From positions 1 through 64,000 of the forward strand of contig BQMY01000079.1 of assembly GCA_022181065.1 (NCBI GenBank): a DNA stretch of 64,000 bases, in the 5' to 3' direction. Below, piece by piece: positions 1 to 64,000 of this stretch. Source of the DNA: Melioribacteraceae bacterium (lineage in GTDB: Bacteria; Bacteroidota; Ignavibacteria; Ignavibacteriales; Melioribacteraceae). The translations under genes were made by a program, and so were the position numbers. Positions within the stretch are counted from its first letter, which is position 1, and each line of letters begins with the position of its first letter. Below the pieces are notes generated by a model that made no database searches, was not told the DNA's origin, and saw nothing but the letters and a program-made list of their open reading frames with translations.

Positions 1-882
1 ATTGTAAACGACCTTAACGGCAGAAGCAACAACAATTTTATTTCGGAGGAAATTTTCATAGAGGATGTGCTTTTCGCTCAAAGAACTACGGATAAACTGA
101 GTGTAGTTGAAGATCATTTTATCATCCAAAAGGACTTAAGTCTGTTGTTTAATCCGGAGAACCGGCAACTAAGAGAAATCAGTGATGAGTTTGATAAGAT
201 TATTTTTAGTGATAATTCTCCCCAGTATGATTTTAACAAGGGAAAGTTTTCTATTTCGGAACCGATTGTAAACTCCCGCAAAAAATATACACTTGAGGAG
301 ATCAAATCGGCTAACCTGAGTACTCCTGATAAACTTTATCTTACATTCAAATATGAAAAGGAAGTATTCGGGCACATCAAGGAAAGATTTATAGAGATTT
401 TCGCGTTTGTGAAAGACATTAAAATCGCCCCATATCAATTCCCGAAAGCTTTTCATGGAAGCGCCGTAAACGTTAATCATCCGGTTGTGCAAATAAAAGA
501 AGAACATTCAGCTGAGTGGATTCATGAAATCTATATTTCATCCGGTATGAGCAGGACACTACTAAAACTTGCCGAGATTGAGCTCGCTTCAAATCACTCG
601 ATAATTATTATCGATGAACTTGAAAACAGCTTGGGAGCCAATTCCCTTGAGGTACTTGTCGACGAAATAAATTATAATGATTCCGATATTCAGTTTATTA
701 TCACAAGCCATCATCCGTATATCATACAAAATATTGACCCCGATACATGGCGGCTTGTGAAGCGCAACAGAAATAAGATCACAACACTCAGCGCTGAAAA
801 AATTGGCATCGGTCTTTCCAAACATGACCGTTTTTTCGAACTCCTTAATACCGACGAATTCAGATCCGGAATAGAGCAGTAA
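1..882 (+). CDS. ABC/AAA-type ATPase, C-terminal part (5' end outside window)
   Basis: The reading frame is open from the first base of the window, so this is the 3' part of a longer gene; an in-frame GTG at 67 is not needed as a start. The visible 293 residues hold the C-terminal half of an SMC/RecF/OLD-like ATPase: a signature-like segment SSGMSRTLLKLAEIE, a Walker B strand IIIIDELENSLG with the catalytic Glu, and an H-loop ITSHHPYII. The Walker A end lies upstream of the window. The stop overlaps the start of the next gene by one base (TAATG), which implies translational coupling. ATPases of this kind paired with a TOPRIM-like protein are common in anti-phage systems such as OLD, Gabija and PARIS, so a defence role is possible. 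That role is inferred from the gene pair only. Confidence 0.8.
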   Translation: MVNDLNGRSNNNFISEEIFIEDVLFAQRTTDKLSVVEDHFIIQKDLSLLFNPENRQLREISDEFDKIIFSDNSPQYDFNKGKFSISEPIVNSRKKYTLEEIKSANLSTPDKLYLTFKYEKEVFGHIKERFIEIFAFVKDIKIAPYQFPKAFHGSAVNVNHPVVQIKEEHSAEWIHEIYISSGMSRTLLKLAEIELASNHSIIIIDELENSLGANSLEVLVDEINYNDSDIQFIITSHHPYIIQNIDPDTWRLVKRNRNKITTLSAEKIGIGLSKHDRFFELLNTDEFRSGIEQ

Positions 883-1559
883 TGAATTTTTATCTTCTTA
901 CAGAAGGACGTACCGAAGAGTTGGTTTACAGATATTGGCTGACTTATATTTTCCCCGAGCTTAGACAGGTTCGTCATTTTAACCAGATTAAACAAAACAA
1001 TTTTATTGTAAAATCATCTTCCGGTTACCCATTCAGAAACTCTATTCTATATGACGCTGTCGCCACTTGCAACCGTTTTCGAAATATAGATTACCTGATC
1101 CTGATCGCGGATAGCGATGATGAGGATGTTGAATCCCGTAAAAAGTTTATAACTGATCAGTTAAAACATGAAAAAATTGTAATGGAGAGGGGAACACTAA
1201 AAATCTTCCTGCAGAAACGGTGTTTTGAAACATGGTGCCTCGGTTCGTTGTTGTATAATTCTGTTCATTCAGATAAATATAACTATCAGAAATTCGTATC
1301 TTTTTACGATGTAAGTAAAAAAGATCCGGAACTTATGGGAAAACCTCACTGGTTTCGAAAATCAAATTCTATTTTTCATTTTTACTACTTCAGGGAAATG
1401 TTGAAGCAGAAAAAGCAAAAATACGCTAAAGCTCATCCCGGTATTGTTATGAGTAAATCGTTTTTCGAGGATATTGTTGAAAGAATTGAACAGAGTGAAC
1501 ACCTGAATACTTTTCGTGAATTTTATACATTTTTGAGCGGATTAAAAAAAGTTGACTGA
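882..1559 (+). CDS. TOPRIM-like protein (RloB/DUF4276-like), partner of the ATPase
   Basis: A 225-residue soluble protein without a signal peptide. Near the N-terminus is LLTEGRTEE, matching the TOPRIM acidic motif TEGxTE. Around residues 75-80 is LIADSDDED, matching the second acidic DxD motif. At mid-protein KRCFETWCLGS resembles the conserved C-(F/R)-E-x-W segment of RloB and DUF4276 proteins. These features suggest a metal-dependent nuclease-like fold. It starts within the stop codon of the ATPase gene, so the two are probably produced together as sensor/motor plus effector. Its 3' end overlaps the start of ribD by 8 bases, so it is cotranscribed with a housekeeping operon, which is odd for a defence gene. 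Family identity is from motifs only; catalytic activity is unproven. Confidence 0.7.
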   Translation: MNFYLLTEGRTEELVYRYWLTYIFPELRQVRHFNQIKQNNFIVKSSSGYPFRNSILYDAVATCNRFRNIDYLILIADSDDEDVESRKKFITDQLKHEKIVMERGTLKIFLQKRCFETWCLGSLLYNSVHSDKYNYQKFVSFYDVSKKDPELMGKPHWFRKSNSIFHFYYFREMLKQKKQKYAKAHPGIVMSKSFFEDIVERIEQSEHLNTFREFYTFLSGLKKVD

Positions 1560-2616
1560 CCGGAATTACATAGAAAGAAGTTTCGACCTTGCATTACGCG
1601 GCAGCGGGTATGTGAGTCCCAATCCACTCGTGGGAGCTGTTATAGTTAAGGATGGTGAAGTGATATCCGAGGGGTGGCACGAAAAATATGGTGGTCCGCA
1701 CGCTGAGGCAAACGCGATTAACAATTACACGGGCGACCTCTCCGGGTCAACCCTTTACTGCAATCTCGAACCTTGCTGCCATACAAATAAAAAGACACCA
1801 CCATGCGCACCACTAATTATCTCTTCGGGAATTAAACGTGTTGTTATATCGAACCTTGACCCAAACCCCGAAGTTGCCGGCAAAGGTGTTTCCATGATGC
1901 AAGAATCCGGAATTGAAGTTGTCTCCGGAATTCTGGAGGAAAAAGGAAACGAACTCAACCGTTTTTTCTTCAAACATATAAAAACAAAGCAGCCTTATGT
2001 TTCTCTTAAGATCGCAGCTTCTCTTGACGGATTTATATCTACCGGGCGGGATGTGCAGACATGGCTTACAGGAAGTGAAAGCAAAAAGTACGTGCACAGC
2101 CTCAGAGCTTCTTACGATGCTGTTCTTGTTGGCGCTAGTACCGTAAAGGTTGATAACCCGAAATTAAATGTGCGCGAAACGGAAGGTAGAAACCCGATTA
2201 AAATTGTGGTTGACGGCAACCTATCAATAAATCCCGATGTTTCGTTAATTAGTGAAGAGCCGGAAAAACTGATTATCTACACCTCGGAGAATTCTAATCC
2301 GGATAAAATATCAAAATTGAGAAAAATGGGTGTAACGGTTGTTCCGGTTTCTTCAAATAGAGATAGCACTCTCGAACTTGCTAAAGTAGTTGCTGATATT
2401 GGTTCACGAGGACTTTCATCCCTTTTGGTCGAAGGGGGTGCAAACATCTTTTCTCAATTTGTGGCATCCGATTTGTTTGACGATATTCACCTGCTTACAG
2501 CTCCGGTTTTGCTGGGAAGCGGTCTCAATTTTGCGCCATTAAAAAACCGAAAAGAACTTAAAATTAAACGAAGCCAAAAAATTGGCGAAGATCAATTACT
2601 TCTGCTTACAAAATGA
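1552..2616 (+). CDS. ribD: Bifunctional riboflavin deaminase/reductase RibD
   Basis: Catalyses two successive steps of riboflavin synthesis: deamination of 2,5-diamino-6-ribosylamino-pyrimidinone 5'-phosphate, then reduction of the ribosyl side chain with NADPH. The N-terminal half is a zinc cytidine-deaminase fold: H50-A-E52 supplies a zinc ligand and the catalytic Glu, and PCC (74-76) with C85 supplies the remaining ligands. From about residue 145 the reductase domain begins (KIAASLDGFIST), with the late motif LLVEGGANIFSQF. At 354 residues it is of normal length. The chosen start is TTG at 1552, overlapping the upstream gene by 8 bases; no closer ATG would keep the N-terminal helix. First enzyme gene of a rib operon running to 5048. 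Confidence 0.95.
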   Translation: MTDRNYIERSFDLALRGSGYVSPNPLVGAVIVKDGEVISEGWHEKYGGPHAEANAINNYTGDLSGSTLYCNLEPCCHTNKKTPPCAPLIISSGIKRVVISNLDPNPEVAGKGVSMMQESGIEVVSGILEEKGNELNRFFFKHIKTKQPYVSLKIAASLDGFISTGRDVQTWLTGSESKKYVHSLRASYDAVLVGASTVKVDNPKLNVRETEGRNPIKIVVDGNLSINPDVSLISEEPEKLIIYTSENSNPDKISKLRKMGVTVVPVSSNRDSTLELAKVVADIGSRGLSSLLVEGGANIFSQFVASDLFDDIHLLTAPVLLGSGLNFAPLKNRKELKIKRSQKIGEDQLLLLTK

Positions 2617-2664
2617 CACTCTTTTAGTAATGATTTCATAAACTTTTTTTAATAGATTTACATT

Positions 2665-3309
2665 ATGTTCACAGGTTTGGTTGAAGAAACCGGAAAAATA
2701 TTAAATATAACATCGATCGGCGGTGGCAAAAGAATATCTTTCAGCGCGTCTAAAGTTCTTGAGGACTCGAAAATTGATGATTCAATCTGCGTAAATGGTG
2801 TGTGTCTAACCGTTGTAGGTATAGACAGTTCCTCCTTTACCGCTGAGGCTGTAGGTGAAACATTGGTTAAGTCCACATTGAGCAACGCGAAATCTGGTGA
2901 TATTGTCAATCTGGAACGTTCCGTGCGTTTGATGGATCGTCTTGGCGGTCATCTTGTGCAGGGGCATGTTACCGGCACAGGTACAATCACCAATATTACC
3001 AACTATGGTGAAAATTATTATTTAGAGGTTGAACTTCCGACCGGCTCTGAAAAATATGTAATTGACGAAGGTTCTGTTGCGATTGATGGTATAAGTCTTA
3101 CTGTAGCAAAGGTAAACGGCAGAAAAATAACACTTTCTGTTATTCCGCATACCTGGAAGGTTACTTCGCTAAATGGTAAATCGACCGGCGCAAAAGTTAA
3201 CATAGAAGTTGATGTAATAGCAAAATATATTGAGAAATTATTAACTTCCGGTAAACCCGGAAATACACAGTCCTTTTCATCAGACTGGTTTAAAGAAATG
3301 GGATATTGA
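2665..3309 (+). CDS. ribE: Riboflavin synthase, alpha subunit
   Basis: Dismutates two molecules of 6,7-dimethyl-8-ribityllumazine to riboflavin and the pyrimidinedione. The protein has the characteristic N-terminus [10 protein letters not shown] and two homologous lumazine-binding barrels, residues about 1-90 and 95-190. The second barrel opens with [13 protein letters not shown], and both contain the DGxSLT / NGVCLT type motif. The 214-residue length is normal for the family. It follows ribD after 48 bases and precedes ribBA by one base, so it sits centrally in the operon. RibH, encoded downstream, makes its substrate and would form the capsid that often houses this enzyme. Confidence 0.96.
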
Positions 3310-3310
3310 T

Positions 3311-4567
3311 ATGTTAGATATAAATTCCGGTCTTTCCAACCGGACATTTGATACGATTGAAGATGCGATTACCGATATTAAAAAAGGTAAGATGGTCATC
3401 GTTGTGGATGATGCGGATCGTGAAAACGAAGGCGATATCATTATGGCCTCGGAACTCGCTACACCCGAAGCTATAAATTTTATCACCAGGGAAGCACGCG
3501 GAATGGTGTGCGTTTCTATTTCTGAAGAGACAGCCCACAGACTTGACCTTAATTATATGGTTGAGAAAAATACGGCATTACACCAAACACCTTTTACCGT
3601 TTCTGTTGATTACATGCACGGTACCACTACAGGTATATCAGCGTTTGATCGCGCTAAAACGATACTGGCTCTTGCCGACACAAATTCCAAAGAGAGTGAT
3701 TTCGCAAGACCTGGTCATATATTCCCCCTAGTAGCAAGAAAAGAAGGGGTTCTTAGACGAGCGGGACATACAGAGGCTGCCGCCGATCTTGCTGAGCTTG
3801 CCGGACTGAAACCTTCCGGGGTATTGTGCGAAATTCTGCATGAAGATGGCACTATGGCTCGTGTGCCTCAACTCCTTGAATTCGCAAAAAAACATAATCT
3901 TAAAATGATCACCATAGCCGACCTTATTGAATTCAGGCAGAACCGCGAAAAGCTTGTCAGGTGCAAGGTGAAGGTTGATCTGCCTTCCGACCATGGAAAT
4001 TTCAAGTTACATCTTTACGAAAATATTCTTGACCCCAACGATAACTCTATGGCGCTGGTAAAAGGTGATGTTTCAACCAATGAACCTGTGCTTGTAAGAG
4101 TCCACTCGGAATGTTTCACCGGTGATGTTCTCGGTTCTCATAGATGCGACTGCGGCGACCAACTCCATAAAGCTATGCAGATGGTTGAGGCAGAAGGCAG
4201 GGGTGTAGTACTCTATATGCGTCAGGAAGGACGAGGTATCGGACTCGTTAATAAACTACTCGCCTATCATCTTCAGGAGAGAGGGCGTGATACTGTGGAG
4301 GCGAATGAAGAGCTGGGATTTAAATCAGATTTACGCGAATATGGTATTGGCGCCCAGATATTGAAAGACCTTGGTATTTCCAAATTGCGCCTGATGACCA
4401 ACAATCCGCAGAAAATTATCGGCTTGCGTGGATACGGGCTCGAAATTGTTGAGCGAATACCGATTGAGGTTCAACCAAATGAAAGTAACCAGTTTTATCT
4501 TCAGACTAAAAAAGAGAAGATGGGACATTTATTTGAAAAAGCAATTTTTGAACATGGAATGAAATGA
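3311..4567 (+). CDS. ribBA: Bifunctional DHBP synthase / GTP cyclohydrolase II
   Basis: Supplies both precursors of riboflavin. The N-terminal domain (about 1-215) is 3,4-dihydroxy-2-butanone-4-phosphate synthase, with the acidic metal site [10 protein letters not shown], the segment [12 protein letters not shown] and the EDGTMAR motif. The C-terminal domain (about 220-418) is GTP cyclohydrolase II, with zinc-binding cysteines in SHRCDCGDQ and the conserved RQEGRGIGL. Neither domain lacks an obvious key residue, so both activities are expected. The ATG lies one base after the ribE stop, implying translational coupling. Fusion of RibB and RibA is common in Bacteroidota, Chlorobiota and many other bacteria. 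Confidence 0.96.
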
Positions 4568-4583
4568 TTAACGGAGGATTATA

Positions 4584-5048
4584 ATGCCCAATACAATTCA
4601 GGGGATTCTCAACGCTAAAAATAAAAAGTTTGGTATTGTTGTTGGCAGATTTAACGAATTTATATCAAACAAACTTCTTTCAGGCTCCATTGATTGTCTT
4701 GAAAGACACGAGTGTGATACAAATGATATCACTGTAACATGGGTACCGGGCGCATTTGAAATTCCGCTGGTAGCTAAAAAAATGGCAGAAACCAAAAAAT
4801 ATGATGCCGTAATTTGCCTCGGTGCGGTTATTCGCGGTTCAACCCCGCATTTCGATTACGTCGCCGCGGAAGTCTCAAAAGGAGTTGCACATGTTGGTCT
4901 CGATACAGATGTACCGGTAATTTTCGGGGTTATAACTTCCGATACAATAGAGCAGGCAATAGAAAGAGCCGGAACTAAAGCAGGTAACAAAGGCTGGGAT
5001 GCCGCTCTGACCGCCATCGAGATGTCTGATCTGATGAAGAAGATTTAA
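4584..5048 (+). CDS. ribH: 6,7-dimethyl-8-ribityllumazine synthase
   Basis: Condenses the 5-amino-6-ribitylamino-uracil from RibD and GTP cyclohydrolase II with dihydroxybutanone phosphate to give lumazine. Diagnostic segments are the substrate-binding RFNEFIS near residue 23, VPGAFEIPL near 55, the phosphate/ribityl site [16 protein letters not shown] near 80 with the proton-relay His, and the GVIT strand. At 154 residues it has the usual length of this icosahedral enzyme. An AGGAGG-like ribosome-binding site (cggaggatt) lies just upstream of the ATG. It is the last gene of the rib operon and is followed after 28 bases by a hairpin terminator. Confidence 0.97.
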
Positions 5049-5076
5049 CCGATCATACAATTTTTTCCTATCCTCA

Positions 5077-5106
5077 TGCCCGAGTCCATCGGGCATTTTG
5101 TTTTTA
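5077..5106 (+). terminator. Rho-independent terminator of the rib operon, derived from a repeat
   Basis: A perfect 7-bp stem TGCCCGA / TCGGGCA with a GTCCA loop is followed by TTTTGTTTTT. It lies 28 bases after the ribH stop. The stem has the same core as the dispersed palindrome at 63710-63753 (CATGCCCGA ... TCGGGCATGAC), so the terminator appears to be a short copy of that repeat. Confidence 0.8.
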
Positions 5107-5111
5107 AGGAA

Positions 5112-5156
5112 TAGATTTCCGCCCCACCTAAGGTGGGTGAATTTCGCGGAAATGAC
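5112..5156. repeat. Nested intergenic palindrome
   Basis: The outer arms ATTTCCGC (5115-5122) and GCGGAAAT (5146-5153) enclose an inner palindrome CCCACCT-A-AGGTGGG (5123-5137) plus a TGAATTTC spacer. The ends (TAGATTTCC ... GGAAATGACA) match, in reverse orientation, the element at 63946-63984. The inner core resembles that of the element at 63710-63753. It belongs to a family of REP-like modular palindromes scattered in this window. The stretch from 5157 to 5266 shows nothing recognisable. Confidence 0.75.
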
Positions 5157-5266
5157 AAACTAATGCCTCAAAGTCATACTCGAGAACGCGCGTATCCAGT
5201 TTTTGGGAGCATATTGACTCTCCTGACTTTTATAAGTTTTAGTCAACCTATTTCAGGACGAGACGA

Positions 5267-5302
5267 CAAAAAAAAGCCCCGAATTTTGTTCGGGGCTTTT
5301 TT
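5267..5302. terminator. Bidirectional hairpin terminator
   Basis: An A-run is followed by GCCCCGAA (5276-5283), loop TTTTG, TTCGGGGC (5289-5296) and a T-run. The stem is perfect, and A and T tracts on the two sides let it act on both strands. It is placed to end the minus-strand lipoprotein gene that stops at 5322, and would also stop read-through from the rib operon. Confidence 0.85.
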
Positions 5303-5321
5303 GATTAAGATAAATCACAAA

Positions 5322-5681
5322 CTATTTTGTCAATTCTTTACATTTTTCATCGAATTGCGCGCGGTCGATTTTACCTTCTTTGAACTCATCATAGTACTCA
5401 TGTACTTTTTGTTTTCTGGAGTCACGTTCTTCCGCAGTAATTTTTTGTTCGTCAGCCATTTTGTTTAATGTAGAAAGATGTGGCAGGCAGCATTCCATTT
5501 TCTGTTTGTCACCTTTAACTGCATTGTAGTCGTCTATTGTACCTGTACCGGTTTCCTTATTTACATAGTTTTCTGCTGCTTCCTGAGCTTTTGCCATTCC
5601 ATCTTTTGCTAATTTCTGCACTGCATCACAACCTGTTAACGCAAAAAACGCAACCATTAAAAATACGATTACTTTTTTCAT
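5322..5681 (-). CDS. Small hypothetical lipoprotein
   Basis: A 119-residue protein with a lipoprotein signal peptide: a Lys-Lys N-terminus, a hydrophobic core of about 14 residues and a lipobox ALTG-C at Cys18. The mature part is highly charged and mostly helical by composition, rich in Lys, Glu and Ala, with a Cys-Cys pair near the middle and one further Cys near the C-terminus. I recognise no domain. The ATG is preceded by a purine-rich GGGAGA site. It is a single-gene unit, ended by the strong terminator at 5267-5302, with the TonB receptor gene divergent from it. It is probably anchored in a membrane and periplasmic; the function is unknown. Confidence 0.75.
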   Translation of the reverse strand: MKKVIVFLMVAFFALTGCDAVQKLAKDGMAKAQEAAENYVNKETGTGTIDDYNAVKGDKQKMECCLPHLSTLNKMADEQKITAEERDSRKQKVHEYYDEFKEGKIDRAQFDEKCKELTK

Positions 5682-5893
5682 TTTATCTCCCTTATCAAGA
5701 TATTAGTATCCCGAAATAATTTAAATTCAAATGATTATATTCCGGATTAATTATTTTTATTTCGTAATTAAATATATGGATATTTATTCTTGAATATCAA
5801 CTATAAAGACCTTTATGTAGCCTTTAAATTTTTGTTAATTATTAAACTTTTTTCCACTAAATTTTGTCTTTAAAAGAAAAATGAAAGGGATAC

Positions 5894-8311
5894 ATGCAGA
5901 TTAAATATTCAACTATTTTAGCTTTAATTTTTCTCTCTGTTTCTATTTCGGTTTTTGCCAGGGAAACATTGACAGGAAACATTATGATGGGAAAAGTTAT
6001 CGATGCCAATACCGGGTCAAATCTTGAATTCGCGAATATTATTGTTCAGGATACCAATTTTGAACAGGTTAAAGGAACTGTTACAGGTACTGATGGTACA
6101 TTTATTATCGGGGGACTTGATGATGGTACTTACCACCTTAAAATCAGTTATATAGGTTATGAACCTGATTCGCTGATGAACATTAAACTTGCCGGTAATA
6201 AAAGAATGAGATTGGGAGAGTTCAAACTTTCTCAGATTACCTACAGCACTGATGATGTGGTTGTCAGTAGCGAACGTGCTCCGATATCATATGAAATTGA
6301 TAAAAAGGTCATCAATGTAAGTGAGCAGTTTACAGCTAGTTCCGGCTCGGCTGTTGATGTACTCGAAAATGTTCCTTCTGTTAATGTGGATATTGAAGGT
6401 AATGTTAGTTTGCGCGGAAGCAGCAGTTTTACTGTTCTTATTGATGGACGACCTACAATCATGGACGCCGCCGACGCGCTTGAGCAAATTCCCGCGGCAA
6501 CTATTGAAAATATAGAGATCATTACTAATCCGTCGGCAAAGTATAATCCTGAAGGTACTGCCGGTATTATCAATATTGTTATGAAAAAGCAGGAAAGATC
6601 TGGTATGTCCGCTATTGTTGAACTAAATGGCGGATTAAATGAGAAGTATGGTGTTGAGTCTTTGTTCGATTACAAAACACAGGAATACGACTGGAAAGTA
6701 AACGTTGGCTACAGTAATCGCTTTTTTGATATGGATGATGTATCAGAACGAAGAACTACAACCGGAGGAATAACTTCTTACATTAACTCTGACGGCGGCT
6801 CTGAAAGGGGAAGAAAAAGATTTAATATTGAAACTGAATTTACCCTGTTCCCCGCATCTAATAATATTGTTACATTTGGCGGTCAATACAGAACAGGAGA
6901 GTCTTTAAGAAATTCAGCTCTAAACTACAATGAATGGACTTCGGACGATCCCGTTATCAATTTTTTCCGCAGTTCAAATGATAGATTTCGCTCTCGAAAT
7001 TCTGCCGAAATTTTTGGAAACTACCTGCACAAATTTGGTGCAAACGGACATCAGATCATGACCGAGTTTGAGATAGAATATGACGAAGGTGATGAAGAAA
7101 CCACAAATGAATTGTACCTCGGAAGTGATATCAGTGAAGGTAAAATATCCACCGAAAAAGGTCCCGGAAGAGAACTTCAATTTAAGTCTGATTATACTCT
7201 TCCTCTTGGTGAAGATTCAAAATTTGAGGCCGGTTATCAGATGGAGATGGAGTTTTCAGATGATAATACAGGCTCATACGATTACAATACCACAACAAAT
7301 CAATATGATTATCAGGCTCAATTCAGTCGTCAAACCCGTTATGATAAAAGGGAGCACGCGGTTTATTCCATGTACGCTGGTAAACTTGGAGCTTTTGGAT
7401 ATCAAACCGGTTTAAGGGGTGAATATACAGGTAGAAAAATTGAAGTTGTAGAACAGAATCAGATATTCGAAATAGACAGGTTCGACCTCTTTCCATCCGT
7501 TCATATGTCTTATGAAATTGTCAAAGATCACCAGTTAATGGGTAGTTACACCAGAAGAATAAACAGACCGCGCGGCTGGAATCTTGAACCGTTCGAAACC
7601 TGGGTTGACGCTTATAATGTTCGTAAGGGTAATCCGGCACTTGAACCCGAGTTTGTTAACTCATACGAGTTTGGCTACCAGACATTCATCGGTAAAAGTA
7701 TATTATCAGCAGAAACATATTTCCGCGAATCAAACAACAAAATTGAAAGAATCCGTACAACATATTCTCCCGGTGTTTCTCTTATGACATTCGAAAATGT
7801 TGGTAAAGATTATTCGCTCGGAACAGAATTGATGATTAACTTCGATCCTTTACAAAAATGGAATGTCAACCTGATGGGCAATATCTATAACTATAAGGTA
7901 GAAGGTGCCTTGAATGGTCAGGATTTTTCAAGGGAAAGTACCAACTGGGATTTGCGTTTCAATAACTCAATTCGCTTCAGCAAATCGACAATGCTGCAAT
8001 TCAATCTGATGTATAATAGTCCGTCGGTTTCATCTCAGGGTGAACGTGAAGGATTTTTCCATACAAATGTTGCGATACGGCATGATCTGTTCGACCGTAT
8101 GATCACTGCTGTACTGCAGATAAGAGATGTTCTTGGAACAGCCGAATATAAATTCACGACGGTATCAGACGGGTATTACGATTTCCGTCATGTAACACGA
8201 GAAAGTCCGATTGTTATGTTGAATATCAAATTTAACTTCAACAATTACAAGGACAGAAATCGCGGACGTGATGGAGGCGGTGATATGATGGGTGGTGAAG
8301 ACGACTTTTAG
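5894..8311 (+). CDS. TonB-dependent outer-membrane receptor with carboxypeptidase-like N-terminal domain
   Basis: An 805-residue secreted protein with a signal peptide ending near SVFA. Residues about 28-110 form a carboxypeptidase-regulatory-like beta-sandwich (GKVIDANTGSNLEFANIIVQD ending ...ISYIGYEPD). Residues about 120-225 form a plug with the segments VLENVPSVNVD and GNVSLRGSSSFTVLIDGRP. The rest, to the C-terminus, is a beta-barrel of the outer-membrane beta-barrel (OMP_b-brl_3) type. The C-terminus has an unusual Arg/Gly/Asp-rich tail rather than a terminal aromatic residue. Such receptors import siderophores, glycans or peptides, or act as signalling receptors; the substrate cannot be told here. 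The upstream 200 bases are very AT-rich and contain TAAATTTTG, resembling a Bacteroidota -7 box. No SusD-like partner is adjacent. Confidence 0.88.
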   Translation: MQIKYSTILALIFLSVSISVFARETLTGNIMMGKVIDANTGSNLEFANIIVQDTNFEQVKGTVTGTDGTFIIGGLDDGTYHLKISYIGYEPDSLMNIKLAGNKRMRLGEFKLSQITYSTDDVVVSSERAPISYEIDKKVINVSEQFTASSGSAVDVLENVPSVNVDIEGNVSLRGSSSFTVLIDGRPTIMDAADALEQIPAATIENIEIITNPSAKYNPEGTAGIINIVMKKQERSGMSAIVELNGGLNEKYGVESLFDYKTQEYDWKVNVGYSNRFFDMDDVSERRTTTGGITSYINSDGGSERGRKRFNIETEFTLFPASNNIVTFGGQYRTGESLRNSALNYNEWTSDDPVINFFRSSNDRFRSRNSAEIFGNYLHKFGANGHQIMTEFEIEYDEGDEETTNELYLGSDISEGKISTEKGPGRELQFKSDYTLPLGEDSKFEAGYQMEMEFSDDNTGSYDYNTTTNQYDYQAQFSRQTRYDKREHAVYSMYAGKLGAFGYQTGLRGEYTGRKIEVVEQNQIFEIDRFDLFPSVHMSYEIVKDHQLMGSYTRRINRPRGWNLEPFETWVDAYNVRKGNPALEPEFVNSYEFGYQTFIGKSILSAETYFRESNNKIERIRTTYSPGVSLMTFENVGKDYSLGTELMINFDPLQKWNVNLMGNIYNYKVEGALNGQDFSRESTNWDLRFNNSIRFSKSTMLQFNLMYNSPSVSSQGEREGFFHTNVAIRHDLFDRMITAVLQIRDVLGTAEYKFTTVSDGYYDFRHVTRESPIVMLNIKFNFNNYKDRNRGRDGGGDMMGGEDDF

Positions 8312-8316
8312 CGTGA

Positions 8317-8354
8317 ATAAAAAAGGGGATACCCGAACCGGATGGTATCCCCTT
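8317..8354 (-). terminator. Hairpin terminator between convergent genes
   Basis: AAGGGGATACC (8323-8333) pairs perfectly with GGTATCCCCTT (8344-8354) around a 10-base loop. A run of A at 8319-8324 becomes a T-tract on the minus strand. It therefore suits the amidohydrolase transcript from the minus strand, about 130 bases past its stop, and may also slow transcription from the receptor gene. Confidence 0.7.
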
Positions 8355-8485
8355 AAAGCGCAATTTAACGCGCATAGGTCGGATTCAATACTGTCATCAA
8401 GCTATCTGTTTCCGAATTTCAAAATGACTTACAGCAAGATATCCAATCATCCCCATGCGTTCAAACCAATAATAGTTGACCTAAA

Positions 8486-10207
8486 TTACTCCACTTCTCC
8501 ATAAACAATCTTCCCGCCCACAATAGTGAATAGTACTTTAGCGTTTTTAATATCATCTTCTGGAGCATTAATTAAATCGGTATCAATAATAATTATATCG
8601 GCTAGTTTACCCAGCTCCAGCGTACCTTTAATATCTTCTTCAAATGACGCGTAGGCACCGTTTATGGTGTAAGATTTAAGAGCTTCTTCCCTTGTCATTT
8701 TTTGTTCCGGGAAAAACTCGAATCCGCTTTCGGTCTTCCGGGTGATGCTGGAGTAGATACTTTCAAAAGGATTAACACTCTCTACCGGAGCGTCAGTACC
8801 ATTACAAACTATAACTCCTCCATCAATCATACTTCTCCACGCATATGAAGTTTCACGCGCTCGTTCTTCACCAAGTCTTTCAGCGACAAACACAGCATCG
8901 GAAGTACAATGTTTTCCCTGCATCGCGGCAATTATGCCATATTTTGCGAAGCGTTTTATATCCTGAGGTAAAACATGCTGGGCATGTTCAATTCGCCACC
9001 TGAGAGAATCGGGCGCCGTACTTTTTTTCAACACAGATGAATATATATCGAGCATTTCGCTGTTACCCTTTGTACCAATCGCATGAGTACAAATCTGGAA
9101 GCCGTGTTTAAGGCAGAGTTTCGCCGTTTCGCGCAATTCTGTATTGGGTGTTACCTGCAAACCTGTATGTTCAGGCAGATCGTTGTATGGTTCAAATAGT
9201 AAAGCACCTCGTGAACCGAGCGCCCCATCAATATATTTTTTAACCGATCTGACTCTTAAAAACTCGGTATTGTAAGATGAATCTTTTATCGTACCTATTT
9301 TTTCTTTTAATATTTTATTCGTTTCGTAAAGCATTATGTTCAAACGTGTGGTAAGACTTCCTTCTTCGGCTTCCTTTTTATAAATCTCGACCTCTTCAAA
9401 AGTTGAACCCGCATCGTGGATTGAAGTAATTCCATATTTTTTTAATTCATCAAGAGCAAGTGTAAGATTACGACGGATATTATCGTTTTTTTGCTTTGTT
9501 GAAAGTTTGGCTTGTTTGTCAAGGTAAGGTTTCCAGATCAGTTCTTCCGCGGTCTCCTCAAACACACCCGTAGCTTTTCCGTCGGCATTTCTTACAATTA
9601 CACCACCCTCGGGGTTTGCGGTGGAATCATCTATTCCGGCAAGATCCATTGCTTTTTTATTTGCAAATGCAGCATGACCACTAGCGTGTGTAAGAATCAC
9701 AGGGTTTGCGGGTACCGCCTCACTAAGAACATCGTGAACAGGATAACCATTTACGTTATCGACCGGTTTGGGATTCCATTTATCCTGATGCCAACCCCTG
9801 CCGACTACCCACTTTCCTATTCCTGCTTCCCGGGCGGCGTTCACAACCATTAAAATTACTTCATCCCAGTTTTTCGCTCCGGATAGATCCAGATTCACCC
9901 TGGATGCGCCCAAACTTAACAGGTGCATATGACTGTCTATAAGTCCGGGCATAACAAAATTTTTCTTTGCGTCAATAACTATTGTAGAATCGCTTTTATG
10001 CTTAATTAGCTGTTCAATGAACCCTATTTTCCAGATTGTATCTCCCCTTACGGCGATGGTGTTGCCTGTAATGAGGGTATCGGATAGTGTTGCGAGATTA
10101 CAGTTAGTGATTAACAGGTCGGCAGAAATCTGCGGTTTTTCCTCTTTCGCGCATGCTGAAAATACTAAAAGAGCGGCAATAATTAAGAATACATTTTTTT
10201 TAATCAC
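8486..10207 (-). CDS. Amidohydrolase-3 family metal-dependent hydrolase (YtcJ-like), lipoprotein
   Basis: A 573-residue protein with a lipoprotein signal peptide (lipobox VFSA-C). The mature part is a complete amidohydrolase: an N-terminal beta-sandwich, then MPGLIDSHMHLLSLG with the HxH metal ligands, the SIHDAGS region, later conserved His residues (LKHGFQICTHAIG and RIEHAQHV) and the late metal-binding Asp in NGTDAPVESVNPF. The C-terminal segment closes the beta-sandwich. This is the YtcJ-like branch of the family, whose members are often poorly characterised; substrates could be amides or N-acyl compounds. It lies 8 bases downstream of the enoyl-CoA hydratase gene and is probably cotranscribed with it. 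A membrane-anchored extracytoplasmic location is predicted from the lipobox. Confidence 0.85.
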   Translation of the reverse strand: MIKKNVFLIIAALLVFSACAKEEKPQISADLLITNCNLATLSDTLITGNTIAVRGDTIWKIGFIEQLIKHKSDSTIVIDAKKNFVMPGLIDSHMHLLSLGASRVNLDLSGAKNWDEVILMVVNAAREAGIGKWVVGRGWHQDKWNPKPVDNVNGYPVHDVLSEAVPANPVILTHASGHAAFANKKAMDLAGIDDSTANPEGGVIVRNADGKATGVFEETAEELIWKPYLDKQAKLSTKQKNDNIRRNLTLALDELKKYGITSIHDAGSTFEEVEIYKKEAEEGSLTTRLNIMLYETNKILKEKIGTIKDSSYNTEFLRVRSVKKYIDGALGSRGALLFEPYNDLPEHTGLQVTPNTELRETAKLCLKHGFQICTHAIGTKGNSEMLDIYSSVLKKSTAPDSLRWRIEHAQHVLPQDIKRFAKYGIIAAMQGKHCTSDAVFVAERLGEERARETSYAWRSMIDGGVIVCNGTDAPVESVNPFESIYSSITRKTESGFEFFPEQKMTREEALKSYTINGAYASFEEDIKGTLELGKLADIIIIDTDLINAPEDDIKNAKVLFTIVGGKIVYGEVE

Positions 10208-10215
10208 GACAGATT

Positions 10216-11004
10216 TTATTCTCCTTTAAATTCTGGATTTCGTTTTTCTAAAAAGGCTTTCACCCCTTCTTTATAATCGTAAGAATTGCCGGCGATTGCC
10301 TGCAATTTTTCTTCAAGTTCAAGTTGTTCTTCCAGATCATTGTTGTTCGATTTATTCAGTGCTTCTTTTGTCAGCGATAGAGCTAGCGTAGGCATGGACG
10401 CGACTTGCTGAGCAAACTTTTTAACATCCTCGACAAACGATTCGAAGGAAAAAATACGGTACACAATCCCCAGATTGCGGGCTTCCTCGGAAGATAATTT
10501 TTCACCAAATGCCATCAGCGAAAACGCTTTATGATACCCGACATGCCTCAGCAATGTGTAGGTACCGCCACTATCCGGAATAAGACCAATTTTTGAAAAC
10601 GCCTGAATAAATGATGCTTTGTCGGAAGCAACGATTAAATCACACGCGAGTGCAATATTGGCTCCCGCGCCTGCGGCAACGCCATTTACACCGGCTATAA
10701 CAGGTTTGGAAAGATTTTTTAATTTAAGAATTATAGGATTGTATGTTTCGCGTACTATTGTCGCTATATCAGCGGGGGGGTTATCTTTTGGGAGAGCTTC
10801 GGCAAGATCCTGTCCGGCGCAAAATGCTCTTCCTGTTCCGGTCAATAATACCGCACGGATACCGGGAGTATCTGCGCAATAACCCAGTGCATGCTGTAAT
10901 TCCTTTCCGGTTTCACTATTTATGCTGTTTAGTACATCAGGTCGGTTGATCGTTATGATAAATAACCCGCCGACAGTTTCAGTCAATATATTTTTATATT
11001 CCAT
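10216..11004 (-). CDS. Enoyl-CoA hydratase/isomerase family protein (PaaG-like)
   Basis: A crotonase-fold cytoplasmic enzyme of 262 residues. The oxyanion-hole motifs are GRAFCAGQDLAEA (about 60-72) and NGVAAGAGANIALACDLI (about 107-124). The catalytic-loop segment reads GLIPDSGGTYTLLR, with Asp where hydratases carry Glu, as in the 2-(1,2-epoxyphenyl)acetyl-CoA isomerase PaaG and related isomerases. The C-terminal trimerisation helices are complete. No other paa genes lie in the window, so the pathway could be general acyl-CoA isomerisation. It is the upstream member of a two-gene minus-strand unit with the amidohydrolase. Confidence 0.85.
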   Translation of the reverse strand: MEYKNILTETVGGLFIITINRPDVLNSINSETGKELQHALGYCADTPGIRAVLLTGTGRAFCAGQDLAEALPKDNPPADIATIVRETYNPIILKLKNLSKPVIAGVNGVAAGAGANIALACDLIVASDKASFIQAFSKIGLIPDSGGTYTLLRHVGYHKAFSLMAFGEKLSSEEARNLGIVYRIFSFESFVEDVKKFAQQVASMPTLALSLTKEALNKSNNNDLEEQLELEEKLQAIAGNSYDYKEGVKAFLEKRNPEFKGE

Positions 11005-11054
11005 AACACCAGTTTCGTAATTTGAAGGAGTGTATGAATATAAAAAAATCCCCG

Positions 11055-12521
11055 TTAAAATTGGAAATAAATAAACGGCTGAATATCAGATGATTTTACC
11101 TGTGCAACAAGCCATATAACCGCAACAAGAATGAGCGCTTTTACTATCATAGGTGAACGCGTTACCAGTTTCTCCATAACAACTTCATATCTTTCCGGAG
11201 TAAAGTGCAACGCAAACCCGATTATCATCATTATAAATACAGCGGTATAACCTTCAATAAACTGCCAGAATACTCCACCATGAAAATAGAAAAGTATCTG
11301 CTGGATCATATCGATACCTGATTCAAACGAGTGAGCGCGGAAGAAAATCCAGCACAAATTGGCTATATGGAAAGTTATCACAATACCAATGAAGCGTGTT
11401 AATTTGCTTTTGGAAACCCACTTGGGAAAATTGAGTAGTTTCTCGAGAGCGAGTACCCCGCCATGTATGCCTCCCCAAACAACAAATTTCCATGAAGCGC
11501 CGTGCCATAAACCACCCAGAAGCATTGTGAGCGCGAGGTTGACGTATTGTCGCTTCTTTCCTTTCTGGTTACCGCCCAGAGGAATATAGAGGTAATCTTT
11601 CAGCCAGGAGGAGAGAGAAATATGCCACCTTCGCCAGAATTCTGTAATACTCGCAGCCTGATAAGGTGAACGGAAGTTAACAGGAAGTTTAAAACCAAGA
11701 AGCAGTGCCAATCCTATCGCCATATCGGAATATCCGGAAAAGTCGCAATAAATCTGAAGCGCGTATCCGTAAAGCGCCATCAGGTTTTCAAATCCGGTGT
11801 ATTTAAGAGGCATTTCAAAAACACGATCAACAAAATTTATGCTGATAAAATCCGCTATTACCGCTTTTTTGAATAATCCGCCGGCAATCAGGAAGACCGC
11901 TCTACCAATATCTTCTTTAGATACAAATATCTTTTTGTTTATTTGGGGAAGAAACTCGGAAGCTCTTACAATCGGACCTGCAACAAGCTGCGGGAAGAAT
12001 GAAACGAAGAAGAGAAAATCGACAAAATTCTTTTCCGGGCCCAACTTGCCCCTGTAAATATCAATAGTATAACTCATCGACTGGAATGTAAAAAAGGATA
12101 TACCGACGGGTAAGAAAATATCCATCGTACCAAATTCGGCACCGAACGAGTTGATTGTATCAATCAGGAAATTTGTGTATTTGAAGTATCCGAGCAAACC
12201 AAGATTGGTCATCAAACTGATGATCAGGAATGTTTTTTTCTTTCCCTGGTTTTCAGTAGTGTTGATAACATTACCTGCTATGTAATCAATTATAGAACTG
12301 ATCACAACGAGTATGAAATAAAAACCGCTTGATTTGTAGTAGAAGAAAAGTGAAAGTGTAAGAAGATATACTACCCTGGAACGTTTATTATGAACAATAA
12401 ACTGGTAGAATAAAACACATAAGAAAAAGAAAAAAAGAAAAAAACCGCTGTTGAAGAGCATTGGCGCTTCAGGATTATATTGCAATAAATCGAGCAGACG
12501 ACTAAAAAAGGTACTCTCCAT
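11055..12521 (-). CDS. MBOAT-family O-acyltransferase (AlgI/PatA-like)
   Basis: A polytopic inner-membrane protein of 488 residues with roughly ten to twelve hydrophobic segments. The diagnostic MBOAT motifs are present: LPVGISFFTFQSMSY near residue 140, FWRRWHISLSSWLKDYLYIPLGG near 300-320, and LGGLWHGASWKFVVWGGIHG containing the near-invariant catalytic His. Relatives move acetyl groups across the membrane for O-acetylation of alginate or peptidoglycan. It is the last gene of a three-gene minus-strand unit with two SGNH proteins, which would complete the transfer in the periplasm. The acceptor polymer is unknown. Confidence 0.92.
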   Translation of the reverse strand: MESTFFSRLLDLLQYNPEAPMLFNSGFFLFFFFLCVLFYQFIVHNKRSRVVYLLTLSLFFYYKSSGFYFILVVISSIIDYIAGNVINTTENQGKKKTFLIISLMTNLGLLGYFKYTNFLIDTINSFGAEFGTMDIFLPVGISFFTFQSMSYTIDIYRGKLGPEKNFVDFLFFVSFFPQLVAGPIVRASEFLPQINKKIFVSKEDIGRAVFLIAGGLFKKAVIADFISINFVDRVFEMPLKYTGFENLMALYGYALQIYCDFSGYSDMAIGLALLLGFKLPVNFRSPYQAASITEFWRRWHISLSSWLKDYLYIPLGGNQKGKKRQYVNLALTMLLGGLWHGASWKFVVWGGIHGGVLALEKLLNFPKWVSKSKLTRFIGIVITFHIANLCWIFFRAHSFESGIDMIQQILFYFHGGVFWQFIEGYTAVFIMMIIGFALHFTPERYEVVMEKLVTRSPMIVKALILVAVIWLVAQVKSSDIQPFIYFQF

Positions 12522-12553
12522 TCAGCGGTTTCCTTATAAAATTATATTACCGA

Positions 12554-14017
12554 TTATCTGTTTTCCTTAAAACTGTCAATTAGAGCCTTGCTTAACATTT
12601 CAGATACAAGGTGCGCACCCTGATCATTAAAATGGGTATAGTCGATTGAAGCAAGTGGAGGGTTAGCTTTCACCCAGTTTTCCATAGATTCTTTACCACC
12701 CATAGCCTCGAATAAATTCCAGAAAGCGATATCGGCTTTTTTAGTAATTGCCTGCTGAACCGCTAACAAAGTCAAGACATTCGGATCAGTTGTGATTTTA
12801 GAGCCTTGTTTAAATCCTTTGTCGTTTACCCCAACAAGCAAAAAGCTTGTATTTGGTAACACGGATTTAAAGCCCTCAATCATTTTTACCATTTCGGTTT
12901 CGTATCCTTTCGGGTCTTTGCTGATCTTATCAATAACATTTAGCCCGAACTGGAAAATTACCAGATCGTAATCGAGATATTTGTTGAATTGTTTTGCCAT
13001 ATCGGTTTCAATTCTCTGTAGTTTTTCACCCGACTGACCTTTGAACGACATATTATCAACATATATTCCCGGTCCGTTTTCCAGACTAATTCCATAAAAA
13101 TAAGCCTGTTTGGCTACAGGGAATTCAATTCTTACTTTTTTAGCAAGTGCCGGAGCGGTTAGTACCAATTCCTTCACATCGCTGCCTTCTTCAAGCTTCG
13201 CGGTTTGCGAAGCGCCACCATCAAAGGAATAAGTAATATTTGAGGCTTTAGCGTCACTGTAGAAAATTCTTACTAAACGATAACCGTTCAGATCGGGATA
13301 ATGCGCTGTAGTCTCATATTCTACCCATGCCGCGCTTTTCGGATATGATACTTCACCCGCAATACCGATTGGAAGTTTTTTAATGTTGCGATTATATTCT
13401 ACAGTTTTCCATGTATCAGAAAAAGTATGTTTGGTTGTCATACGGTATTTAATATCATCGGATGTAACGCGCATTAAACCAACCGCGGATCCGCCGAAAA
13501 CTTTCTGCAGATTCTGCCTTAAATCCATACTGATAAGATCACCACCGATGATAGAATCACCAAAGTGAGCAATCCTGACCTGATCTCGTTTAACATTTCG
13601 CAATGCTTTGAAGAAATGTTTCATCTGGTCAACGTTTCCCTGAATCGGGACATTTTTTGTATCCACTTTTGGTGAAAACGCTACTGCGTCTCTTACTGTA
13701 TTATCAAACCAGTCAAAAATCTCAAGGAACCCTGGTTCTGCTTTTAATACGTTCGCGCGCTGTATAAGTAAAAATGATTCATCATCCTTACTATCTTCTG
13801 AGTCGAAATCATATTCATACTTGTATTCGTACTCGTTTTCGTTGTTTTCAACTTTCGGTGCTTTAAGATCTGAAAGTATATCAACCTTTTTTATTTCAAC
13901 ACCGGCTACTTTGCTTTCATCAGGAATTAATGAAAGAGGCAGCAGCAGGATAATAGTTATAAACAACAATAAAACAACTTTACTCATATTTGTTTTTTCC
14001 AAACCTGTACTCTCCAT
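12554..14017 (-). CDS. Membrane-anchored SGNH/GDSL-type acyltransferase or esterase
   Basis: A 487-residue protein with one N-terminal membrane segment (about 12-28) and an acidic, low-complexity Glu/Tyr/Asp linker (about 58-75), then an extracytoplasmic domain. The SGNH signatures are ordered: block I IAHFGDSIIGGD with the nucleophile Ser near 155, a carbohydrate-binding-like insert, block III FQFGLNVID near 350, and block V DYTHFNDQGAHLV with the catalytic Asp-x-x-His near 465. This layout resembles the AlgX/PatB partners of MBOAT proteins, so it probably transfers or removes acetyl groups on a cell-surface polymer. It lies 32 bases upstream of the MBOAT gene and 8 bases after another SGNH gene. 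Confidence 0.85.
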   Translation of the reverse strand: MESTGLEKTNMSKVVLLLFITIILLLPLSLIPDESKVAGVEIKKVDILSDLKAPKVENNENEYEYKYEYDFDSEDSKDDESFLLIQRANVLKAEPGFLEIFDWFDNTVRDAVAFSPKVDTKNVPIQGNVDQMKHFFKALRNVKRDQVRIAHFGDSIIGGDLISMDLRQNLQKVFGGSAVGLMRVTSDDIKYRMTTKHTFSDTWKTVEYNRNIKKLPIGIAGEVSYPKSAAWVEYETTAHYPDLNGYRLVRIFYSDAKASNITYSFDGGASQTAKLEEGSDVKELVLTAPALAKKVRIEFPVAKQAYFYGISLENGPGIYVDNMSFKGQSGEKLQRIETDMAKQFNKYLDYDLVIFQFGLNVIDKISKDPKGYETEMVKMIEGFKSVLPNTSFLLVGVNDKGFKQGSKITTDPNVLTLLAVQQAITKKADIAFWNLFEAMGGKESMENWVKANPPLASIDYTHFNDQGAHLVSEMLSKALIDSFKENR

Positions 14018-14025
14018 ATATTTAA

Positions 14026-14712
14026 TTATAAACCTTCTTTTTGCAGCACTTTTTCTATTTCACGCGCCCATACTTTAAAGCCTTTTGCGTTAAAGTGAAG
14101 GGCATCAATAGTAAGTTCATCTTTAAGGAACTTGTTTTCCGACATTGATTTATTCAGATCAATGTATTTTATATTATTTTTTCTGGCGTATTGTTTGAGC
14201 ATTCTGTTAAACTTTTCAACCTGTTGGTTTCTGTCTGCCGAGTTTGGCCATTTCTCACCGGCATATACAACCGATTGAACTACCGGTTTAATTCCACGAA
14301 TCTCCAAATTTTTTAATATTTGAATATAATTCACCATGATTGTTTCAAGTGGTATCCATGAATAGATATCATTAATACCTCCGAGAATAAACACAACCTT
14401 TGGTTTCAGATTATAAACATACTCCAGACGGTTGAGCATTCCTTCAACAAGATCACTCGGTATTCCCATCTCGACAACATTTTCTCTACCCAGCAATTGA
14501 TTCCAGTTCGCGCCATGCGTAAGCGAATTACCCAACATTACAATGTTTGCCTGTTTAGTTTTATACATGTCGTACATGGCAATCTGTTGATGGTAATTCG
14601 GGTTTTTTAGATACTGAGCGGTATCCGCGTCAGCACTTTTGATCTCCATACCGAAAAGGGAGACTGAAAGAGAAAGAAATAATGATACTATAATAACTCT
14701 GTAAAACATCAT
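14026..14712 (-). CDS. Secreted SGNH hydrolase-type esterase
   Basis: A 228-residue protein with a signal peptide ending near LFGME. The SGNH motifs are block I VMLGNSLTHGANW (Ser in NSLTHG, with Asn in place of the usual Asp of GDS), block III ILGGINDIYSW with the oxyanion Asn, and block V DALHFNAKGFKVW with the catalytic Asp and His. Similar small proteins act as sialate O-acetylesterase-like or platelet-activating-factor acetylhydrolase-like enzymes. It is the first gene of the unit with the second SGNH protein and MBOAT, so a role in adding or trimming O-acetyl groups outside the membrane is likely. The substrate is not known. Confidence 0.85.
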   Translation of the reverse strand: MMFYRVIIVSLFLSLSVSLFGMEIKSADADTAQYLKNPNYHQQIAMYDMYKTKQANIVMLGNSLTHGANWNQLLGRENVVEMGIPSDLVEGMLNRLEYVYNLKPKVVFILGGINDIYSWIPLETIMVNYIQILKNLEIRGIKPVVQSVVYAGEKWPNSADRNQQVEKFNRMLKQYARKNNIKYIDLNKSMSENKFLKDELTIDALHFNAKGFKVWAREIEKVLQKEGL

Positions 14713-14872
14713 AAATCCTTATACAGAAATTGTAGTTTAATTTAAGCAATACCGCAAAAATAAAATTATTTATTATTATTAACACAATATGTAATTGGTA
14801 TTGTTATTAATTTGTGGCATATAATATGACAAGTTGTGCTTTTATATTAACGATACAGCAAGAATCCTGCCA

Positions 14873-15877
14873 TTATTTTTTGATGAGCTTGAAGATTTTC
14901 CAGTCCATTTCCTGAATTTCATTGGTAATAACATGGTACGCCTCACCTTCTGATTCAAATTCTATGTTATCCAGTCCATCGATAATTATTTTTTTCGCGA
15001 GCTCTCGTACCTTGTTATTTTTACTTTTAAGCAGGTTATAATCGTCTTTTCTGAATTTGTCGCTTTTTATTGTCTCAACATATTTGTGGTCTTTGAGAGG
15101 AGGAAGATATAAACGGTTTACCGAAGTTTCTTCAGCAGCAACCAGAACTCCATTTTTATCAACAATCAGTATCTCGTTGTGTGAAGGTGAAATATATCTG
15201 CTGATTATTGTATTGATTGTAACATCTATTCCCGGCACACCAACAAGTTCTTCCTTGTAATATACCGGCGCTATAGCTGATACCATCCATCCCCTTCCCG
15301 CGGGATCAACATAAGGATCATTAACCCAGACAGCTTTTTTGCCCGGATTATGTTTTAGATCAGCGAGATAATAAAAGTTATAATCCGGGATATTCATTTT
15401 TGGACCGTATTGCGTCAGTACATCAATAAAAGGGTATATACGGTTATATGAATTTTTATCATTGTAATATACCTGGGCAACCTCGGAAAGGGTATCCATC
15501 ATTGTAATAAATCTTTGATCAAGAGGAGCGGTAAAATAGACTATGTTCTTAACATCATCATCAATCGGGACATAGCCCGAGACGTAAACCGCAGATAATC
15601 CGTCATTTTCTGTCTTGTAAAAAATACCGTTATCAGAAAACTTATATTTCGATCTGTCTTCTTTTCCAGCATAAGTGTTCTGATTTTGATACAGGTATTC
15701 AGTGTACTCAGCTAATTTTTTAACTTCTTTTCTGATCAGTACAAAATCATCATTGATTTTTATTGATACTTCGGTTAATTCTTTTTTACTCTGCTCAATA
15801 TTTTGATTTAACCCGTCATCGCACGAGTTTATAAAAATACTCAAACCAAATAAAACAACGTAAAATAAAGGCCTCAT
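14873..15877 (-). CDS. Cache-domain lipoprotein (periplasmic sensor-like)
   Basis: A 334-residue lipoprotein with lipobox FINS-C after a short signal peptide. Residues about 25-60 are a Lys/Glu-rich helix like the stalk of double-Cache sensors. The following part carries double-Cache hallmarks: a YYNDKNSYNRIYPF segment, DPAGRGWMVSAIAPVYY and a GVPGIDVTI strand, then the second lobe with ILIVDKNGVLVAA. No HAMP, histidine kinase, GGDEF or methyl-accepting domain follows, and there is no C-terminal membrane segment. It is thus a ligand-binding module without an output, perhaps a binding protein serving another receptor. The neighbouring symporter on the same strand suggests a small carboxylate or amino acid as ligand; this is inference. 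Confidence 0.75.
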   Translation of the reverse strand: MRPLFYVVLFGLSIFINSCDDGLNQNIEQSKKELTEVSIKINDDFVLIRKEVKKLAEYTEYLYQNQNTYAGKEDRSKYKFSDNGIFYKTENDGLSAVYVSGYVPIDDDVKNIVYFTAPLDQRFITMMDTLSEVAQVYYNDKNSYNRIYPFIDVLTQYGPKMNIPDYNFYYLADLKHNPGKKAVWVNDPYVDPAGRGWMVSAIAPVYYKEELVGVPGIDVTINTIISRYISPSHNEILIVDKNGVLVAAEETSVNRLYLPPLKDHKYVETIKSDKFRKDDYNLLKSKNNKVRELAKKIIIDGLDNIEFESEGEAYHVITNEIQEMDWKIFKLIKK

Positions 15878-15943
15878 ACATATTCCAGGTCATTACAAAG
15901 AGATTTTCAAGATTAAATTATCAAATTAAAATAATAATATCCA

Positions 15944-17167
15944 TCATATTTTAAGCTCTTCACCCTCAGTTTTTGCGATAACCGCGGCTCCACAGCTGTC
16001 ACTCCACACATTTACGGTGGTTCTGAGCATATCGAGCGGGCGATCAACAGCAAGTATTAGTCCCACACCTTCAAGTGGCAGACCCACCGCTGATAAAATT
16101 ACGGACATCATTATTAATCCTGCCATCGGGATACCGGCGGCACCAATAGAAGCGAGCAAGGCCGTTGCAACTACAATAAATTGTTCAACTACTCCCAGTT
16201 CTACGCCGTATGCCTGCGCAATAAACATTGCGGCAATACACTCATAAAGAGCTGTACCGTCCATATTGATTGTTGCCCCCAAAGGTAAAGTAAAACTTGT
16301 AATTTTATTTGATACCCCGGAATTATGCTCAACCGCGTCCATAGTTAGCGGGAGTGTAGCATTCGAGGAGGATGTTGAAAATGCGGTCAACAGAGGGGTA
16401 GTCATTGCTTTAAAATGTTTAAACGGGTCGGACCTTCCAATTACTTTAAGAATAATGGGGAGTGTAATTAAAGAATGGAAAAGCAACGCCAGAATCACTG
16501 TCAGGGAATAAAGCCCCAATCTGCCAAACAAATCGAGCAATGCTCCCGCATCACCTGCCTGTTCACCAACCACACCGGCAACAATTCCAAAAATTCCCAA
16601 TGGAGTGAATTTGATGATAAACATGGTGATTTTCATCATTACTTCAAAAACCGAGTTAAAGAAATCTGTTAATATCACATTATATTTATCATCAACTCGC
16701 GTTATAAAAAACCCGAACAGGATAGCGAAGAATATAATACTCAGCATTTCGGAGTTATAAAACGCCTCGAATATATTTGAAGGAACAATGTAAAGTAAAG
16801 TTTCGGGCAGAGAACGACCGCCGCCGGCAAGCCCTTCTATTTCTTTCTCGAAACCGAGATCAGCACCAACACCGGGAGTTATCATATTAACTAAAAAGAG
16901 ACCGATAAGGATAGCGAGCGTACTGGTAACAACATAATATGTCAGCGTTTTCGCTCCGAGTCTGCCAAGGTTTTCCACGTTACCAATACCGGTCACACCG
17001 GAAATAATGGAACTGAGAATAAGCGGAATGATCACCATTTTTAACGCGCGCAGGAATAAATCCCCCAACCATGCCACATATTCTATTCCGGTCGGAAAAA
17101 ACACTCCATAAATAACAGCTAAAACCAGAGCAATCAATATTTGCCAGTGCAATGCTATTTTTTTCAT
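15944..17167 (-). CDS. Dicarboxylate/amino acid:cation symporter (DAACS family)
   Basis: A 407-residue inner-membrane carrier with eight transmembrane helices and two re-entrant loops. The family motifs are the serine-rich hairpin TAFSTSSSNATLPLTM (about residues 265-280), the TM7 cation-binding NMDGTALYE motif, and the late SIGAAGIPMAG loop followed by the TM8 segment with Asp and Arg/Asn residues (DRPLDMLRTTVNVWSD). It imports glutamate, aspartate or C4-dicarboxylates together with Na+ or H+. The length matches GltP/DctA proteins. It lies 66 bases upstream of the Cache lipoprotein gene in transcription order, so the two may be linked. Confidence 0.93.
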   Translation of the reverse strand: MKKIALHWQILIALVLAVIYGVFFPTGIEYVAWLGDLFLRALKMVIIPLILSSIISGVTGIGNVENLGRLGAKTLTYYVVTSTLAILIGLFLVNMITPGVGADLGFEKEIEGLAGGGRSLPETLLYIVPSNIFEAFYNSEMLSIIFFAILFGFFITRVDDKYNVILTDFFNSVFEVMMKITMFIIKFTPLGIFGIVAGVVGEQAGDAGALLDLFGRLGLYSLTVILALLFHSLITLPIILKVIGRSDPFKHFKAMTTPLLTAFSTSSSNATLPLTMDAVEHNSGVSNKITSFTLPLGATINMDGTALYECIAAMFIAQAYGVELGVVEQFIVVATALLASIGAAGIPMAGLIMMSVILSAVGLPLEGVGLILAVDRPLDMLRTTVNVWSDSCGAAVIAKTEGEELKI

Positions 17168-17196
17168 CTAATCTCCCGGTTCCCCTACAAAATTGT

Positions 17197-18330
17197 TTAT
17201 AAAAGCAGTTCGGTAATTATTTCGTCACCTACAGCGTATCCTTTTTCATTCAGAGCCAAAATATCAGTAGATATATTGAAAAAATTAGAATATCCTTTTT
17301 TATTGATTCGATCGACAATATACTCAAAATCATTTTTATTAAAAAAATCGGTAAGCTTATTTTTGTTCAATCCGGAACTTCTGAGAGCAAGCATAACAAA
17401 TTCTTCCCGCTTCTGATTTTTGGTAAGCAATTCGCTACCGGCAATCGCAGATTGTTTTGAGCGTATTGCTTCCTCGTATATTGATAAAGCCGAATAATTC
17501 CAGAATCGCTTTCCATCCATAAATGAATGAGCGGAAGTTCCAAATCCCAGATAGTCGCCATATTCCCAATAGATTTTGTTATGGTAACACTGAAATCCCT
17601 CTTTCGCGAAATTGGAAACCTCATATTGGAGAAAGCCCGATTTGCGCAAGTAATCTATTGTAGCAGAATAAAGCTCGGCGTCAAAATCAGAGTCTTGCAG
17701 CTCCACTTTTCCATCAAGAACCATTTTGTTTAATATTGTACCTTTTTCAAGTATCAGGCTGTAAGCGGAAATGTGAGTAACAGGTAGTGAGACAGCCTTT
17801 TCGAGATTGGATAACCATTTATCAGATGTTTGTCCCGGAAGATTAAAAATCAGATCGATGCTTATATCTTCAAACCCGCTTTCGTGTGCCGCGTTTACTG
17901 TATTTATTGCTGTTTCCGCATTGTGTATTCTGGTGAGAAATTCCAGCTCATCCTTGTTAAATGACTGAATACCTATTGAAATCCTGTTAATCCCGACATT
18001 CCTGAAATCTACAAGCTTTGATTTATCCACCGTGCCGGGATTGGTTTCCATTGTTACTTCGCAATCAGCAGCAAATTCAAATTCATTTTTTACTTCATTA
18101 AGTATTTCGCCGATGTATGATGGAGTCATAAATGATGGGGTGCCGCCGCCAAAAAACACCGATTTCACGCATCTCCCACCGGAATACTTTTTCCCCTGCA
18201 GGCGTATCTCATTTTTTATAGCAACAAGATAACTATCAACCCCCTTATAATTTATAATGGAGTAAAAATCACAGTAAATACATTTGTGATCACAAAACGG
18301 AATATGTATATAAACTGAAAGGTCTTTCAA
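17197..18330 (-). CDS. hemW: Radical SAM heme chaperone HemW
   Basis: A 377-residue radical SAM protein. The [4Fe-4S] motif CxxxCxxC sits at the N-terminus (IPFCDHKCIYCDFYS), as in HemW proteins, rather than the extra-cysteine pattern of authentic coproporphyrinogen oxidase HemN. The GGGTPSF motif, the NPGTVD segment and FNLPGQT follow, then the HemN C-terminal domain. Relatives bind heme and deliver it to apoproteins in the respiratory chain. Many are misannotated as HemN. It begins 3 bases after the metalloprotease stop on the same strand, so it is probably cotranscribed with that gene. Confidence 0.9.
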   Translation of the reverse strand: MKDLSVYIHIPFCDHKCIYCDFYSIINYKGVDSYLVAIKNEIRLQGKKYSGGRCVKSVFFGGGTPSFMTPSYIGEILNEVKNEFEFAADCEVTMETNPGTVDKSKLVDFRNVGINRISIGIQSFNKDELEFLTRIHNAETAINTVNAAHESGFEDISIDLIFNLPGQTSDKWLSNLEKAVSLPVTHISAYSLILEKGTILNKMVLDGKVELQDSDFDAELYSATIDYLRKSGFLQYEVSNFAKEGFQCYHNKIYWEYGDYLGFGTSAHSFMDGKRFWNYSALSIYEEAIRSKQSAIAGSELLTKNQKREEFVMLALRSSGLNKNKLTDFFNKNDFEYIVDRINKKGYSNFFNISTDILALNEKGYAVGDEIITELLL

Positions 18331-18333
18331 GAT

Positions 18334-20142
18334 TTAATCCGAATTGTTTGTTTTTATTCTGATTATTTGTGAAGCGGAAGATGTTCTGCCTTCACTATTC
18401 TGAGCTTTGATCATGTAATAAATAACCTTTGATTCGATATCTTCTATATCATCTTTAAATTCTGTTTTAGCTGAAACGATGTGTGGAACGGTACCAACTT
18501 CGGAAAATTTATTATCCTCTTCTGTTTTTCTATAAACTATGTATTTGCTCCCCTCTTTCATTGAAGGCTCTTTGTTAGTCTGCCAGGAAAGAAGTACCTG
18601 CTCATCAATTATTGAACCTTCAAGTTCTTCGGGAGATGCCGGCGGCAGAAATTTTGTAGAATCGTTAAATTTTAGTTCAAGATTAACAACACCTTCCTCA
18701 GAAATTTCATTAATGTAAAACCCGAAAAACGATGTTCGCTGTTTTGAAATATTCGATGAAGGATTACTCCACTGTGAAAATACCATCCCCTCGGTGAAGG
18801 CATCATATTCATCCCCCATATTGTCACGTGAAAGGGTTAATTCGCCAGTAAAAGGATCGATATCATACCACATATCCCATAGCGCTTTGTTAAAGTATAT
18901 TTTAATTTCCCTGTCACTCTTTCCGTTATCTTTATCCGGACCAATCCGTGTAAAGATCGGAACATCACAACCACATAGTGATGAATTTTTAACTGTATCA
19001 GTAATATTCCATTTCCACAACCCGTCTGCGGTAAGAAGATTTACCTTTGGAGGATAATGATTTCCCGAGGAATATTTATAGACGTAGATACCTTTACCGT
19101 AATCACCATCGAGAGTATATCTGCCATTAGCTTCTCCTCCCCGCGCGATAAAGTCATATCTGTTTGTACGGGTATGATTTTCTATCAGGAAAAATCTGCT
19201 GGAATTTTCAAGATCAGGCGGATAGTTGACTTTAAGAACCTCACCTGATGAGAGGAAATCGTTAAGTAAAAAAGTGGATGTATCACTATTTACAACTGTT
19301 GGAGTAATATAACCCAACGCGATTTTTTCCCACGCGTTAAGAGCGAATGTACTGCCACCCATGATCCCGCCGATAGCGGAATGCCCTGATTTGAAGAGAA
19401 AGTGTGCGTATTCATGTGAAATTATTTCTATTAACGCCAATTTACTTTTCAAGCCGGCTCTCACTGTTAAACCGGATACATCATTATTAACAATCGGCTT
19501 GCTGATAATACTCACTCCATCGCCTGAAACCACCTCGTATTCTTTGGTTCCAAGTAAAGCAATTGCCGAAAACTCTTCCCCGGAACCTCGGGTGAACCAT
19601 TTAGCGTCGGGGTCTCTGTAGATCATAATGATCATATCGGCGATACCATCAGCCACAGATTCAAATCTTTTCTCGCGATAATTATAAGACCAGTTATCAT
19701 ACTTTTTAAAATCGATTTGATTTTTGATTTTTTCCAAAACTTCACGGTTGGTTTCCCCAAAATTTCTGCGGGTTTCCGCATAATAAGCCGCAGGTCTCAG
19801 CGTAACCGTTTCAGGGTAAATATCTCCGGTAAAAACAAACTTTCCATGCGACATATTGAACCAGTAGTCGGTGAGAGAGTATGGAGTAATTCCATCAGAA
19901 GTGTCATTATCAAACAAATCACTAGCATAGGAGGGGAGTTCACCAACGTTCCAAATGCCGGATGCGTCCTTTTTATCATCATCATCATCAAACGTGACAA
20001 AAACAACGAGAGCGTGCAGAGGTTTTCCCCCTTCTGTTATCGCGGGCTTTGAAGACCCTCCTGTATATTTCCCGATTTGCGCGTTTGTGGATGATATCGA
20101 AACTAGCAAGACAAGAATGAATGCGGTTTTAGAGAAATTCAT
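18334..20142 (-). CDS. Secreted M6-like zinc metalloprotease with a C-terminal FN3-like domain
   Basis: A 602-residue protein with a signal peptide ending near STNAQ. After an acidic run of five Asp residues (52-56) the M6/immune-inhibitor-A-like catalytic region contains LTDYWFNMSHG (about 90-100) and the zinc motif H243-E-Y-A-H247, followed by SGHSAIGGIMGG. The third ligand may come from that last segment. A fibronectin-III-like domain fills about 495-600 (PPASPEELEGS onward). It lacks the NYPNPFNP-type T9SS sorting module seen on other exported proteins here, so it may be periplasmic or use another route. The catalytic assignment is good; the substrate is unknown. Confidence 0.8.
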   Translation of the reverse strand: MNFSKTAFILVLLVSISSTNAQIGKYTGGSSKPAITEGGKPLHALVVFVTFDDDDDKKDASGIWNVGELPSYASDLFDNDTSDGITPYSLTDYWFNMSHGKFVFTGDIYPETVTLRPAAYYAETRRNFGETNREVLEKIKNQIDFKKYDNWSYNYREKRFESVADGIADMIIMIYRDPDAKWFTRGSGEEFSAIALLGTKEYEVVSGDGVSIISKPIVNNDVSGLTVRAGLKSKLALIEIISHEYAHFLFKSGHSAIGGIMGGSTFALNAWEKIALGYITPTVVNSDTSTFLLNDFLSSGEVLKVNYPPDLENSSRFFLIENHTRTNRYDFIARGGEANGRYTLDGDYGKGIYVYKYSSGNHYPPKVNLLTADGLWKWNITDTVKNSSLCGCDVPIFTRIGPDKDNGKSDREIKIYFNKALWDMWYDIDPFTGELTLSRDNMGDEYDAFTEGMVFSQWSNPSSNISKQRTSFFGFYINEISEEGVVNLELKFNDSTKFLPPASPEELEGSIIDEQVLLSWQTNKEPSMKEGSKYIVYRKTEEDNKFSEVGTVPHIVSAKTEFKDDIEDIESKVIYYMIKAQNSEGRTSSASQIIRIKTNNSD

Positions 20143-20228
20143 TTATAATGTTCCCGAATACTGTTTTTCAAGCCTGTAAGATAATACAATTAAGAAAGAA
20201 AAATTAGTCGGGAAAAGAGGAGGAGTAG

Positions 20229-20266
20229 AAAAAACCGAAAGTAATCAAACTACTACTTCCGGTTTT
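20229..20266 (-). terminator. Terminator overlapping the end of the histidine kinase gene
   Basis: AAAACCGAAAGTA (20231-20243) pairs with TACTTCCGGTTTT (20254-20266) with one mismatch, and the minus strand continues with TTTTTTC. The stop codon of the kinase gene (20245-20247) lies in the loop. This ends the two-component operon transcript very tightly. Confidence 0.65.
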
Positions 20267-21747
20267 GGTACCTGGACATAATTGGGTATTATAAACTTAA
20301 ACTCGGTTCCCTTGTTATAAGTACTTTCTACATCGATATTGATTCCGTGTACCTCGAGTATCTTTTTCACTATCGCCAACCCCAGCCCGAGGCCGTCAAT
20401 TTTATTTTTGTTTTTATCAGTTCTGCGGTAACGATTAAAAACGTGGGGTAATTCATCCTCGGGAATTCCTCTTCCGCTATCTACAACTTTTACGATAATC
20501 CCTTCACCTGATTGTTTGAGTCGGAGTACCACAGAACCACCATTATCGGTAAATTTAAATGCATTATCGAGCAGGTTTTGCACAACGCGTTCAATCATGG
20601 CAATATCCGCATACACAAGTTTTAGTTCTGCTGGTGAATCAATTGTGAATGAAATACCGTTTTTATCTGCAAGAACTTTGTTTTTCTGGTAAATATCCTG
20701 TACGAGTTCATAAAGTTGAAATGGTTCAGGTACAGGTTTTTTCTCTTTCGCCTCAAGTTTTGAGAGTTCAAATAGTTCGGCGACAAGATTATTAAGACGG
20801 TCAGTTGAACCGAGAATTGTCTCAAGATATTTTTTCTTTTCCTCCTCCGAGATGTTATCAAACTTGAGCATTATCGTCTCAACGTATCCTTTAATTGCGG
20901 CGAGAGGTGTTCGCAAATCGTGCGATACATTCGCCACAAGATCTCTCCTGAGGTTATCCATAGTTTTGATTTGTTCCATGTTTTCCACTATGGTATCAGC
21001 CATGCTGTTGAAGGTTTCCGAAAATTCTTTCAGCTCGCCCGAATTCTTGAATTTAATCCTCGCGTCGTAACGACCATCACGGAATTCTCTGATAGTCGCT
21101 GCGATTTTTCTGAGATTTTTAGTAATAAACCCAACCGCTAAAATCGTTATAAGTGTTGAAGCGATAAGTGTTATGGAAGTTGATCTCACAGCCAGCCGAA
21201 GCATATAACTACCAAATACAAACTGAGTGGCGTTTATAAATTCTTCTCCTTCCATCACAATGTAAAGATATCCCGCCAATTCACCATTCTCTTTTACTTC
21301 CGCGGCGGAAAAGGTTTTATGAGCAACAGGGTCTTTGGGATCATTCCCCATCACAAATTTTTCTCCTTTTTCAGAGATAAACTTCTTTACCGGTTCCAGA
21401 TCAACCTTGTTCAGTTTGATTTTTTTATTCGGCGCAAAGTATTCAACAATTTGTCCGGAGGTATCAAGAAAATAGACCTCCAGACTCGGATTTATTATCA
21501 TTATATCATGGAACAGTTTTTTAAGGCTCTCCTCTTTAAGATCACCATCTTCAAAAAAACTTGCTTCTTTTACAATATTCGGCGCAATTTGAGAACCAAG
21601 CTTCTGCATTGTTTCCTGGTAATACATCTCGGCGGTCCAGACCGCTATGAACAAATAGACAGAAGAGAGAAGAAGCAAAATGGAAAAGAAGGTTATGCTG
21701 ATCTTCCACGTTATCGTACTAAAAAAATTCTTAAATATATTTTTCAT
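20245..21747 (-). CDS. Sensor histidine kinase of an OmpR-type two-component system
   Basis: A 500-residue membrane kinase. Two membrane segments (about 15-37 and 190-208) flank a periplasmic sensor of roughly 150 residues of unrecognised type. A HAMP linker follows (about 210-262), then the dimerisation domain with phosphoacceptor H276 in VSHDLRTPLAA. The ATPase domain has the N box NLLDNAFKFTDNG, the G1 box DSGRGIPEDE, the F box PHVFNRYRR and the G2 box GLGLGLAIVKK. It is therefore complete and of the PhoR/ResE-like class. It starts 3 bases after the stop of its response regulator and is ended by a hairpin overlapping its stop. The stimulus is unknown. Confidence 0.93.
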   Translation of the reverse strand: MKNIFKNFFSTITWKISITFFSILLLLSSVYLFIAVWTAEMYYQETMQKLGSQIAPNIVKEASFFEDGDLKEESLKKLFHDIMIINPSLEVYFLDTSGQIVEYFAPNKKIKLNKVDLEPVKKFISEKGEKFVMGNDPKDPVAHKTFSAAEVKENGELAGYLYIVMEGEEFINATQFVFGSYMLRLAVRSTSITLIASTLITILAVGFITKNLRKIAATIREFRDGRYDARIKFKNSGELKEFSETFNSMADTIVENMEQIKTMDNLRRDLVANVSHDLRTPLAAIKGYVETIMLKFDNISEEEKKKYLETILGSTDRLNNLVAELFELSKLEAKEKKPVPEPFQLYELVQDIYQKNKVLADKNGISFTIDSPAELKLVYADIAMIERVVQNLLDNAFKFTDNGGSVVLRLKQSGEGIIVKVVDSGRGIPEDELPHVFNRYRRTDKNKNKIDGLGLGLAIVKKILEVHGINIDVESTYNKGTEFKFIIPNYVQVPKPEVVV

Positions 21748-21750
21748 ATC

Positions 21751-22449
21751 TTAATCCAGATTATCGTTAAACCAGTATCCCACACCCCAGGAAGTTCTTA
21801 TATACCTCGGATTGGAAATGTCGGTCTCAATTTTGGAGCGAAGTCGGTTAATGTGCGAGTTAACAGTATGTTCATAGCCGGAGTATTGATATCCCCAGAC
21901 AGTGTTCAACAGTTCCTCCCTTGTGTAGGTTCTGCCGGGATGGGATGCCATAAGATTAAGGAGATCAAATTCTTTCTGAGTAAGCTCAATCCTTTCACCG
22001 TTAAATATTACTTTTCTTTTATTTACATCAATTTCAAGATCGCCTGCTTTAATAATTTTGTTTTGCTGCTCAGATTTCCCCATCGCGTCAACTCGTCTGA
22101 ATATTGCCTTTACACGAGCGATAAATTCTCTCACACTAAAAGGTTTGGTAAGATAATCGTCAGCCCCCATTTCGAGACCCAAAACTTTGTCAAATTCTTC
22201 CGATTTTGACGTGAGCATCAGAACAGGAGTATAAATTTCTTCTTTTCTTATCTCTTTACAAATATCAAGACCATCCATTCCGGGGAGCATTATATCAAGA
22301 ACGATCAGATCGAAGTCATTCGCCAGAGCCTGCTCTAACCCAATTTTCCCGTTTGAAATTTTTGTTACCTCGCAATCAAGATCTTTAAGATGAATATCGA
22401 GCAGTTCAAGGATTGAAGTGTCATCCTCTATAACCAAAACTTTTCGCAT
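21751..22449 (-). CDS. OmpR/PhoB-family response regulator
   Basis: A 232-residue transcription factor. The receiver domain (1-120) has the acidic pair E8-D9-D10, the phosphorylation site D52 in VLDIMLPGMDG, the conserved Thr/Ser strand (MLTSK) and the Lys of LTKPFS. The C-terminal winged helix (about 130-230) shows ELTQKEFDLLNLM and the recognition-helix region VNSHINRLRSKIE. It is cotranscribed with the histidine kinase, 3 bases downstream. A direct repeat ATTTATCAC with an 11-base period lies 35-55 bases upstream of the start codon, matching how OmpR-family dimers bind, so autoregulation is likely. Confidence 0.94.
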   Translation of the reverse strand: MRKVLVIEDDTSILELLDIHLKDLDCEVTKISNGKIGLEQALANDFDLIVLDIMLPGMDGLDICKEIRKEEIYTPVLMLTSKSEEFDKVLGLEMGADDYLTKPFSVREFIARVKAIFRRVDAMGKSEQQNKIIKAGDLEIDVNKRKVIFNGERIELTQKEFDLLNLMASHPGRTYTREELLNTVWGYQYSGYEHTVNSHINRLRSKIETDISNPRYIRTSWGVGYWFNDNLD

Positions 22450-22483
22450 TGTTTTCCCATTTTTATTGGAAAATATAATTTTT

Positions 22484-22503
22484 ATTTATCACAAATTTAT
22501 CAC
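22484..22503. promoter_or_regulatory. Direct repeat upstream of the response regulator gene
   Basis: Two perfect copies of ATTTATCAC (22484-22492 and 22495-22503) are separated by AA, giving an 11-base period. On the coding strand the motif reads GTGATAAAT. Tandem sites with 10-11-base spacing are the usual target of OmpR/PhoB-family regulators, and this one sits just upstream of such a gene. Confidence 0.55.
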
Positions 22504-22733
22504 GAATAACACATAATGAGATCACATTTCGATAAGCATATTTTACAAGTGATTCTGTTTACATACAAAATCTTGCTAAATTTCATAATGAATCTATATT
22601 TATTTCCGCTCATCCAATATTAATATAGCCTTTCTTTATAAAATCCCATATATTTTAAAAAAATCACTGTTGCGCCAGATTGCACCATGTTAATGAGTTA
22701 AAAATACCCGGTTATTCGCTTAGAGGTCACCCA

Positions 22734-25700
22734 ATGTATCGTATGTTAACGGCAGCTTTGATCTTGCTCATCTTTTCCACTAACACTTACCCTTACAACA
22801 CCACGTCAGGATACGAAAAAATCGTTAAAATTGCCGCTTTTGATTATTATCCCGCAATATTCAAGGATAGTGATGGAACCATCAAGGGAATGTGGGTTGA
22901 CCTCCTCAATATCATCGCTGAAGAAGAAAAATGGAAACTCGAATTTGTGTATGGTTCGTGGAATGATGGACTTGATCGCATTAAGACCGGAGAAGTAGAT
23001 GTTGTCACAAGTGCTGCCCGAACTCCCGATCGCGAAAAATACATGGATTTCTGTGATAATTTTTTGTTAACGGTTTGGACTGAAGTATATGTTGCTGAAG
23101 GTTCGGAAATATCTGACATTCTTGATCTTGAAGGGACCAAAATCGGACTTATGCATGGTGACTATAATGCATTAGCTCTTGTAGAAATGTGCAATAGCTT
23201 CAGAGTAAATTTCGATACTCTCTATTTTGAAAATTACTTTGAACTTTTCGAAGCTATCAACAAAGGTGTGGTTGATGCCGGATCAGTAAATAATATGTTT
23301 GGATCGCCAATGGCGAGTCAATATAATTTACATGCAACTTCAATATTGCTAAATCCTTTTGATATATTTTTCACTGTTGGTAAAGATAAAAACAAAGATA
23401 TTCTTTCTACCCTGGATGCCTATTTATATTTGTGGAAAACAACAGAAAGAGATGAATTTCACGAAATTTTGGACAAATGGGCATATTCTAATGTCAATAT
23501 TGTAGAAGAGACACCGCAGTGGGTCATAACTGTGTTGATGTTGTTTTTTGGCTTGATCGTTGTTTCCATAGTTTTTGTAATACTGTTAAACATGAAGGTG
23601 AAAGAGGCAACAAGAAAATTAAGAGAAAGTGAAGAACGGTTTAACCTCGCTATGAATGCCACCAATGACGGTCTGTTCGATTGGGATTTAAAGAAAAATA
23701 CAATTATCTACTCTCCCCGCTGGAAATCTATGCTCGGATATGAGGATTATGAGGTTAAAAATGAATTTTCGGAATGGGAGCGTCTTACTGAAAAAAAAGA
23801 TGTTGAAGAATCCTGGCGGAGGCTGAAAGATCACATAGAGGGAAAAACCGACCGTTTCGAAATGGAATTTAAAATGCGGCACAAAGATGGTCACTGGGTC
23901 GATGTACTTGCGCGTGCAAATGCGTTAAAAGATAAAAAGGGGGAAGCGGTCAGGGTTGTCGGCACTCACGTTGATATAAGCCGGCAAAAAATTATTGAAA
24001 AAGAACTTGCCGAAAGCCTTGATAGTCTGGTACAGGCTCAAAAAATTGCGGGGATTGGTAATTTCTCCTTCGACCCCCAAAATAGAAAATTCTTTCTCTC
24101 AAAAGAAATCGAAGTTATTTTTGAGTGGGGAGAAGGAAATAAACCTAAAACATTTACTGATCTTTTTTACTACTTCGAAAATGAAGACAAATTTCAGATT
24201 GAATATCTTTATCAAAACGCGGTTTCATATGGTGAACAATTTGATGTCAAGCTAAAAACGCAGCCGGGTAAATCCCGATTTAAATGGATACACATTAAAT
24301 GCAAAACAATTCAATGTAACCAATCTGACAATTTCAGAATTCAGGGAACAATCCAGGATATAACCAGGGAACGCCTTGCGGAAATAGCGCTAATTGAAAG
24401 TGAAGAAAATTACAGAAATTTATACAACAATATCCCCCTTGGTGTTTTCCGTTCAACTATTGATGGCAGATTAATTTCGGCCAATCAAATTATGGTTGAA
24501 ATGTATGGTTACAAAGATAAAAACGAATTTCTTAATCGGGCTGCTCAAGATTTTTACAGCGATAATAGCGCAAGAGCACAAATAATTGATGTACTTAAAA
24601 AAGATGGATATATCAATAATCATATCACAAACGAAAAGAGGAAAGATGGCTCGCAAATTTGGGTGAAATCAAACTACAGACTTAGCGAGATCAGCGAAGG
24701 TGTACCTGTTTACATAGACGGTGTTGTTGAAGATATCACAAAACAGAAACAACAGGAAGACTCAATCATACAAAATGAGCAAAAGTACAGGAATCTTTAT
24801 AACAGAACTCCTGTAATGCTCCATTCCATAAATGCTTCCGGACGCCTGGTGAGTGTTAGTGATTACTGGCTCAATGTGATGGGTTACTCCAGAGATGAAG
24901 TGATTGGCAGACTGGTCAACGATTTTTCCGCGCCCGAGGAAAGAGAATCAATGGATAACAAACTTATATCCTATTTTCCGGATGGAGGTGAAATATTTGA
25001 TCTGGAATCAAAAATGATTAGAAAGAATGGCACTCTGCTTCATGTATCAATCTCTGCCATTACTGAAAAAGATGAAAGTGGTTCCGCAATTCGCGCTCTT
25101 TTTGTAATGACAGATATCACTGAAAGAAAAAAAGCTGAGGTCGCGTTAAAAGAGCGTGAAGAACTTTTCAGGCATTCTTTTGATCATGCCGCAACAGGAA
25201 TGTGTCTCGTTTCGCCTGAAGGTAAATTCGTCAGGATTAACAAAAATATAGAAAGAATGTTGGGTTATACCGAAGAAGAACTTATTGGCAGGCATTTTAA
25301 CGAAATAACCTTTAATGATGATATCGAATTAAGCAAAATCAAAATGATGGCAGTTTATAGTGGTGAAACCACATCGGTGACCCTCGAAAAACGATATCTA
25401 ACCAAAAATAAAGAGGTATTGTGGGCATATGTATCACTTTCATTATTAAGGGATAATGAGAATAAACCTCTTGTTTTTATAGTTCACATCCTCGATGTAA
25501 CCGATCGTAAAAATAGTGAAATTGAGTTGAGACGTTCTGTTGACGCACTCAAACAGGCGGAAAATATTTCAAATCTGGGTTATGTTGAATTAAACTGGAA
25601 AACGAAGGATGCTTATTGGTCCGAAGGAATGTATAAACTTCTACAGGCGGATAAATATGAAAAACCTGCTTTTGCCGATGGTCTAAAATTTATCCATCCC

Positions 25701-27371
25701 GATGAACTCATTGAAGTGATGAACAAATTAAATGATGCCCTTAAGGGAGATGATCAATATAGTGCTCAATTCAGAGTAGTGAAACAGAACGGTGAGGTAT
25801 TTTATGCTAATCTGGTTGCGCGAATTTTTTATGACGAAAACAAAGAGCCGGATTTTATTCAGGCAGTTCTTCAGGATATTACTGACAAAGTATTAGCTGA
25901 CAGGGAATTGTTGAATAATCAGAAACTTCTCGATTCAATAATTGAAAACATGCCTGTAATGATTACACGTTATGATTCTAAAGAGCAATTACTGGCTATC
26001 AATGCCGAAATGATACGTTTAACCGGTTATACACCCGAAGAAGCAGCAGCACCCGATTTTCTTGAAAGGGTCTATCCCGATAAAGCAATCAGGGAAGCCG
26101 CGATTGAATACATGAATAAGGCAACTATTGAGTGGAAAACCTTTCCTGTAACCGCAAAAAACGGGGAGATAATTCTCAGCGAATGGTCTAATATCATATT
26201 AAAAGATGGCATTCAGGTTGGGATAGGTATTGATATCAGGGAAAGGAAAAACGCGGAAAAGGCGATAATTGAGAATCAACGTCTAAGCGCGATTGGTGAG
26301 ATGGCTTCAGCGGTAGCACACGATTTTAACAACGCGCTTCAATCCATCTTTGGCAACATTGAACTTGCGTTATTTAAGCCTGATATACCAAAATCAGTAA
26401 GGAAATATCTTGAAACCATCAGAAATTCCGCCGATGACGCCTCAGCAAGAGTTAAACTTTTACAGCGTTTCGGAGGAAAAACACGATCCTCAAGTGAATT
26501 CGCTCAGGTGAACCTCAACAGTGTAGCTCAAGATGTGATTGTTCAATCACGCCCTTTATGGAAAAATATTTCAGAGATAGAAGGAAGACACATCAAAATT
26601 AAATCGGACCTGGGCAATGTCAGTCAAATAGCAGGGAACGAGAGTGAATTACGAGCTGTTTTGTACAATACTGTTAAAAACTCCATTGAATCGATAAAAC
26701 ATGATGGTGAAGTAAAGATCTATACCCGTATGAATGGTAACAATGTTGAGGTTTTGGTTGAAGATAATGGTTCCGGGATGGACGAAAATGTAAAAGCCAG
26801 AATATTCCAGCCATTTTTCAGCACTAAGGGATTTGAAATGGGTCGGGGTTTAGGGATGAGCGGAGCCTATAGCATCATCAATGAACATAAAGGAACTCTG
26901 GCGGTTGAGTTCTCCGAACCAGGGAAGGGTACCACAATCAAGATCAGTCTGCCCGCGATTGAGAAAAAAAGTGATTCAGACGGCACAATTAAAAAAGATT
27001 CCGAAATAAAATCTGTCAAAGTGCTCTGGATTGATGATGAACCTCTAATACGAGGCGTTGCCGGTGAAATGCTCGAAACCCTCGGTCACACAGGCAAAAT
27101 TGTTGAATCGGGTGAAGAAGCATTAAAAATACTTGAACAGGAAAAATTTGACCTGATCGTTACCGACCTTGGAATGCCCGGCATGAACGGATGGGAACTC
27201 GTATCCGAGATTAGAGGTCGTTATGGCGAAAAACCCGGGATCGGTGTCCTTACAGGATGGGGAACACAAATAGAACAAACAAAACTGGAACAAAATAAAA
27301 TTCAATCTGTACTGGGTAAACCGTTCAAAATAAATCAGTTAAAAGATTTTCTCGCAGAAATCATTAGGTAA
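22734..27371 (+). CDS. Hybrid sensor histidine kinase with periplasmic solute-binding domain and about seven PAS domains
   Basis: I start at the ATG at 22734, with AGAGG eight bases upstream and a signal peptide directly after it; an in-frame TTG at 22680 is less likely. The product is 1545 residues. Order of domains: signal peptide; an SBP_bac_3-type amino-acid-binding-like domain (about 29-250); one membrane helix (about 262-284); seven PAS/PAC repeats (about 298-1178); a dimerisation helix with the phosphoacceptor His in AVAHDFNNALQ (near 1195); a HATPase domain with EDNGSGMDENV and GRGLGMSGAY; and a receiver domain with Asp in VTDLGMPGMNG (near 1477). Phosphate may pass from His to the attached receiver and then to an unlinked phosphotransfer protein. 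No DNA-binding output is present. The ligand is probably a small metabolite bound in the periplasm. Confidence 0.92.
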   Translation: MYRMLTAALILLIFSTNTYPYNTTSGYEKIVKIAAFDYYPAIFKDSDGTIKGMWVDLLNIIAEEEKWKLEFVYGSWNDGLDRIKTGEVDVVTSAARTPDREKYMDFCDNFLLTVWTEVYVAEGSEISDILDLEGTKIGLMHGDYNALALVEMCNSFRVNFDTLYFENYFELFEAINKGVVDAGSVNNMFGSPMASQYNLHATSILLNPFDIFFTVGKDKNKDILSTLDAYLYLWKTTERDEFHEILDKWAYSNVNIVEETPQWVITVLMLFFGLIVVSIVFVILLNMKVKEATRKLRESEERFNLAMNATNDGLFDWDLKKNTIIYSPRWKSMLGYEDYEVKNEFSEWERLTEKKDVEESWRRLKDHIEGKTDRFEMEFKMRHKDGHWVDVLARANALKDKKGEAVRVVGTHVDISRQKIIEKELAESLDSLVQAQKIAGIGNFSFDPQNRKFFLSKEIEVIFEWGEGNKPKTFTDLFYYFENEDKFQIEYLYQNAVSYGEQFDVKLKTQPGKSRFKWIHIKCKTIQCNQSDNFRIQGTIQDITRERLAEIALIESEENYRNLYNNIPLGVFRSTIDGRLISANQIMVEMYGYKDKNEFLNRAAQDFYSDNSARAQIIDVLKKDGYINNHITNEKRKDGSQIWVKSNYRLSEISEGVPVYIDGVVEDITKQKQQEDSIIQNEQKYRNLYNRTPVMLHSINASGRLVSVSDYWLNVMGYSRDEVIGRLVNDFSAPEERESMDNKLISYFPDGGEIFDLESKMIRKNGTLLHVSISAITEKDESGSAIRALFVMTDITERKKAEVALKEREELFRHSFDHAATGMCLVSPEGKFVRINKNIERMLGYTEEELIGRHFNEITFNDDIELSKIKMMAVYSGETTSVTLEKRYLTKNKEVLWAYVSLSLLRDNENKPLVFIVHILDVTDRKNSEIELRRSVDALKQAENISNLGYVELNWKTKDAYWSEGMYKLLQADKYEKPAFADGLKFIHPDELIEVMNKLNDALKGDDQYSAQFRVVKQNGEVFYANLVARIFYDENKEPDFIQAVLQDITDKVLADRELLNNQKLLDSIIENMPVMITRYDSKEQLLAINAEMIRLTGYTPEEAAAPDFLERVYPDKAIREAAIEYMNKATIEWKTFPVTAKNGEIILSEWSNIILKDGIQVGIGIDIRERKNAEKAIIENQRLSAIGEMASAVAHDFNNALQSIFGNIELALFKPDIPKSVRKYLETIRNSADDASARVKLLQRFGGKTRSSSEFAQVNLNSVAQDVIVQSRPLWKNISEIEGRHIKIKSDLGNVSQIAGNESELRAVLYNTVKNSIESIKHDGEVKIYTRMNGNNVEVLVEDNGSGMDENVKARIFQPFFSTKGFEMGRGLGMSGAYSIINEHKGTLAVEFSEPGKGTTIKISLPAIEKKSDSDGTIKKDSEIKSVKVLWIDDEPLIRGVAGEMLETLGHTGKIVESGEEALKILEQEKFDLIVTDLGMPGMNGWELVSEIRGRYGEKPGIGVLTGWGTQIEQTKLEQNKIQSVLGKPFKINQLKDFLAEIIR

Positions 27372-27440
27372 TTATATTCTCAGAGCTGCCGGTTATTTTA
27401 ACTTTTCAAATTTTCCCACTTAATTTATTATCTTGCGTGC

Positions 27441-27953
27441 ATGCGTAAAATAATATTCATATTCGTTTTATTACTGCTGGTTGGATGTACTTCATCAAGC
27501 AGATTCGGTGATTCACAAAAGTTTGTTTACACCGGAAGACCTGTCGAATCAACAGATGGTAATTTTATAACAAAAATCCCTTCTGACTGGCTTGTTGTAG
27601 AAGATAACGATGATAGTTCCCTCTTTATTTTTACGAACTCTGAATTAAATTTTATCCTCTCCTTAAAATTAATTTCAGGTGAGAAGCTCGAATACAACAA
27701 TATCCTTTCTGCTCTAAGGGCAAGGGTAAAAGTTGAAAATAACCCACTATTAATTAGTCCCGTTGCTGAATTTTTTGATGTTCAGGGATTCTATTATACC
27801 GTGCAGGATAACTCGCTTTATAATATATTCGTGTATGAAACCGACGGATTATTTTGGGAATCGAAACTTTATCTGGAAAAATCCGCGTTGAATAAAAAAG
27901 AACAACTGTTTCGCCTGCAGGCGGAAATATTAAAAAACATTGTAAAAAATTAG
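27441..27953 (+). CDS. Hypothetical lipoprotein
   Basis: A 170-residue protein with a clear lipoprotein signal peptide (lipobox LLVG-C at about residue 16). The mature part is a single small domain beginning FITKIPSDWLVVED, a pattern seen in PsbP-like folds that open with 'iP..W', but I cannot assign a family. It ends in a Lys-rich helix. The ATG is directly preceded by TTAATTTATTATCTTGC, a motif that recurs before the barrel-protein gene at 31625 and may be promoter-like. Seven bases separate it from the T9SS-sorted nuclease/phosphatase gene, so the two may form an operon. Confidence 0.65.
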   Translation: MRKIIFIFVLLLLVGCTSSSRFGDSQKFVYTGRPVESTDGNFITKIPSDWLVVEDNDDSSLFIFTNSELNFILSLKLISGEKLEYNNILSALRARVKVENNPLLISPVAEFFDVQGFYYTVQDNSLYNIFVYETDGLFWESKLYLEKSALNKKEQLFRLQAEILKNIVKN

Positions 27954-27960
27954 GTTATAA

Positions 27961-29706
27961 ATGAGATTATATACAATTACTTTACTGGTGCTTTTTTGTA
28001 TTAACAGCTACTCACAAATCAAAATCGATGAGAATTTCACAGACTGGGAAGAATTGGATGTTTTATACTCCGACGCGACCGGGGATGGTCAACCCATAGA
28101 TTTTGGTAAACTGTGGCTTGCCGACGATGAAAATTACCTTTATTACTGCTTTGAAGTTGGAAGCGAAATAAATCTTCAGGATAACAACGATGTTACAATT
28201 TATCTTGATATCGACAATAATGGCGCAACAGGAAAATCGGTTAACGGGATTGGCGCCGAAATAGAGTATGTTTTTGGTGAACGGGGTGGAACTCGTTACA
28301 CATCTGCGGGGAACAGCTCAATTTCCCACACGGATCTTTTTCTGATTACAGCCCCTACAGTTACCTCAACCATATTCGAGGGAGTTATCAAAAAAGATTT
28401 ATCCGGAATAGGGTTGGGATTCGATCACGATACTATCAAAGTGGTACTTAAGGATGGAAACTCGGGTGATATGATTCCGGAAAGCGGTGAACTTTTATCT
28501 TACACACTTACTAATGAGACAACAGATTATTACGAAGATTACTCTATCGAAAAAACCGATTCATCCTTTCTCCGTTTTATGACATATAATGTTGAACGAG
28601 ATGGTATTACAGATGCACAAAAGCGTCAATATTTCGAAAGAATGATAACTACACTCGATCCCGATATCATAGCGTTTCAGGAAATATATAATAGCAACGC
28701 AAATACAATTGCCGGACTTGTAACAAGTTTTTTTAATGATGGAAGAAATTACTTTTACGGTAAAAAAGGTCCTGATAACATTATTCTTTCCAAATACCCT
28801 GTTGTGGCATCTTATGATATTCCCTCTTCATCCGGTTTTCATGGAAATGGCGCGTTTGTAGTTGATATGACTGAAAAATATGGAGTAAAAGCACTCGTTA
28901 TTTCAGCTCACACTCCATGCTGCGACAACAATGAAGCACGTCAGGATGAAATCGACGCGATCATGGCGTTTGTCCGCGAAGCCAAATCGGAAGGCGGCAC
29001 TCTAACGCTTGATGAAGAAAGCCCTATAATCATCGCCGGAGATATGAACCTGGTTGGTTACAGCGAACAGCTAACCACTTTCCTCACAGGAGATATTAAA
29101 AATAATAGTGCCTATGGTGATGATTTCACACCCGATTGGGATAACACACCATTTGATGACGCAAAACCCGCAAACCCGAATCTTCCGCTTTACTTTACAT
29201 GGTATGATGAAGGTAGTTCATTTGCTCCCGGAAGACTCGATTTTATTATTTATTCAGGTTCTGTGCTCGACATGCTTAACTCATTCTCACTTTTTACACC
29301 TTCCATGCACCCTGATACTCTTTCACAATATGGTCTTACTGTAAATGATTCCAAAAACGCGGCTGATCATGTGCCTGTTATAGCCGACTTTAAATTGGAG
29401 CTTGTAACCGGTGGTGTAAAAACCGGCGATTCACAATTACCAAACGGAATAAAACTCATGCAGAATTATCCCAATCCATTTAATCCTGAAACTGTTATTG
29501 AGTATGAGCTGGGAGATGCCGGTGAAGTTTCATTCAAGCTAATAAGTGTAACTGGAGAGCTGGTAGAAACTGCCGGATTAGGTTACAAGCAGGATGGAAA
29601 GCATTCGTTCAAACTGAATCTTTCCGATCTTAACAGCGGAGTTTATTTTTACCAGATTGCTTCCACAGGTTATATATCAACAAGAAAGCTGGTTTTGTTG
29701 AAGTAG
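27961..29706 (+). CDS. T9SS-sorted endonuclease/exonuclease/phosphatase-family protein
   Basis: A 581-residue secreted protein. A signal peptide (ending near NSYSQ) is followed by a beta-rich domain of about 170 residues (ITVDENFTDWEE-like opening, CBM9/DOMON-like) and then an EEP-fold catalytic domain. The latter shows the ordered motifs MTYNVERDG (about 206), AFQEIYN (about 238), IAGDMNLVG (about 360) and AADHVPV with the catalytic Asp-His (about 468). The end carries the type-A sorting module starting LMQNYPNPFNPET. It could be a secreted nuclease, phosphodiesterase or phosphatase for nutrient scavenging. The exact substrate is unknown. Confidence 0.85.
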   Translation: MRLYTITLLVLFCINSYSQIKIDENFTDWEELDVLYSDATGDGQPIDFGKLWLADDENYLYYCFEVGSEINLQDNNDVTIYLDIDNNGATGKSVNGIGAEIEYVFGERGGTRYTSAGNSSISHTDLFLITAPTVTSTIFEGVIKKDLSGIGLGFDHDTIKVVLKDGNSGDMIPESGELLSYTLTNETTDYYEDYSIEKTDSSFLRFMTYNVERDGITDAQKRQYFERMITTLDPDIIAFQEIYNSNANTIAGLVTSFFNDGRNYFYGKKGPDNIILSKYPVVASYDIPSSSGFHGNGAFVVDMTEKYGVKALVISAHTPCCDNNEARQDEIDAIMAFVREAKSEGGTLTLDEESPIIIAGDMNLVGYSEQLTTFLTGDIKNNSAYGDDFTPDWDNTPFDDAKPANPNLPLYFTWYDEGSSFAPGRLDFIIYSGSVLDMLNSFSLFTPSMHPDTLSQYGLTVNDSKNAADHVPVIADFKLELVTGGVKTGDSQLPNGIKLMQNYPNPFNPETVIEYELGDAGEVSFKLISVTGELVETAGLGYKQDGKHSFKLNLSDLNSGVYFYQIASTGYISTRKLVLLK

Positions 29707-29734
29707 GCTTCTAATAAATCAGAATGGTAATGAA

Positions 29735-30076
29735 ATGCATTCAAGCGCCGAGACTGTAACAGAATATATTAATTCATTCGATCCGGAATACAAGGACGTA
29801 CTAAATTCCATTCGGGATACATTTTTACAAATCGCGCCCGAAGCGGAAGAATCGATGAAGTATAAAATGCCGACTTACATGCTGGGAGAAAAAATCTTTG
29901 CCTTTGCTGTGCAGAAATATTACATCAGTGTTTACGTGAGTAACCACAAACTGATCAGTGAACACAGCAAGTTTCTCGGCAAAAATAGTCATGGTAAAAG
30001 CTGTATAAGGTTTTCCAAACCGGAACATATTAATTTGGATGGCTTGAAAAATCTCCTCACCGAGGTGTACAGTTAA
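29735..30076 (+). CDS. DUF1801 (YdhG/YobT-like) protein
   Basis: A 113-residue cytoplasmic protein of the DUF1801 family. The typical order is visible: an N-terminal helical part (YINSFDPEYKDVLNSIRDTF), the central EAEESMKYKMPTYML strand, and the ISVYVSNHKLI segment, followed by a short C-terminal helix. The family is frataxin-like in fold and of unclear function. An unusual point is convergence with the S41 peptidase gene, whose stop is only 4 bases away, without a visible terminator. The start ATG follows a short stretch after the nuclease/phosphatase gene. Confidence 0.85.
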   Translation: MHSSAETVTEYINSFDPEYKDVLNSIRDTFLQIAPEAEESMKYKMPTYMLGEKIFAFAVQKYYISVYVSNHKLISEHSKFLGKNSHGKSCIRFSKPEHINLDGLKNLLTEVYS

Positions 30077-30080
30077 TTTT

Positions 30081-31460
30081 TCATTTCCGATTTTTCATTT
30101 CCACAATAAGGCTATCAATAAGTTTTCGCTCTTTATCGATACCCGAAATCTTCTCTTCGGGTGTGTACGTCACCTCATGATCAGGCAACAGACCGCGGTT
30201 TGAGGTCTTTTGTGAGATTGCGGTCAGATTTACCATATTGTATCGGGGTATATAAACTTTTGCTCCGGAGTTTGGTAAGGTAACTTCCTCAGAGGAACCT
30301 GCGACAAAACCCTCATACCGTCCACCTGTCTCTTCACCAACAACTATGGCATGTCCCAATTCTTTCAGGAAGACCGCAAGCGAAGTACCGGAAGAAAAAG
30401 TGCCTCCGTCTGTGATGACAAAAATCTTCCCGTCAAAAAAATATTGTGAGTTTTCCGGAGTTTCATATTCGGTGACACCACCTGAATATTTTATGCTTTC
30501 AAAATATTTTCCGGTAAAACCCGCTTTATTTATGCAGGGGATCATACTATTGGCAAACTCTTTCCTGCCGCCGCGATTACCACGCAGATCAACAATAAGA
30601 TAATCTACACTTTGTGCTTTCAGATCACGAAAAAAGTCCTCATAAAATTTGTCAGCATCGAGTTGATATTCTTCAACAATGCGCCAGTCGAACGACTTTA
30701 ATTTAAGATACGCGGTTTTATCAACAATCTCCTTGATATGAAATTTGTCACCTGATTCAGCTTCTTCTGCTTTCGGTGGAAACTTTTTCCTTGCAGCCTC
30801 ACCTACCTCCTTATGCGTGAGAGCAGGCAGAACAACCTCTTTTATTTCATTTGATCCAGGAGATTGAAACTTTAAACTGAACGAATCCGGCTGCTCAATA
30901 TACCAGAAGTATAACCAGGTAAATAAATTTCGGATAGTATGATTTCGGGCGGTTTTAATATGACCGTCGGTTAATATATAGTCGCCAAGTTGAGCCACAA
31001 TTTCTTCGGCAGTTTTACCATTTATCGAAATTATTCTGTCACCCTGCCTGAATGTCGTATCTTCAGTAACGTGTTTCCACAAGAATAATGAGTCGCCTGC
31101 TATGCTCATGCCAAGCGGCATATACTTAAACGACCCATCAGCAAATCCTCTGCGAAACGGCGCTTTCGAAGACCCGATCGTTAAATGTCCTTCATTCATT
31201 TCGGCGCCAAGCCGTGAAGCAACCCTGAAGAATGACAACCATGAAGTATCATCCATAGAATTATAGAGTGAATCAAAAACTTCGTTGAATCTTTCTTCCG
31301 AGTTATACTCGTAAAGCGCCGGATTATATTCTTCAAGTCCCGCCTTGAGAGCCACAAAATCCTCCTTCCATTCATCAACGGTAACATTTTCTTGCAATTC
31401 TTTTTCACACCCGATCAAAAAGACCAGCAGCAATGGAAAGATCAAACTGATTAATCTCAT
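30081..31460 (-). CDS. S41-family peptidase, lipoprotein
   Basis: A 459-residue lipoprotein (lipobox FLIG-C). The N-terminal part (about 25-130) is helical. A PDZ-like stretch follows (about 140-170: RQGDRIISINGKTAEEI), then the tail-specific protease core: VDYLIVDLRGNRGG near residue 295, and the catalytic-Ser segment ITDGGTFSSGTSLAVF near 350 followed by VVGEETGGRYEGF. The Lys of the usual Ser-Lys dyad is not obvious at its standard spacing, so the enzyme may be a Ser-Glu-type tricorn-like or divergent member. It is divergent from the barrel-protein gene. A likely role is degradation of periplasmic proteins or peptides. Confidence 0.82.
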   Translation of the reverse strand: MRLISLIFPLLLVFLIGCEKELQENVTVDEWKEDFVALKAGLEEYNPALYEYNSEERFNEVFDSLYNSMDDTSWLSFFRVASRLGAEMNEGHLTIGSSKAPFRRGFADGSFKYMPLGMSIAGDSLFLWKHVTEDTTFRQGDRIISINGKTAEEIVAQLGDYILTDGHIKTARNHTIRNLFTWLYFWYIEQPDSFSLKFQSPGSNEIKEVVLPALTHKEVGEAARKKFPPKAEEAESGDKFHIKEIVDKTAYLKLKSFDWRIVEEYQLDADKFYEDFFRDLKAQSVDYLIVDLRGNRGGRKEFANSMIPCINKAGFTGKYFESIKYSGGVTEYETPENSQYFFDGKIFVITDGGTFSSGTSLAVFLKELGHAIVVGEETGGRYEGFVAGSSEEVTLPNSGAKVYIPRYNMVNLTAISQKTSNRGLLPDHEVTYTPEEKISGIDKERKLIDSLIVEMKNRK

Positions 31461-31624
31461 TTCGCCCCAAATTTATGTTTTCTAATATGACGTTAAGTCC
31501 TTTAAATATGTTCAATAATCATTTAAAGTTCAAAACATCATTTCAATTTTTATCTATTTATCGTGTTTATACCCTATTAAAATGTGCCTTAAATTTATTA
31601 TCTTCACATTTATTTTGGAGAATA

Positions 31625-34114
31625 ATGCGTCTCAGTTTTTTCTTGATAATCATGTTTTATGTTTTTTCAGGTTTGTCAGCCCAGACCCCTGAAAAAGAAA
31701 TGATGGCTCCGATAGAAACCGTCAATTCCGATCACCCCACTTTGAACATGTTCGGTGGTGAGCAATGGGTGGCAATTTGGCAAATTCCCGTTGAAGTACC
31801 GGTATTGTATGAAAATGTGCTTAAAAGTGGTAAAGTCACTGAAGGTTACGAAAGTCCGATCTTTGGTAAAGTACCTCTGAAAACAGAGTTTATTCCCTTT
31901 TATGCTGAAGCTGAATCGGATATTGAAGAAAACTATCAGGAATTTGTTTCCGCAATCGCTGCTGACCCGCTAACCACCAGATTCCCGTATGCGATATCAC
32001 TCGTTGAAAATCTGTTACGAGCCGTGGGGTTTGAATACCCCGAATCTTATCCGGTTGTATTAAGAAGAGAGGATGGCGCTGATATTATGGGATACCTGCT
32101 GATATCCCCCAAAAACAAAAATGAAAAAATCACAACAAAAGAGTTAATCCGGAGACGAAACTCCACCTCAATCGATTCAATTGATTACAGAGCTTATTTA
32201 AAGTTACGGTTAATTGACTTGCTGGTAAATAATTGGGAAAAGGAACCCCGTTCTTTCAAATGGGAGAATAGAGAGGGTATTTGGCGACCTGTACCGGGTT
32301 TATATAAAAAAGCGTTTTCCCGATTTGAGGGGATTTTACCCGACGCGTTTACAACAATCGCCCCGCAATGGAATTCATTCGAGAGGACATTTCCCGCAAT
32401 TGACGCGCTTACATGGAACAGCCGGCAGATAGACCGCCAATTACTCTCTTCGTTAAATCAGGCTGAGTGGAACAAGGTTGTCCATGAAATAATGTCGAAA
32501 CTTTCTACAATGGTACTGCTGGAAAGTGTTGACTACCTTCCCGAGACATTTCGATACAATGCCGGGGTTGAGATATTTGAAATACTAAACGCCAGAAAAA
32601 CTGGTTTACCAAAACTCGCTGAAGAATACTATGTTTTTCTGAATGAAATTTGCGAGTTGTACGGTTCCGGAGGGAAGGATACCGTTATTGTAAACAGATT
32701 AAAAGATGTTACCGAAATAATAGTTTCAACGCCGAAATTCAAAATTCATAGAAATTTTTCAACAGGATCAACCGAAGAAGTTAGAATTTTCCTCGGTGAG
32801 GGCGATGATCACGTTATAACCGATTGTTCAGATAATAATGATATTACAGTCAGGGTAGTAGGTCAGGAAGGTATAGACCATTTTGAAGATACTTGTCCGG
32901 AAAAGGATGAGATTCTGTTTCTCACACTTTTCGGTATGCAGAAGTTTAATAACTATTTTTACGACGAAGAAGAATACACAAAACTTTCTCTCGGCAAATT
33001 CAGCAAGTTTTATGACAAATCACCGGCTCAACCCGATCTGAAAATGGATATGCTAACCGGAACCGTCAAAACAAGAGGCAGCGGCATAGGGTTTTCTCCA
33101 ATTGCGGAATTTAACAGAGATGACGGTTTGATTCTTGGAATTGAGCCGATGTTCACAACATATGCTTTCGCGAAAACTCCGTATGATTTCAGATTAAGAA
33201 GTATCGCCCGATACGCCACAAAATCAGGAGGGTACGTTCTTGGTCTGAGAAGCACGTTCAATTCACTCATAGAAGACGCCTCGGTGAAATTTGAAATGAT
33301 AAAGAGTGAATTGCTAATGTCAAAATACTTCGGGTATGGAAACGATGTTGCATATTCCGAAGAGAGATATGATAACGGCGGTTATGATCTTTCGCAGGAA
33401 AACTTTTATTTTTTGGGTGAGATCGATTTTCAGTTGAATGATCTTCTTACATTCGCAATTGGGGGAAGTTATAATTTTTCCGATGCCGTACCTGATTCCT
33501 CCGATTTGCTGTCAACATTTCCGTCACTTAACCCGGGAGTGGGTGAATTCAGTTATCTTAAAATTTTCTCACGACTGATATTTGATTCGCGTGACGATGA
33601 GTTTTACCCTCGTTCCGGCTTTTATGTAAAATGCGATTTCAGGGTTTCACCAACAACTATGGATAACCCGATACGCTTTTGGAAAGGTGAATTTAACGCG
33701 GATTATTACAAAACATTCCATTTTCTGACCGAACAAACCACTAAAATAACCGTTGGTGGTGGAAAATTATGGAACGATTACCCGTTTTTTGAGTCGGTGT
33801 TAATTGGTGGTGAAGAGACCCTTCCCGGATTTCGTGACACCCGTTTCGCCGGGGACGCTTCCGCATACTCGATAATTACTCAGAATGTGGTTCTAGGAAA
33901 TATCAAATTTCTCGTGAAAGGAAAATTAGGTGCAAAATTTTTAGTAACTTCGGGCAGAGTTTTTTCCCGCGGGGATCTTTCAGATACATGGCATTACGCC
34001 TTCGGTGGAGGATTCTGGTTTAACGGCTTTAACGAAACAATACTCGGCGAGTTTTACGCTGCTCAATCAGATGAAACTTTGGCTATTTACCTTACTACTT
34101 CATTCAGAATGTGA
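31625..34114 (+). CDS. Omp85-type outer-membrane protein with a degenerate kinase-like N-terminal region
   Basis: The start is set at the ATG at 31625, preceded by TTTTGGAG and followed at once by a signal peptide (ending SGLSAQ); an in-frame ATG at 31475 lacks these. The 829-residue product has an extracytoplasmic part (about 21-500) and a C-terminal surface-antigen/Omp85 barrel (about 510-829) with FYPRSGFYVK and the loop GGEETLPGFRDTRFAGD. It is a tandem paralogue of the next gene. Where that protein has GDWDRH and PRDRDQAFAKF, this one has NNWEKE (202-207) and PGLYKKAFSRF (224-234), so both acidic sites are lost. I infer a pseudo-enzyme partner of the neighbour. Confidence 0.82.
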   Translation: MRLSFFLIIMFYVFSGLSAQTPEKEMMAPIETVNSDHPTLNMFGGEQWVAIWQIPVEVPVLYENVLKSGKVTEGYESPIFGKVPLKTEFIPFYAEAESDIEENYQEFVSAIAADPLTTRFPYAISLVENLLRAVGFEYPESYPVVLRREDGADIMGYLLISPKNKNEKITTKELIRRRNSTSIDSIDYRAYLKLRLIDLLVNNWEKEPRSFKWENREGIWRPVPGLYKKAFSRFEGILPDAFTTIAPQWNSFERTFPAIDALTWNSRQIDRQLLSSLNQAEWNKVVHEIMSKLSTMVLLESVDYLPETFRYNAGVEIFEILNARKTGLPKLAEEYYVFLNEICELYGSGGKDTVIVNRLKDVTEIIVSTPKFKIHRNFSTGSTEEVRIFLGEGDDHVITDCSDNNDITVRVVGQEGIDHFEDTCPEKDEILFLTLFGMQKFNNYFYDEEEYTKLSLGKFSKFYDKSPAQPDLKMDMLTGTVKTRGSGIGFSPIAEFNRDDGLILGIEPMFTTYAFAKTPYDFRLRSIARYATKSGGYVLGLRSTFNSLIEDASVKFEMIKSELLMSKYFGYGNDVAYSEERYDNGGYDLSQENFYFLGEIDFQLNDLLTFAIGGSYNFSDAVPDSSDLLSTFPSLNPGVGEFSYLKIFSRLIFDSRDDEFYPRSGFYVKCDFRVSPTTMDNPIRFWKGEFNADYYKTFHFLTEQTTKITVGGGKLWNDYPFFESVLIGGEETLPGFRDTRFAGDASAYSIITQNVVLGNIKFLVKGKLGAKFLVTSGRVFSRGDLSDTWHYAFGGGFWFNGFNETILGEFYAAQSDETLAIYLTTSFRM

Positions 34115-34124
34115 GCTTTAATTG

Positions 34125-36689
34125 ATGAATTCACCAATTAAAATTCAAGTTTTAGTCTTTTTTATCGCATCTGTACTTTTTGCTCAGGAAAGTGAGAATG
34201 TTACGGTTGTACCAGAGCCCGATTTTAAAGCCGGATATTTTCATAAACTGGTTTTCGGCAGCCACTGGCGCGATCTCTGGACAGCGCCCCTTGAGGTAAA
34301 AGTTCTTGATCTCGATAACTTTGCCGGTGGAATATCCCCTATAAAACGCGGAGGCGGGCAGCAAACAAAATCTCTGAGGTTTAAAGGTAACGACGGACGA
34401 ATCTGGAAATTCCGCTCGATGACGAAAGACCCTTCGAAAGTACTCCCTGAAGAACTAAGAGGAACATTTGTCGCTTCTGTGTTAAAAGATCAGATTAGTT
34501 CAGCCAATCCGCTTGCTCCGATTATTGTCGCACCGATTCTTCAGGCTGAAGGTATTCTGCAGGCAAAACCTGAACTTTGCCTTATGCCTGATAGCGAAAA
34601 ACTTGGTGAATTTCGTGAGGAATTTGCCGGATTAATTGGTATGATTGAGATTCATCCCGACGAAGAGTTTATAAAAGCTGATCCTCTGTTTGATAATTCT
34701 GATAAATTCAGAGGTACACTAAAATTACTCGAATCACTCGAAACAAAACGCTCAAACAAGATTTACGCTGCCGGATTTTTGAAAGCCCGACTGGTTGATG
34801 CCTATCTTGGTGATTGGGACCGACACACGGATCAATGGCGATGGGCAAGGTTTGAGGAACAAGACACCTCATTCTGGCATCCTATACCACGCGACAGGGA
34901 TCAGGCTTTTGCCAAGTTTACAGGTATTGGTCCTTCTCTTGCCGAGTATTACGTACCACAGTTGAACAATTTTGGCGAGGATATGCCTCCGGTAAAATCG
35001 ATAACATGGAGCGGTAGATTTCTCGACAGAAGAATTCTTCCGGCGTTATCCAGAACCGAATGGGATAAAATCACAGATGAAGTTATTTCGGTACTGTCCG
35101 ACAGCCTGATAGAGTATTCAGTTTCACAATTGCCTGAACCGCACTATAGCCTGGCTTCGGATGAATTGCTCCATAAACTTAAATCCCGCAGAGACCAGCT
35201 GAAAGAGTTTTCGCTCGATTATTACCAACTGATAAACGAAGTTGCTGATGTTTTTTGCAGTGATGAAAAAGATTATGTGAACATAACTTTTTTACCGGAG
35301 AATAAAACACTCGTAGAAGTTTTTAAATACGATAAAAAAGATAAAGAGCCCAAAGGAGAGCCGCTTTTCAGAAGAGCCTTTGACAACAGTATTACAGAAG
35401 AACTAAGAATTTACCTCGGTGATGACGATGACTATTGTATAGTAACAGGTGACGCTATAGACATTCCTCAAATCAGAATTATCGGAAATGACGGTGGCGA
35501 TAAAGTTAAAAACTCATCTGATCATACCATAGAGTTTTACGATAGCGGTAAAAAGTCGGAATCAAAGGGAAAAGGGGATATTTACTACGATAATGAAAAA
35601 TGGGCAGAACCAACAACTCCCGCCGAAAGATATGAACCACAGTTAAAAGACAGAGATTCCGAGACAATATTTGCTCCGGCGGTTTCCGCGAATGATGATG
35701 ATGGCTTGATTTTCGGAATTGGTATGGACTACTATAAATACGATTTCCGCTCAGACCCAAATCAATACCAAATGAACGTGGAGGCTCTCTATGCCACCAA
35801 ACCGGAAAGTTTCAGTATCAGTTATTCAGCTATCTTTCATAAACTGTTCAAATTTATGAAACCCGATTTTTCCGCGGAGCGTACCAAATTAAAACTCACC
35901 AAATTTTATGGATTCGGGAATGAAACCTCATTTGACAGCGAAGCGGAGGAGAACAATTTCTATCGCCTGGAGTATGAGTTTCATTCGGTAAATATCGGTT
36001 TTAACTTTTACCCCGTTGAAAATTTCCGTTTCAGACTGGGCGCGTCATATACTTTCTCGGAGATGGAACTTAAAAACCTGTTTCTGCTAAATAATTTTCC
36101 CGGAAATACTTATGGTCTTGGAGATATACACAGCATTAATTTTTCCGGTTTTTTCCAGTATGACAGCAGGGATAACAAACTACAGCCATCTCGCGGTTTA
36201 TACGCTCACCTGCTGATGAGCTATTATCCGGAAACACTTGATATTAAGCAGGCTTATCAAACCGGTAGTTTTGATCTAAGGTATTATATACCTTTCAGTA
36301 CACAAAAATATCATGTGCTCGCATTAAGAACAGGGGGATCGGGTGTAACAAATGATTACCCGTTTTATTCGGCGTCAATGGTGGGTGGAGAAAATAGTTT
36401 AAGGGGTTACAATCGTGAAAGATTTGCCGGTGACGCGGCGCTCTTTTTTCAATCGGAGTTAAGAAATTATCTGTTCCCGATAAAATTAATTATAAAAGGG
36501 AAATTAGGAAGTTTTATCTTTGCCGAATCGGGCAGAGTTTTTACAGATGTTAATTCAAATAAATGGCATTCCTCATTTGGAGGAGGTGTATGGACATCAT
36601 TTTTAGACCGGATGTTGGTCCTGCGGCTTTCTCTCGCGGCTTCAGAAGAGACCGTAATGTATTATATCGATACTGGTTTGGCATTTTAA
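34125..36689 (+). CDS. Omp85-type outer-membrane protein with kinase-like N-terminal region
   Basis: An 854-residue protein started at the ATG at 34125; the in-frame TTG at 34122 is adjacent. A signal peptide ends near VLFAQ. The region about 85-105 (LRFKGNDGRIWKFRSMTKDP) resembles a nucleotide-binding beta-strand with Lys95. Residues 229-238 are GDWDRHTDQW and 254-265 are IPRDRDQAFAKF; their order and spacing resemble the catalytic GNxDRH and metal-binding Asp segments of FAM20 and HipA-type kinases. A C-terminal Omp85/surface-antigen barrel follows (about 560-854) with GGENSLRGYNRERFAGD. The same N-terminal block occurs, as I recall, in Bacteroidota proteins annotated as metallophosphoesterase or BamA-like fusions. 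The kinase reading is my inference. Confidence 0.82.
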   Translation: MNSPIKIQVLVFFIASVLFAQESENVTVVPEPDFKAGYFHKLVFGSHWRDLWTAPLEVKVLDLDNFAGGISPIKRGGGQQTKSLRFKGNDGRIWKFRSMTKDPSKVLPEELRGTFVASVLKDQISSANPLAPIIVAPILQAEGILQAKPELCLMPDSEKLGEFREEFAGLIGMIEIHPDEEFIKADPLFDNSDKFRGTLKLLESLETKRSNKIYAAGFLKARLVDAYLGDWDRHTDQWRWARFEEQDTSFWHPIPRDRDQAFAKFTGIGPSLAEYYVPQLNNFGEDMPPVKSITWSGRFLDRRILPALSRTEWDKITDEVISVLSDSLIEYSVSQLPEPHYSLASDELLHKLKSRRDQLKEFSLDYYQLINEVADVFCSDEKDYVNITFLPENKTLVEVFKYDKKDKEPKGEPLFRRAFDNSITEELRIYLGDDDDYCIVTGDAIDIPQIRIIGNDGGDKVKNSSDHTIEFYDSGKKSESKGKGDIYYDNEKWAEPTTPAERYEPQLKDRDSETIFAPAVSANDDDGLIFGIGMDYYKYDFRSDPNQYQMNVEALYATKPESFSISYSAIFHKLFKFMKPDFSAERTKLKLTKFYGFGNETSFDSEAEENNFYRLEYEFHSVNIGFNFYPVENFRFRLGASYTFSEMELKNLFLLNNFPGNTYGLGDIHSINFSGFFQYDSRDNKLQPSRGLYAHLLMSYYPETLDIKQAYQTGSFDLRYYIPFSTQKYHVLALRTGGSGVTNDYPFYSASMVGGENSLRGYNRERFAGDAALFFQSELRNYLFPIKLIIKGKLGSFIFAESGRVFTDVNSNKWHSSFGGGVWTSFLDRMLVLRLSLAASEETVMYYIDTGLAF

Positions 36690-36722
36690 TTTAAACAACC
36701 GACCGTAACAGCAGGATTTATC

Positions 36723-38084
36723 ATGAAAAATTTTTTAATTCTTATTCTACTTTTCACATCGCTACATTTTTCACAAGTTGTTACTTTGAGGGAGAAGATA
36801 GGTCAGATGATTATGACCGGGTTTTCTAACGAGGGTGATTCATATGAACGTGTGTTAACAGATATTGAAGATTATAATCTGGGCGGAGTTATCTTTTTCA
36901 GGAGTAATATCGATGACGGCAATCAGGTGCAATTACTGATTGAAACATTGCAAAGTTCTGCGGCTACCCCGCTTTTTACAGCAGTGGATCAGGAAGGTGG
37001 TCTTGTAGCTCGTTTTACAAGTTCAAACGGATATCAAAAAACTCCTTCAGCCTATAAACTGGGCACTGAGATCAACAGCGAAGACACAACGCGGTATTAC
37101 GCCGCAATGATGGCAGGATGGCTTTATGACGCGGGATTTAATGTTAATTTCGCGCCTGTTGTTGATGTGAATGTCAATCCCGAATCACCCGCGATCGGGC
37201 ATTATGGAAGAAGTTTTTCAGATGATCCCGTGGTGGTTTATAATCATTCATCGTGGTTTATAGATGAATTTCATCAAAAAAATATCTCAACAGCGTTAAA
37301 ACATTTTCCGGGTCACGGTAGCGCGGAAGACGACAGTCACCTTGGATTTACTGATATCACGTCCACATGGTCAGCGGTAGAACTTAATCCTTATGAACTC
37401 CTGATTGATGATGGCTACAAAGATTTGGTAATGAGCGGTCATTTATTTAATGAAAATATCGATACTCTTTATCCGGCGTCACTATCCACATTCGCCCTCG
37501 ACAGCCTTCTGAGAAATGAACTTGGATTTGAAGGTATAATTGTCAGTGATGAAATGTTCATGCAGGCTATATCCGCAAATTTCGGATTTGAAGAGGCGGT
37601 TGTACAGGCAGTGATAGCAGGTACAGATATCCTGCTTTATAGCACTAATTTTTATGAAGAGCAGCCTTTGGTTCCATACATTATTGATCTGATTGAAACA
37701 AAAGTGAACGAAAATGTAATTCCAGTATCCAGAATTGAGGAAGCATACGACAGAATAACAGCACTCAAACAGGAACGCCAGATCATCACCTCTACAGATG
37801 ATAGCTTTGCTTCAATACTTCCGGAAAATTATGAAATAGGAAATTATCCCAATCCGTTTAATCCTTCAACGACAATAAAAGTCAATTTAGTGAAATCCGG
37901 TAATATCACCCTTAGTGTATATAATATCACAGGTGAAAAAATTGCAGAGCTGGCAGACGGATATTTCAATCAGGGAAGTTTCTCATTTAAGTTTAGCGGT
38001 GCCGGTTTTGCTTCGGGAGTTTATCTCGCTGTTTTAGAGACAAATGCGGGAGTTTTTACCCATAAACTGATGCTAATGAAATAA
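36723..38084 (+). CDS. T9SS-sorted glycoside hydrolase family 3 (beta-N-acetylhexosaminidase-like)
   Basis: A 453-residue secreted enzyme. A signal peptide (ending LHFSQ) is followed directly by a GH3 N-terminal barrel: LREKIGQMIMTGF near residue 22, VDQEGGLVARF near 92, the KHFPGHGSAEDDSH substrate/acid-base loop near 193, and the nucleophile Asp in GIIVSDEMF near 275. This pattern is NagZ-like (N-acetylglucosaminidase) rather than beta-glucosidase, and the GH3 C-terminal domain is absent. The final about 80 residues are a T9SS type-A sorting module with NYPNPFNPSTTI. It is therefore exported to the surface, unlike cytoplasmic NagZ. Likely targets are GlcNAc-containing glycans or cell-wall fragments. 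Confidence 0.9.
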   Translation: MKNFLILILLFTSLHFSQVVTLREKIGQMIMTGFSNEGDSYERVLTDIEDYNLGGVIFFRSNIDDGNQVQLLIETLQSSAATPLFTAVDQEGGLVARFTSSNGYQKTPSAYKLGTEINSEDTTRYYAAMMAGWLYDAGFNVNFAPVVDVNVNPESPAIGHYGRSFSDDPVVVYNHSSWFIDEFHQKNISTALKHFPGHGSAEDDSHLGFTDITSTWSAVELNPYELLIDDGYKDLVMSGHLFNENIDTLYPASLSTFALDSLLRNELGFEGIIVSDEMFMQAISANFGFEEAVVQAVIAGTDILLYSTNFYEEQPLVPYIIDLIETKVNENVIPVSRIEEAYDRITALKQERQIITSTDDSFASILPENYEIGNYPNPFNPSTTIKVNLVKSGNITLSVYNITGEKIAELADGYFNQGSFSFKFSGAGFASGVYLAVLETNAGVFTHKLMLMK

Positions 38085-38165
38085 TTTTTTGGGGTAAAAC
38101 TATAAATGATGAATTATCACTATAGTATTTTTTTTATATAAAGACTATACTTAGCAATTTCATAT

Positions 38166-39161
38166 ATGACGGGTAACATGAATAATAAAATATTGAAAAC
38201 CGCTATTGTACAATCTCCGCCGGTCTTTTTCAATCTTGAAGAAACCATAGACAAATTTTCCAAACTTCTTACTGAAGCGAAGGAGGAAGGCGCAAAATTG
38301 GTTGTATTCCCGGAAACCTGGCTCCCCGGTTACCCGGTCTGGATTGATAGCGCGCCAGAGGCTGCATTATGGGATAACCACGGCGCCAAAAACTTATATG
38401 CAGCTTTATTCAATAATTCTTTAGCATTGGATAGCCCCGAATTTTCGAAAATCGCGAAATTTGTTTATGAACTCGAAATGTATGTTGTCCTTGGAATTAA
38501 TGAAAAATCGGGTTCCACTCTTTACAACACGATCATTTATTTCGACGGAACTAAAAAAACGTATAAAATCCACCGCAAACTTGTACCAACTTATACAGAA
38601 AAACTGATTTGGGGACGGGGAGACGGTTCTACCTTTAACTATCTTGAAACGCCATATGGAAATATCGGGGCGCTTATCTGCTGGGAGCACTGGATGCCAT
38701 TCGCTCGGGCTGTGATGCATTCATTCAATGAGGTGATACATATCGCGCAATTCCCTTCGGTTCGTGAACTTCATCAGCTTGCAGCAAGGCATTATGCTTT
38801 TGAAGGTACCACGTATGTAATCGGCTCGGGAACTGTTGTACGTAAATCGGATGTGATTGAAGGGTATAAATCTCTCGGATTACGTGATCAAGCCGGACTC
38901 GATTTACTCGAATCGATGACTCCCTCCAGGGATGGTTATCTTTATGATGGCGGTTCATGCGTTATCGCTCCTGACAGTTCATACTCTTCGGGACCTGTTT
39001 TTGATAAAGCGGGAACTGTGTACACAGATATCAATTTGAATAATGTTCAGGGAGAATATATGTACCTCGATACAGATGGTCATTACTCCCGACCCGATAT
39101 TTTTTCACTTGATGTTAATATATCCGAACAGATTAACGTAAATTTTATCAAAAAGAGTTAG
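38166..39161 (+). CDS. Nitrilase
   Basis: A 331-residue cytoplasmic carbon-nitrogen hydrolase of the nitrilase branch. The catalytic triad is visible: Glu50 (VVFPETWLPGYP), Lys138 (YKIHRKLVPTY) and Cys172 (GALICWEHWMP). The residues around Cys172 (CWEHWMP) are the nitrilase (EC 3.5.5.1) type rather than amidase or beta-ureidopropionase. Such enzymes convert organic nitriles to acids and ammonia. The ATG at 38166 is used; a Met four codons later (38178) is an alternative. About 80 AT-rich bases separate it from the GH3 gene, so it probably has its own promoter. Confidence 0.93.
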   Translation: MTGNMNNKILKTAIVQSPPVFFNLEETIDKFSKLLTEAKEEGAKLVVFPETWLPGYPVWIDSAPEAALWDNHGAKNLYAALFNNSLALDSPEFSKIAKFVYELEMYVVLGINEKSGSTLYNTIIYFDGTKKTYKIHRKLVPTYTEKLIWGRGDGSTFNYLETPYGNIGALICWEHWMPFARAVMHSFNEVIHIAQFPSVRELHQLAARHYAFEGTTYVIGSGTVVRKSDVIEGYKSLGLRDQAGLDLLESMTPSRDGYLYDGGSCVIAPDSSYSSGPVFDKAGTVYTDINLNNVQGEYMYLDTDGHYSRPDIFSLDVNISEQINVNFIKKS

Positions 39162-39196
39162 ATTAATTAGTTATTATTGGCATTACTATAAAACAA

Positions 39197-40255
39197 TTGA
39201 CCGGATTTCATTTGAAAGTTTTAAACATGTTTCTTCTGTTGATAGTAGGAATTTCATTTAGTTTCTGCACAGGAGATATCCCCCCACTAACAGAAGAAGA
39301 AGAAAACGCGACAATCCTTAAAGAAGTTGTTCCAAAAAAACTGAATCTCTCAAAAGACCTTGTGGATAAAAATCCTGAATTTTCCGGTCTGACCTGGTTT
39401 AACGACTACCTTCTTTTAATACCTCAGTTCCCAAACAGAGTAAGTCCCCAGGCAAACGGTGCAATACCATATCTTCATCGTGATTCCGTTATTGCGGCTA
39501 TTGAGAATGAGAATATTGTTCTTGAACCAAAATACTTCAAACTGATCGCTGCCGGACTTGAGAATTTTTTCGATCCGGGTTCGGGGTTTGAGTCAGCCAC
39601 TATTAGCGGAAACAACATTTATCTCACAATTGAATCGGTCAAGGGAATCAACACTACCGGCTTTGTAGTAATGGGTGAAATAAATCCTGATGAAGAAACT
39701 ATAGTTCTTTCCGAGGAGTCGCTTTCAGAAATCAAACAGGTCGTTGAGATATTCAACTTTTCTGATGAGACCATAATCTACAGTAATGATCACATTTACA
39801 CCTTCTATGAGGCAAACGGAAAAAATGTAAATCCATATCCTGTATCGCACATATTTTCAAAAACTCTCGATCCTCTAGGGGCAGTTCCTTCCCCGTCGCT
39901 TGAGTACAGAATAACCGACGCGACGAGCGTTGACGAAAACAATCGGTTCTGGGTGATTAATTATTATTACCCCGGCGAGTATGACAAAATTCACCCCGGT
40001 GTAGATTCGATTGTGGTAACCAAAGGAACCGGTAAATCACATCTAAAATCCGATATTACAGAAAGACTCGTGGAGTTTGAAATATTATGGGATAAAATTG
40101 CACTCACTTCCTCACCTCCTGTTCTTATTCAGCTTGACGAATCGAACAGGGGAAATAATTGGGAGGGGATTGCAAGACTTGATAATTTCGGATTTTTAAT
40201 GGTAACCGATACCTACCCTGATGATGCGTTATATTTTATAAAAACCGGGAAATAA
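39197..40255 (+). CDS. Hypothetical lipoprotein, possibly beta-propeller
   Basis: A 352-residue protein with a short hydrophobic N-terminus and a lipobox-like SFSF-C. The start is uncertain: TTG at 39197 is shown, TTG at 39212 would give MKVLNMFLLL with a normal n-region, and an ATG at 39227 would give a very short signal. The mature chain is beta-rich, and the C-terminal NWEGIARLDNFGFLMVTDT resembles the last blade of phytase-like or SdiA-regulated-type propellers. I cannot name a function. It is followed after 13 bases by the PAP2 gene, which suggests cotranscription and perhaps a link to phosphate-ester metabolism. Confidence 0.6.
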   Translation: MTGFHLKVLNMFLLLIVGISFSFCTGDIPPLTEEEENATILKEVVPKKLNLSKDLVDKNPEFSGLTWFNDYLLLIPQFPNRVSPQANGAIPYLHRDSVIAAIENENIVLEPKYFKLIAAGLENFFDPGSGFESATISGNNIYLTIESVKGINTTGFVVMGEINPDEETIVLSEESLSEIKQVVEIFNFSDETIIYSNDHIYTFYEANGKNVNPYPVSHIFSKTLDPLGAVPSPSLEYRITDATSVDENNRFWVINYYYPGEYDKIHPGVDSIVVTKGTGKSHLKSDITERLVEFEILWDKIALTSSPPVLIQLDESNRGNNWEGIARLDNFGFLMVTDTYPDDALYFIKTGK

Positions 40256-40268
40256 TAAATTACTTTTT

Positions 40269-40922
40269 ATGAAATACTTCCAAACTTTTAGAACAAACTG
40301 GCGTGAATTCTTAAAAAACAGATCTGATGTTTACCTTCTTTCAGGTGGAATTTTATTTTTGAGTCTGGTTGTACTTGGGATCAGCAATTTTTTCGGATGG
40401 AATGAAGCACGCCCCGGTACTGTAATCCCCGATCCGGTACTCGCTTTGTTTGAACCGATCGATCTTACATGGATCACCTTCATAGTTTTGTATGGAATTC
40501 TGCTCGTCATCGTTCTTTATATGCTGCCGCGACCTAAAATTCTTTTATTCGCGGCTTACGGATACGGACTCCTTGTCGCGGTGAGAATGGCAACCATGTT
40601 TTTATTGCCGCTGGAAGCGCCCCCTTCGATAATTCCACTCGAAGATCCCTTCATAGCAATTATAGGCGGCGGTGTTACACTCCAGAAAGATTTGTTTTTT
40701 TCGGGTCACACGGGCACTTCATTTTTTTTCTTTTTAATTCTTGAAAACAAACTGCTGAAATATATTATGCTCGCGGTAACGATAATTATAGGAAGTTTCG
40801 TGTTATTGCAGCATGTACATTACTCAATAGATGTATTTTCCGCTCCTTTCTTCACATTTGCGGTGTTTTCAATCACTCGAAAATTTGTTTCGTCCTATTT
40901 GTCTCAAAAAGGAATTATTTAG
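40269..40922 (+). CDS. PAP2-type membrane phosphatase / sphingomyelin-synthase-like protein
   Basis: A 217-residue polytopic membrane protein with about six hydrophobic segments. Two catalytic motifs of the PAP2 superfamily are near the C-terminus: FFSGHTGTSFF (C2, proton-donor His) and QHVHYSIDVFSAPFF (C3, nucleophile His and Asp). The classic C1 KxxxxxxRP is not clear, as in the sphingomyelin synthase-like PAP2_C group, in which this probably falls. It would act on lipid phosphates or transfer lipid head groups at the outer face of the membrane. It overlaps no neighbour, and the next gene starts 47 bases later. Confidence 0.85.
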   Translation: MKYFQTFRTNWREFLKNRSDVYLLSGGILFLSLVVLGISNFFGWNEARPGTVIPDPVLALFEPIDLTWITFIVLYGILLVIVLYMLPRPKILLFAAYGYGLLVAVRMATMFLLPLEAPPSIIPLEDPFIAIIGGGVTLQKDLFFSGHTGTSFFFFLILENKLLKYIMLAVTIIIGSFVLLQHVHYSIDVFSAPFFTFAVFSITRKFVSSYLSQKGII

Positions 40923-40969
40923 CAAAACTTTATGTTTGGCTTTTGTTCTCTAATTATTCGTAAGCTAAA

Positions 40970-41605
40970 ATGATTAAACAATCAGTTTATTTACATTATC
41001 TTTCAGCTCTAACAGATGGTGACAGACTCACATGTGTCAGCATCGTTGATAATCTTGTATCCGAAGAGGTTGATATTAAAACCATCTATGTTGACCTCCT
41101 TCAGAAATCGATGTATCGCATCGGTCATCTTTGGGAAAAAAGCAGAGCCTCAATAGCAACTGAACACGTTGCCACAAAAATAACCGAAAACATTTTGAGT
41201 ATGTTGTACCCGGTTGTTTCTTCTTCTGAAAAAATCGGGAAAACCGCGGTTATTACTTGTGTTGACAAGGAATTTCATGAACTGGGCGCTCGAATGATTT
41301 CAGATTATCTTGAATACAAAGGTTGGACCACATATTACCTTGGCGCTAATGTTCCCCGTATTGAAGTTCTAAACCTCATTAAAGAAAAAAAGCCCGACTT
41401 AATAGGAATTTCAGCAAATTTATATGTTAATATCATCAGAGCCTTTAAGTTTGTAGAAGAGATTAAAAAAGAAAGACCCGAACAAAAAATTATAGTGGGT
41501 GGTCAGGCTTTTACACATGAGGATGCCCCAAATCCGCATCAGCTCGAAGAGTGCAGTTATCTTGGAAGTCTCGATGAACTTGATAACTTCATCGCAAATC
41601 TTTAA
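40970..41605 (+). CDS. Freestanding cobalamin-binding, CarH-like light-sensor domain protein
   Basis: A 211-residue soluble protein made of two domains: a helical bundle (about 1-80) and a Rossmann-like B12-binding domain (about 90-211). The bundle holds W55 followed after exactly nine residues by E65-H66, the W-x9-EH signature of CarH/LitR photoreceptors that caps the upper face of adenosylcobalamin. The B12 domain has E101-F-H103-E-L-G106 (the E/D-x-H-x-x-G lower-ligand motif), GISANLY and VGGQAF. CarH normally carries an N-terminal MerR helix-turn-helix; none is present here. The residue after the Trp is Glu, not the His that coordinates Co after photolysis in Thermus CarH. A role as a light- or B12-responsive regulator acting through a partner is inferred. 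Confidence 0.85.
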   Translation: MIKQSVYLHYLSALTDGDRLTCVSIVDNLVSEEVDIKTIYVDLLQKSMYRIGHLWEKSRASIATEHVATKITENILSMLYPVVSSSEKIGKTAVITCVDKEFHELGARMISDYLEYKGWTTYYLGANVPRIEVLNLIKEKKPDLIGISANLYVNIIRAFKFVEEIKKERPEQKIIVGGQAFTHEDAPNPHQLEECSYLGSLDELDNFIANL

Positions 41606-41610
41606 TTTTT

Positions 41611-41641
41611 AGCAGGAAGTTCTTTACTTCCTGCTGCTTTT
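41611..41641 (+). terminator. Hairpin terminator after the cobalamin-binding protein
   Basis: AGCAGGAAGT (41611-41620) pairs perfectly with ACTTCCTGCT (41626-41635) around TCTTT, followed by GCTTTT. It lies 6 bases after the stop at 41605. Confidence 0.8.
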
Positions 41642-41683
41642 CCTAAATTATATTTCGTTTTAGATAATTGATTCGGAGCATAA

Positions 41684-44074
41684 ATGCTTTTAATACGTAT
41701 TAAGCAGACCTTGATAGCTGCTTTGTTTATTACTATATCTCTGAACGCGGGTGTGTTCGATATCATTCAACCTGTAAAAATTAAATCGGGTGTTACTGAT
41801 TCGGTTGTGGTTCAGGACCTTTTTTATGCGGAAAATTACAATGTCGCGCTTTCTCCTAACAGCGATATAAACGCAACCTACGATGGCGGCAGTAATGTAA
41901 TTAAATTCGCGCCAAATATGGATTTTTACGGCTTCACTACTTTACAGATAAGCAATTCCGGCGAAGTGCTTGATATCCCGATCGTTGTGAATAGAGAACA
42001 ACGAAGCGAGTTCAATTACAAACCATGGAAAGATTATAAAGAATTGACTGTATTCGGTTCGTTTAACGGCTGGAACCGTCATGAACACTACATGAAAGAT
42101 GACGACGGGGACGGTATTTTTACTGTGGAAGTTCCGGTAGAACCGGGAAATTATCAATATAAGTTTTATGGTGATGGTGAAGAAATTGTAGATCCGAATA
42201 ATCCGGATTCTATCTCGAACGGATCAGGCAGTTTTAACTCCATCCTTGACGTTCTACCGCTTAGTGATGTTAAAACATTTCTTCATATACAGGATTATAC
42301 AAAATCGGAAAATGAAGTGGTATTACAGTTCTCTTATGAACACAATGCTTCCGGGAAACTGGATTCCGGAAAACTTTTCGTTTTTGTTAATAATAATCTA
42401 TTGAGCGATAATTCTGTTGAAGTTTCCGGGAATTCCGCAACGGTCAAGATTGATTCCGATCTGCTTTCAGGTAAAAAACAGATTCGTGTTACCGCCGATG
42501 TTGAAGGTGAAATCTCCAACACACAAAATATAGTTTTGTTTGATGGCGAACCGGCTGGATACAATAATTCCGATTTCACGTGGTACGACGCTACCATTTA
42601 TTCTATTATGGTTGATCGTTTTAATGATGGTGATAGTTCAATAAACGCACCGATAGAGTTCGACTCACTTAAATGGAAGGCGAACTATTTGGGAGGTGAT
42701 CTTCAGGGTATAATTAATAAACTTGAAGATGGGTATTTTGATAAATTGGGTATAAATACTATCTGGATATCACCTGTTTATGATAATCCAAATAAAGCAT
42801 ATAAAGAGTATCCCGCGCCACACAGATATTATTCAGGTTACCACGGATATTGGCCTTCTCACCATGAACGTATCGAAGAAAAATTTGGCGACATGTCAAA
42901 ACTTAAAGAGCTGATCGATACCGCAAAAGAGCATAACATTAAAATTCTGCTTGACTTCGTATCAAATCATGTTCATGAAAATCATCCATTCTTTAAGGAA
43001 AATCGTAACTGGTTCGGTCAGCTTGATCTTCCCGACGGCAGGAAAAATCTTCGTTTTTTTGATGAATTCAGATTAACAACCTGGTTTGAACCATATTTGC
43101 CTTCATTCGATTATAACGCGACACCGGAAGTAATCGAAGCAATGACCGAAAACGCGTTATGGTGGCTTAAAACCACCGGTGCGGCAGGTTTCAGGCATGA
43201 TGCTGTTAAGCACGTACCCAATGAATTCTGGAGAGAATTGACCCGAAGGATAAAAAGTGAAATTGAGAGTAAAGAAAACCGGGAAGTATACCAGATTGGT
43301 GAAACTTTCGGAAGTTATGATCTTATCAGTTCTTACGTTAATAATGGTCAGTTGAGCTCTCAGTTCAATTTTAATCTCTATGACCGCGCAATTTGGGCGT
43401 TCATCGACAGCTCGGTTACCTTTGGTGATCTCGATAAGGAGATGCACAAAACTTTCGATGTTTACGGTTACCTTCACAAGATGGGCAATATTATGGACAG
43501 CCATGATAAAAACAGATATATGGCGCATATTGATGGCGATTTACATCTGAGTGAATGGAGTGCCGCAGAAATTGGTTGGAATAATCCCCCGAAAGTTGAT
43601 CACCCTACAAGTTACAACAGGGCTTTACTTTATTACGCGTGGATGAATTCCATCCCGGGATTGCCGGTGATATATTATGGTAGTGAATTTGGAATGACCG
43701 GAGCATCTGATCCTGATAACCGCCGCATGATGCGGTTTGATGATGAGTTAAATCAGTATGAAAGAGATATGCTCACCGAAACCAGAAAAATTATAAACCT
43801 GCGAAAAGATCTGCCCGCTTTGCGTTACGGGGATTTTTATACTCTTACCGCAGATGAAAATGTATATTCATATGTTCGATCTGATGCTAAACAGCGGGTG
43901 CTTGTTGTGCTAAATAAGTCTGACAAACCTCAGAGAGTTGATCTTACTTTTCCGGCGGTTTTCAATGCACAGAAAGTAACCGATCTAGTTACCGGAACAG
44001 AATTGATTCCTGAAAGGAATTCATTATCGGTTGTAATCGGTTCCTACGGCTGGAGTATGTATCTGATTGATTAA
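41684..44074 (+). CDS. GH13 alpha-amylase-family enzyme (cyclomaltodextrinase/neopullulanase-like)
   Basis: A 796-residue secreted enzyme with a signal peptide. A Big_9/cadherin-like N-terminal part is followed by a CBM48/AMPK-type starch-binding domain (about 125-185: TVFGSFNGWNRHEHYM...). The GH13 barrel starts near residue 300 (TIYSIMVDRFNDGD). The conserved regions are in order: I DFVSNHVHENH (about 424), II GFRHDAVKHV with the nucleophile Asp (about 505), III IGETFGS with the acid-base Glu (about 540), and IV MDSHDKNRY with the transition-state Asp (about 606). A C-terminal beta-sandwich ends the protein without a T9SS module. It hydrolyses alpha-1,4 glucans or cyclodextrins, probably in the periplasm. 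A terminator follows at 44099. Confidence 0.92.
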   Translation: MLLIRIKQTLIAALFITISLNAGVFDIIQPVKIKSGVTDSVVVQDLFYAENYNVALSPNSDINATYDGGSNVIKFAPNMDFYGFTTLQISNSGEVLDIPIVVNREQRSEFNYKPWKDYKELTVFGSFNGWNRHEHYMKDDDGDGIFTVEVPVEPGNYQYKFYGDGEEIVDPNNPDSISNGSGSFNSILDVLPLSDVKTFLHIQDYTKSENEVVLQFSYEHNASGKLDSGKLFVFVNNNLLSDNSVEVSGNSATVKIDSDLLSGKKQIRVTADVEGEISNTQNIVLFDGEPAGYNNSDFTWYDATIYSIMVDRFNDGDSSINAPIEFDSLKWKANYLGGDLQGIINKLEDGYFDKLGINTIWISPVYDNPNKAYKEYPAPHRYYSGYHGYWPSHHERIEEKFGDMSKLKELIDTAKEHNIKILLDFVSNHVHENHPFFKENRNWFGQLDLPDGRKNLRFFDEFRLTTWFEPYLPSFDYNATPEVIEAMTENALWWLKTTGAAGFRHDAVKHVPNEFWRELTRRIKSEIESKENREVYQIGETFGSYDLISSYVNNGQLSSQFNFNLYDRAIWAFIDSSVTFGDLDKEMHKTFDVYGYLHKMGNIMDSHDKNRYMAHIDGDLHLSEWSAAEIGWNNPPKVDHPTSYNRALLYYAWMNSIPGLPVIYYGSEFGMTGASDPDNRRMMRFDDELNQYERDMLTETRKIINLRKDLPALRYGDFYTLTADENVYSYVRSDAKQRVLVVLNKSDKPQRVDLTFPAVFNAQKVTDLVTGTELIPERNSLSVVIGSYGWSMYLID

Positions 44075-44098
44075 CGAAACTGATGTTTAGAAATTTTT

Positions 44099-44133
44099 AC
44101 GCGTGTTTCTGAAAAGAGGCACGCGTTTTTTTT
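44099..44133 (+). terminator. Terminator after the GH13 gene
   Basis: ACGCGTGTTTCT and AGAGGCACGCGT form a 12-bp stem (with two G-U pairs) closed by a GAAA tetraloop and followed by eight T. It lies 24 bases after the stop. Confidence 0.85.
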
Positions 44134-44182
44134 GATCAAAAAGGGAGGTGTTTTTAATATCACCACTCCATCATAAAAGGTT

Positions 44183-45660
44183 CCTGAGAGGTCGCCTGTC
44201 CCGCAATGCGGGAAAGACCCGAATGTTATGGAGAATTTAATTCTGTAAAAATACTGGATACCCGCCTTCAATAAGTCTTGTGTCATTCCTGCGTAGGCAG
44301 GAATCCAGAGATACAGTCTTGTCACAATACTGCAAATCGAACCCACCCCCTCCGACGCGTCGGACCCTCCTCCCGCTTCACGGGATAAACTTTGTCAAAT
44401 GGAGGGGAGAAAATACTTTCATGCACATGAACTTGTCATTTCCGGCTTGACCGGAAATCTATCCTTATTTCTTGGAGATACCATCCCAACTCGCAGGAGC
44501 TAAGTGCATGACAAACAAGACTCCTGTGGTTCGATAAACTTTGTTCTGAGCTTTTGCCTGTCCCTCAACGCGGGGAAGACCCGAATGTTATGGAGAATTT
44601 AAGGCTGCAAAAATACTGGATACCCGCCTTCAATAAGTCTTGTGTCATTCCTGCGTAGGCAGGAATCCAGAGATACAGTCTTGTCACAATGCTGCAAATC
44701 GAACCCACCCCCTCCGACGCGTCGGACCCTCCTCCCGCTTCACGGGATAAACTTTGTCAAATGGAGGGGTGAAAATACTTTCATGCACATGAACTTGTCA
44801 TTTCCGGCTTGACCGGAAATCTATCCTTATTTCTTGGAGATACCATCCCAACTCGCAGGAGCTAAGTGCATGACAAAACAAGACTCCTGTGGTTCGATAA
44901 ACTTTGTCCTGAGCTGTCGCCTGTCCCGCAACGCGGGGAAGACCCGAATGTTATGGAGAATTTAAGGCTGCAAAAATACTGGATACCCGCCTTTAATAAG
45001 TCTTGTGTCATTCCTGCGTAGGCAGGAATCCAGAGATACAGTCTTGTCACAATACTGCAAATCGAACCCACCCCCTCCGACGCGTCGGACCCTCCTCCCG
45101 CTTCACGGGATAAACTTTGTCAAATGGAGGGGCAAAAATACTTTCATGCACATGAACTTGTCATTTCCGGCTTGACCGGAAATCTATCCTTATTTCTTGG
45201 AGATACCATCCCAACTCGCAGGAGCTAAGTGCATGACAAAACAAGACTCCTGTGGTTCGATAAACTTTGTTCTGAGCTTTTGCCTGTCCCGTAACGCGGG
45301 GAAGACCCGAATGTTATGGAGAATTTAAGGCTGTAAAAATACTGGATACTCGCCTTCAATAAGTCTTGTGTCATTCCTGCGTAGGCAGGAATCCAGAGAT
45401 ACAGTCTTGTCACAATGCTGCAAATCGAACCCACCCCCGACCCCTCCCCCCGCTTTACGGGATAAACTTTGTCAAATGGAGGGGTGAAAATACTTTCATG
45501 CACATGAACTTGTCATTTCCGGCTTGACCGGAAATCTATCCTTATTTCTTGGAGATACCATCCCAACTCGCAGGAGCTAAGTGCATGACAAACAAGACTC
45601 CTGTGGTTCGATAAACTTTGTCCTGAGCTGTCGCCTGTCCCGCAACCCGGGGAAGACCCG
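44183..45660. repeat. Tandem array of four 362-bp palindrome-rich repeats
   Basis: Four near-identical copies follow one another. The landmark GAATGTTATGGAGAATTTAA starts at 44221, 44583, 44946 and 45309, giving periods of 362, 363 and 363 bases; the last unit is about 351 bases because a CCGACGCGTCGG block is missing. Each unit contains several small palindromes: ATTCCTGC-GTAG-GCAGGAAT, TTTCCGG-CTTGA-CCGGAAA, CCGACGCGTCGG, CCCGC-TTCA-CGGG-like and CCCGCAACGCGGG. Point differences are few. Short minus-strand frames inside it (with WIPAYAGMT) are repeat-derived and are not called as genes. The array fills the gap between the GH13 terminator and the thioesterase gene; 45661-45759 shows nothing else. 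Confidence 0.95.
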
Positions 45661-45759
45661 TCACTGCTATATAGTCAATCATTTTCCGACCCTTCGAGTC
45701 ACCTCAGGGACTTGGCAGAAAAGGTGTCTGAGGTATATGTTACGGGTGCTTTTTTGTAT

Positions 45760-46221
45760 TTACGATTGGGGGGTTTTTCTTAATATTTTTACTTCTGCCT
45801 CAAAATCTTGTAATGCTGTATAAAACTCTTCAGGGAGTGGTATGGATTTATTTGTGGCAAAATTTATATGTACAACAACTCCACCACCTTTGGCGATAAT
45901 TTTACACGACTTTTTGTTTTCTACGATATGCTCAAAACCAAAACTGGAATTTTTTACAAATGGTACACGTGTATGTATAATCAACTCATCATCCATCATT
46001 GCAGGCTCGATGTAATCACATTCATTGTGAGCCATAATAAACCATGAGCCATTTTCAAGCAACTCTTGCATGTTATACAACTTTTTAAGATCGCGGACGT
46101 AAGCAATTCGGGCATCTTCGAAGTAGTTGAAATAAACCGCATTGTTAACTACGCTCATCATGTCAACTTCGTGAAAGCGCACAGTATGTTCAATTTTATG
46201 TTTGAATAAACTTTTATCCAT
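45760..46221 (-). CDS. Acyl-CoA thioesterase, 4HBT/YbgC-like hotdog
   Basis: A 153-residue hotdog-fold protein. The start at 46221 (MDKSLFKHK) is chosen because it lies one base after the upstream gene's stop; a longer frame would read through that gene. The motif FHEVDMMSVVNNAVYFNYFEDAR near residue 13 corresponds to the 4-hydroxybenzoyl-CoA-thioesterase motif, with the catalytic Asp followed by an HxNN-like VVNNAVY segment. Substrates are usually short- or medium-chain acyl-CoA. Cotranscription with the threonine aldolase gene is likely from the one-base gap. No specific pathway is indicated. Confidence 0.85.
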   Translation of the reverse strand: MDKSLFKHKIEHTVRFHEVDMMSVVNNAVYFNYFEDARIAYVRDLKKLYNMQELLENGSWFIMAHNECDYIEPAMMDDELIIHTRVPFVKNSSFGFEHIVENKKSCKIIAKGGGVVVHINFATNKSIPLPEEFYTALQDFEAEVKILRKTPQS

Positions 46222-46222
46222 A

Positions 46223-47251
46223 TCAATCCAGAATTTTCGAAAGAATGTTGATTGTTTCCTGAATATCATTCTTTGAGATATCTATATGAGTAACAATTCT
46301 GATAACTCCAACCGCGCCGACAGAAAGCAGCACTCCGGCTTCCCTGGTTTTTGCGAGAACATCTTCAACCGAAATACCAACGGGCTTGAACATGATGATA
46401 TTTGTCTGTACTGTATCAATATCTATTTCAACATTTTTCATGTTGGCAAGAGCTTCAGCCAGTGTTTTAGCGTTACGGTGGTCGTCTTTCAATTTTGAGA
46501 GATTATGCCTCAATGCGTAGATTCCCGCAGCAGCCATAACTCCAACCTGACGCATACCGCCACCCCAGCCTTTCCTGACACGGAAAGCCTCTGTAACAAA
46601 TTCTTTGCTTCCGACGATCACTGACCCGACTGGCGCACCAAGTCCTTTTGATAAACAGACTGATGCAGACTCAAAATACTTGCCGTATTCAGCGAGTGAA
46701 ATACCTGTTTCTATGTGGGCATTCCAGATTCTTGCGCCGTCGAGATGTAATTTGAGTCCGTGTTTATCCGCCAAAGTTCTCAGATCCGCGATATTTTCAA
46801 TCGGGTGGATTATACCACCTGCCCGATTGTGTGTGTTTTCCACTTCGATAAGTTTTGTCCGGGGCATATAATAAGCGCTTTCGGGACGAATCATCGGTTC
46901 AACCTGTTCGGGTGTTATCACTCCGTTTTTACCATCAAGCACCGCAAGCTGGATTCCGCTTAACGCTGCCGGCGAGCCCGATTCATACCAGAATATGTGC
47001 GATTCCTTGTCGCATATAACCTCGTCACCGGGGTTGGTGTGGACATTCAGACATATCTGGTTTCCCATAGTTCCGCTCGGAACGAACAGTGCTGCTTCCT
47101 TCCCGAACCTTTCAGCAACATATTCTTCCAGTTTATTAACGGTCGGGTCTTCCTTGTAAACATCATCGCCAACTTCGGCTTCGTACATCATCTTGCGCAT
47201 CTCATCGGATGGCTTGGTAACAGTATCACTTCTTAAATCAATAAATTTCAT
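46223..47251 (-). CDS. ltaE: Low-specificity L-threonine aldolase
   Basis: A 342-residue PLP-dependent enzyme that cleaves L-threonine or allo-threonine to glycine and acetaldehyde. Recognition points are the N-terminal IDLRSDTVTKPSDEMR, the GTMGNQICL phosphate-binding segment, the HLDGARIWNA strand with the PLP-pairing Asp, and SVCLSKGLGAPVGS with the Schiff-base Lys near 203. It is complete and of normal length. It is the first gene of a two-gene minus-strand unit with the 4HBT thioesterase. Its upstream gap to the beta-helix gene is only about 60 bases. Confidence 0.93.
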   Translation of the reverse strand: MKFIDLRSDTVTKPSDEMRKMMYEAEVGDDVYKEDPTVNKLEEYVAERFGKEAALFVPSGTMGNQICLNVHTNPGDEVICDKESHIFWYESGSPAALSGIQLAVLDGKNGVITPEQVEPMIRPESAYYMPRTKLIEVENTHNRAGGIIHPIENIADLRTLADKHGLKLHLDGARIWNAHIETGISLAEYGKYFESASVCLSKGLGAPVGSVIVGSKEFVTEAFRVRKGWGGGMRQVGVMAAAGIYALRHNLSKLKDDHRNAKTLAEALANMKNVEIDIDTVQTNIIMFKPVGISVEDVLAKTREAGVLLSVGAVGVIRIVTHIDISKNDIQETINILSKILD

Positions 47252-47313
47252 ATTATCTTTTTTTCAATTCTAAAATCCTGGTTTTCCAAGTAACAAAATA
47301 GTAAAGAAAATTA

Positions 47314-49110
47314 TCATTTCACTAAAATCATCTTTTTCATATCCTGATAAAGTGGGGTTCGATTTGCGCCGGTCACTTCTATTCTGTAGAGGTAGATCCC
47401 ACTCGCAAGATTATCACCATTAAATTTTATGATATGTTTTCCCTTGCTTTTTTGAGCATTCTCGATCGTCGAAATATACTCACCCTTGATATCGTAAACC
47501 TTTATGCTGACCGCTCCCTCCTGTTTCATTTCATAAGTTATAGTGGTTTCTGGATTGAACGGATTTGGATAATTCTGTCCAAGTTGAAAATCATAGTTTC
47601 TTTCAAACCTGTTGATAAACGTGGTAACTGTATCACCCCTCACTATTTTATAAACCGAATCAATTTCACTTTTGTTTTTTGCAGAATCAATTGCTAATAT
47701 TTTGTAGTAAAGCACAGGACTTTGAATGTCCCCTATTATGGCTTCATAACTATTCTCAGTAAGAAAACATTTTTCGTTTTCGGCAGAAGGCATAAAGTTT
47801 TCAGTTGTATCCCTGTAAATAAAATACCCCATTAAATCACTTTCTGTATTGTGCTTCCACTTCATCTTCACTTTAGCGGAATCGCTGACATAATAAATTG
47901 TATCAAGTTTTACAGCTTTTGGGGACAAATCAACATATTGATATGAGATACCGCCGGAACCACCAAAAGCACCCATATCACTTCTTGTACCGTCAACATC
48001 AAATAATTCCGGTACACCGGCATCAATCGCGGGAGAGGCATATTGAAGTTGTACATCCCAAGCAGATTGATCCCAGAAGCTGTCATCCCTGAACATAGGA
48101 TCAACTTCAAAAATATTGCCTTCAAGTAAACTTACATTACCTGATATATGACTTAAAAGTGTACCATAAAATAAATTGTTAGTTGCCACGGCAGGATTAC
48201 CAGTGCCTGACTTCCTAATTGCTCTATTAACTTGATAAAATATGTTATTATAAACTTTACAATAATCTGATTGATTAATATAAATCCCTTTCCCAGAAAC
48301 GAATACGCTATAACTGTAATTTGGGACAAATGTATTATTTCCAACGATGACTGTATCAATATTCTCAATATATGCTGCGTAAAGGCTAGAGGACTGAAAA
48401 ATATTATTTTTTATTTCGACATAGTCGCGAGACCACAAAAAAGATAGACCTTGTGCATTAATGTCAGCACCTATTATAATATTATTATTAAAAACAGTTC
48501 TATTCACTCCACTTTGCATTGCTAATGCCTTTAAGTAAAAGACATTATTTTCAACTACGGCGGTATGATAATTTGGAAAATTATTCGTCACAAATACTGC
48601 CAAAAGCACATTATTCCTGACATTCCATAAGTTATTTCTTCTAAGCACTAATGAACCCTCATAAACATCTATACATTCAAGACAGTGTTTAATTTCGCTA
48701 TCTTCCAGTATCAGATTTATCTCAGGAGAAAATTCCTTGTACATGCTAACGCCATAATTACATTCAGCAGCGCCGTATAAGCTAATATTTTTAATAACAA
48801 GTGAATCCGTACCATAAATCAACGCTCTGTCCTGATTTATTCCTGATGAATCAGAATAATATATTCTCGTTGAATCCCTGTTCTCACCAATTATTACAAG
48901 ATTTTTCAGAACATCAAATGTACCAAAATAATCTCCTTTGGCTATCAGCACGGTATCCCACGGTTCGCAATAATCTATTACCTTCTGCAAATCCGGGCTT
49001 GCTGTTTCCCAACTGGTGTACGGAACTGTGTCAGAACCCTCATTGCTGACATAACGTGTGGCCGCAAACGTTAAAGAAGCAGTTAAAATTAAAATGACAA
49101 AAGGTTTCAT
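47314..49110 (-). CDS. T9SS-sorted right-handed beta-helix surface protein
   Basis: A 598-residue protein with a signal peptide (ending FAAT). From about 20 to 370 it consists of parallel beta-helix coils rich in Asn, Ile and Val, with the DUF1565-like opening VSNEGSDTVPYTSWETA and repeated NNIF / NNTF turns. A fibronectin-like segment follows (about 400-490), then a sorting module with LGQNYPNPFNPETTI and a terminal KKMILVK. Such proteins are often surface adhesins or polysaccharide lyase-like scaffolds, and no catalytic residues can be assigned. It begins 1 base after lnt's stop on the same strand, so it may be the tail of the era-lnt transcript. Confidence 0.85.
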   Translation of the reverse strand: MKPFVILILTASLTFAATRYVSNEGSDTVPYTSWETASPDLQKVIDYCEPWDTVLIAKGDYFGTFDVLKNLVIIGENRDSTRIYYSDSSGINQDRALIYGTDSLVIKNISLYGAAECNYGVSMYKEFSPEINLILEDSEIKHCLECIDVYEGSLVLRRNNLWNVRNNVLLAVFVTNNFPNYHTAVVENNVFYLKALAMQSGVNRTVFNNNIIIGADINAQGLSFLWSRDYVEIKNNIFQSSSLYAAYIENIDTVIVGNNTFVPNYSYSVFVSGKGIYINQSDYCKVYNNIFYQVNRAIRKSGTGNPAVATNNLFYGTLLSHISGNVSLLEGNIFEVDPMFRDDSFWDQSAWDVQLQYASPAIDAGVPELFDVDGTRSDMGAFGGSGGISYQYVDLSPKAVKLDTIYYVSDSAKVKMKWKHNTESDLMGYFIYRDTTENFMPSAENEKCFLTENSYEAIIGDIQSPVLYYKILAIDSAKNKSEIDSVYKIVRGDTVTTFINRFERNYDFQLGQNYPNPFNPETTITYEMKQEGAVSIKVYDIKGEYISTIENAQKSKGKHIIKFNGDNLASGIYLYRIEVTGANRTPLYQDMKKMILVK

Positions 49111-49111
49111 T

Positions 49112-50749
49112 TTATTTTTTATATAAAATCTTTCTAATTTTTTTCAACAGACCAAGTATCGCGAAAAACACTATTGTTACTGTTGAAAGCCCCGGTATCA
49201 ATAACGGAAAACGTGAATAAAATGTCAACTCGTTATTAGGGTAAACCATTCCTGTCAGGTAAGTTCGGGTGAATAGTTCTGTTTCTTCCTCGATTTCGCC
49301 GGATGGACTTATAATACAGCTCACTCCCCCGTTTGCGCAACGAATCAGGTAGCGTCTATTCTCAATTGCGCGAAGTATGCTGATAGCTTTATGTTGAAAC
49401 GGTCCACTCGAATACCCGTACCAACTGTCGTTTGTAACCACCGCAAGCACATTGGCACCCTTGCCGACAAACTGGGCTGTAAAATCGGGGTAGATTGATT
49501 CAATACAAATCACACCACCTATGTTGATGTTCTGCTCATTTATTTTCGTTTCAAACACAACGGTATCACGACCGGTATTCCATGAGGAGATACCTACTTC
49601 CCATTTCAACAGGTCGCCGAGCCAGGGTAATGATTCAACATAAGGTACTTTTTCGCCATACGGTACAAGCATTATTTTTCCGTATCGCTCTACTTCGTTT
49701 GTGCCCGGTTCAAATAATAAAATCGAATTGTACGAGGTATATGCTTCATCGCCACCTTTAATCGGTTTGGCATCCCACGGTGCCGATTCACGATTTCGGT
49801 AAATATTGGCGTGAGGCATTCCGGTAAGAACAGGAACTCCTGTGCTGTCAACAAATGCGTGAATCTTTTCTACGATATTTTCATATCTGCCGGACAGGAG
49901 ATAAACCGGTAGCGCGGTTTCGGGCCAGACTACCAAATCAGCACCATCAGCTATGCAGCTATCAGAAAGGCTCAGATAATCTTCAAGCTGTTTTTCGAGG
50001 TTGCCCGTTTCCCACTTGTTCCACGGGTTCATATCGGGTTGTACGATTCCCGCCCTGAAACCGGGTAATGTTTTGACCGGATATCCTTTCGCAACACCGT
50101 ACAATAACGGAACAGCAAAGATCAAAGAGGCATACACAACCTGTCGAAGATATTTTCCGCCATTATAAAACTGTTTCAAAGCGAAGTATAAAAATATATT
50201 GGTGAGGAGTACCAGAATTGTAATCCCGTGCGCGCCGATTATATCCGCAATCTGGATATATGTATTGAAATACGCTTGTCCATTTCCAATCACCAGCCAC
50301 GGAAACCGGAATTCCGTAATGGTGTAGAGGTATTCGTATCCGGCGTAAAAAAGCGGCAAAAACCAGATTGCGTATTTTCTGCCGGTATATTTTCTGGCGA
50401 TATGATAAAGTGTTGAGGGTATCAGAAAAAGAAGGGGATTAAAAAACACCAGTACCACACCCGAAATCTTCAGAAATGGATCGGCTTCTTCTGTCCAGCT
50501 TCCAACCCAGTAGAGAGTGATTATATTAAATACCAACGCAAAAAGGTATGTAGCGCGGTTGATAGAACCAAGTCCGTTACGTTTTTCAATTACGCTGAAA
50601 TAGGGCACAAACGCCAGGAACGCCAGAAATGGTAATGGTGACGGGGGGAAAGAAGCACCCAACAACACGCCAGATAATATCAGGGTGTACCAGTCTTTGC
50701 GTCTTTGTTTTTTATCTTCAATTACAAGGAATTTCGTGGAGTCACTCAA
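49112..50749 (-). CDS. lnt: Apolipoprotein N-acyltransferase
   Basis: The third enzyme of lipoprotein maturation, which adds the N-terminal acyl chain to the diacylglyceryl cysteine in the inner membrane. The 545-residue protein has about eight membrane helices followed by a nitrilase-like domain with the catalytic Glu (VVWPETALP), Lys (VPYGEKVPY) and Cys (GVICIESIYPD). The start is TTG at 50749, overlapping the dedA stop by four bases (TTGA). This suits the many lipoproteins encoded in this window. It lies in a tight minus-strand cluster, dedA-lnt being coupled. Confidence 0.93.
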   Translation of the reverse strand: MSDSTKFLVIEDKKQRRKDWYTLILSGVLLGASFPPSPLPFLAFLAFVPYFSVIEKRNGLGSINRATYLFALVFNIITLYWVGSWTEEADPFLKISGVVLVFFNPLLFLIPSTLYHIARKYTGRKYAIWFLPLFYAGYEYLYTITEFRFPWLVIGNGQAYFNTYIQIADIIGAHGITILVLLTNIFLYFALKQFYNGGKYLRQVVYASLIFAVPLLYGVAKGYPVKTLPGFRAGIVQPDMNPWNKWETGNLEKQLEDYLSLSDSCIADGADLVVWPETALPVYLLSGRYENIVEKIHAFVDSTGVPVLTGMPHANIYRNRESAPWDAKPIKGGDEAYTSYNSILLFEPGTNEVERYGKIMLVPYGEKVPYVESLPWLGDLLKWEVGISSWNTGRDTVVFETKINEQNINIGGVICIESIYPDFTAQFVGKGANVLAVVTNDSWYGYSSGPFQHKAISILRAIENRRYLIRCANGGVSCIISPSGEIEEETELFTRTYLTGMVYPNNELTFYSRFPLLIPGLSTVTIVFFAILGLLKKIRKILYKK

Positions 50750-51360
50750 GCCGGTTTACCCGCTTTTTTCTTCAGGAAATATCTGACCGCGAATATAATC
50801 GCGACGATGATGGTCAGACTTACAATTATTTTCGAATATGTAGTGAGGTAATAGTCGATAAGTTCAACATTATTACCAAGCTGCATACCGACAAATATAA
50901 TAATTGTATTCCACAAAAAAGCGCTGATGGAAGCATACAGAAAAGTTTTAAAAATATTTAATTCATGAACACCGGCGAAAAAACTAATCACGGAACGTGT
51001 GCCGGGCAGGAAACGATTCGCGGTTATTAATTTGTAGCCGTATTTGGCAAACCACTGGTCAGTTTTGGTCAAATCTTCATCGGTGATAAATTTTAATCTG
51101 CCTGAACGTAAAACTTTTTCACCGAAAAATTTTCCAACAAGATACATGAGGATAAACCCGGCGGAACTGCCCACACTTGTGATAATCAGGACCGGAACGA
51201 ATCCCAGACTTGTAGTAGCTATAATCGAAGCCCCGATAACAACAACAACATCACTTGGTGAAGGGGGAAATACGTTTTCAATGAATGAGAAAAAAAGAAG
51301 TGTGGCATAAATCCAGAGAGGGTCAAGACCTGCCATGTATGAGAGAATCGATTCAAGCAT
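50746..51360 (-). CDS. DedA-family membrane protein
   Basis: A 204-residue inner-membrane protein of the DedA/VTT superfamily. Signature segments are [17 protein letters not shown] (re-entrant helix with the acidic residue), [31 protein letters not shown] with the conserved Arg residues, and a C-terminal hydrophobic helix. Relatives act as undecaprenyl-phosphate or phosphatidylethanolamine flippases and support membrane homeostasis. It overlaps the end of ispF by 8 bases and ends with lnt overlapping its stop, so all three are probably translated from one mRNA. Confidence 0.9.
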
Positions 51361-51847
51361 CGTGGTTTTCCATAATCAGTATATTTGCATATGCGGCAAT
51401 TCCTTTTTCCTCACCAACAAATCCAAGTTTTTCGGTGGTTGTTGCTTTAACCGCAACTTGTGAGATATCACAATCGAGCAGTCCGGCAATTATTTCTCTC
51501 ATTTTATCAATGTGGGGAGCCATTTTAGGTTTTTGCGCAGCAATGGTCGAATCTACATTTCCGATAATGTAACCATTCTCTAAAACCAGTTTATAAACTT
51601 CTTTCAGAAGGATTTTGCTGTCGGCACCTTTGTATTTCGGGTCGGTATCGGGGAAATGTTTACCTATATCACCAAGCGCGAGCGCGCCAAGCAGCGCATC
51701 AGAAATAGCATGCAGAAGCACATCGGCATCGGAATGACCTGCCAGTCCTTTCTCATAAGGAATATTCACACCACCGATTATTAAGTCACGATCCGGAGCG
51801 AAAGCGTGAACATCATAACCAAATCCGGTTCTATATGGAAGTTTCAT
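51353..51847 (-). CDS. ispF: 2-C-methyl-D-erythritol 2,4-cyclodiphosphate synthase
   Basis: The fifth step of the MEP isoprenoid pathway. The 164-residue protein opens with [11 protein letters not shown] (zinc-binding DxH) and contains [20 protein letters not shown] with the second metal-ligand His, [18 protein letters not shown], and a C-terminal [13 protein letters not shown] segment. All family landmarks are present and the length is usual. The ATG overlaps the acyP stop (ATGA). No other MEP gene is in the window. Confidence 0.96.
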
Positions 51848-52128
51848 CTGCGTATTTCAAATGTGGAAAATTCAAATTTTGGTTCAACCCATTTTACATT
51901 AAATCCGTGCACATGCGCGTGCTGCGAACCAATTTTAATTTTTTCAGCAAACTCCTCCAGCAGATGTTTTTTACCTTCGGCGATAGTATAAACCTCACCT
52001 GAAAACAAATTTTGTGTGTAACCTTTTATACCTTTATCGAGCGCGTTTCTCAAAATGAAGTAGCGGAAACCTACTCCCTGAACCAGTCCGGTTACCACAA
52101 TCTCAACTCTTGCCAGTTTGTCGTCCAT
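51844..52128 (-). CDS. acyP: Acylphosphatase
   Basis: A 94-residue enzyme that hydrolyses acyl phosphates such as acetyl phosphate or carbamoyl phosphate. The active-site loop [13 protein letters not shown] carries the conserved Arg, and the second strand [12 protein letters not shown] carries the conserved Asn. The C-terminal beta-strand is complete. It overlaps the end of the EamA gene by 26 bases and the start of ispF by 4, which is typical of this compact cluster. The function is housekeeping; no link with neighbours is evident. Confidence 0.93.
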
Positions 52129-53044
52129 TTGCTACCAAATTATCGTATAATTCTGAAATTAATATACCCGCAAAAATCAATAAACTTCCCACATAGCCAA
52201 AATTACTGATTTTTTCGTTTAATGCAAAGAACGCAATAATAGCCGCAAAGACCGGTTCAAGCGAATAAATTATACCCGCCTTGGTTGGAGTTACTACTTT
52301 CTGATATTTTGTCTGAAGTGTAGTTGTGATTATCGTAGCGAGAATTGATGTGTAAACAAGACCAAATATCAAAATTCCACTCAATTCGAAGTTAAGTTTT
52401 TCAAGTCCGGATATATTAAAAACTGAAGCCGCTAATAATCCCAATGCACCGGTCACTATTATCTGTAAAAACACCAGCGAAGTTGTTTCATGTTTTTTGC
52501 TGATTACACTCAAATAAACAACATGAGTCGCGAAAATCAAGGCGCAAATTACCGTAAACAGATCGCCAATGTTAAAACCTGAACCAAGTTCATCTATAAA
52601 CCCGGCGAGGTTATCACCTGGACTCGATATTAGAACAATTCCGCTAAAAACCAAAATTGCCCCTGCAATAGCTCCGGGAGTGGGAAATCTTTTCTCGATG
52701 AATGTTTGAAGAAACGGAATGATAATCACAACGCTTCCTGTGATAAAACCGGATTTGGTCGCGCTTGTGTATTTGAGACCGAGTGTCTGAAAAGAAAACG
52801 CGAAAAATATCAACGCACCGAGAAACATTCCGGCAAAAATAGTCGATTTTTTTGCGACACGCAGTTTTTTCCATGCGAACGGGAGCATCACCACAGCAGC
52901 AATCGAAAACCGCACAGCAACAAATATTACGGGGGATGCGTGATCAAGCGATTGTTTGATAATCGCGAATGTTCCACCCCAGATAAGGGTCATAAGTACA
53001 AGAAAAAACTCACCTTTGTATTTTTCGAGGAGGGCTTTATTCAT
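52103..53044 (-). CDS. EamA-family (DMT) transporter
   Basis: A 313-residue inner-membrane protein with about ten hydrophobic helices arranged as two EamA repeats. The first repeat has LIWGGTFAIIKQSLDHASPVIF near the N-terminus with the FxxR segment, and the second repeat ends with SLEPVFAAIIAFF and GSLLIFAGI. Drug/metabolite transporters of this type export amino acids, sugars or toxic compounds; the substrate is not predictable. The gene overlaps era at its 5' end by 8 bases and acyP at its 3' end. Confidence 0.9.
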   Translation of the reverse strand: MNKALLEKYKGEFFLVLMTLIWGGTFAIIKQSLDHASPVIFVAVRFSIAAVVMLPFAWKKLRVAKKSTIFAGMFLGALIFFAFSFQTLGLKYTSATKSGFITGSVVIIIPFLQTFIEKRFPTPGAIAGAILVFSGIVLISSPGDNLAGFIDELGSGFNIGDLFTVICALIFATHVVYLSVISKKHETTSLVFLQIIVTGALGLLAASVFNISGLEKLNFELSGILIFGLVYTSILATIITTTLQTKYQKVVTPTKAGIIYSLEPVFAAIIAFFALNEKISNFGYVGSLLIFAGILISELYDNLVANGRQTGKS

Positions 53045-53951
53045 CGCCGAGAGAATATCCGAGTCGTTTTAATTCGCGGTCATCACTACGCCATTTCGGT
53101 CGAACCTTAACTCTTATTTCGAGAAATACACCACGCCCGAGGAATTCCTCAATCGCTGTTCTGGAAAGCAATCCCAATTTTTTTATAAGTTCGCCTTTTT
53201 TTCCGATAATTATTGGTTTCTGTGAATCGCGCTCAACAAGTACTGACGCTGAAATATAATCCTTTGCGTGATCACGTTCCTTAAATTCCTCAATAATTAC
53301 CTCTGTAGAGTAAGGTACCTCATCGCGGTAGGTTTCGAAAATCTTTTCGCGTATAATTTCACTAACGAAAAAACGCTCATTTGCGTCTGAAATCTGGTCT
53401 TCCGGGAAAAATTTTGGTCCTTCCGGCAGATTATCAAATACAAACCGTTTAACACTTTCAATATTGTAACCTTCACTCGCCGATATTGGTATTATTTCTT
53501 CAAAAAGTTCCATCTGTTCAAGTTTGCCGATAAGGGGAGCAAGTTTCTCTTTGGTGGAGAGATCAATTTTATTCAGCAGAATAATTTTTTTTGTTTCCTT
53601 TTTCAGCGATTTCGCAACAAGCGGCAACCCAAAAAGTTTTTTACCCGAAGGATCATCGTCAGTGTCAATAATGTAAACGAGAATATCCGCATCGGATACG
53701 GAAATATTAACATGTTCCATCATCTTTTCCTGCAGCAGGTAATTGGGATCGAGTATGCCCGGAGTGTCGAGAAAAATCACCTGGTGATTATCGTCAGATA
53801 AAATCCCGAGCACTCGTTTGCGGGTTGTTTGGGGCTTGTTTGTGATGATTGAAAGTTTTTCGCCCATAAGCGCGTTCATCAACGTTGATTTACCCGCGTT
53901 TGGTCTTCCCAATATTGTAACGTATCCTGATTTGGTCATATTCCCTGACAT
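53037..53951 (-). CDS. era: GTPase Era
   Basis: An essential 16S rRNA maturation and ribosome-assembly GTPase. The 304-residue protein has the P-loop GRPNAGKST (15-23), the switch G2 region TTRKRVLGIL, the G3 box DTPGI, the NKID G4 box and the SASEG G5 box, then a C-terminal KH domain (about 200-300) containing IIGKKGELIKKLGLLSR. The ATG at 53951 is used; a Met four codons later is possible. It heads the compact cluster era-EamA-acyP-ispF-dedA-lnt. The upstream 57 bases contain TTATATTTAC on the minus strand, a possible -7 box. Confidence 0.96.
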   Translation of the reverse strand: MSGNMTKSGYVTILGRPNAGKSTLMNALMGEKLSIITNKPQTTRKRVLGILSDDNHQVIFLDTPGILDPNYLLQEKMMEHVNISVSDADILVYIIDTDDDPSGKKLFGLPLVAKSLKKETKKIILLNKIDLSTKEKLAPLIGKLEQMELFEEIIPISASEGYNIESVKRFVFDNLPEGPKFFPEDQISDANERFFVSEIIREKIFETYRDEVPYSTEVIIEEFKERDHAKDYISASVLVERDSQKPIIIGKKGELIKKLGLLSRTAIEEFLGRGVFLEIRVKVRPKWRSDDRELKRLGYSLGDE

Positions 53952-54008
53952 AAAATTTTGAGAGTGTAAATATAAGTAATAATGATTAATAAACTGTTCT
54001 TGAAAAAA

Positions 54009-55221
54009 TTACATTGTGGTACTTTCTCTGGATTTCACGATGTCAATAAAGGAAGATAAATTTAACAAATTTTCCCGCTGTGTTTCTTTATACGTTGAAT
54101 GTAATGACTCGGGCAGGACGAGCGAAAGTTTGTTTGCTTCCATTTCATTCGTCTGATTTACCGAAATCGCAGGTTCAAGTGTGAACAAGTGTTTCCGCTC
54201 AATACGTTCAGCCTCGGAGAGATCCTGTCGCCATCTATCCTTGCAGGTTGATTTAACGCCGAGCATGGAAAGTCCTGTTCCGGGAAATTTATTATTTCTA
54301 TATTCATCAATTCCGGGGAAATAAAAAATCGGGTTTGGATTTATTTTCTGTTTCCTTGCCCCTTGAAAACTTTATTTCAAGATTTGTAAAAATATTTTCT
54401 AACTGGTTTTCAAGAGCGTAACCGGCTCTGGATTTACGTCTGTTTTGTACACTAAGTGAATAACTTATAAATTTATCAACATCACCCCCGAATCCGGATA
54501 CCAGTTTTTCACGTACAATATGGTTTTCAAATGTTCTGAATAACATTTCCTCTCGTTCAAAAAATTGCATAATCAAGTTGTCCGGTCTTTCGGAATAATC
54601 AACATCTCCCAAGGATTTCCTCGCAAATTCCGAAAACTTTCTGGTTGAGGGGAAGGAGTTACCAAATTCCCTGATCATCTGTTCAAGATACTCATCGGCA
54701 GTTTCCTTAATCTCAATACCAAGTTCATCAAAGATGAAACGGAACGCAAAACTGATTTCACTATCCTCATCATCATCAATAGTTTTACTCTCAAACTTTT
54801 CAGCCAAATCGGATATACCAAACAACCATAGAAGCTGCTTTTCAATAGTGCTGTCGGTTTTTGCAATAAATGCGTTAATTTCACCTTCGTTTGTTAAAGC
54901 GATTACAAGCAAATCGCCCGCGCCAGCTTTTTCCAGTGCCGCGGTATTTCTGAAGTATAATCTGTGTTCTGTTCTGTCGGGATTGTTTTCTCGTGCATCG
55001 TACCATGTCATTTCACAATCTGAAGAAAGAAATTCATCTTCATTTGTATCGAAATAGAGCACCTTTGCCTGCAAGATTTTCTTACTGATACCGAATAAAG
55101 TTTTTAGTCCTGCAACACTATTAAATTCATGCCGGTGTGACGTTTCCGGATCTATCTCAACAGCACTCAGTCTTTTGGCCGCAATGCCTTTGAAGTAGTT
55201 CGACAGATAGCCTTGCTTCAT
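54009..55221 (-). pseudogene. EcoRII-type restriction endonuclease, disrupted by a one-base frameshift
   Basis: The 5' frame (54307-55221) covers the N-terminal effector domain and the start of the catalytic domain, and stops just after KPDFLFP. The 3' part is in another frame and continues as GIDEYRNNKFPGTG, LGVKSTCKDRWRQ and KHLFTLEPAISV, exactly the EcoRII-type catalytic motif order. One extra C in the run CCCC at about 54316-54319 accounts for the shift. Removing it gives 403 residues, close to the length of R.EcoRII as I remember it. It abuts vsr and the cytosine methylase, so the set forms a CCWGG-type system. It could be a true pseudogene, a sequencing error in a short homopolymer, or slippage. 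Confidence 0.85.
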
Positions 55222-55674
55222 TTAGTTATTGCCCTCAATTTCTTTAAATTTTTGTTCCGAATTCAGCCAACTTTCAATTTCATCAATCATATCATCAAAT
55301 ACCAGACGTGTTTTACCTTTTACCGAACATTCCCAGATGATTAATACTCTCCGACCATTGTTTAACAGTTTTTCAATGTTATTTTTATCTCTATTGCTGT
55401 TTTCGGTTATTTTCTTTTTCCAGAATTCAGCTCTTGAGGAAGGCCATTTGAAAAGGTGACAATTGTGAAGATGCCAGAAACAGCCATTAATAAAAATAAC
55501 CGCATTGTGTTTCTTTAAAACAAGATCCGGTTTCCCGGGAAGTTGTGTCACATTGATTCGGTATCTAAAACCTTTGGAGAAAAGCGCTTTCCTGATAAGG
55601 GTTTCCGGTCTGGTGTTTTTACTCTTAATCCCGGACATCATTTTGCTTCGTTTGTTTTTGCTAACAATATCCAT
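55222..55674 (-). CDS. vsr: Very short patch repair endonuclease (Vsr)
   Basis: Nicks DNA 5' of the T in T:G mismatches that arise from deamination of 5-methylcytosine at Dcm-type sites. The 150-residue protein (ATG at 55674; a TTG at 55686 is an alternative that overlaps the methylase stop) opens with the SKNKRSKMMSGIKSKNTRPE motif with the catalytic Arg/Lys/Glu region. It continues with LPGKPDLVLKKHNAVIFINGCFWHLHNC, including the metal-ligand Asp, and FWKKKI. The stop directly abuts the restriction gene start. Presence next to a CCWGG methylase is the usual pairing. Confidence 0.93.
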   Translation of the reverse strand: MDIVSKNKRSKMMSGIKSKNTRPETLIRKALFSKGFRYRINVTQLPGKPDLVLKKHNAVIFINGCFWHLHNCHLFKWPSSRAEFWKKKITENSNRDKNNIEKLLNNGRRVLIIWECSVKGKTRLVFDDMIDEIESWLNSEQKFKEIEGNN

Positions 55675-55682
55675 CACTCTAA

Positions 55683-56936
55683 TCAACCATAAACAAACGC
55701 GAGTTGTTTTGGAGTGTGTCCTTCTTTCTTACCCAGGATATACGGGAGCATGTGATTGGCAACCTCTTCTACCACCGGAACCACAACGCTATTCCCAAAC
55801 TGTTTGTAAGCCTGCGTATCTGAAACAGGAATTTTAAACTGTCTGGTTTCCGTTTCAAATCCCATTAGTCTGGCACATTCAAGCGGGGTAAGGCGTCTGG
55901 GTCTATAATTCTCCTGTTTAACCAGTATTTCGGAACCATCTTTATAGTACCTTGCAGAGAGTGTTCTGGACGTATCATTGGGTCCTACAAGTCCAAATCC
56001 GAATCCGTTACCCCTGGCGCGATGCTTTTCAGCGTATTTCTGTAAATAATTCCATAAATTTTCAGTTAGTGTATATTTTTCAAGAACTTTCCCGGTGTTT
56101 ACCTCAGTATAAGCTGACGGTAGTTCTGTGCCATCCTCGGAGTGGAAGATTCTCCTTAATTTGGGACCTGCGTCAGATTTTGGAATTTTCATGTCTTCAA
56201 AATTGAACCCGACATCTTCACGAAATCCAACGATAAATATTCTTTCCCTGTGTTGAGGGACAAATGATTTTGCGTCGATAATTCGTGTATGAAAAGTATA
56301 ACCCAGCTCATTCAGGGTATCACAAATGACTTGAAAAGTTTTACCTTTATCATGACTTTTCAAGTTCTTGACATTCTCCAGCAAGAAGGCTTTCGGTCTG
56401 TGAAAATCAAGTATTTCGGCGATTTTAAAGAATAAAGTGCCCTGAGTTTTATCACGGAAACCATGTGGTTTTCCAAGCGCGTTTTTTTTGCTGACTCCCG
56501 CGATTGAAAACGGTTGACATGGAAATCCGGCAACCAGAACATCATGTTCAGGTATATCTGAAGGGTTTACCTGATTTATATCACCATCAATTTTGTGTGT
56601 ATCAGGAAAATTTGCAAGATAGGTTTTAACTGCGTGTTTATCCCATTCACTGGTATAGACACACTCACCACCGACAGACTCAAACGCAAGACGCATACCC
56701 CCGATTCCTGCAAACAAATCAATGAATCTGAATTCACTTTTTTTCGATTCATTCTGCCCTTGATTAGTAATCTTGTCAGTAAGGAGTGAAATTACAAGTT
56801 TATTTGGTGATGTTTCACCCTTCTCCCATCTGTAAACAGTTCTTGCTGTATTACCGGTAAGATTTGCTACTTCATCAATCTCCATTCCGGCTTGTTCTCT
56901 CAAAACTGCAAATTTATTTATTCGTTCGTACTTCAT
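55683..56936 (-). CDS. Cytosine-C5 DNA methyltransferase with N-terminal helix-turn-helix
   Basis: Transfers a methyl group to cytosine C5. I start at the ATG at 56936 (MKYERINKF), placing the palindrome at 56951-56971 upstream; a GTG at 56978 and ATG at 56960 are in frame but lie in or beyond it. An XRE-type helix-turn-helix occupies about 5-55 (LREQAGMEIDEVANLTGN). The catalytic domain follows: motif I FIDLFAGIGGMR, motif IV GFPCQPFSIAG with the nucleophile Cys, motif VI ENVKNL, motif VIII QHRERIFIVG, motif IX LTPLECARLMGFE and motif X FGNSVVVPV. It resembles M.EcoRII/M.SsoII enzymes, which bind their own promoter through this N-terminal domain. The companion endonuclease is frameshifted. 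Confidence 0.93.
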   Translation of the reverse strand: MKYERINKFAVLREQAGMEIDEVANLTGNTARTVYRWEKGETSPNKLVISLLTDKITNQGQNESKKSEFRFIDLFAGIGGMRLAFESVGGECVYTSEWDKHAVKTYLANFPDTHKIDGDINQVNPSDIPEHDVLVAGFPCQPFSIAGVSKKNALGKPHGFRDKTQGTLFFKIAEILDFHRPKAFLLENVKNLKSHDKGKTFQVICDTLNELGYTFHTRIIDAKSFVPQHRERIFIVGFREDVGFNFEDMKIPKSDAGPKLRRIFHSEDGTELPSAYTEVNTGKVLEKYTLTENLWNYLQKYAEKHRARGNGFGFGLVGPNDTSRTLSARYYKDGSEILVKQENYRPRRLTPLECARLMGFETETRQFKIPVSDTQAYKQFGNSVVVPVVEEVANHMLPYILGKKEGHTPKQLAFVYG

Positions 56937-56950
56937 AATCCACGGGAATG

Positions 56951-56971
56951 TTTTTGACATAATGTCAAAAA
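56951..56971. promoter_or_regulatory. Palindromic operator upstream of the methyltransferase gene
   Basis: TTTTTGACAT-A-ATGTCAAAAA is a perfect 10-bp inverted repeat with one central base, 14 bases upstream of the chosen ATG. The methylase has an N-terminal helix-turn-helix, and M.SsoII/M.EcoRII-type enzymes repress their own genes through such sites. The first arm also contains TTGACA, so the site may cover the -35 region. Confidence 0.65.
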
Positions 56972-57010
56972 TAGTCACTTGCCTTCATAATTACAATAAT
57001 AATTTAAAAC

Positions 57011-57040
57011 TTTGATTTTGGGTTGTGCATTTATATTTTA
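57011..57040 (+). promoter_or_regulatory. Possible promoter of the cobalamin operon
   Basis: TTTG at 57011 and TATATTTT at 57032 resemble the TTTG / TAnnTTTG elements of Bacteroidota-type sigma factors, with 17 bases between them, slightly short of the usual spacing. It lies 24 bases upstream of the riboswitch start. Weak evidence: position and likeness only. Confidence 0.35.
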
Positions 57041-57063
57041 GGGGAAGTAAATAATTTTTTGAT

Positions 57064-57211
57064 TTACGGTGCCCCGGTTCGGGGAGAATAGGGAAGTCGG
57101 TTAAAGTCCGACGCTGTCGCGCAACTGTAATTGGCGCTAACATAAAACAATCTGCCACTGTTTTCACGGGAAGGCGTTTTATGCTGCCAAAAGCCAGGAG
57201 ACCTGCCGTAA
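57064..57211 (+). ncRNA. Cobalamin riboswitch
   Basis: The conserved elements of the RF00174-type aptamer are in order: P1 strand TTACGG (57064-57069), GGTTAAAGTCCGACGCTGTC with GCGCAACTGTAA, a GCCACTG segment, the GGGAAGGCG block, GCCAGGAGACCTGCC, and the closing P1 strand CCGTAA (57206-57211). The two P1 strands are perfectly complementary. It binds adenosyl- or methylcobalamin and would repress the downstream operon when B12 is plentiful. The operon encodes a BtuB-like receptor, which fits. Confidence 0.96.
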
Positions 57212-57292
57212 GTTCAGGATATTAACCTTCGCGGAAAAGGTTGTTGATCTAAGGTCCTTCCTTTTATCATTCCGGATTTCCCGCTGCGTTAA

Positions 57293-57314
57293 TACACCAA
57301 AACAAAAAGGTGTA
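57293..57314 (+). promoter_or_regulatory. RBS-sequestering hairpin, probable expression platform
   Basis: TACACC (57293-57298) pairs with GGTGTA (57309-57314) around a 10-base A-rich loop; the right arm contains the AGGTG ribosome-binding site three bases before the ATG at 57317. Formation would block translation. Another hairpin AACCTT/AAGGTT (57224-57242) lies between it and the aptamer. Control of translation rather than of termination is therefore likely. Confidence 0.6.
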
Positions 57315-57316
57315 AT

Positions 57317-58267
57317 ATGCGTGCTTTTTTTCTTTTTTTGTTTTTTCTCGTCAATGTTTTTTCTGCTCAATCCGACAAGTGGGCTGATTCTGTCATTACA
57401 TATTCATTTGGAGCAAACACCGATTTTGGGCAGGATTCTGCTTATTTTCCGGCGAATATCCTTGGCTCGCCCGATACTTCCGCTTCGGATTTGACACCCT
57501 CTTCAATCCCGGAAGAAATATGCGCTCTGGGACTTGGTGGCGAAATTATTCTGAAATTCACCGATAACCTCATTGTGGATGGCGAAGGTCCCGATTTTAC
57601 AGTTTTTGAAAATCCTTTTATTATTCAGGCGGGACCGCGAGCAGGTGAAATTTTTGCTGAACCGGCAGAGGTTTCTGTTAGTCAGGATGGAATAACATTT
57701 TACACTTTTCCGTTTGATTCAACCACACTTATAGGTTGCGCCGGAGTTACTCCAACATTTGGATTCGCTGACCCGACAAACCCGGATTCGAGTGGTGGTG
57801 ATTCATTCGACCTTGCGGATTTGGGACTCGATTCGATCCGTTATGTAAAAATCCGTGATGTAACGGCAATAATTAAATCCGATCCAAATCATCCCTATTT
57901 TGATTTTACAGCAAATGGCTTCGACCTCGATGCTGTGGTTGCGATAAATGAACCCGATACATCTGTTACTTCAGTTGAATTTGATATTCAAGCTGAAACT
58001 TCGCTCCGCCTTAACGCAGTCGTTTACCCCAATCCCGCTTCAAAATCAAAAGGTGGAAGCGTAAGGATATTTATCCCGAATAACGTTGAAGAAATAAAAT
58101 CAATACGGATATTCAATATCCTGGGCGAGGAGATTTTCTCTGATTTTGGTCCCGGAATACACGACAATCTTAATCTGAATCTTTCAAATTTCAGTACCGG
58201 CGTTTATCTATATAATATCTCGAGCAGCAGTCAGACTTTCGTTTCCAAGTTTATTGTCGTGAAATAG
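57317..58267 (+). CDS. Exported surface protein of the cobalamin operon
   Basis: A 316-residue protein with a signal peptide (ending VFSAQ). The main domain (about 20-215) has the pattern of a family seen near cobalamin loci: an LGSPD-like segment followed by SLGLGGEIILKF, DGEGPDFTVFENPF, a VSVSQDGITFYTFPF strand, SFDLADLGLDSIRYVKI and GFDLDAVVAIN at its end. It looks like a beta-sandwich with acidic, calcium-binding-like loops. The C-terminal about 75 residues resemble a T9SS type-A sorting module but with VYPNPASKS rather than NPFNP. It is the first gene after the riboswitch and directly abuts the receptor gene. I infer a surface B12- or precursor-capturing role; no activity is proven. Confidence 0.75.
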   Translation: MRAFFLFLFFLVNVFSAQSDKWADSVITYSFGANTDFGQDSAYFPANILGSPDTSASDLTPSSIPEEICALGLGGEIILKFTDNLIVDGEGPDFTVFENPFIIQAGPRAGEIFAEPAEVSVSQDGITFYTFPFDSTTLIGCAGVTPTFGFADPTNPDSSGGDSFDLADLGLDSIRYVKIRDVTAIIKSDPNHPYFDFTANGFDLDAVVAINEPDTSVTSVEFDIQAETSLRLNAVVYPNPASKSKGGSVRIFIPNNVEEIKSIRIFNILGEEIFSDFGPGIHDNLNLNLSNFSTGVYLYNISSSSQTFVSKFIVVK

Positions 58268-60424
58268 ATGTTCTCAACACGGAAAATATTACTCCTTCTG
58301 GTATTATTGTCAGGTTACTCCTTACCACAATATGTTCTCGACAGCAGCAATTTTGAACCAATCGAGGGTGTGAGTGTATCAGGAAAAACACTTTCTACCT
58401 TCACTGATAAAAAGGGGTGGTTCGATCTTGCTGCTGTACCTGACGATACCCTGTACTTTTCGCATATCGGTTATAACACGAAAAATCTTTCTCGCCGGGA
58501 AGTTGCCATTTGTGATACGATCTATTTATTCCTGCGTAATATACAGACGGCGGAAGTTATAGTATCAGATAAAAAATCAAACAACAAAGCCATATCGAAA
58601 TCGGTTGAAAAACCTATCACAGATGAAGAAAAATTCACAGTTAAAAGTTTGTCGGAAGTTATCACAAAAAATTCAACTCTTATCATAAGGGATTACGGCG
58701 GCTATGCCGGATTAAAAACAGCGTCGGTTAGAGGTTTGAGCAGCGAAAATACCATTGTACTTTTCAACGAAGCCAAAGTGAACGATATCAGAACCGGTTC
58801 ATTCGATTTGTCACTGGTTTCACCATCGGTGCTTTCAAGTGTAAACTACTCCGGAGTATCAACAGATGAATACTATGGAGCCTCGGCGGGGGGTGTGCTA
58901 AAACTCTCGACCGCGAATAGTGTTATCGAGGATAAGCTGAGTATTTCGCTTGGCGGTGGATCATTTGGCAGCCGGAAGTTAAGCACTCTGTTTCAAAGTG
59001 GCTCCGGCAAAATAAACTATTCCCTCAACGCAGAACGTGCCTACGCAAAAAATGATTATAACTATAATTTTTTGGATAAAACTCTGAACAGAAGTAACAG
59101 TTTCTATTCCCGTTCCTTCATATCGGGTAACCTGAATTATAACACAAGTCGGAATAGTGTTACCCTTTATACTCATTTTTCCTCAATGGTAAATGGTCTG
59201 CCAGGTTTTGTAACGACAAACAATTTTAATACGAGTAAAGCGGTCAATTCCAATAAGTCACTTTTGGTTGTAGTAAATGATCACCTGCTGCTTTCTGATA
59301 ATTTAATTTTACGGGTGAATGTTAATACACATCTGCAATCAATAAAGTATGAAGACCCGGAAGGTAAGATACTCTCGGTTGGAAAAATCCAATCATCACG
59401 CTTAACAGATATAGGCTACAGTGCAGGCGGAATTTATTCTGTTAACAATCTGCTATCGCTGAATTTCGGTTATCGGGGGAGCACTTCCCTTTTAAGCGGA
59501 CTTGTGAGTTTCACCACCGCTACAGCCCCTCCTGAAAAAGTATCGCGTAACGAAAGTATTCTCTACTCCGGTATTACCTCCTTTCGAGAATTGGAAATTC
59601 CCTATCTAAATTATGTGAAAAGCTCAATTCTCGGGGCATACACAAGAATAGATGAAAAAATTTACGCTGCTACTGTTGATGATAATCTTTCGCTAAACGT
59701 GGGAATTGAATTAAATCTGGATTTAATGTTTCAACCATCACTCGTATTTCATTATTCAAACGATACACGAATTCCAACATTTAACGAGCGTTACTATTCC
59801 GGATTGTATGATATTTCCGCCTTGAAAAATGAAGAATATGAAGTATTTGATATTGGACTGGAAATAAACAATTCGCCATCCCTCGGCACATTCTCGTTTT
59901 ACTATTTTCACATTACCGGCAAAAATAAAATCATATGGGTTCCATATTTGTCAACACTTCAGGTTCCACGAAATATAAACGGGATAGACAATTCCGGAGT
60001 TGAACTCGGTTACAAAAATAAAATTGAGCATATAAACACATCACTCAACATAATTTACACATATACAAACGCCAGAAATATTTCAGAATTTACTGATGAA
60101 AGCTCTCACGGCAAACAGCTCATTTACACCCCGAAACATAGCCTGAAAGCCGGGATTATTTACTCTCCCGAAAATTTTTGGGTGAGTCTTTCATTTATTT
60201 ACACGGGTAGCAGATTTTATACATTCGATAACGATCCTTTTAGCAAACTTGAGCCACATTTCATCACAGATTTATCTGCCTCTTATAAGCTTAATTTCTG
60301 GAATACAGGTCACAGACTATCTGTGAGTATTTACAATTTATTTGATGAAGACTATATGGTCATCCAGTCCTATCCGATGCCCAAACGTACATTTTCAATT
60401 AATTACGAGATAGAAATTATATGA
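58268..60424 (+). CDS. btuB: TonB-dependent receptor, BtuB-like
   Basis: A 718-residue outer-membrane receptor. A signal peptide is followed by a shortened carboxypeptidase-regulatory-like domain (about 20-95: SNFEPIEGVSVSG), then the plug (about 120-230) with YGGYAGLKTASVRGLSSENTIVLFNEAKVND and AGGVLKL, and a 22-strand-type barrel ending SYPMPKRTFSINYEIEII, whose terminal aromatic/hydrophobic strand fits the barrel-insertion signal. Position immediately downstream of a cobalamin riboswitch gives the substrate assignment: cobalamin or a related corrinoid. The ATG directly follows the upstream stop and its own stop overlaps the next ATG by four bases. Substrate is inferred from context, not residues. 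Confidence 0.88.
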   Translation: MFSTRKILLLLVLLSGYSLPQYVLDSSNFEPIEGVSVSGKTLSTFTDKKGWFDLAAVPDDTLYFSHIGYNTKNLSRREVAICDTIYLFLRNIQTAEVIVSDKKSNNKAISKSVEKPITDEEKFTVKSLSEVITKNSTLIIRDYGGYAGLKTASVRGLSSENTIVLFNEAKVNDIRTGSFDLSLVSPSVLSSVNYSGVSTDEYYGASAGGVLKLSTANSVIEDKLSISLGGGSFGSRKLSTLFQSGSGKINYSLNAERAYAKNDYNYNFLDKTLNRSNSFYSRSFISGNLNYNTSRNSVTLYTHFSSMVNGLPGFVTTNNFNTSKAVNSNKSLLVVVNDHLLLSDNLILRVNVNTHLQSIKYEDPEGKILSVGKIQSSRLTDIGYSAGGIYSVNNLLSLNFGYRGSTSLLSGLVSFTTATAPPEKVSRNESILYSGITSFRELEIPYLNYVKSSILGAYTRIDEKIYAATVDDNLSLNVGIELNLDLMFQPSLVFHYSNDTRIPTFNERYYSGLYDISALKNEEYEVFDIGLEINNSPSLGTFSFYYFHITGKNKIIWVPYLSTLQVPRNINGIDNSGVELGYKNKIEHINTSLNIIYTYTNARNISEFTDESSHGKQLIYTPKHSLKAGIIYSPENFWVSLSFIYTGSRFYTFDNDPFSKLEPHFITDLSASYKLNFWNTGHRLSVSIYNLFDEDYMVIQSYPMPKRTFSINYEIEII

Positions 60425-61473
60425 AATACATTTTTCCAATATTGATATTGATATTACTGGTTGCTTGCGAGGACTCTCCTTCTGATCCTCCTGTAACTGA
60501 ACCCGCAACAAGTGGCATACTGGTATTAAATGAAGGTTTATTCGGGCAAAGCAACTCCGGTTTTACCGTCCAAAATCTCTCCAATCGGGAAACTACCTCC
60601 AATCCTTACTATGCTAAAAATGGTCATGAACTTGGTGACACAGGAAACAGCATGGTTATTTCGGGGGAAAGGGTTTACGTCTGTGTCACAAATTCTAACA
60701 AGGTTGAGGTAGTTTCCCTAGCTAATTTTGAAAGTCTCGGTTTTATCAATCTGGGTGAAAACGGGAGTCCACGTGAAATTGCCGTGCTTAATGATTCGAT
60801 TATATACGTTACTTCACTATACCGTAATTCGGTGATGAAGATCAACACCAATCAAAAAACCATACTCAAGGAAATAACCGTAGGTGAATTACCTGAAGGA
60901 ATTATTCTGGCTGAAGGTAAACTTTTTGTAGCAAACTCCAATTTCGGAGCGGGAAATACTCTTTCAGTAATCGATTTAACAACTGATTCAGTAGTTGATG
61001 AGGTGTTTGTTGGATTTAATCCGCGAGTTCTGATGCAGGATAATAGTTTTGTTTATGCGGTTTGTTCGGGAATATACGATGAGACAGGCAGAGGTGGTCT
61101 GTATAAGATTAATCCGGTTTCTCTCCTGGTTTCAGATTCGCTGATTATTAACGGAAATCCCGGAGAAACAGCTTATGATGGAAGTGGATTTGTATATATA
61201 GCGAACAATGGCGGTGTTCATAAAGTAGGGTTATCCGACTTGTCAGAAAATGAAATTGGAATACCTCTTATCCCGGGAAGTGAAATAAATCAGCATTACA
61301 ATGTAATTTATTCACTCTTTTTTGATGAGGATGATAAGATACTCTATGCCGGCAATCCGGAAAATTTTGTGCAGAATGGTACGGTGGTATCATTTGATGA
61401 AGCAGGAACAAGGCTCGATGAATTTAACTGCGGATTAAACCCGGGTACTATTTTGAAATTCAGTATAAATTAA
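60421..61473 (+). CDS. Beta-propeller lipoprotein (BtuG-like)
   Basis: A 350-residue lipoprotein (lipobox LLVA-C). The mature part is a YVTN/YncE-like beta-propeller with repeated strands such as NKVEVVSLANF, NSVMKINTNQ, NTLSVIDLTTD and YVxxxNGGVHKVG at roughly 45-residue spacing, suggesting about seven blades. In Bacteroides the surface lipoprotein BtuG is a seven-bladed propeller that binds B12 and hands it to BtuB. This gene lies in the same place, overlapping the btuB-like stop by four bases within a riboswitch-controlled operon. It is therefore the best candidate for a BtuG-type corrinoid-capture protein. Sequence likeness was not testable here. Confidence 0.8.
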   Translation: MKYIFPILILILLVACEDSPSDPPVTEPATSGILVLNEGLFGQSNSGFTVQNLSNRETTSNPYYAKNGHELGDTGNSMVISGERVYVCVTNSNKVEVVSLANFESLGFINLGENGSPREIAVLNDSIIYVTSLYRNSVMKINTNQKTILKEITVGELPEGIILAEGKLFVANSNFGAGNTLSVIDLTTDSVVDEVFVGFNPRVLMQDNSFVYAVCSGIYDETGRGGLYKINPVSLLVSDSLIINGNPGETAYDGSGFVYIANNGGVHKVGLSDLSENEIGIPLIPGSEINQHYNVIYSLFFDEDDKILYAGNPENFVQNGTVVSFDEAGTRLDEFNCGLNPGTILKFSIN

Positions 61474-61483
61474 AGGGGATAAA

Positions 61484-63544
61484 ATGAAAAAAGTAATATT
61501 CTTTTTACTGCTGATCTCACTCGCTGTATCAGCTAAATCGGTTTACGGAAGTGACGCGATTGTTTTTATTCAGGATGGTCAGATTGCTGCACTGGACCTG
61601 AATACAAATACAGTTTACACCGATCTTGAGGAAGTGGGCCCAACACCAAATCAGGTATATTCTTACAAAAAATATGTTTTTATTGTAAACTCGGGTGAGT
61701 GGGGAGCGAACACAAATCTACAATACTTCCCTGCAAGCGCGTTATGGGATTACATCGATACACAAAACCTGGCAGCATTTCAGGCAAATGTGTCAAAAGT
61801 GATGCTTTCCGCCAATGGTAATGGATGGGAAGCTGCCGGTATAAATGATTCACTCGTAGCAATTACCGCTACTCAGTTAGGGAAAATTGATATTGTAAAC
61901 TACAGAACAGGCGTTCTGGTAAACTCGATAGATATTGAAGCAGATGGAAACCCGCAAGGTATCGCGAACATCAACAATAAATTGGTGGTTGCAATGGCAG
62001 ACTGGTCTGATCCGAATCTTGGTCAGGGTCACTCCGCAGTAATTTATGACCCAAACGATTGGAATAACTATTCCGAAATAGAAGCGCACATTAATGTTGT
62101 GGATATTATTCCGGTTCAAAACGGCAAATATCTGATCAATTCCTGGGGTACATGGTTTGGTGATGATAACTACGGCTCAATCCGACTTGTAGATGAATTA
62201 GGGAATCTTGAATACACCTGGTTACTCCCGGATGACAGTAAAGCCGAGTTGATAATTCCACTTGATGAAAATAACATATACATGCGGGGTTATGATGTAA
62301 ATTTTGCTCCTGTGTTTGGAACAATTAATTTGACAACTCATAATTATACTCCGGTTACAACAGGATACCTGACAACAAATATCACAGGAATTCTGAATGA
62401 TGGAACACTTTTCGGTATAGCAGATGACAATACAAATTTTTATGATGACGAAGGGAATGTGATAGGTTCTACCAACACTACCATCGGAATTTATAATACC
62501 GTCCTGACAAAACCGGAACCTTCAGAAAACCCGCTATACACAATCGGTCTTTCCACAAGTGACGGAGCAGGTGGTTCTTACGGACTTATGCTCGGTATCG
62601 ACCCTGCCGGTACAGATGGTATCGACAGTGAACTTGGTGAAACAGAACTACCTCCATTGCCACCATCAGGAGTATATGACGCACGCCTTATCCTCCCTGA
62701 CGGCACAACAGGTTCACCTGCTGACTATCGTGGCGGAGACGCTAATTTCACAGGTCAGGTAGAATATGAAGTTAACTGGCAGTTGGGTGAAGGAACTGTA
62801 TTCACCCTTGAGGTTGACGTTCCTGAAGTACCCGGAACAGTAACTGTAACTGTATATGACCTCGTTGTTGGTACAATCGTTAACGAAGTAATAAACGAAG
62901 GTGGCGGACAGGTAGTTGTTAACAACGATGCAATCTCTGCACTTGGAATCACAGTTGATTACAACGCACCAATCCCGGTAGAGCTATCCTCATTCGCAGC
63001 AAATGTTGTTGGCGAAACAATCCGGTTGGTATGGGAAACAGCAACAGAGACCAACAACAAGGGATTTGTGGTAGAAAGAAGTGAAGACAACGCTAAATTC
63101 ACAAAAGTGGGCTACATAGATGGTAACGGAACGACAAGTGAAAAACAGAGCTACACATTCACAGACCATCATGCGGTATCAGGTACATACTACTACAGAT
63201 TACGTCAGGTTGACTTTGATGGAACATCAAGCTACAGTGACGCTGTAGAGGTAGATTTTGTACCAACAGAATACAGTCTGGGTCAGAACTATCCAAATCC
63301 GTTTAACCCGAGTACAAGGATCAAGTTTGCTGTACCTGTAGATAGTAAGGTAACAGTAACCTTGTACAATATGTTGGGACAGAAGGTACAGGAGATAGTA
63401 TCACAGAACTATAGTGTTGGTTTACATGAAGTTGATTTCAACGCGAGTGAGTTATCGAGTGGAATGTACATCTACTCCATCACAGCTTTGGGAGTAGACG
63501 GAAGTAATTTCGTTGACACCAAAAAGATGATGCTTATGAAATAG
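61484..63544 (+). CDS. T9SS-sorted beta-propeller-like protein of the cobalamin operon
   Basis: A 686-residue exported protein with a signal peptide ending near KSVYG. The N-terminal about 350 residues contain propeller-like repeats (FIQDGQIAALDLNTN, TNTTIGIYNTV), echoing the preceding gene at longer length. An intermediate part (about 400-500) is Gly/Thr/Val-rich. A fibronectin-III-like segment follows (PVELSSFAANVVGETIRLVWETA... near 505), and then the T9SS sorting module with LGQNYPNPFNPSTRI. It starts 10 bases after the lipoprotein gene with a good GGGGAT ribosome-binding site. The last approximately 900 bases use codons slightly differently (more gta, aca and caa), perhaps because sorting and linker modules are shared between genes. 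Function unknown; a second surface corrinoid binder is possible. Confidence 0.75.
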   Translation: MKKVIFFLLLISLAVSAKSVYGSDAIVFIQDGQIAALDLNTNTVYTDLEEVGPTPNQVYSYKKYVFIVNSGEWGANTNLQYFPASALWDYIDTQNLAAFQANVSKVMLSANGNGWEAAGINDSLVAITATQLGKIDIVNYRTGVLVNSIDIEADGNPQGIANINNKLVVAMADWSDPNLGQGHSAVIYDPNDWNNYSEIEAHINVVDIIPVQNGKYLINSWGTWFGDDNYGSIRLVDELGNLEYTWLLPDDSKAELIIPLDENNIYMRGYDVNFAPVFGTINLTTHNYTPVTTGYLTTNITGILNDGTLFGIADDNTNFYDDEGNVIGSTNTTIGIYNTVLTKPEPSENPLYTIGLSTSDGAGGSYGLMLGIDPAGTDGIDSELGETELPPLPPSGVYDARLILPDGTTGSPADYRGGDANFTGQVEYEVNWQLGEGTVFTLEVDVPEVPGTVTVTVYDLVVGTIVNEVINEGGGQVVVNNDAISALGITVDYNAPIPVELSSFAANVVGETIRLVWETATETNNKGFVVERSEDNAKFTKVGYIDGNGTTSEKQSYTFTDHHAVSGTYYYRLRQVDFDGTSSYSDAVEVDFVPTEYSLGQNYPNPFNPSTRIKFAVPVDSKVTVTLYNMLGQKVQEIVSQNYSVGLHEVDFNASELSSGMYIYSITALGVDGSNFVDTKKMMLMK

Positions 63545-63709
63545 TGCTGAGTACTAAGTACTGAGTGCATAGTAGTAAAGACGGCATTAGGTTGGTGAGC
63601 CTGTCTGCCTGCCCCGCTCGCGGGGAACCATATGCCGTCTCTACTGAAAAATATAAATATTTTCGTAGGGGATGGTTACCGACTATCCCTTTTTATTTTA
63701 AAGAACTGC
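63545..63709. other. Intergenic stretch after the cobalamin operon
   Basis: No gene is supported here. Just after the stop the sequence GAGTACTAAGTACTGAGTGC has a short palindromic AGTACT doubled, and a CCCCGCTCGCGGGG palindrome lies near 63612. No clear terminator with a T-tract was found after 63544. Confidence 0.5.
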
Positions 63710-63753
63710 ATGCCCGATCGAGCCCACCTAAGGCGGATAAACTCGGGCATGAC
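63710..63753. repeat. Nested intergenic palindrome with TGCCCGA arms
   Basis: Outer arms TGCCCGA (63711-63717) and TCGGGCA (63743-63749) enclose CCCACCTAAGGCGG plus ATAAA; the right end reads GGGCATGAC. The outer core equals the ribH terminator stem; the inner core resembles that at 5123-5137. Confidence 0.7.
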
Positions 63754-63835
63754 AATAAGTCTTGTGTCATTCCCGCGAAAGCGGGAATCCAGAGATACTG
63801 TATTGTCGCAATACAATTATCAGATCCACCCCCTT
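63754..63835. repeat. Dispersed ~80-bp repeat, diverged copy of the tandem-array module
   Basis: AATAAGTCTTGTGTCATTCCCGC, a GAAA loop, GCGGGAATCCAGAGATACTGT and a CCACCCCC tail follow the same order as the array copies beginning near 44270, with changes that preserve the stem (CCCGC/GCGGG here, CCTGC/GCAGG there). Confidence 0.8.
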
Positions 63836-63840
63836 GAAAA

Positions 63841-63885
63841 GTCGTAAGTCGTAAGTCGTAAGTCGTAAGTCGTAAGTCGTAAGTC
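63841..63885. repeat. 7-bp microsatellite
   Basis: Six perfect copies of GTCGTAA followed by a partial GTC. No spacers and no protein-coding context. Confidence 0.97.
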
Positions 63886-63904
63886 AAAAATAATAAAACA
63901 AAGA

Positions 63905-63984
63905 CTGGATACCTGCTTCCGCAGGTATGACAAACTCTGGAAACTGTCATTTCCATGAATCCGCCAATGGCGGAGGAAATCTAA
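63905..63984. repeat. Two further palindromic repeats
   Basis: ATACCTGC-TTCC-GCAGGTAT (63909-63928) is followed by GACAAA; GTCATTTCC (63946) ... CCGCCAATGGCGG (63961-63973) ... GGAAATCTAA (to 63984) is a nested element matching that at 5112-5156 in reverse orientation. They continue the repeat cluster at the right edge of the window. Confidence 0.8.
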
Positions 63985-64000
63985 CACCCAAACCAGATGC

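Follow-up and report, generated by a model that had tools for sequence, protein, structure and literature searches.

Most kinases carry a lysine in strand 3 and use an asparagine as the metal-binding residue, and ATP is normally absent outside the cytoplasm, including at the outer membrane. Enzyme domains on Omp85 barrels are described, among them that of the patatin-Omp85 protein PlpD, a phospholipase that cleaves phospholipids at the inner leaflet of the outer membrane and whose enzyme domain remains periplasmic (PMC11116518). In addition, Heinz and Lithgow (2014) defined a "Metallo" subfamily of PF00149-Omp85 proteins that was termed metalloprotease, with no kinase domain named (PMC4104836). 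Here, we analyze a gene from a 64,000-nucleotide stretch of a Melioribacteraceae bacterium genome (contig BQMY01000079.1; the whole stretch is called the window), whose product joins a protein-kinase-like (PKL) domain to an Omp85 barrel. We read it, with a probability of roughly 0.55, as an envelope phosphotransferase that belongs to a phosphate/polyphosphate island.

The gene spans positions 34122 to 36689 (like all window features given with residue numbers below, on the forward strand) and encodes 855 amino acids from a TTG start or 854 from the ATG at 34125. Residue numbers follow the TTG start and equal those of an earlier note on this DNA, which had proposed kinase-like motifs in an outer-membrane barrel protein, plus one. 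The reading frame is confirmed as genuine, with the motifs where that note had placed them. Read directly from the sequence, residues 1 to 22 (34122-34187; ...FFIASVLFAQ) are a probable signal peptide, and the N-terminus is hydrophobic in every relative. The PKL domain follows at residues 58 to 372 (34293-35237), delimited by an AlphaFold2 model and structure matches, and then an all-beta linker domain with GGxGxD-like repeats at residues 373 to 540 (35238-35741; DSSP of the model), which has no family match and lies outside the region covered by structure matches. The suspected Omp85-like barrel is borne out by a match to PF01103 at residues 576 to 815 (35847-36566; E = 7.1e-16, 59.1 bits against a cut-off of 24); the barrel extends to the C-terminus, contains LRGY at residues 760 to 763, and is also similar to an NCBIfam Omp85 family. 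A POTRA domain has no Pfam or NCBIfam match in the window protein, and the Omp85 "noNterm" subfamily likewise is without POTRA (PMC4104836). PF00149 is absent by Pfam search, and the N-terminal 550 residues are covered by no Pfam or NCBIfam model. Across 62 diverse homologues, too, no such model consistently covers the PKL domain. This architecture is well supported by computation.

The assignment of residues 58 to 372 to a two-lobed kinase fold is well supported by structure prediction. An AlphaFold2 model of residues 26 to 545, built from a 62-sequence alignment, reaches pLDDT 92.2 and pTM 0.92, and a second model of the kinase part only (pLDDT 92.4) returns the same structural matches. The earlier note had named a predicted fold without kinase lobes as the outcome that would speak against it; kinase lobes are present. 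All 15 Foldseek matches in the PDB with E < 0.001 are kinase-fold proteins (CtkA, CotH, HipA, PI4KII-alpha, the Golgi casein kinase Fam20C, and a bacterial kinase), as are the best 50 VIA-align chains, which span the model residues equal to window residues 58 to 372. With VIA-align, CotH (Z 15.0, 254 residues, 4.0 A) and PI4KII-beta (Z 15.0, 259 residues, 4.4 A) lead CtkA (Z 14.2), HipA (Z 11.4), and Fam20C (Z 10.8), at moderate TM-scores of 0.4 to 0.5 and identities of 8 to 14%; the best matches among predicted viral structures are likewise PI3/4-kinase-like. The likeness to FAM20 and HipA that had first been pointed out thus holds at the level of fold, but on these models CotH and PI4KII are the closer structural neighbors.

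Searches of solved structures with the single sequence or a profile returned no kinase, so the kinship is visible only via fold, motifs, and HMM-HMM comparison. In the latter, IGDWD falls on the CotH catalytic loop and PIPRDRDQAF on the CotH motif iPyDyDnaFG. Global hhalign runs with the CotH and HipA profiles gave no match and local E-values were weak, and a shuffle control was therefore added: the CotH alignment reaches a score of 26.6, whereas 60 column shuffles peak at 20.4 and the reversed profile gives 17.8. The best local HipA alignment sets D-W-D-R-H-T-D-Q-W on N-x-D-D-H-x-K-N-F with a score not above background. CotH (PF08757) has no Pfam match in the window protein and is not among the families listed for 62 members, HipA_C matches neither the window protein nor anything in the window genome, and PI3/PI4-kinase families have no Pfam match in the window protein. 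The Fam20C model (PF06702) has no match above its cut-off in 198 genomes, the sole match, at 20.4 bits against 26.8, falling within a member of the PKL family. Matches of an untrimmed CotH profile to window genes by hmmsearch were dismissed, as they come from a shared T9SS sorting domain.

Conservation was assessed in an alignment of 75 diverse homologues, most of them 30 to 50% identical to the window protein. Within the catalytic loop GDWDRHTDQW (residues 230 to 239, 34809-34838), which is placed by conservation and by the HMM-HMM register with HipA and CotH, D231, D233, and R234 are kept in all 75 homologues and H235, Q238, and W239 in 74. In the DFG-like PRDRDQAF (residues 256 to 263, 34887-34910; IPRDRDQAF from 255), conserved and aligned with the CotH motif above, D258 and D260 are present in 75/75 and R259 in 74/75. 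This conservation is well supported and far above chance, and it covers each of the five residues on which the kinase proposal had relied (Asp232, Arg233, His234, Asp257, and Asp259 in its numbering; 74 to 75 of 75). Also invariant are G46, R50, G69, G70, G78, R98, K102, P130, R223, D226, W241, D302, and P338. Each position of the glycine-rich GGG between N-lobe strands 1 and 2 of the model (residues 77 to 79, 34350-34358) is kept in 72 to 75 homologues, and D123, on a helix at the aC position of the model (34488-34490), is Asp in 73 and Glu in 2.

The proposed kinase lysine, Lys95 (K96 here), fared differently: it is Lys in 26/26 close relatives, yet across the wide family just 15/75 have Lys there, and K96 is ruled out as catalytic lysine. 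Given the near-invariance of the DRH and DRD motifs, it is these that carry the family and not K96. Judged by conservation, R98 and K102, both invariant and located at or just past the end of N-lobe strand 3 (34413-34427), are better candidates for the role, with R98 the likely stand-in for the usual strand-3 lysine; R98 and D123 may replace the pair of strand-3 lysine and aC acid. From established kinase anatomy, D233 is presumed to be the catalytic base, D258 should be the DFG aspartate and metal ligand, and Q238 should occupy the slot of the metal-binding asparagine, where one stand-alone member has the canonical residue (DRHADNW).

Of 58 related genomes, 22 have the PKL domain, as do 69 of the 198 genomes sampled from the phylum, and it occurs at no fewer than 587 places in a scan of 84,980 species, with members in Bacteroidota, Gemmatimonadota, Chlorobiota, and others. 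We observe three architectures: the form of the window protein, with signal peptide, PKL domain, and barrel (approximately 870 amino acids); a form of approximately 1,240 amino acids in several homologues, in which a calcineurin-like phosphatase (PF00149, a phosphoesterase domain) precedes the PKL domain and barrel; and stand-alone PKL proteins of 423 amino acids with an N-terminal membrane anchor or of 518 to 570 amino acids with lipobox-like starts. The 423-amino-acid form ends at the domain end of the model and thereby checks the kinase-domain border independently. Clusters of two to three lipoprotein-like stand-alone genes of the 518- to 570-amino-acid kind, with no barrel, occur at loci L173 (4129-9148) and L174 (4436-7775), and at L184 a further Omp85-family gene (8203-10059, 619 amino acids) adjoins a tandem pair of PKL-Omp85 genes. 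We found no description of the family in the literature. We would class it as a new PKL family, outside every named kinase family tested, although it may be listed among the 32 new PKL families in the KINtaro supplement; its architecture and location we would also class as new.

The gene neighborhood of the family, a phosphate/polyphosphate island, is well supported by a survey of 80 loci that took in flanks of up to 9 kb. Recurrent neighbors encode an HD/PycTM membrane protein (37 loci), an SdiA-regulated/phytase-like propeller (26 loci, mostly directly upstream), PPK1 (19), a SixA-like phosphatase (13), and PAP2 (11), and those common to several phyla include CotH kinase and phosphate-selective porin. 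The 19 loci with PPK1 come from Ignavibacteria, several Bacteroidota, and Gemmatimonadota; genomes hold one or two PPK1 copies, and we estimate that chance would place one this near at approximately 1% of loci. PPK1 adjoins the PKL-Omp85 gene at 3 to 21 bases in several Ignavibacteria and lies 23 bases off on the same strand in the Gemmatimonadota member L045; 1 to 3 kb separate the two genes in Hymenobacter, Pontibacter, and Rufibacter. One family shows PPK1 at 13 to 16 kb in 15 of 18 genomes, but as housekeeping genes intervene, this spacing counts as weak evidence. In several Ignavibacteria (loci L187, 439-11549; L180; L181; L182) the island reads PAP2, CotH, and porin O/P-like, then propeller and PKL-Omp85, then PPK1, SixA, and HD-PycTM, with the CotH kinase gene adjoining the phosphate-selective porin gene. 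A 340-amino-acid neighbor of CotH is porin O/P-like, and a reading of it as a VTC polymerase was dropped. In the window genome itself the island is distributed among three contigs, with the PAP2-CotH-porin block and PPK1 on other contigs, a point against the phosphotransferase reading. Downstream of the kinase gene in the window are a protein of glycoside hydrolase family 3 that bears a T9SS sorting tail (36723-38084, 34 bases away) and a PAP2_C membrane protein that is lipid-phosphatase or sphingomyelin-synthase-like (40269-40922, 3.6 kb away).

PAP2-type genes, recurrent here and represented downstream in the window by PAP2_C, would also suit a lipid kinase that adds phosphate to, or removes it from, a lipid head group at the inner leaflet of the outer membrane. 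The membrane lipid kinase PI4K type II shares first place among the structural matches, and the setting would be that of PlpD, which cleaves phospholipids while carried on an Omp85 barrel (PMC11116518). We consider this unlikely: the protein kinases CotH and CtkA/HipA match equally, polyphosphate and phosphate genes outnumber lipid genes in the neighborhood, and stand-alone PKL forms occur.

Eight bases upstream of the PKL-Omp85 gene lies a paralogue (31475-34114, forward strand, 879 amino acids) whose product is 32% identical. Its frame and barrel are intact, but all its kinase motifs are lost: the catalytic loop reads NNWEKEPRSFKW, the second motif PGLYKKAF, and R98 and K102 are gone as well. 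By its residues it is a pseudokinase, and might be a Fam20A-like regulator, or else the motif loss may reflect relaxed drift. A similar tandem of one intact and one degenerate copy is found in G013. Such tandems, the presence of CotH genes within the same island, the Fam20C-like order of motifs, and the weak match to the Fam20C model would together favor a kinase of exported proteins, a counterpart of Fam20C and CotH with the degenerate neighbor as an allosteric pseudokinase like Fam20A. Nonetheless, intact/degenerate pairs are rare, and a degenerate copy can also stand singly (G023, G044, G051). Degenerate members sit on long branches of the tree, that of the window paralogue being very long, and the motif losses represent at least two independent events. 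Moreover, we know of no phosphate donor in the periplasm, and we hold this explanation to be quite improbable. A dead or reused fold that senses or binds phosphate, polyphosphate, or nucleotide and gates the barrel or recruits partners, as the strand-3 Arg in place of Lys, the Gln where the metal slot usually has Asn, and the intact frames of degenerate members could suggest, is very improbable given that D233, D258, and D260 are invariant across several phyla, as catalysis predicts, and that one stand-alone member keeps the canonical Asn.

We return to the envelope phosphotransferase, for which we infer catalysis, a periplasmic face, and the nature of donor and substrate. The secreted PKL domain would be anchored at the outer membrane via the Omp85-type barrel, most likely facing the periplasm as the enzyme domain of PlpD does. 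R98/K102 and the GGG loop would hold the donor phosphates, D258 and Q238 would bind the metal-phosphate donor, and D233 would act as catalytic base, so that a phosphoryl, possibly nucleotidyl, group is moved to or from an envelope substrate. With ATP absent outside, a polyphosphate- or pyrophosphate-type donor, or another exported phospho-compound, is plausible, and the genomic company makes polyphosphate and pyrophosphate candidates. PPK1 is a cytoplasmic enzyme, however, and its gene linkage is hence no proof of a polyphosphate donor. Since a metallophosphatase sits in the same chain in many homologues, phosphate may be both added and removed there, or salvaged. With the strand-3 lysine replaced by R98 and the metal-binding asparagine by Gln, a nonkinase reaction or pure binding is possible.

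Taken further, the family could constitute an unrecognized class of outer-membrane kinases in which polyphosphate or another exported phosphate replaces ATP, envelope components are phosphorylated, the phosphatase is carried in-chain, and a dedicated polyphosphate island serves the system, a proposal that we regard as doubtful. Kinase-type chemistry would sit at the outer membrane, linked to polyphosphate, where no ATP is expected, in a PKL domain that lacks a Pfam or NCBIfam model yet occurs in about a third of the sampled genomes of the phylum. As hosts such as Hymenobacter, Pontibacter, Pedobacter, and Tenacibaculum are cultivated, envelope phosphorylation in bacteria becomes directly testable.

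Compared with known systems, CotH (PF08757; 5jd9, 5jda) shares the fold, aligns in its WD and P-x-D-x-D-x-x-F motifs and, as a spore-coat protein kinase, has an extracytoplasmic role in common with PKL-Omp85, but it differs in its N-lobe motifs and lacks an outer-membrane barrel. PI4-kinase type II (4hnd, 4wtv, 9hhm) shares the fold at Z 15 and its motif, DRxxDNW, is alike to DRHTDQW of the window protein; it is, however, a eukaryotic cytoplasmic lipid kinase, and the window protein has Gln for Asn and Arg for Lys. HipA and CtkA also share the fold, with the HipA catalytic loop N-x-DDHxKN aligning at background score, whereas HipA is a cytoplasmic toxin-antitoxin kinase and its domain has no match in the window protein. 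Fam20C has in common the order of DRH and then D-x-x-x-x-F, export, and a pseudokinase neighbor, yet is a eukaryotic Golgi kinase of lower structural similarity (Z 10.8). With the Omp85 "Metallo" subfamily the barrel is shared, PF00149 being present in the homologues of approximately 1,240 amino acids but not in the window protein, and at least some of these "Omp85-metalloproteases" are to be revised as phosphatase-kinase-barrel fusions. Finally, PlpD likewise has an Omp85 barrel preceded by an enzyme domain, but there the barrel follows a phospholipase with POTRA, whereas in the window protein it follows a PKL domain and then an all-beta linker.

Follow-up and report, generated by a model that had tools for sequence, protein, structure and literature searches.

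The protein encoded at positions 40970..41605 of the window, by which we mean the whole 64,000-nucleotide stretch of Melioribacteraceae DNA that was analysed, is probably a freestanding vitamin B12 photosensor. We give a probability of about 0.6 to the reading that it is a freestanding receptor for adenosylcobalamin (AdoCbl), of the same type as photocobilins and CarH, that switches its oligomeric state according to light or AdoCbl and acts through a partner protein. It belongs to a real and well-conserved family, kin to the cobalamin-binding domains (CBDs) of the photocobilins, that has no globin, DNA-binding domain or kinase. In known B12 photoreceptors the output comes from a fused domain (DNA-binding, diguanylate cyclase), and AerR is read out by one known repressor. 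What is new in the present analysis is an orphan clade that is nested among kinase-linked homologues and has left the kinase behind; we found no publication on this clade in the open-access literature.

CBD matches at E 1e-10 or better occur in 104 of 196 related genomes, and the homologues include standalone proteins of ∼215 aa, globin-CBD fusions of ∼355 aa whose N-terminal domain gives a match to phycobiliproteins (9v7j, E 7.8e-6), and corrinoid proteins carrying DLHDIGK. Named genomes were scanned as well and contributed 77 CBD loci, from Ignavibacteria, Bacteroidota, SAR324, Desulfobacteraceae, Thermodesulfovibrionales and Halorhodospira, with more distant ones in Bacillota and one spirochaete. 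The window protein and 65 of these 77 loci make up the 66 rows of alignment A2, the 12 loci left out (L124, L126, L145-L154) being partial or distant. In the residue counts L140 is grouped with the kinase-linked rows on account of its place in the tree, though no kinase gene lies beside it. The features of the gene and its product are as follows.

40970..41605, + strand: freestanding CBD protein of 211 aa, member of the orphan (kinase-free) clade, ATG start.
40997..41206, + strand: four-helix B12-binding_2 cap domain, residues 10-79 (Pfam PF02607, E 6.1e-13).
41033..41035, + strand: Cys22 codon, invariant in 66/66 rows, the kinase-linked ones included; Ala in the globin-CBD fusions.
41132..41134, + strand: Trp55 codon, adenosyl-capping residue, 66/66 rows of A2.
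41135..41137, + strand: Glu56 codon, at the place of CarH His132, E/D in 66/66 rows of A2.
41162..41167, + strand: Glu65-His66 codons, capping motif, 66/66 rows of A2.
41243..41518, + strand: Rossmann B12-binding domain, residues 92-183 (Pfam PF02310, E 1.2e-18).
41267..41269, + strand: Lys100 codon, a mark of the orphan clade, 46/46 orphan rows vs 3/20 kinase-linked rows.
41270..41287, + strand: E101-x-H103-x-x-G106, lower-ligand loop with His103; H103 and G106 in 66/66 rows, E101 in 65/66.
41438..41440, + strand: Arg157 codon, a mark of the orphan clade, 46/46 orphan rows vs 0/20 kinase-linked rows.

Pfam recognises no domain in the protein beyond B12-binding_2 and B12-binding, and because the open frame around 40970-41605 is only 213 codons long no DNA-binding domain can lie upstream in frame. 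A MerR domain is absent from the N-terminus by both Pfam and this open-frame check, and by Pfam and the structure model all 211 residues are accounted for by the CBD, with no bilin-binding globin domain in the chain. The sequence-only reading had located W55-x9-E65-H66 and E101-x-H103-x-x-G106 in this frame and had pointed to a Glu instead of a His after Trp55, and these observations are borne out. The capping Trp and Glu-His and the lower-ligand His of photoreceptor CBDs are present in every row of A2, and since W55, E65, H66, H103 and G106 are invariant (66/66) the motif residues are not there by chance; G125 is also invariant (66/66). A further residue, Q45, marks the orphan clade (45/46 rows vs 6/20 kinase-linked rows). 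At position 56 the globin-CBD fusions have Gln (8/8), and the corrinoid proteins compared (n=3) show F/L/L where the capping residues would be, L074 with F, V, L being a near match.

The AlphaFold2 model of the protein, made from 66 sequences, has a mean pLDDT of 93.5 and places the cap-domain helices at residues 4-15, 19-31, 36-56 and 62-84. The four-helix cap and Rossmann fold of photoreceptor CBDs are thus found by Pfam, by the model and by Foldseek, for which the best 50 PDB matches listed are all CBDs of AdoCbl photoreceptors (photocobilins, CtMerR, TtCarH/LitR), with photocobilin 8j2w at the top (TM 0.87, 2.2 A) and the CarH/LitR chains at TM 0.64-0.78. Photocobilin 8j2w is also the best solved chain by sequence (E 3.6e-21), with CtMerR 8jbs at E 1e-14, TtCarH 5c8a at E 2.7e-5 and AerR 7te2 at E 0.23. 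The protein had been described from its sequence as a freestanding CarH-like sensor; it is indeed freestanding, a domain of the B12 photoreceptor type with no DNA-binding domain attached, but the photocobilin CBDs are nearer to it by sequence and fold than CarH/LitR and CtMerR are, and the term CarH-like applies in a wide sense only.

The photocobilins (SasPcob, 8j2w/8j2x; AbDPcob, 8j2y) share with the window protein the CBD fold and the capping residues and, as described, they too are without a DNA-binding domain and have a residue other than His after the Trp; they differ in carrying a globin (biliverdin) domain in the chain, whereas the window gene has no globin either in cis or next door (PMC10979010). 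CarH/LitR (MerR-CBD) and CtMerR have in common with it the CBD fold, W-x9-EH and the lower-ligand His, but it lacks their MerR domain and has Glu56 in place of His132. AerR/PpaA, the CrtJ antirepressor, is reported to be a B12 CBD that acts on a partner and is likewise freestanding, with a cap formed by Trp94/Phe101 and an upper ligand, His10, in an N-terminal extension (PMC9144470). In the BBAG-2 clusters a separate CBD gene is described beside a globin-fold gene (PMC10151467), as in many of the kinase-linked cousins considered below, and in this the clusters differ from the window gene, which has no globin neighbour.

A published signature of light-responsive CBDs consists of GxxW, EH, GxxH and GxxxP (PMC11796333). 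The window protein satisfies three of these parts but fails at GxxH, having Lys100 and not Gly, and this counts against a role in light sensing. The orphan rows have GxxW and EH in 46/46, GxxxP in 44/46 and GxxH in 0/46, so that a search with the strict GxxH signature would be expected to miss the entire clade. The missing His at position 56 is not by itself odd, as the equivalent residue in photoactive proteins is reported to be Gln in SasPcob, Tyr in AbDPcob and Arg in CtMerR (PMC11796333); the odd part is the conserved acid. Loss of the His need not be harmless, however, since the H132A form of TtCarH is reported mostly to stay a tetramer in the light (PMC10442372).

By analogy with SasPcob, for which a dark dimer, aquo/hydroxo-cobalamin in the light and a movement of the Glu71/His72 helix are described (PMC10979010), we propose that the window protein is a dimer switch held by AdoCbl. 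The cofactor would be bound base-off, with His103 as the lower ligand, and its adenosyl group would be capped by Trp55 and Glu65-His66, holding the dark dimer together. If the Co-C bond is broken by light, or if AdoCbl is absent, the Glu65-His66 helix would shift and the dimer would open, so binding or freeing a partner protein. Since an acid takes the place of His at position 56, the light state is predicted to be an aquo/hydroxo- or carboxylate-ligated Co(III), not a bis-His form. A photoreceptor-type AdoCbl pocket is very likely, and a response to light in vitro is likely; that light is also the natural signal has, in our estimate, slightly less than an even chance. With no effector domain, linked kinase or globin, the output would pass through contact with another protein, and we think it likely that this protein is encoded at an unlinked site. 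SasPcob is reported to act in trans on a diguanylate cyclase, and a standalone photocobilin to act in trans, in vitro, on a different protein (PMC10979010). A change from dimer to monomer likewise has published precedent (PMC10979010, PMC11796333).

The position of the window protein among its homologues was examined in a careful tree of 65 rows, which remained from 89 after 12 distant rows and 12 near-duplicates were dropped, and which was rooted on the globin-CBD fusions, the root being an assumption. The window protein falls within one Ignavibacteria orphan clade (39 rows, support 98/96), and with the fusion root this clade is nested among rows whose gene abuts that of a PAS histidine kinase. 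Two changes suffice for the kinase label, one of which is the single row L140, and given the assumed root the nesting implies a single loss of the kinase link. In L102, L105, L109, L110, L119 and L120, which lie outside the clade, the CBD gene directly adjoins or overlaps a PAS histidine kinase gene, and, again outside it, the order CBD, k8 (a protein of ∼150 aa), kinase is seen at contig C137 of the window's own genome, in G094 and G126, and at most Bacteroidota loci. This suggests that the orphan-clade lineage formerly provided a PAS histidine kinase with its input and was later turned to a different use, in which it would serve another partner. The capping residues are kept in 46/46 orphan rows and K100 and R157 are specific to the clade, a pattern that suggests a changed function and not decay.

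Among the neighbours of the gene, PAP2 is a weak candidate for the partner. In loci of the Melioribacteraceae type the order is PAP2_C protein, CBD, alpha-amylase, and the two flanking genes of the window are the following.

40269..40922, + strand: PAP2_C membrane protein (PF14360), conserved upstream neighbour, adjacent in 24/24 loci holding both.
41684..44074, + strand: alpha-amylase family protein (PF00128), conserved downstream neighbour, adjacent in 19/19 loci holding both.

These counts come from 68 loci, in which a control pair, k7-PAP2, is adjacent in 8/13, and the PAP2 and CBD genes share one strand, with gaps mostly <75 nt. Such constancy would fit a protein that controls the PAP2-type membrane enzyme encoded next to it (or the amylase), but we regard this as distinctly unlikely, because PAP2 is present in 111/196 relatives, because in six relatives without a CBD at that place the PAP2 gene adjoins the amylase gene with <=157 nt between them, and because the Ignavibacteriaceae loci have other neighbours, the CBD being followed either by MlaE-ABC-MlaD genes or by genes for DtxR-type regulators and FeoB-like proteins (FeoB by sequence reading). 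The six CBD-free loci point to the CBD gene as a cassette between neighbours that dispense with it, and they weaken PAP2 as an obligate partner. That the window protein acts in trans as input to an unlinked histidine kinase or globin, much as the kinase-linked cousins would in cis, is made thinkable by the kinase-linked lineages that surround the orphan clade and by the one CBD-globin-kinase operon (C137) that its own genome retains. It is quite improbable all the same, as the cognate kinase sensor domain (alignment A5), searched for in ten chosen genomes each with an orphan-clade member, was not found in nine, single-contig genomes G008, G043 and G091 included, and in the tenth, the window's own, it was found solely at the paralogous C137 operon. 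A place for the protein in a methyltransferase system, as a corrinoid protein of the MtgC/MtbC type, would accord with its NCBIfam scores, of which that for MtgC is the best (58 bits), above CarH (45.1), pyl_corrinoid (44) and MtbC (40), though all are far under the respective cut-offs of 370, 400 (the CarH equivalog), 215 and 350 bits; NCBIfam was rejected as an arbiter between corrinoid protein and CarH, since 66/66 rows match both the MtgC and the CarH models. The capping W/E/H is present in the window protein, whereas in such genomes the true corrinoid paralogues carry F/L/L and DLHDIGK, and one of them (L076) adjoins a gene that reads as homocysteine S-methyltransferase-like. The sequence-only reading had held that orthologues always beside corrinoid methyltransferases would make this a corrinoid protein; no corrinoid methyltransferase was recognised beside clade members in 70 neighbour proteins, among the 25 families listed out of 129 found, and we consider the corrinoid-protein assignment extremely unlikely.

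The DtxR/Feo sub-clade (9 loci) bears on the cofactor. A gene for BtuR/CobO, an AdoCbl-making enzyme, lies directly upstream of the CBD gene in L111, L113, L117 and L121 and <=3 genes away in L106 and L108 (PF02572, E 1e-59). These neighbours of some clade members, and a PduO-type adenosyltransferase in the window's own genome, support AdoCbl as the ligand. The neighbours would also suit a sensor of AdoCbl supply, or of the redox or oxygen state of cobalt, that has no light role and in which the apo and AdoCbl-bound forms set the oligomer and the contact with the partner: BtuR and DtxR/FeoB genes belong to cofactor and iron homeostasis, several clade records carry labels that we interpret as mine, groundwater and cave, which are odd for a light sensor, and heme oxygenase PF01126 was not found in the window's own genome, so that no bilin antenna is evident there. 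CarH, moreover, reportedly combines light and oxygen as inputs (PMC10442372). We nonetheless judge a sensor of this kind, with no part for light, to be rather unlikely, as the full adenosyl-capping motif of photoreceptors is kept in 66/66 rows and the closest solved relatives are photoactive; the supply-sensor and light-switch readings are not exclusive and can both hold. Photolyase domain PF03441 is present in 40/196 relatives, with a weak match on another contig of the window's own genome (29.8 bits, cut-off 27), and among the matches listed it occurs in the window's family only in G000, G002, G010 and G029; its absence from most searched genomes of the family also counts against a light sensor. 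Photolyase, carotenoid and anti-sigma genes had been proposed as partners to look for near orthologues; no carotenoid or anti-sigma gene was recognised among the neighbours, and just 2/9 loci of one sub-clade have a photolyase gene, 5-6 genes downstream. Photolyase was rejected as a general context of the CBD, being near the gene only in that one sub-clade (L108, L111 and L058, the last, to judge by length, on the same contig as L111).

Returning to the AdoCbl-dependent switch that we favour, the clade keeps its chromophore site without effector domain, linked kinase or globin, which suggests a module able to take on a different partner, and the identity of its partner would bear on standalone B12 domains as general protein-protein switches governed by light or cofactor. 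A fuller account is tentative and somewhat doubtful: on a single occasion in the Ignavibacteria, a B12 photoreceptor module may have parted from its histidine kinase and joined a new partner, an acid having replaced the light-state His (a carboxylate- or water-ligated cobalt switch) and Lys100 and Arg157 marking either a new contact or a changed corrinoid site. If true, this would be a kinase-free, DNA-free and bilin-free B12 switch, an output class so far undescribed.

The kinase-linked cousins warrant a closer look. The structure model of k8 has a pLDDT of 93.2, and its VIA-align matches are smURFP (Z 13.1), globin-coupled sensors (up to 12.9), allophycocyanins (∼12) and the globin domain of photocobilin 8j2x (Z 10.9), although with helical folds a Z below about 13 may carry little meaning. 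The k8 profile has no match to PDB chains better than E 0.5, Foldseek gives the model no match at E 0.001 or better (best 0.038), and hhalign against the N-terminal phycobiliprotein-like domain of the globin-CBD fusions gives a probability of 0.3%, leaving kinship unsupported by sequence; the globin assignment thus follows from the globins and phycobiliproteins that VIA-align returns. On the strength of that model the CBD-k8-kinase operons look like a photocobilin split over two genes plus a kinase, and split globin and B12-binding genes have been published for Myxococcales (PMC10151467). The C137 operon of the window's own genome (L063, 8288-11089; also L155) is such a set, with a second standalone CBD, k8 and a histidine kinase with a receiver domain, and this split-photocobilin-like two-component set sits in a genome without PF01126 heme oxygenase. 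Genome G043, one of the nine without the A5 sensor domain, has a globin-CBD and kinase pair of another kind. In the named isolate Halorhodospira abdelmalekii (L119, 7001-8792) the CBD gene overlaps the PAS histidine kinase gene by 11 nt, with no globin gene beside the pair, which makes it well suited to laboratory study as a candidate B12 light-sensing kinase. The cousins as a group (CBD, often a globin-fold gene, PAS histidine kinase) resemble a ready-made two-component B12 sensor and are small enough to matter for optogenetics. In Bacilli (L149-L152) a diverged standalone CBD gene overlaps a permease-like gene, which is followed by an ABC ATPase-like gene; the overlap is 4 nt in 3/4 and 52 nt in L150 with the called start, and the capping Trp is apparently lost in L149.

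The window's own genome contains six further B12-binding-domain loci, and the window itself one further element connected with cobalamin.

57050-57224: cobalamin riboswitch (RF00174, 116.9 bits), 15 kb from the CBD gene.

The riboswitch precedes genes for a T9SS-tailed protein and a TonB-type receptor (58268-60424), and together these probably constitute a B12 uptake operon. Elsewhere in the window, genes for a Type II restriction enzyme, a Vsr endonuclease and a cytosine methyltransferase form a restriction-modification set (54307-56978), and at 67-1559 an AAA-ATPase with weak AbiLi/GajA-type matches is followed by a 225-aa protein without a PADLOC match, a possible two-gene defence pair. Just downstream of the amylase gene, at 44151-45660, lie four tandem copies of a ∼362-nt repeat.
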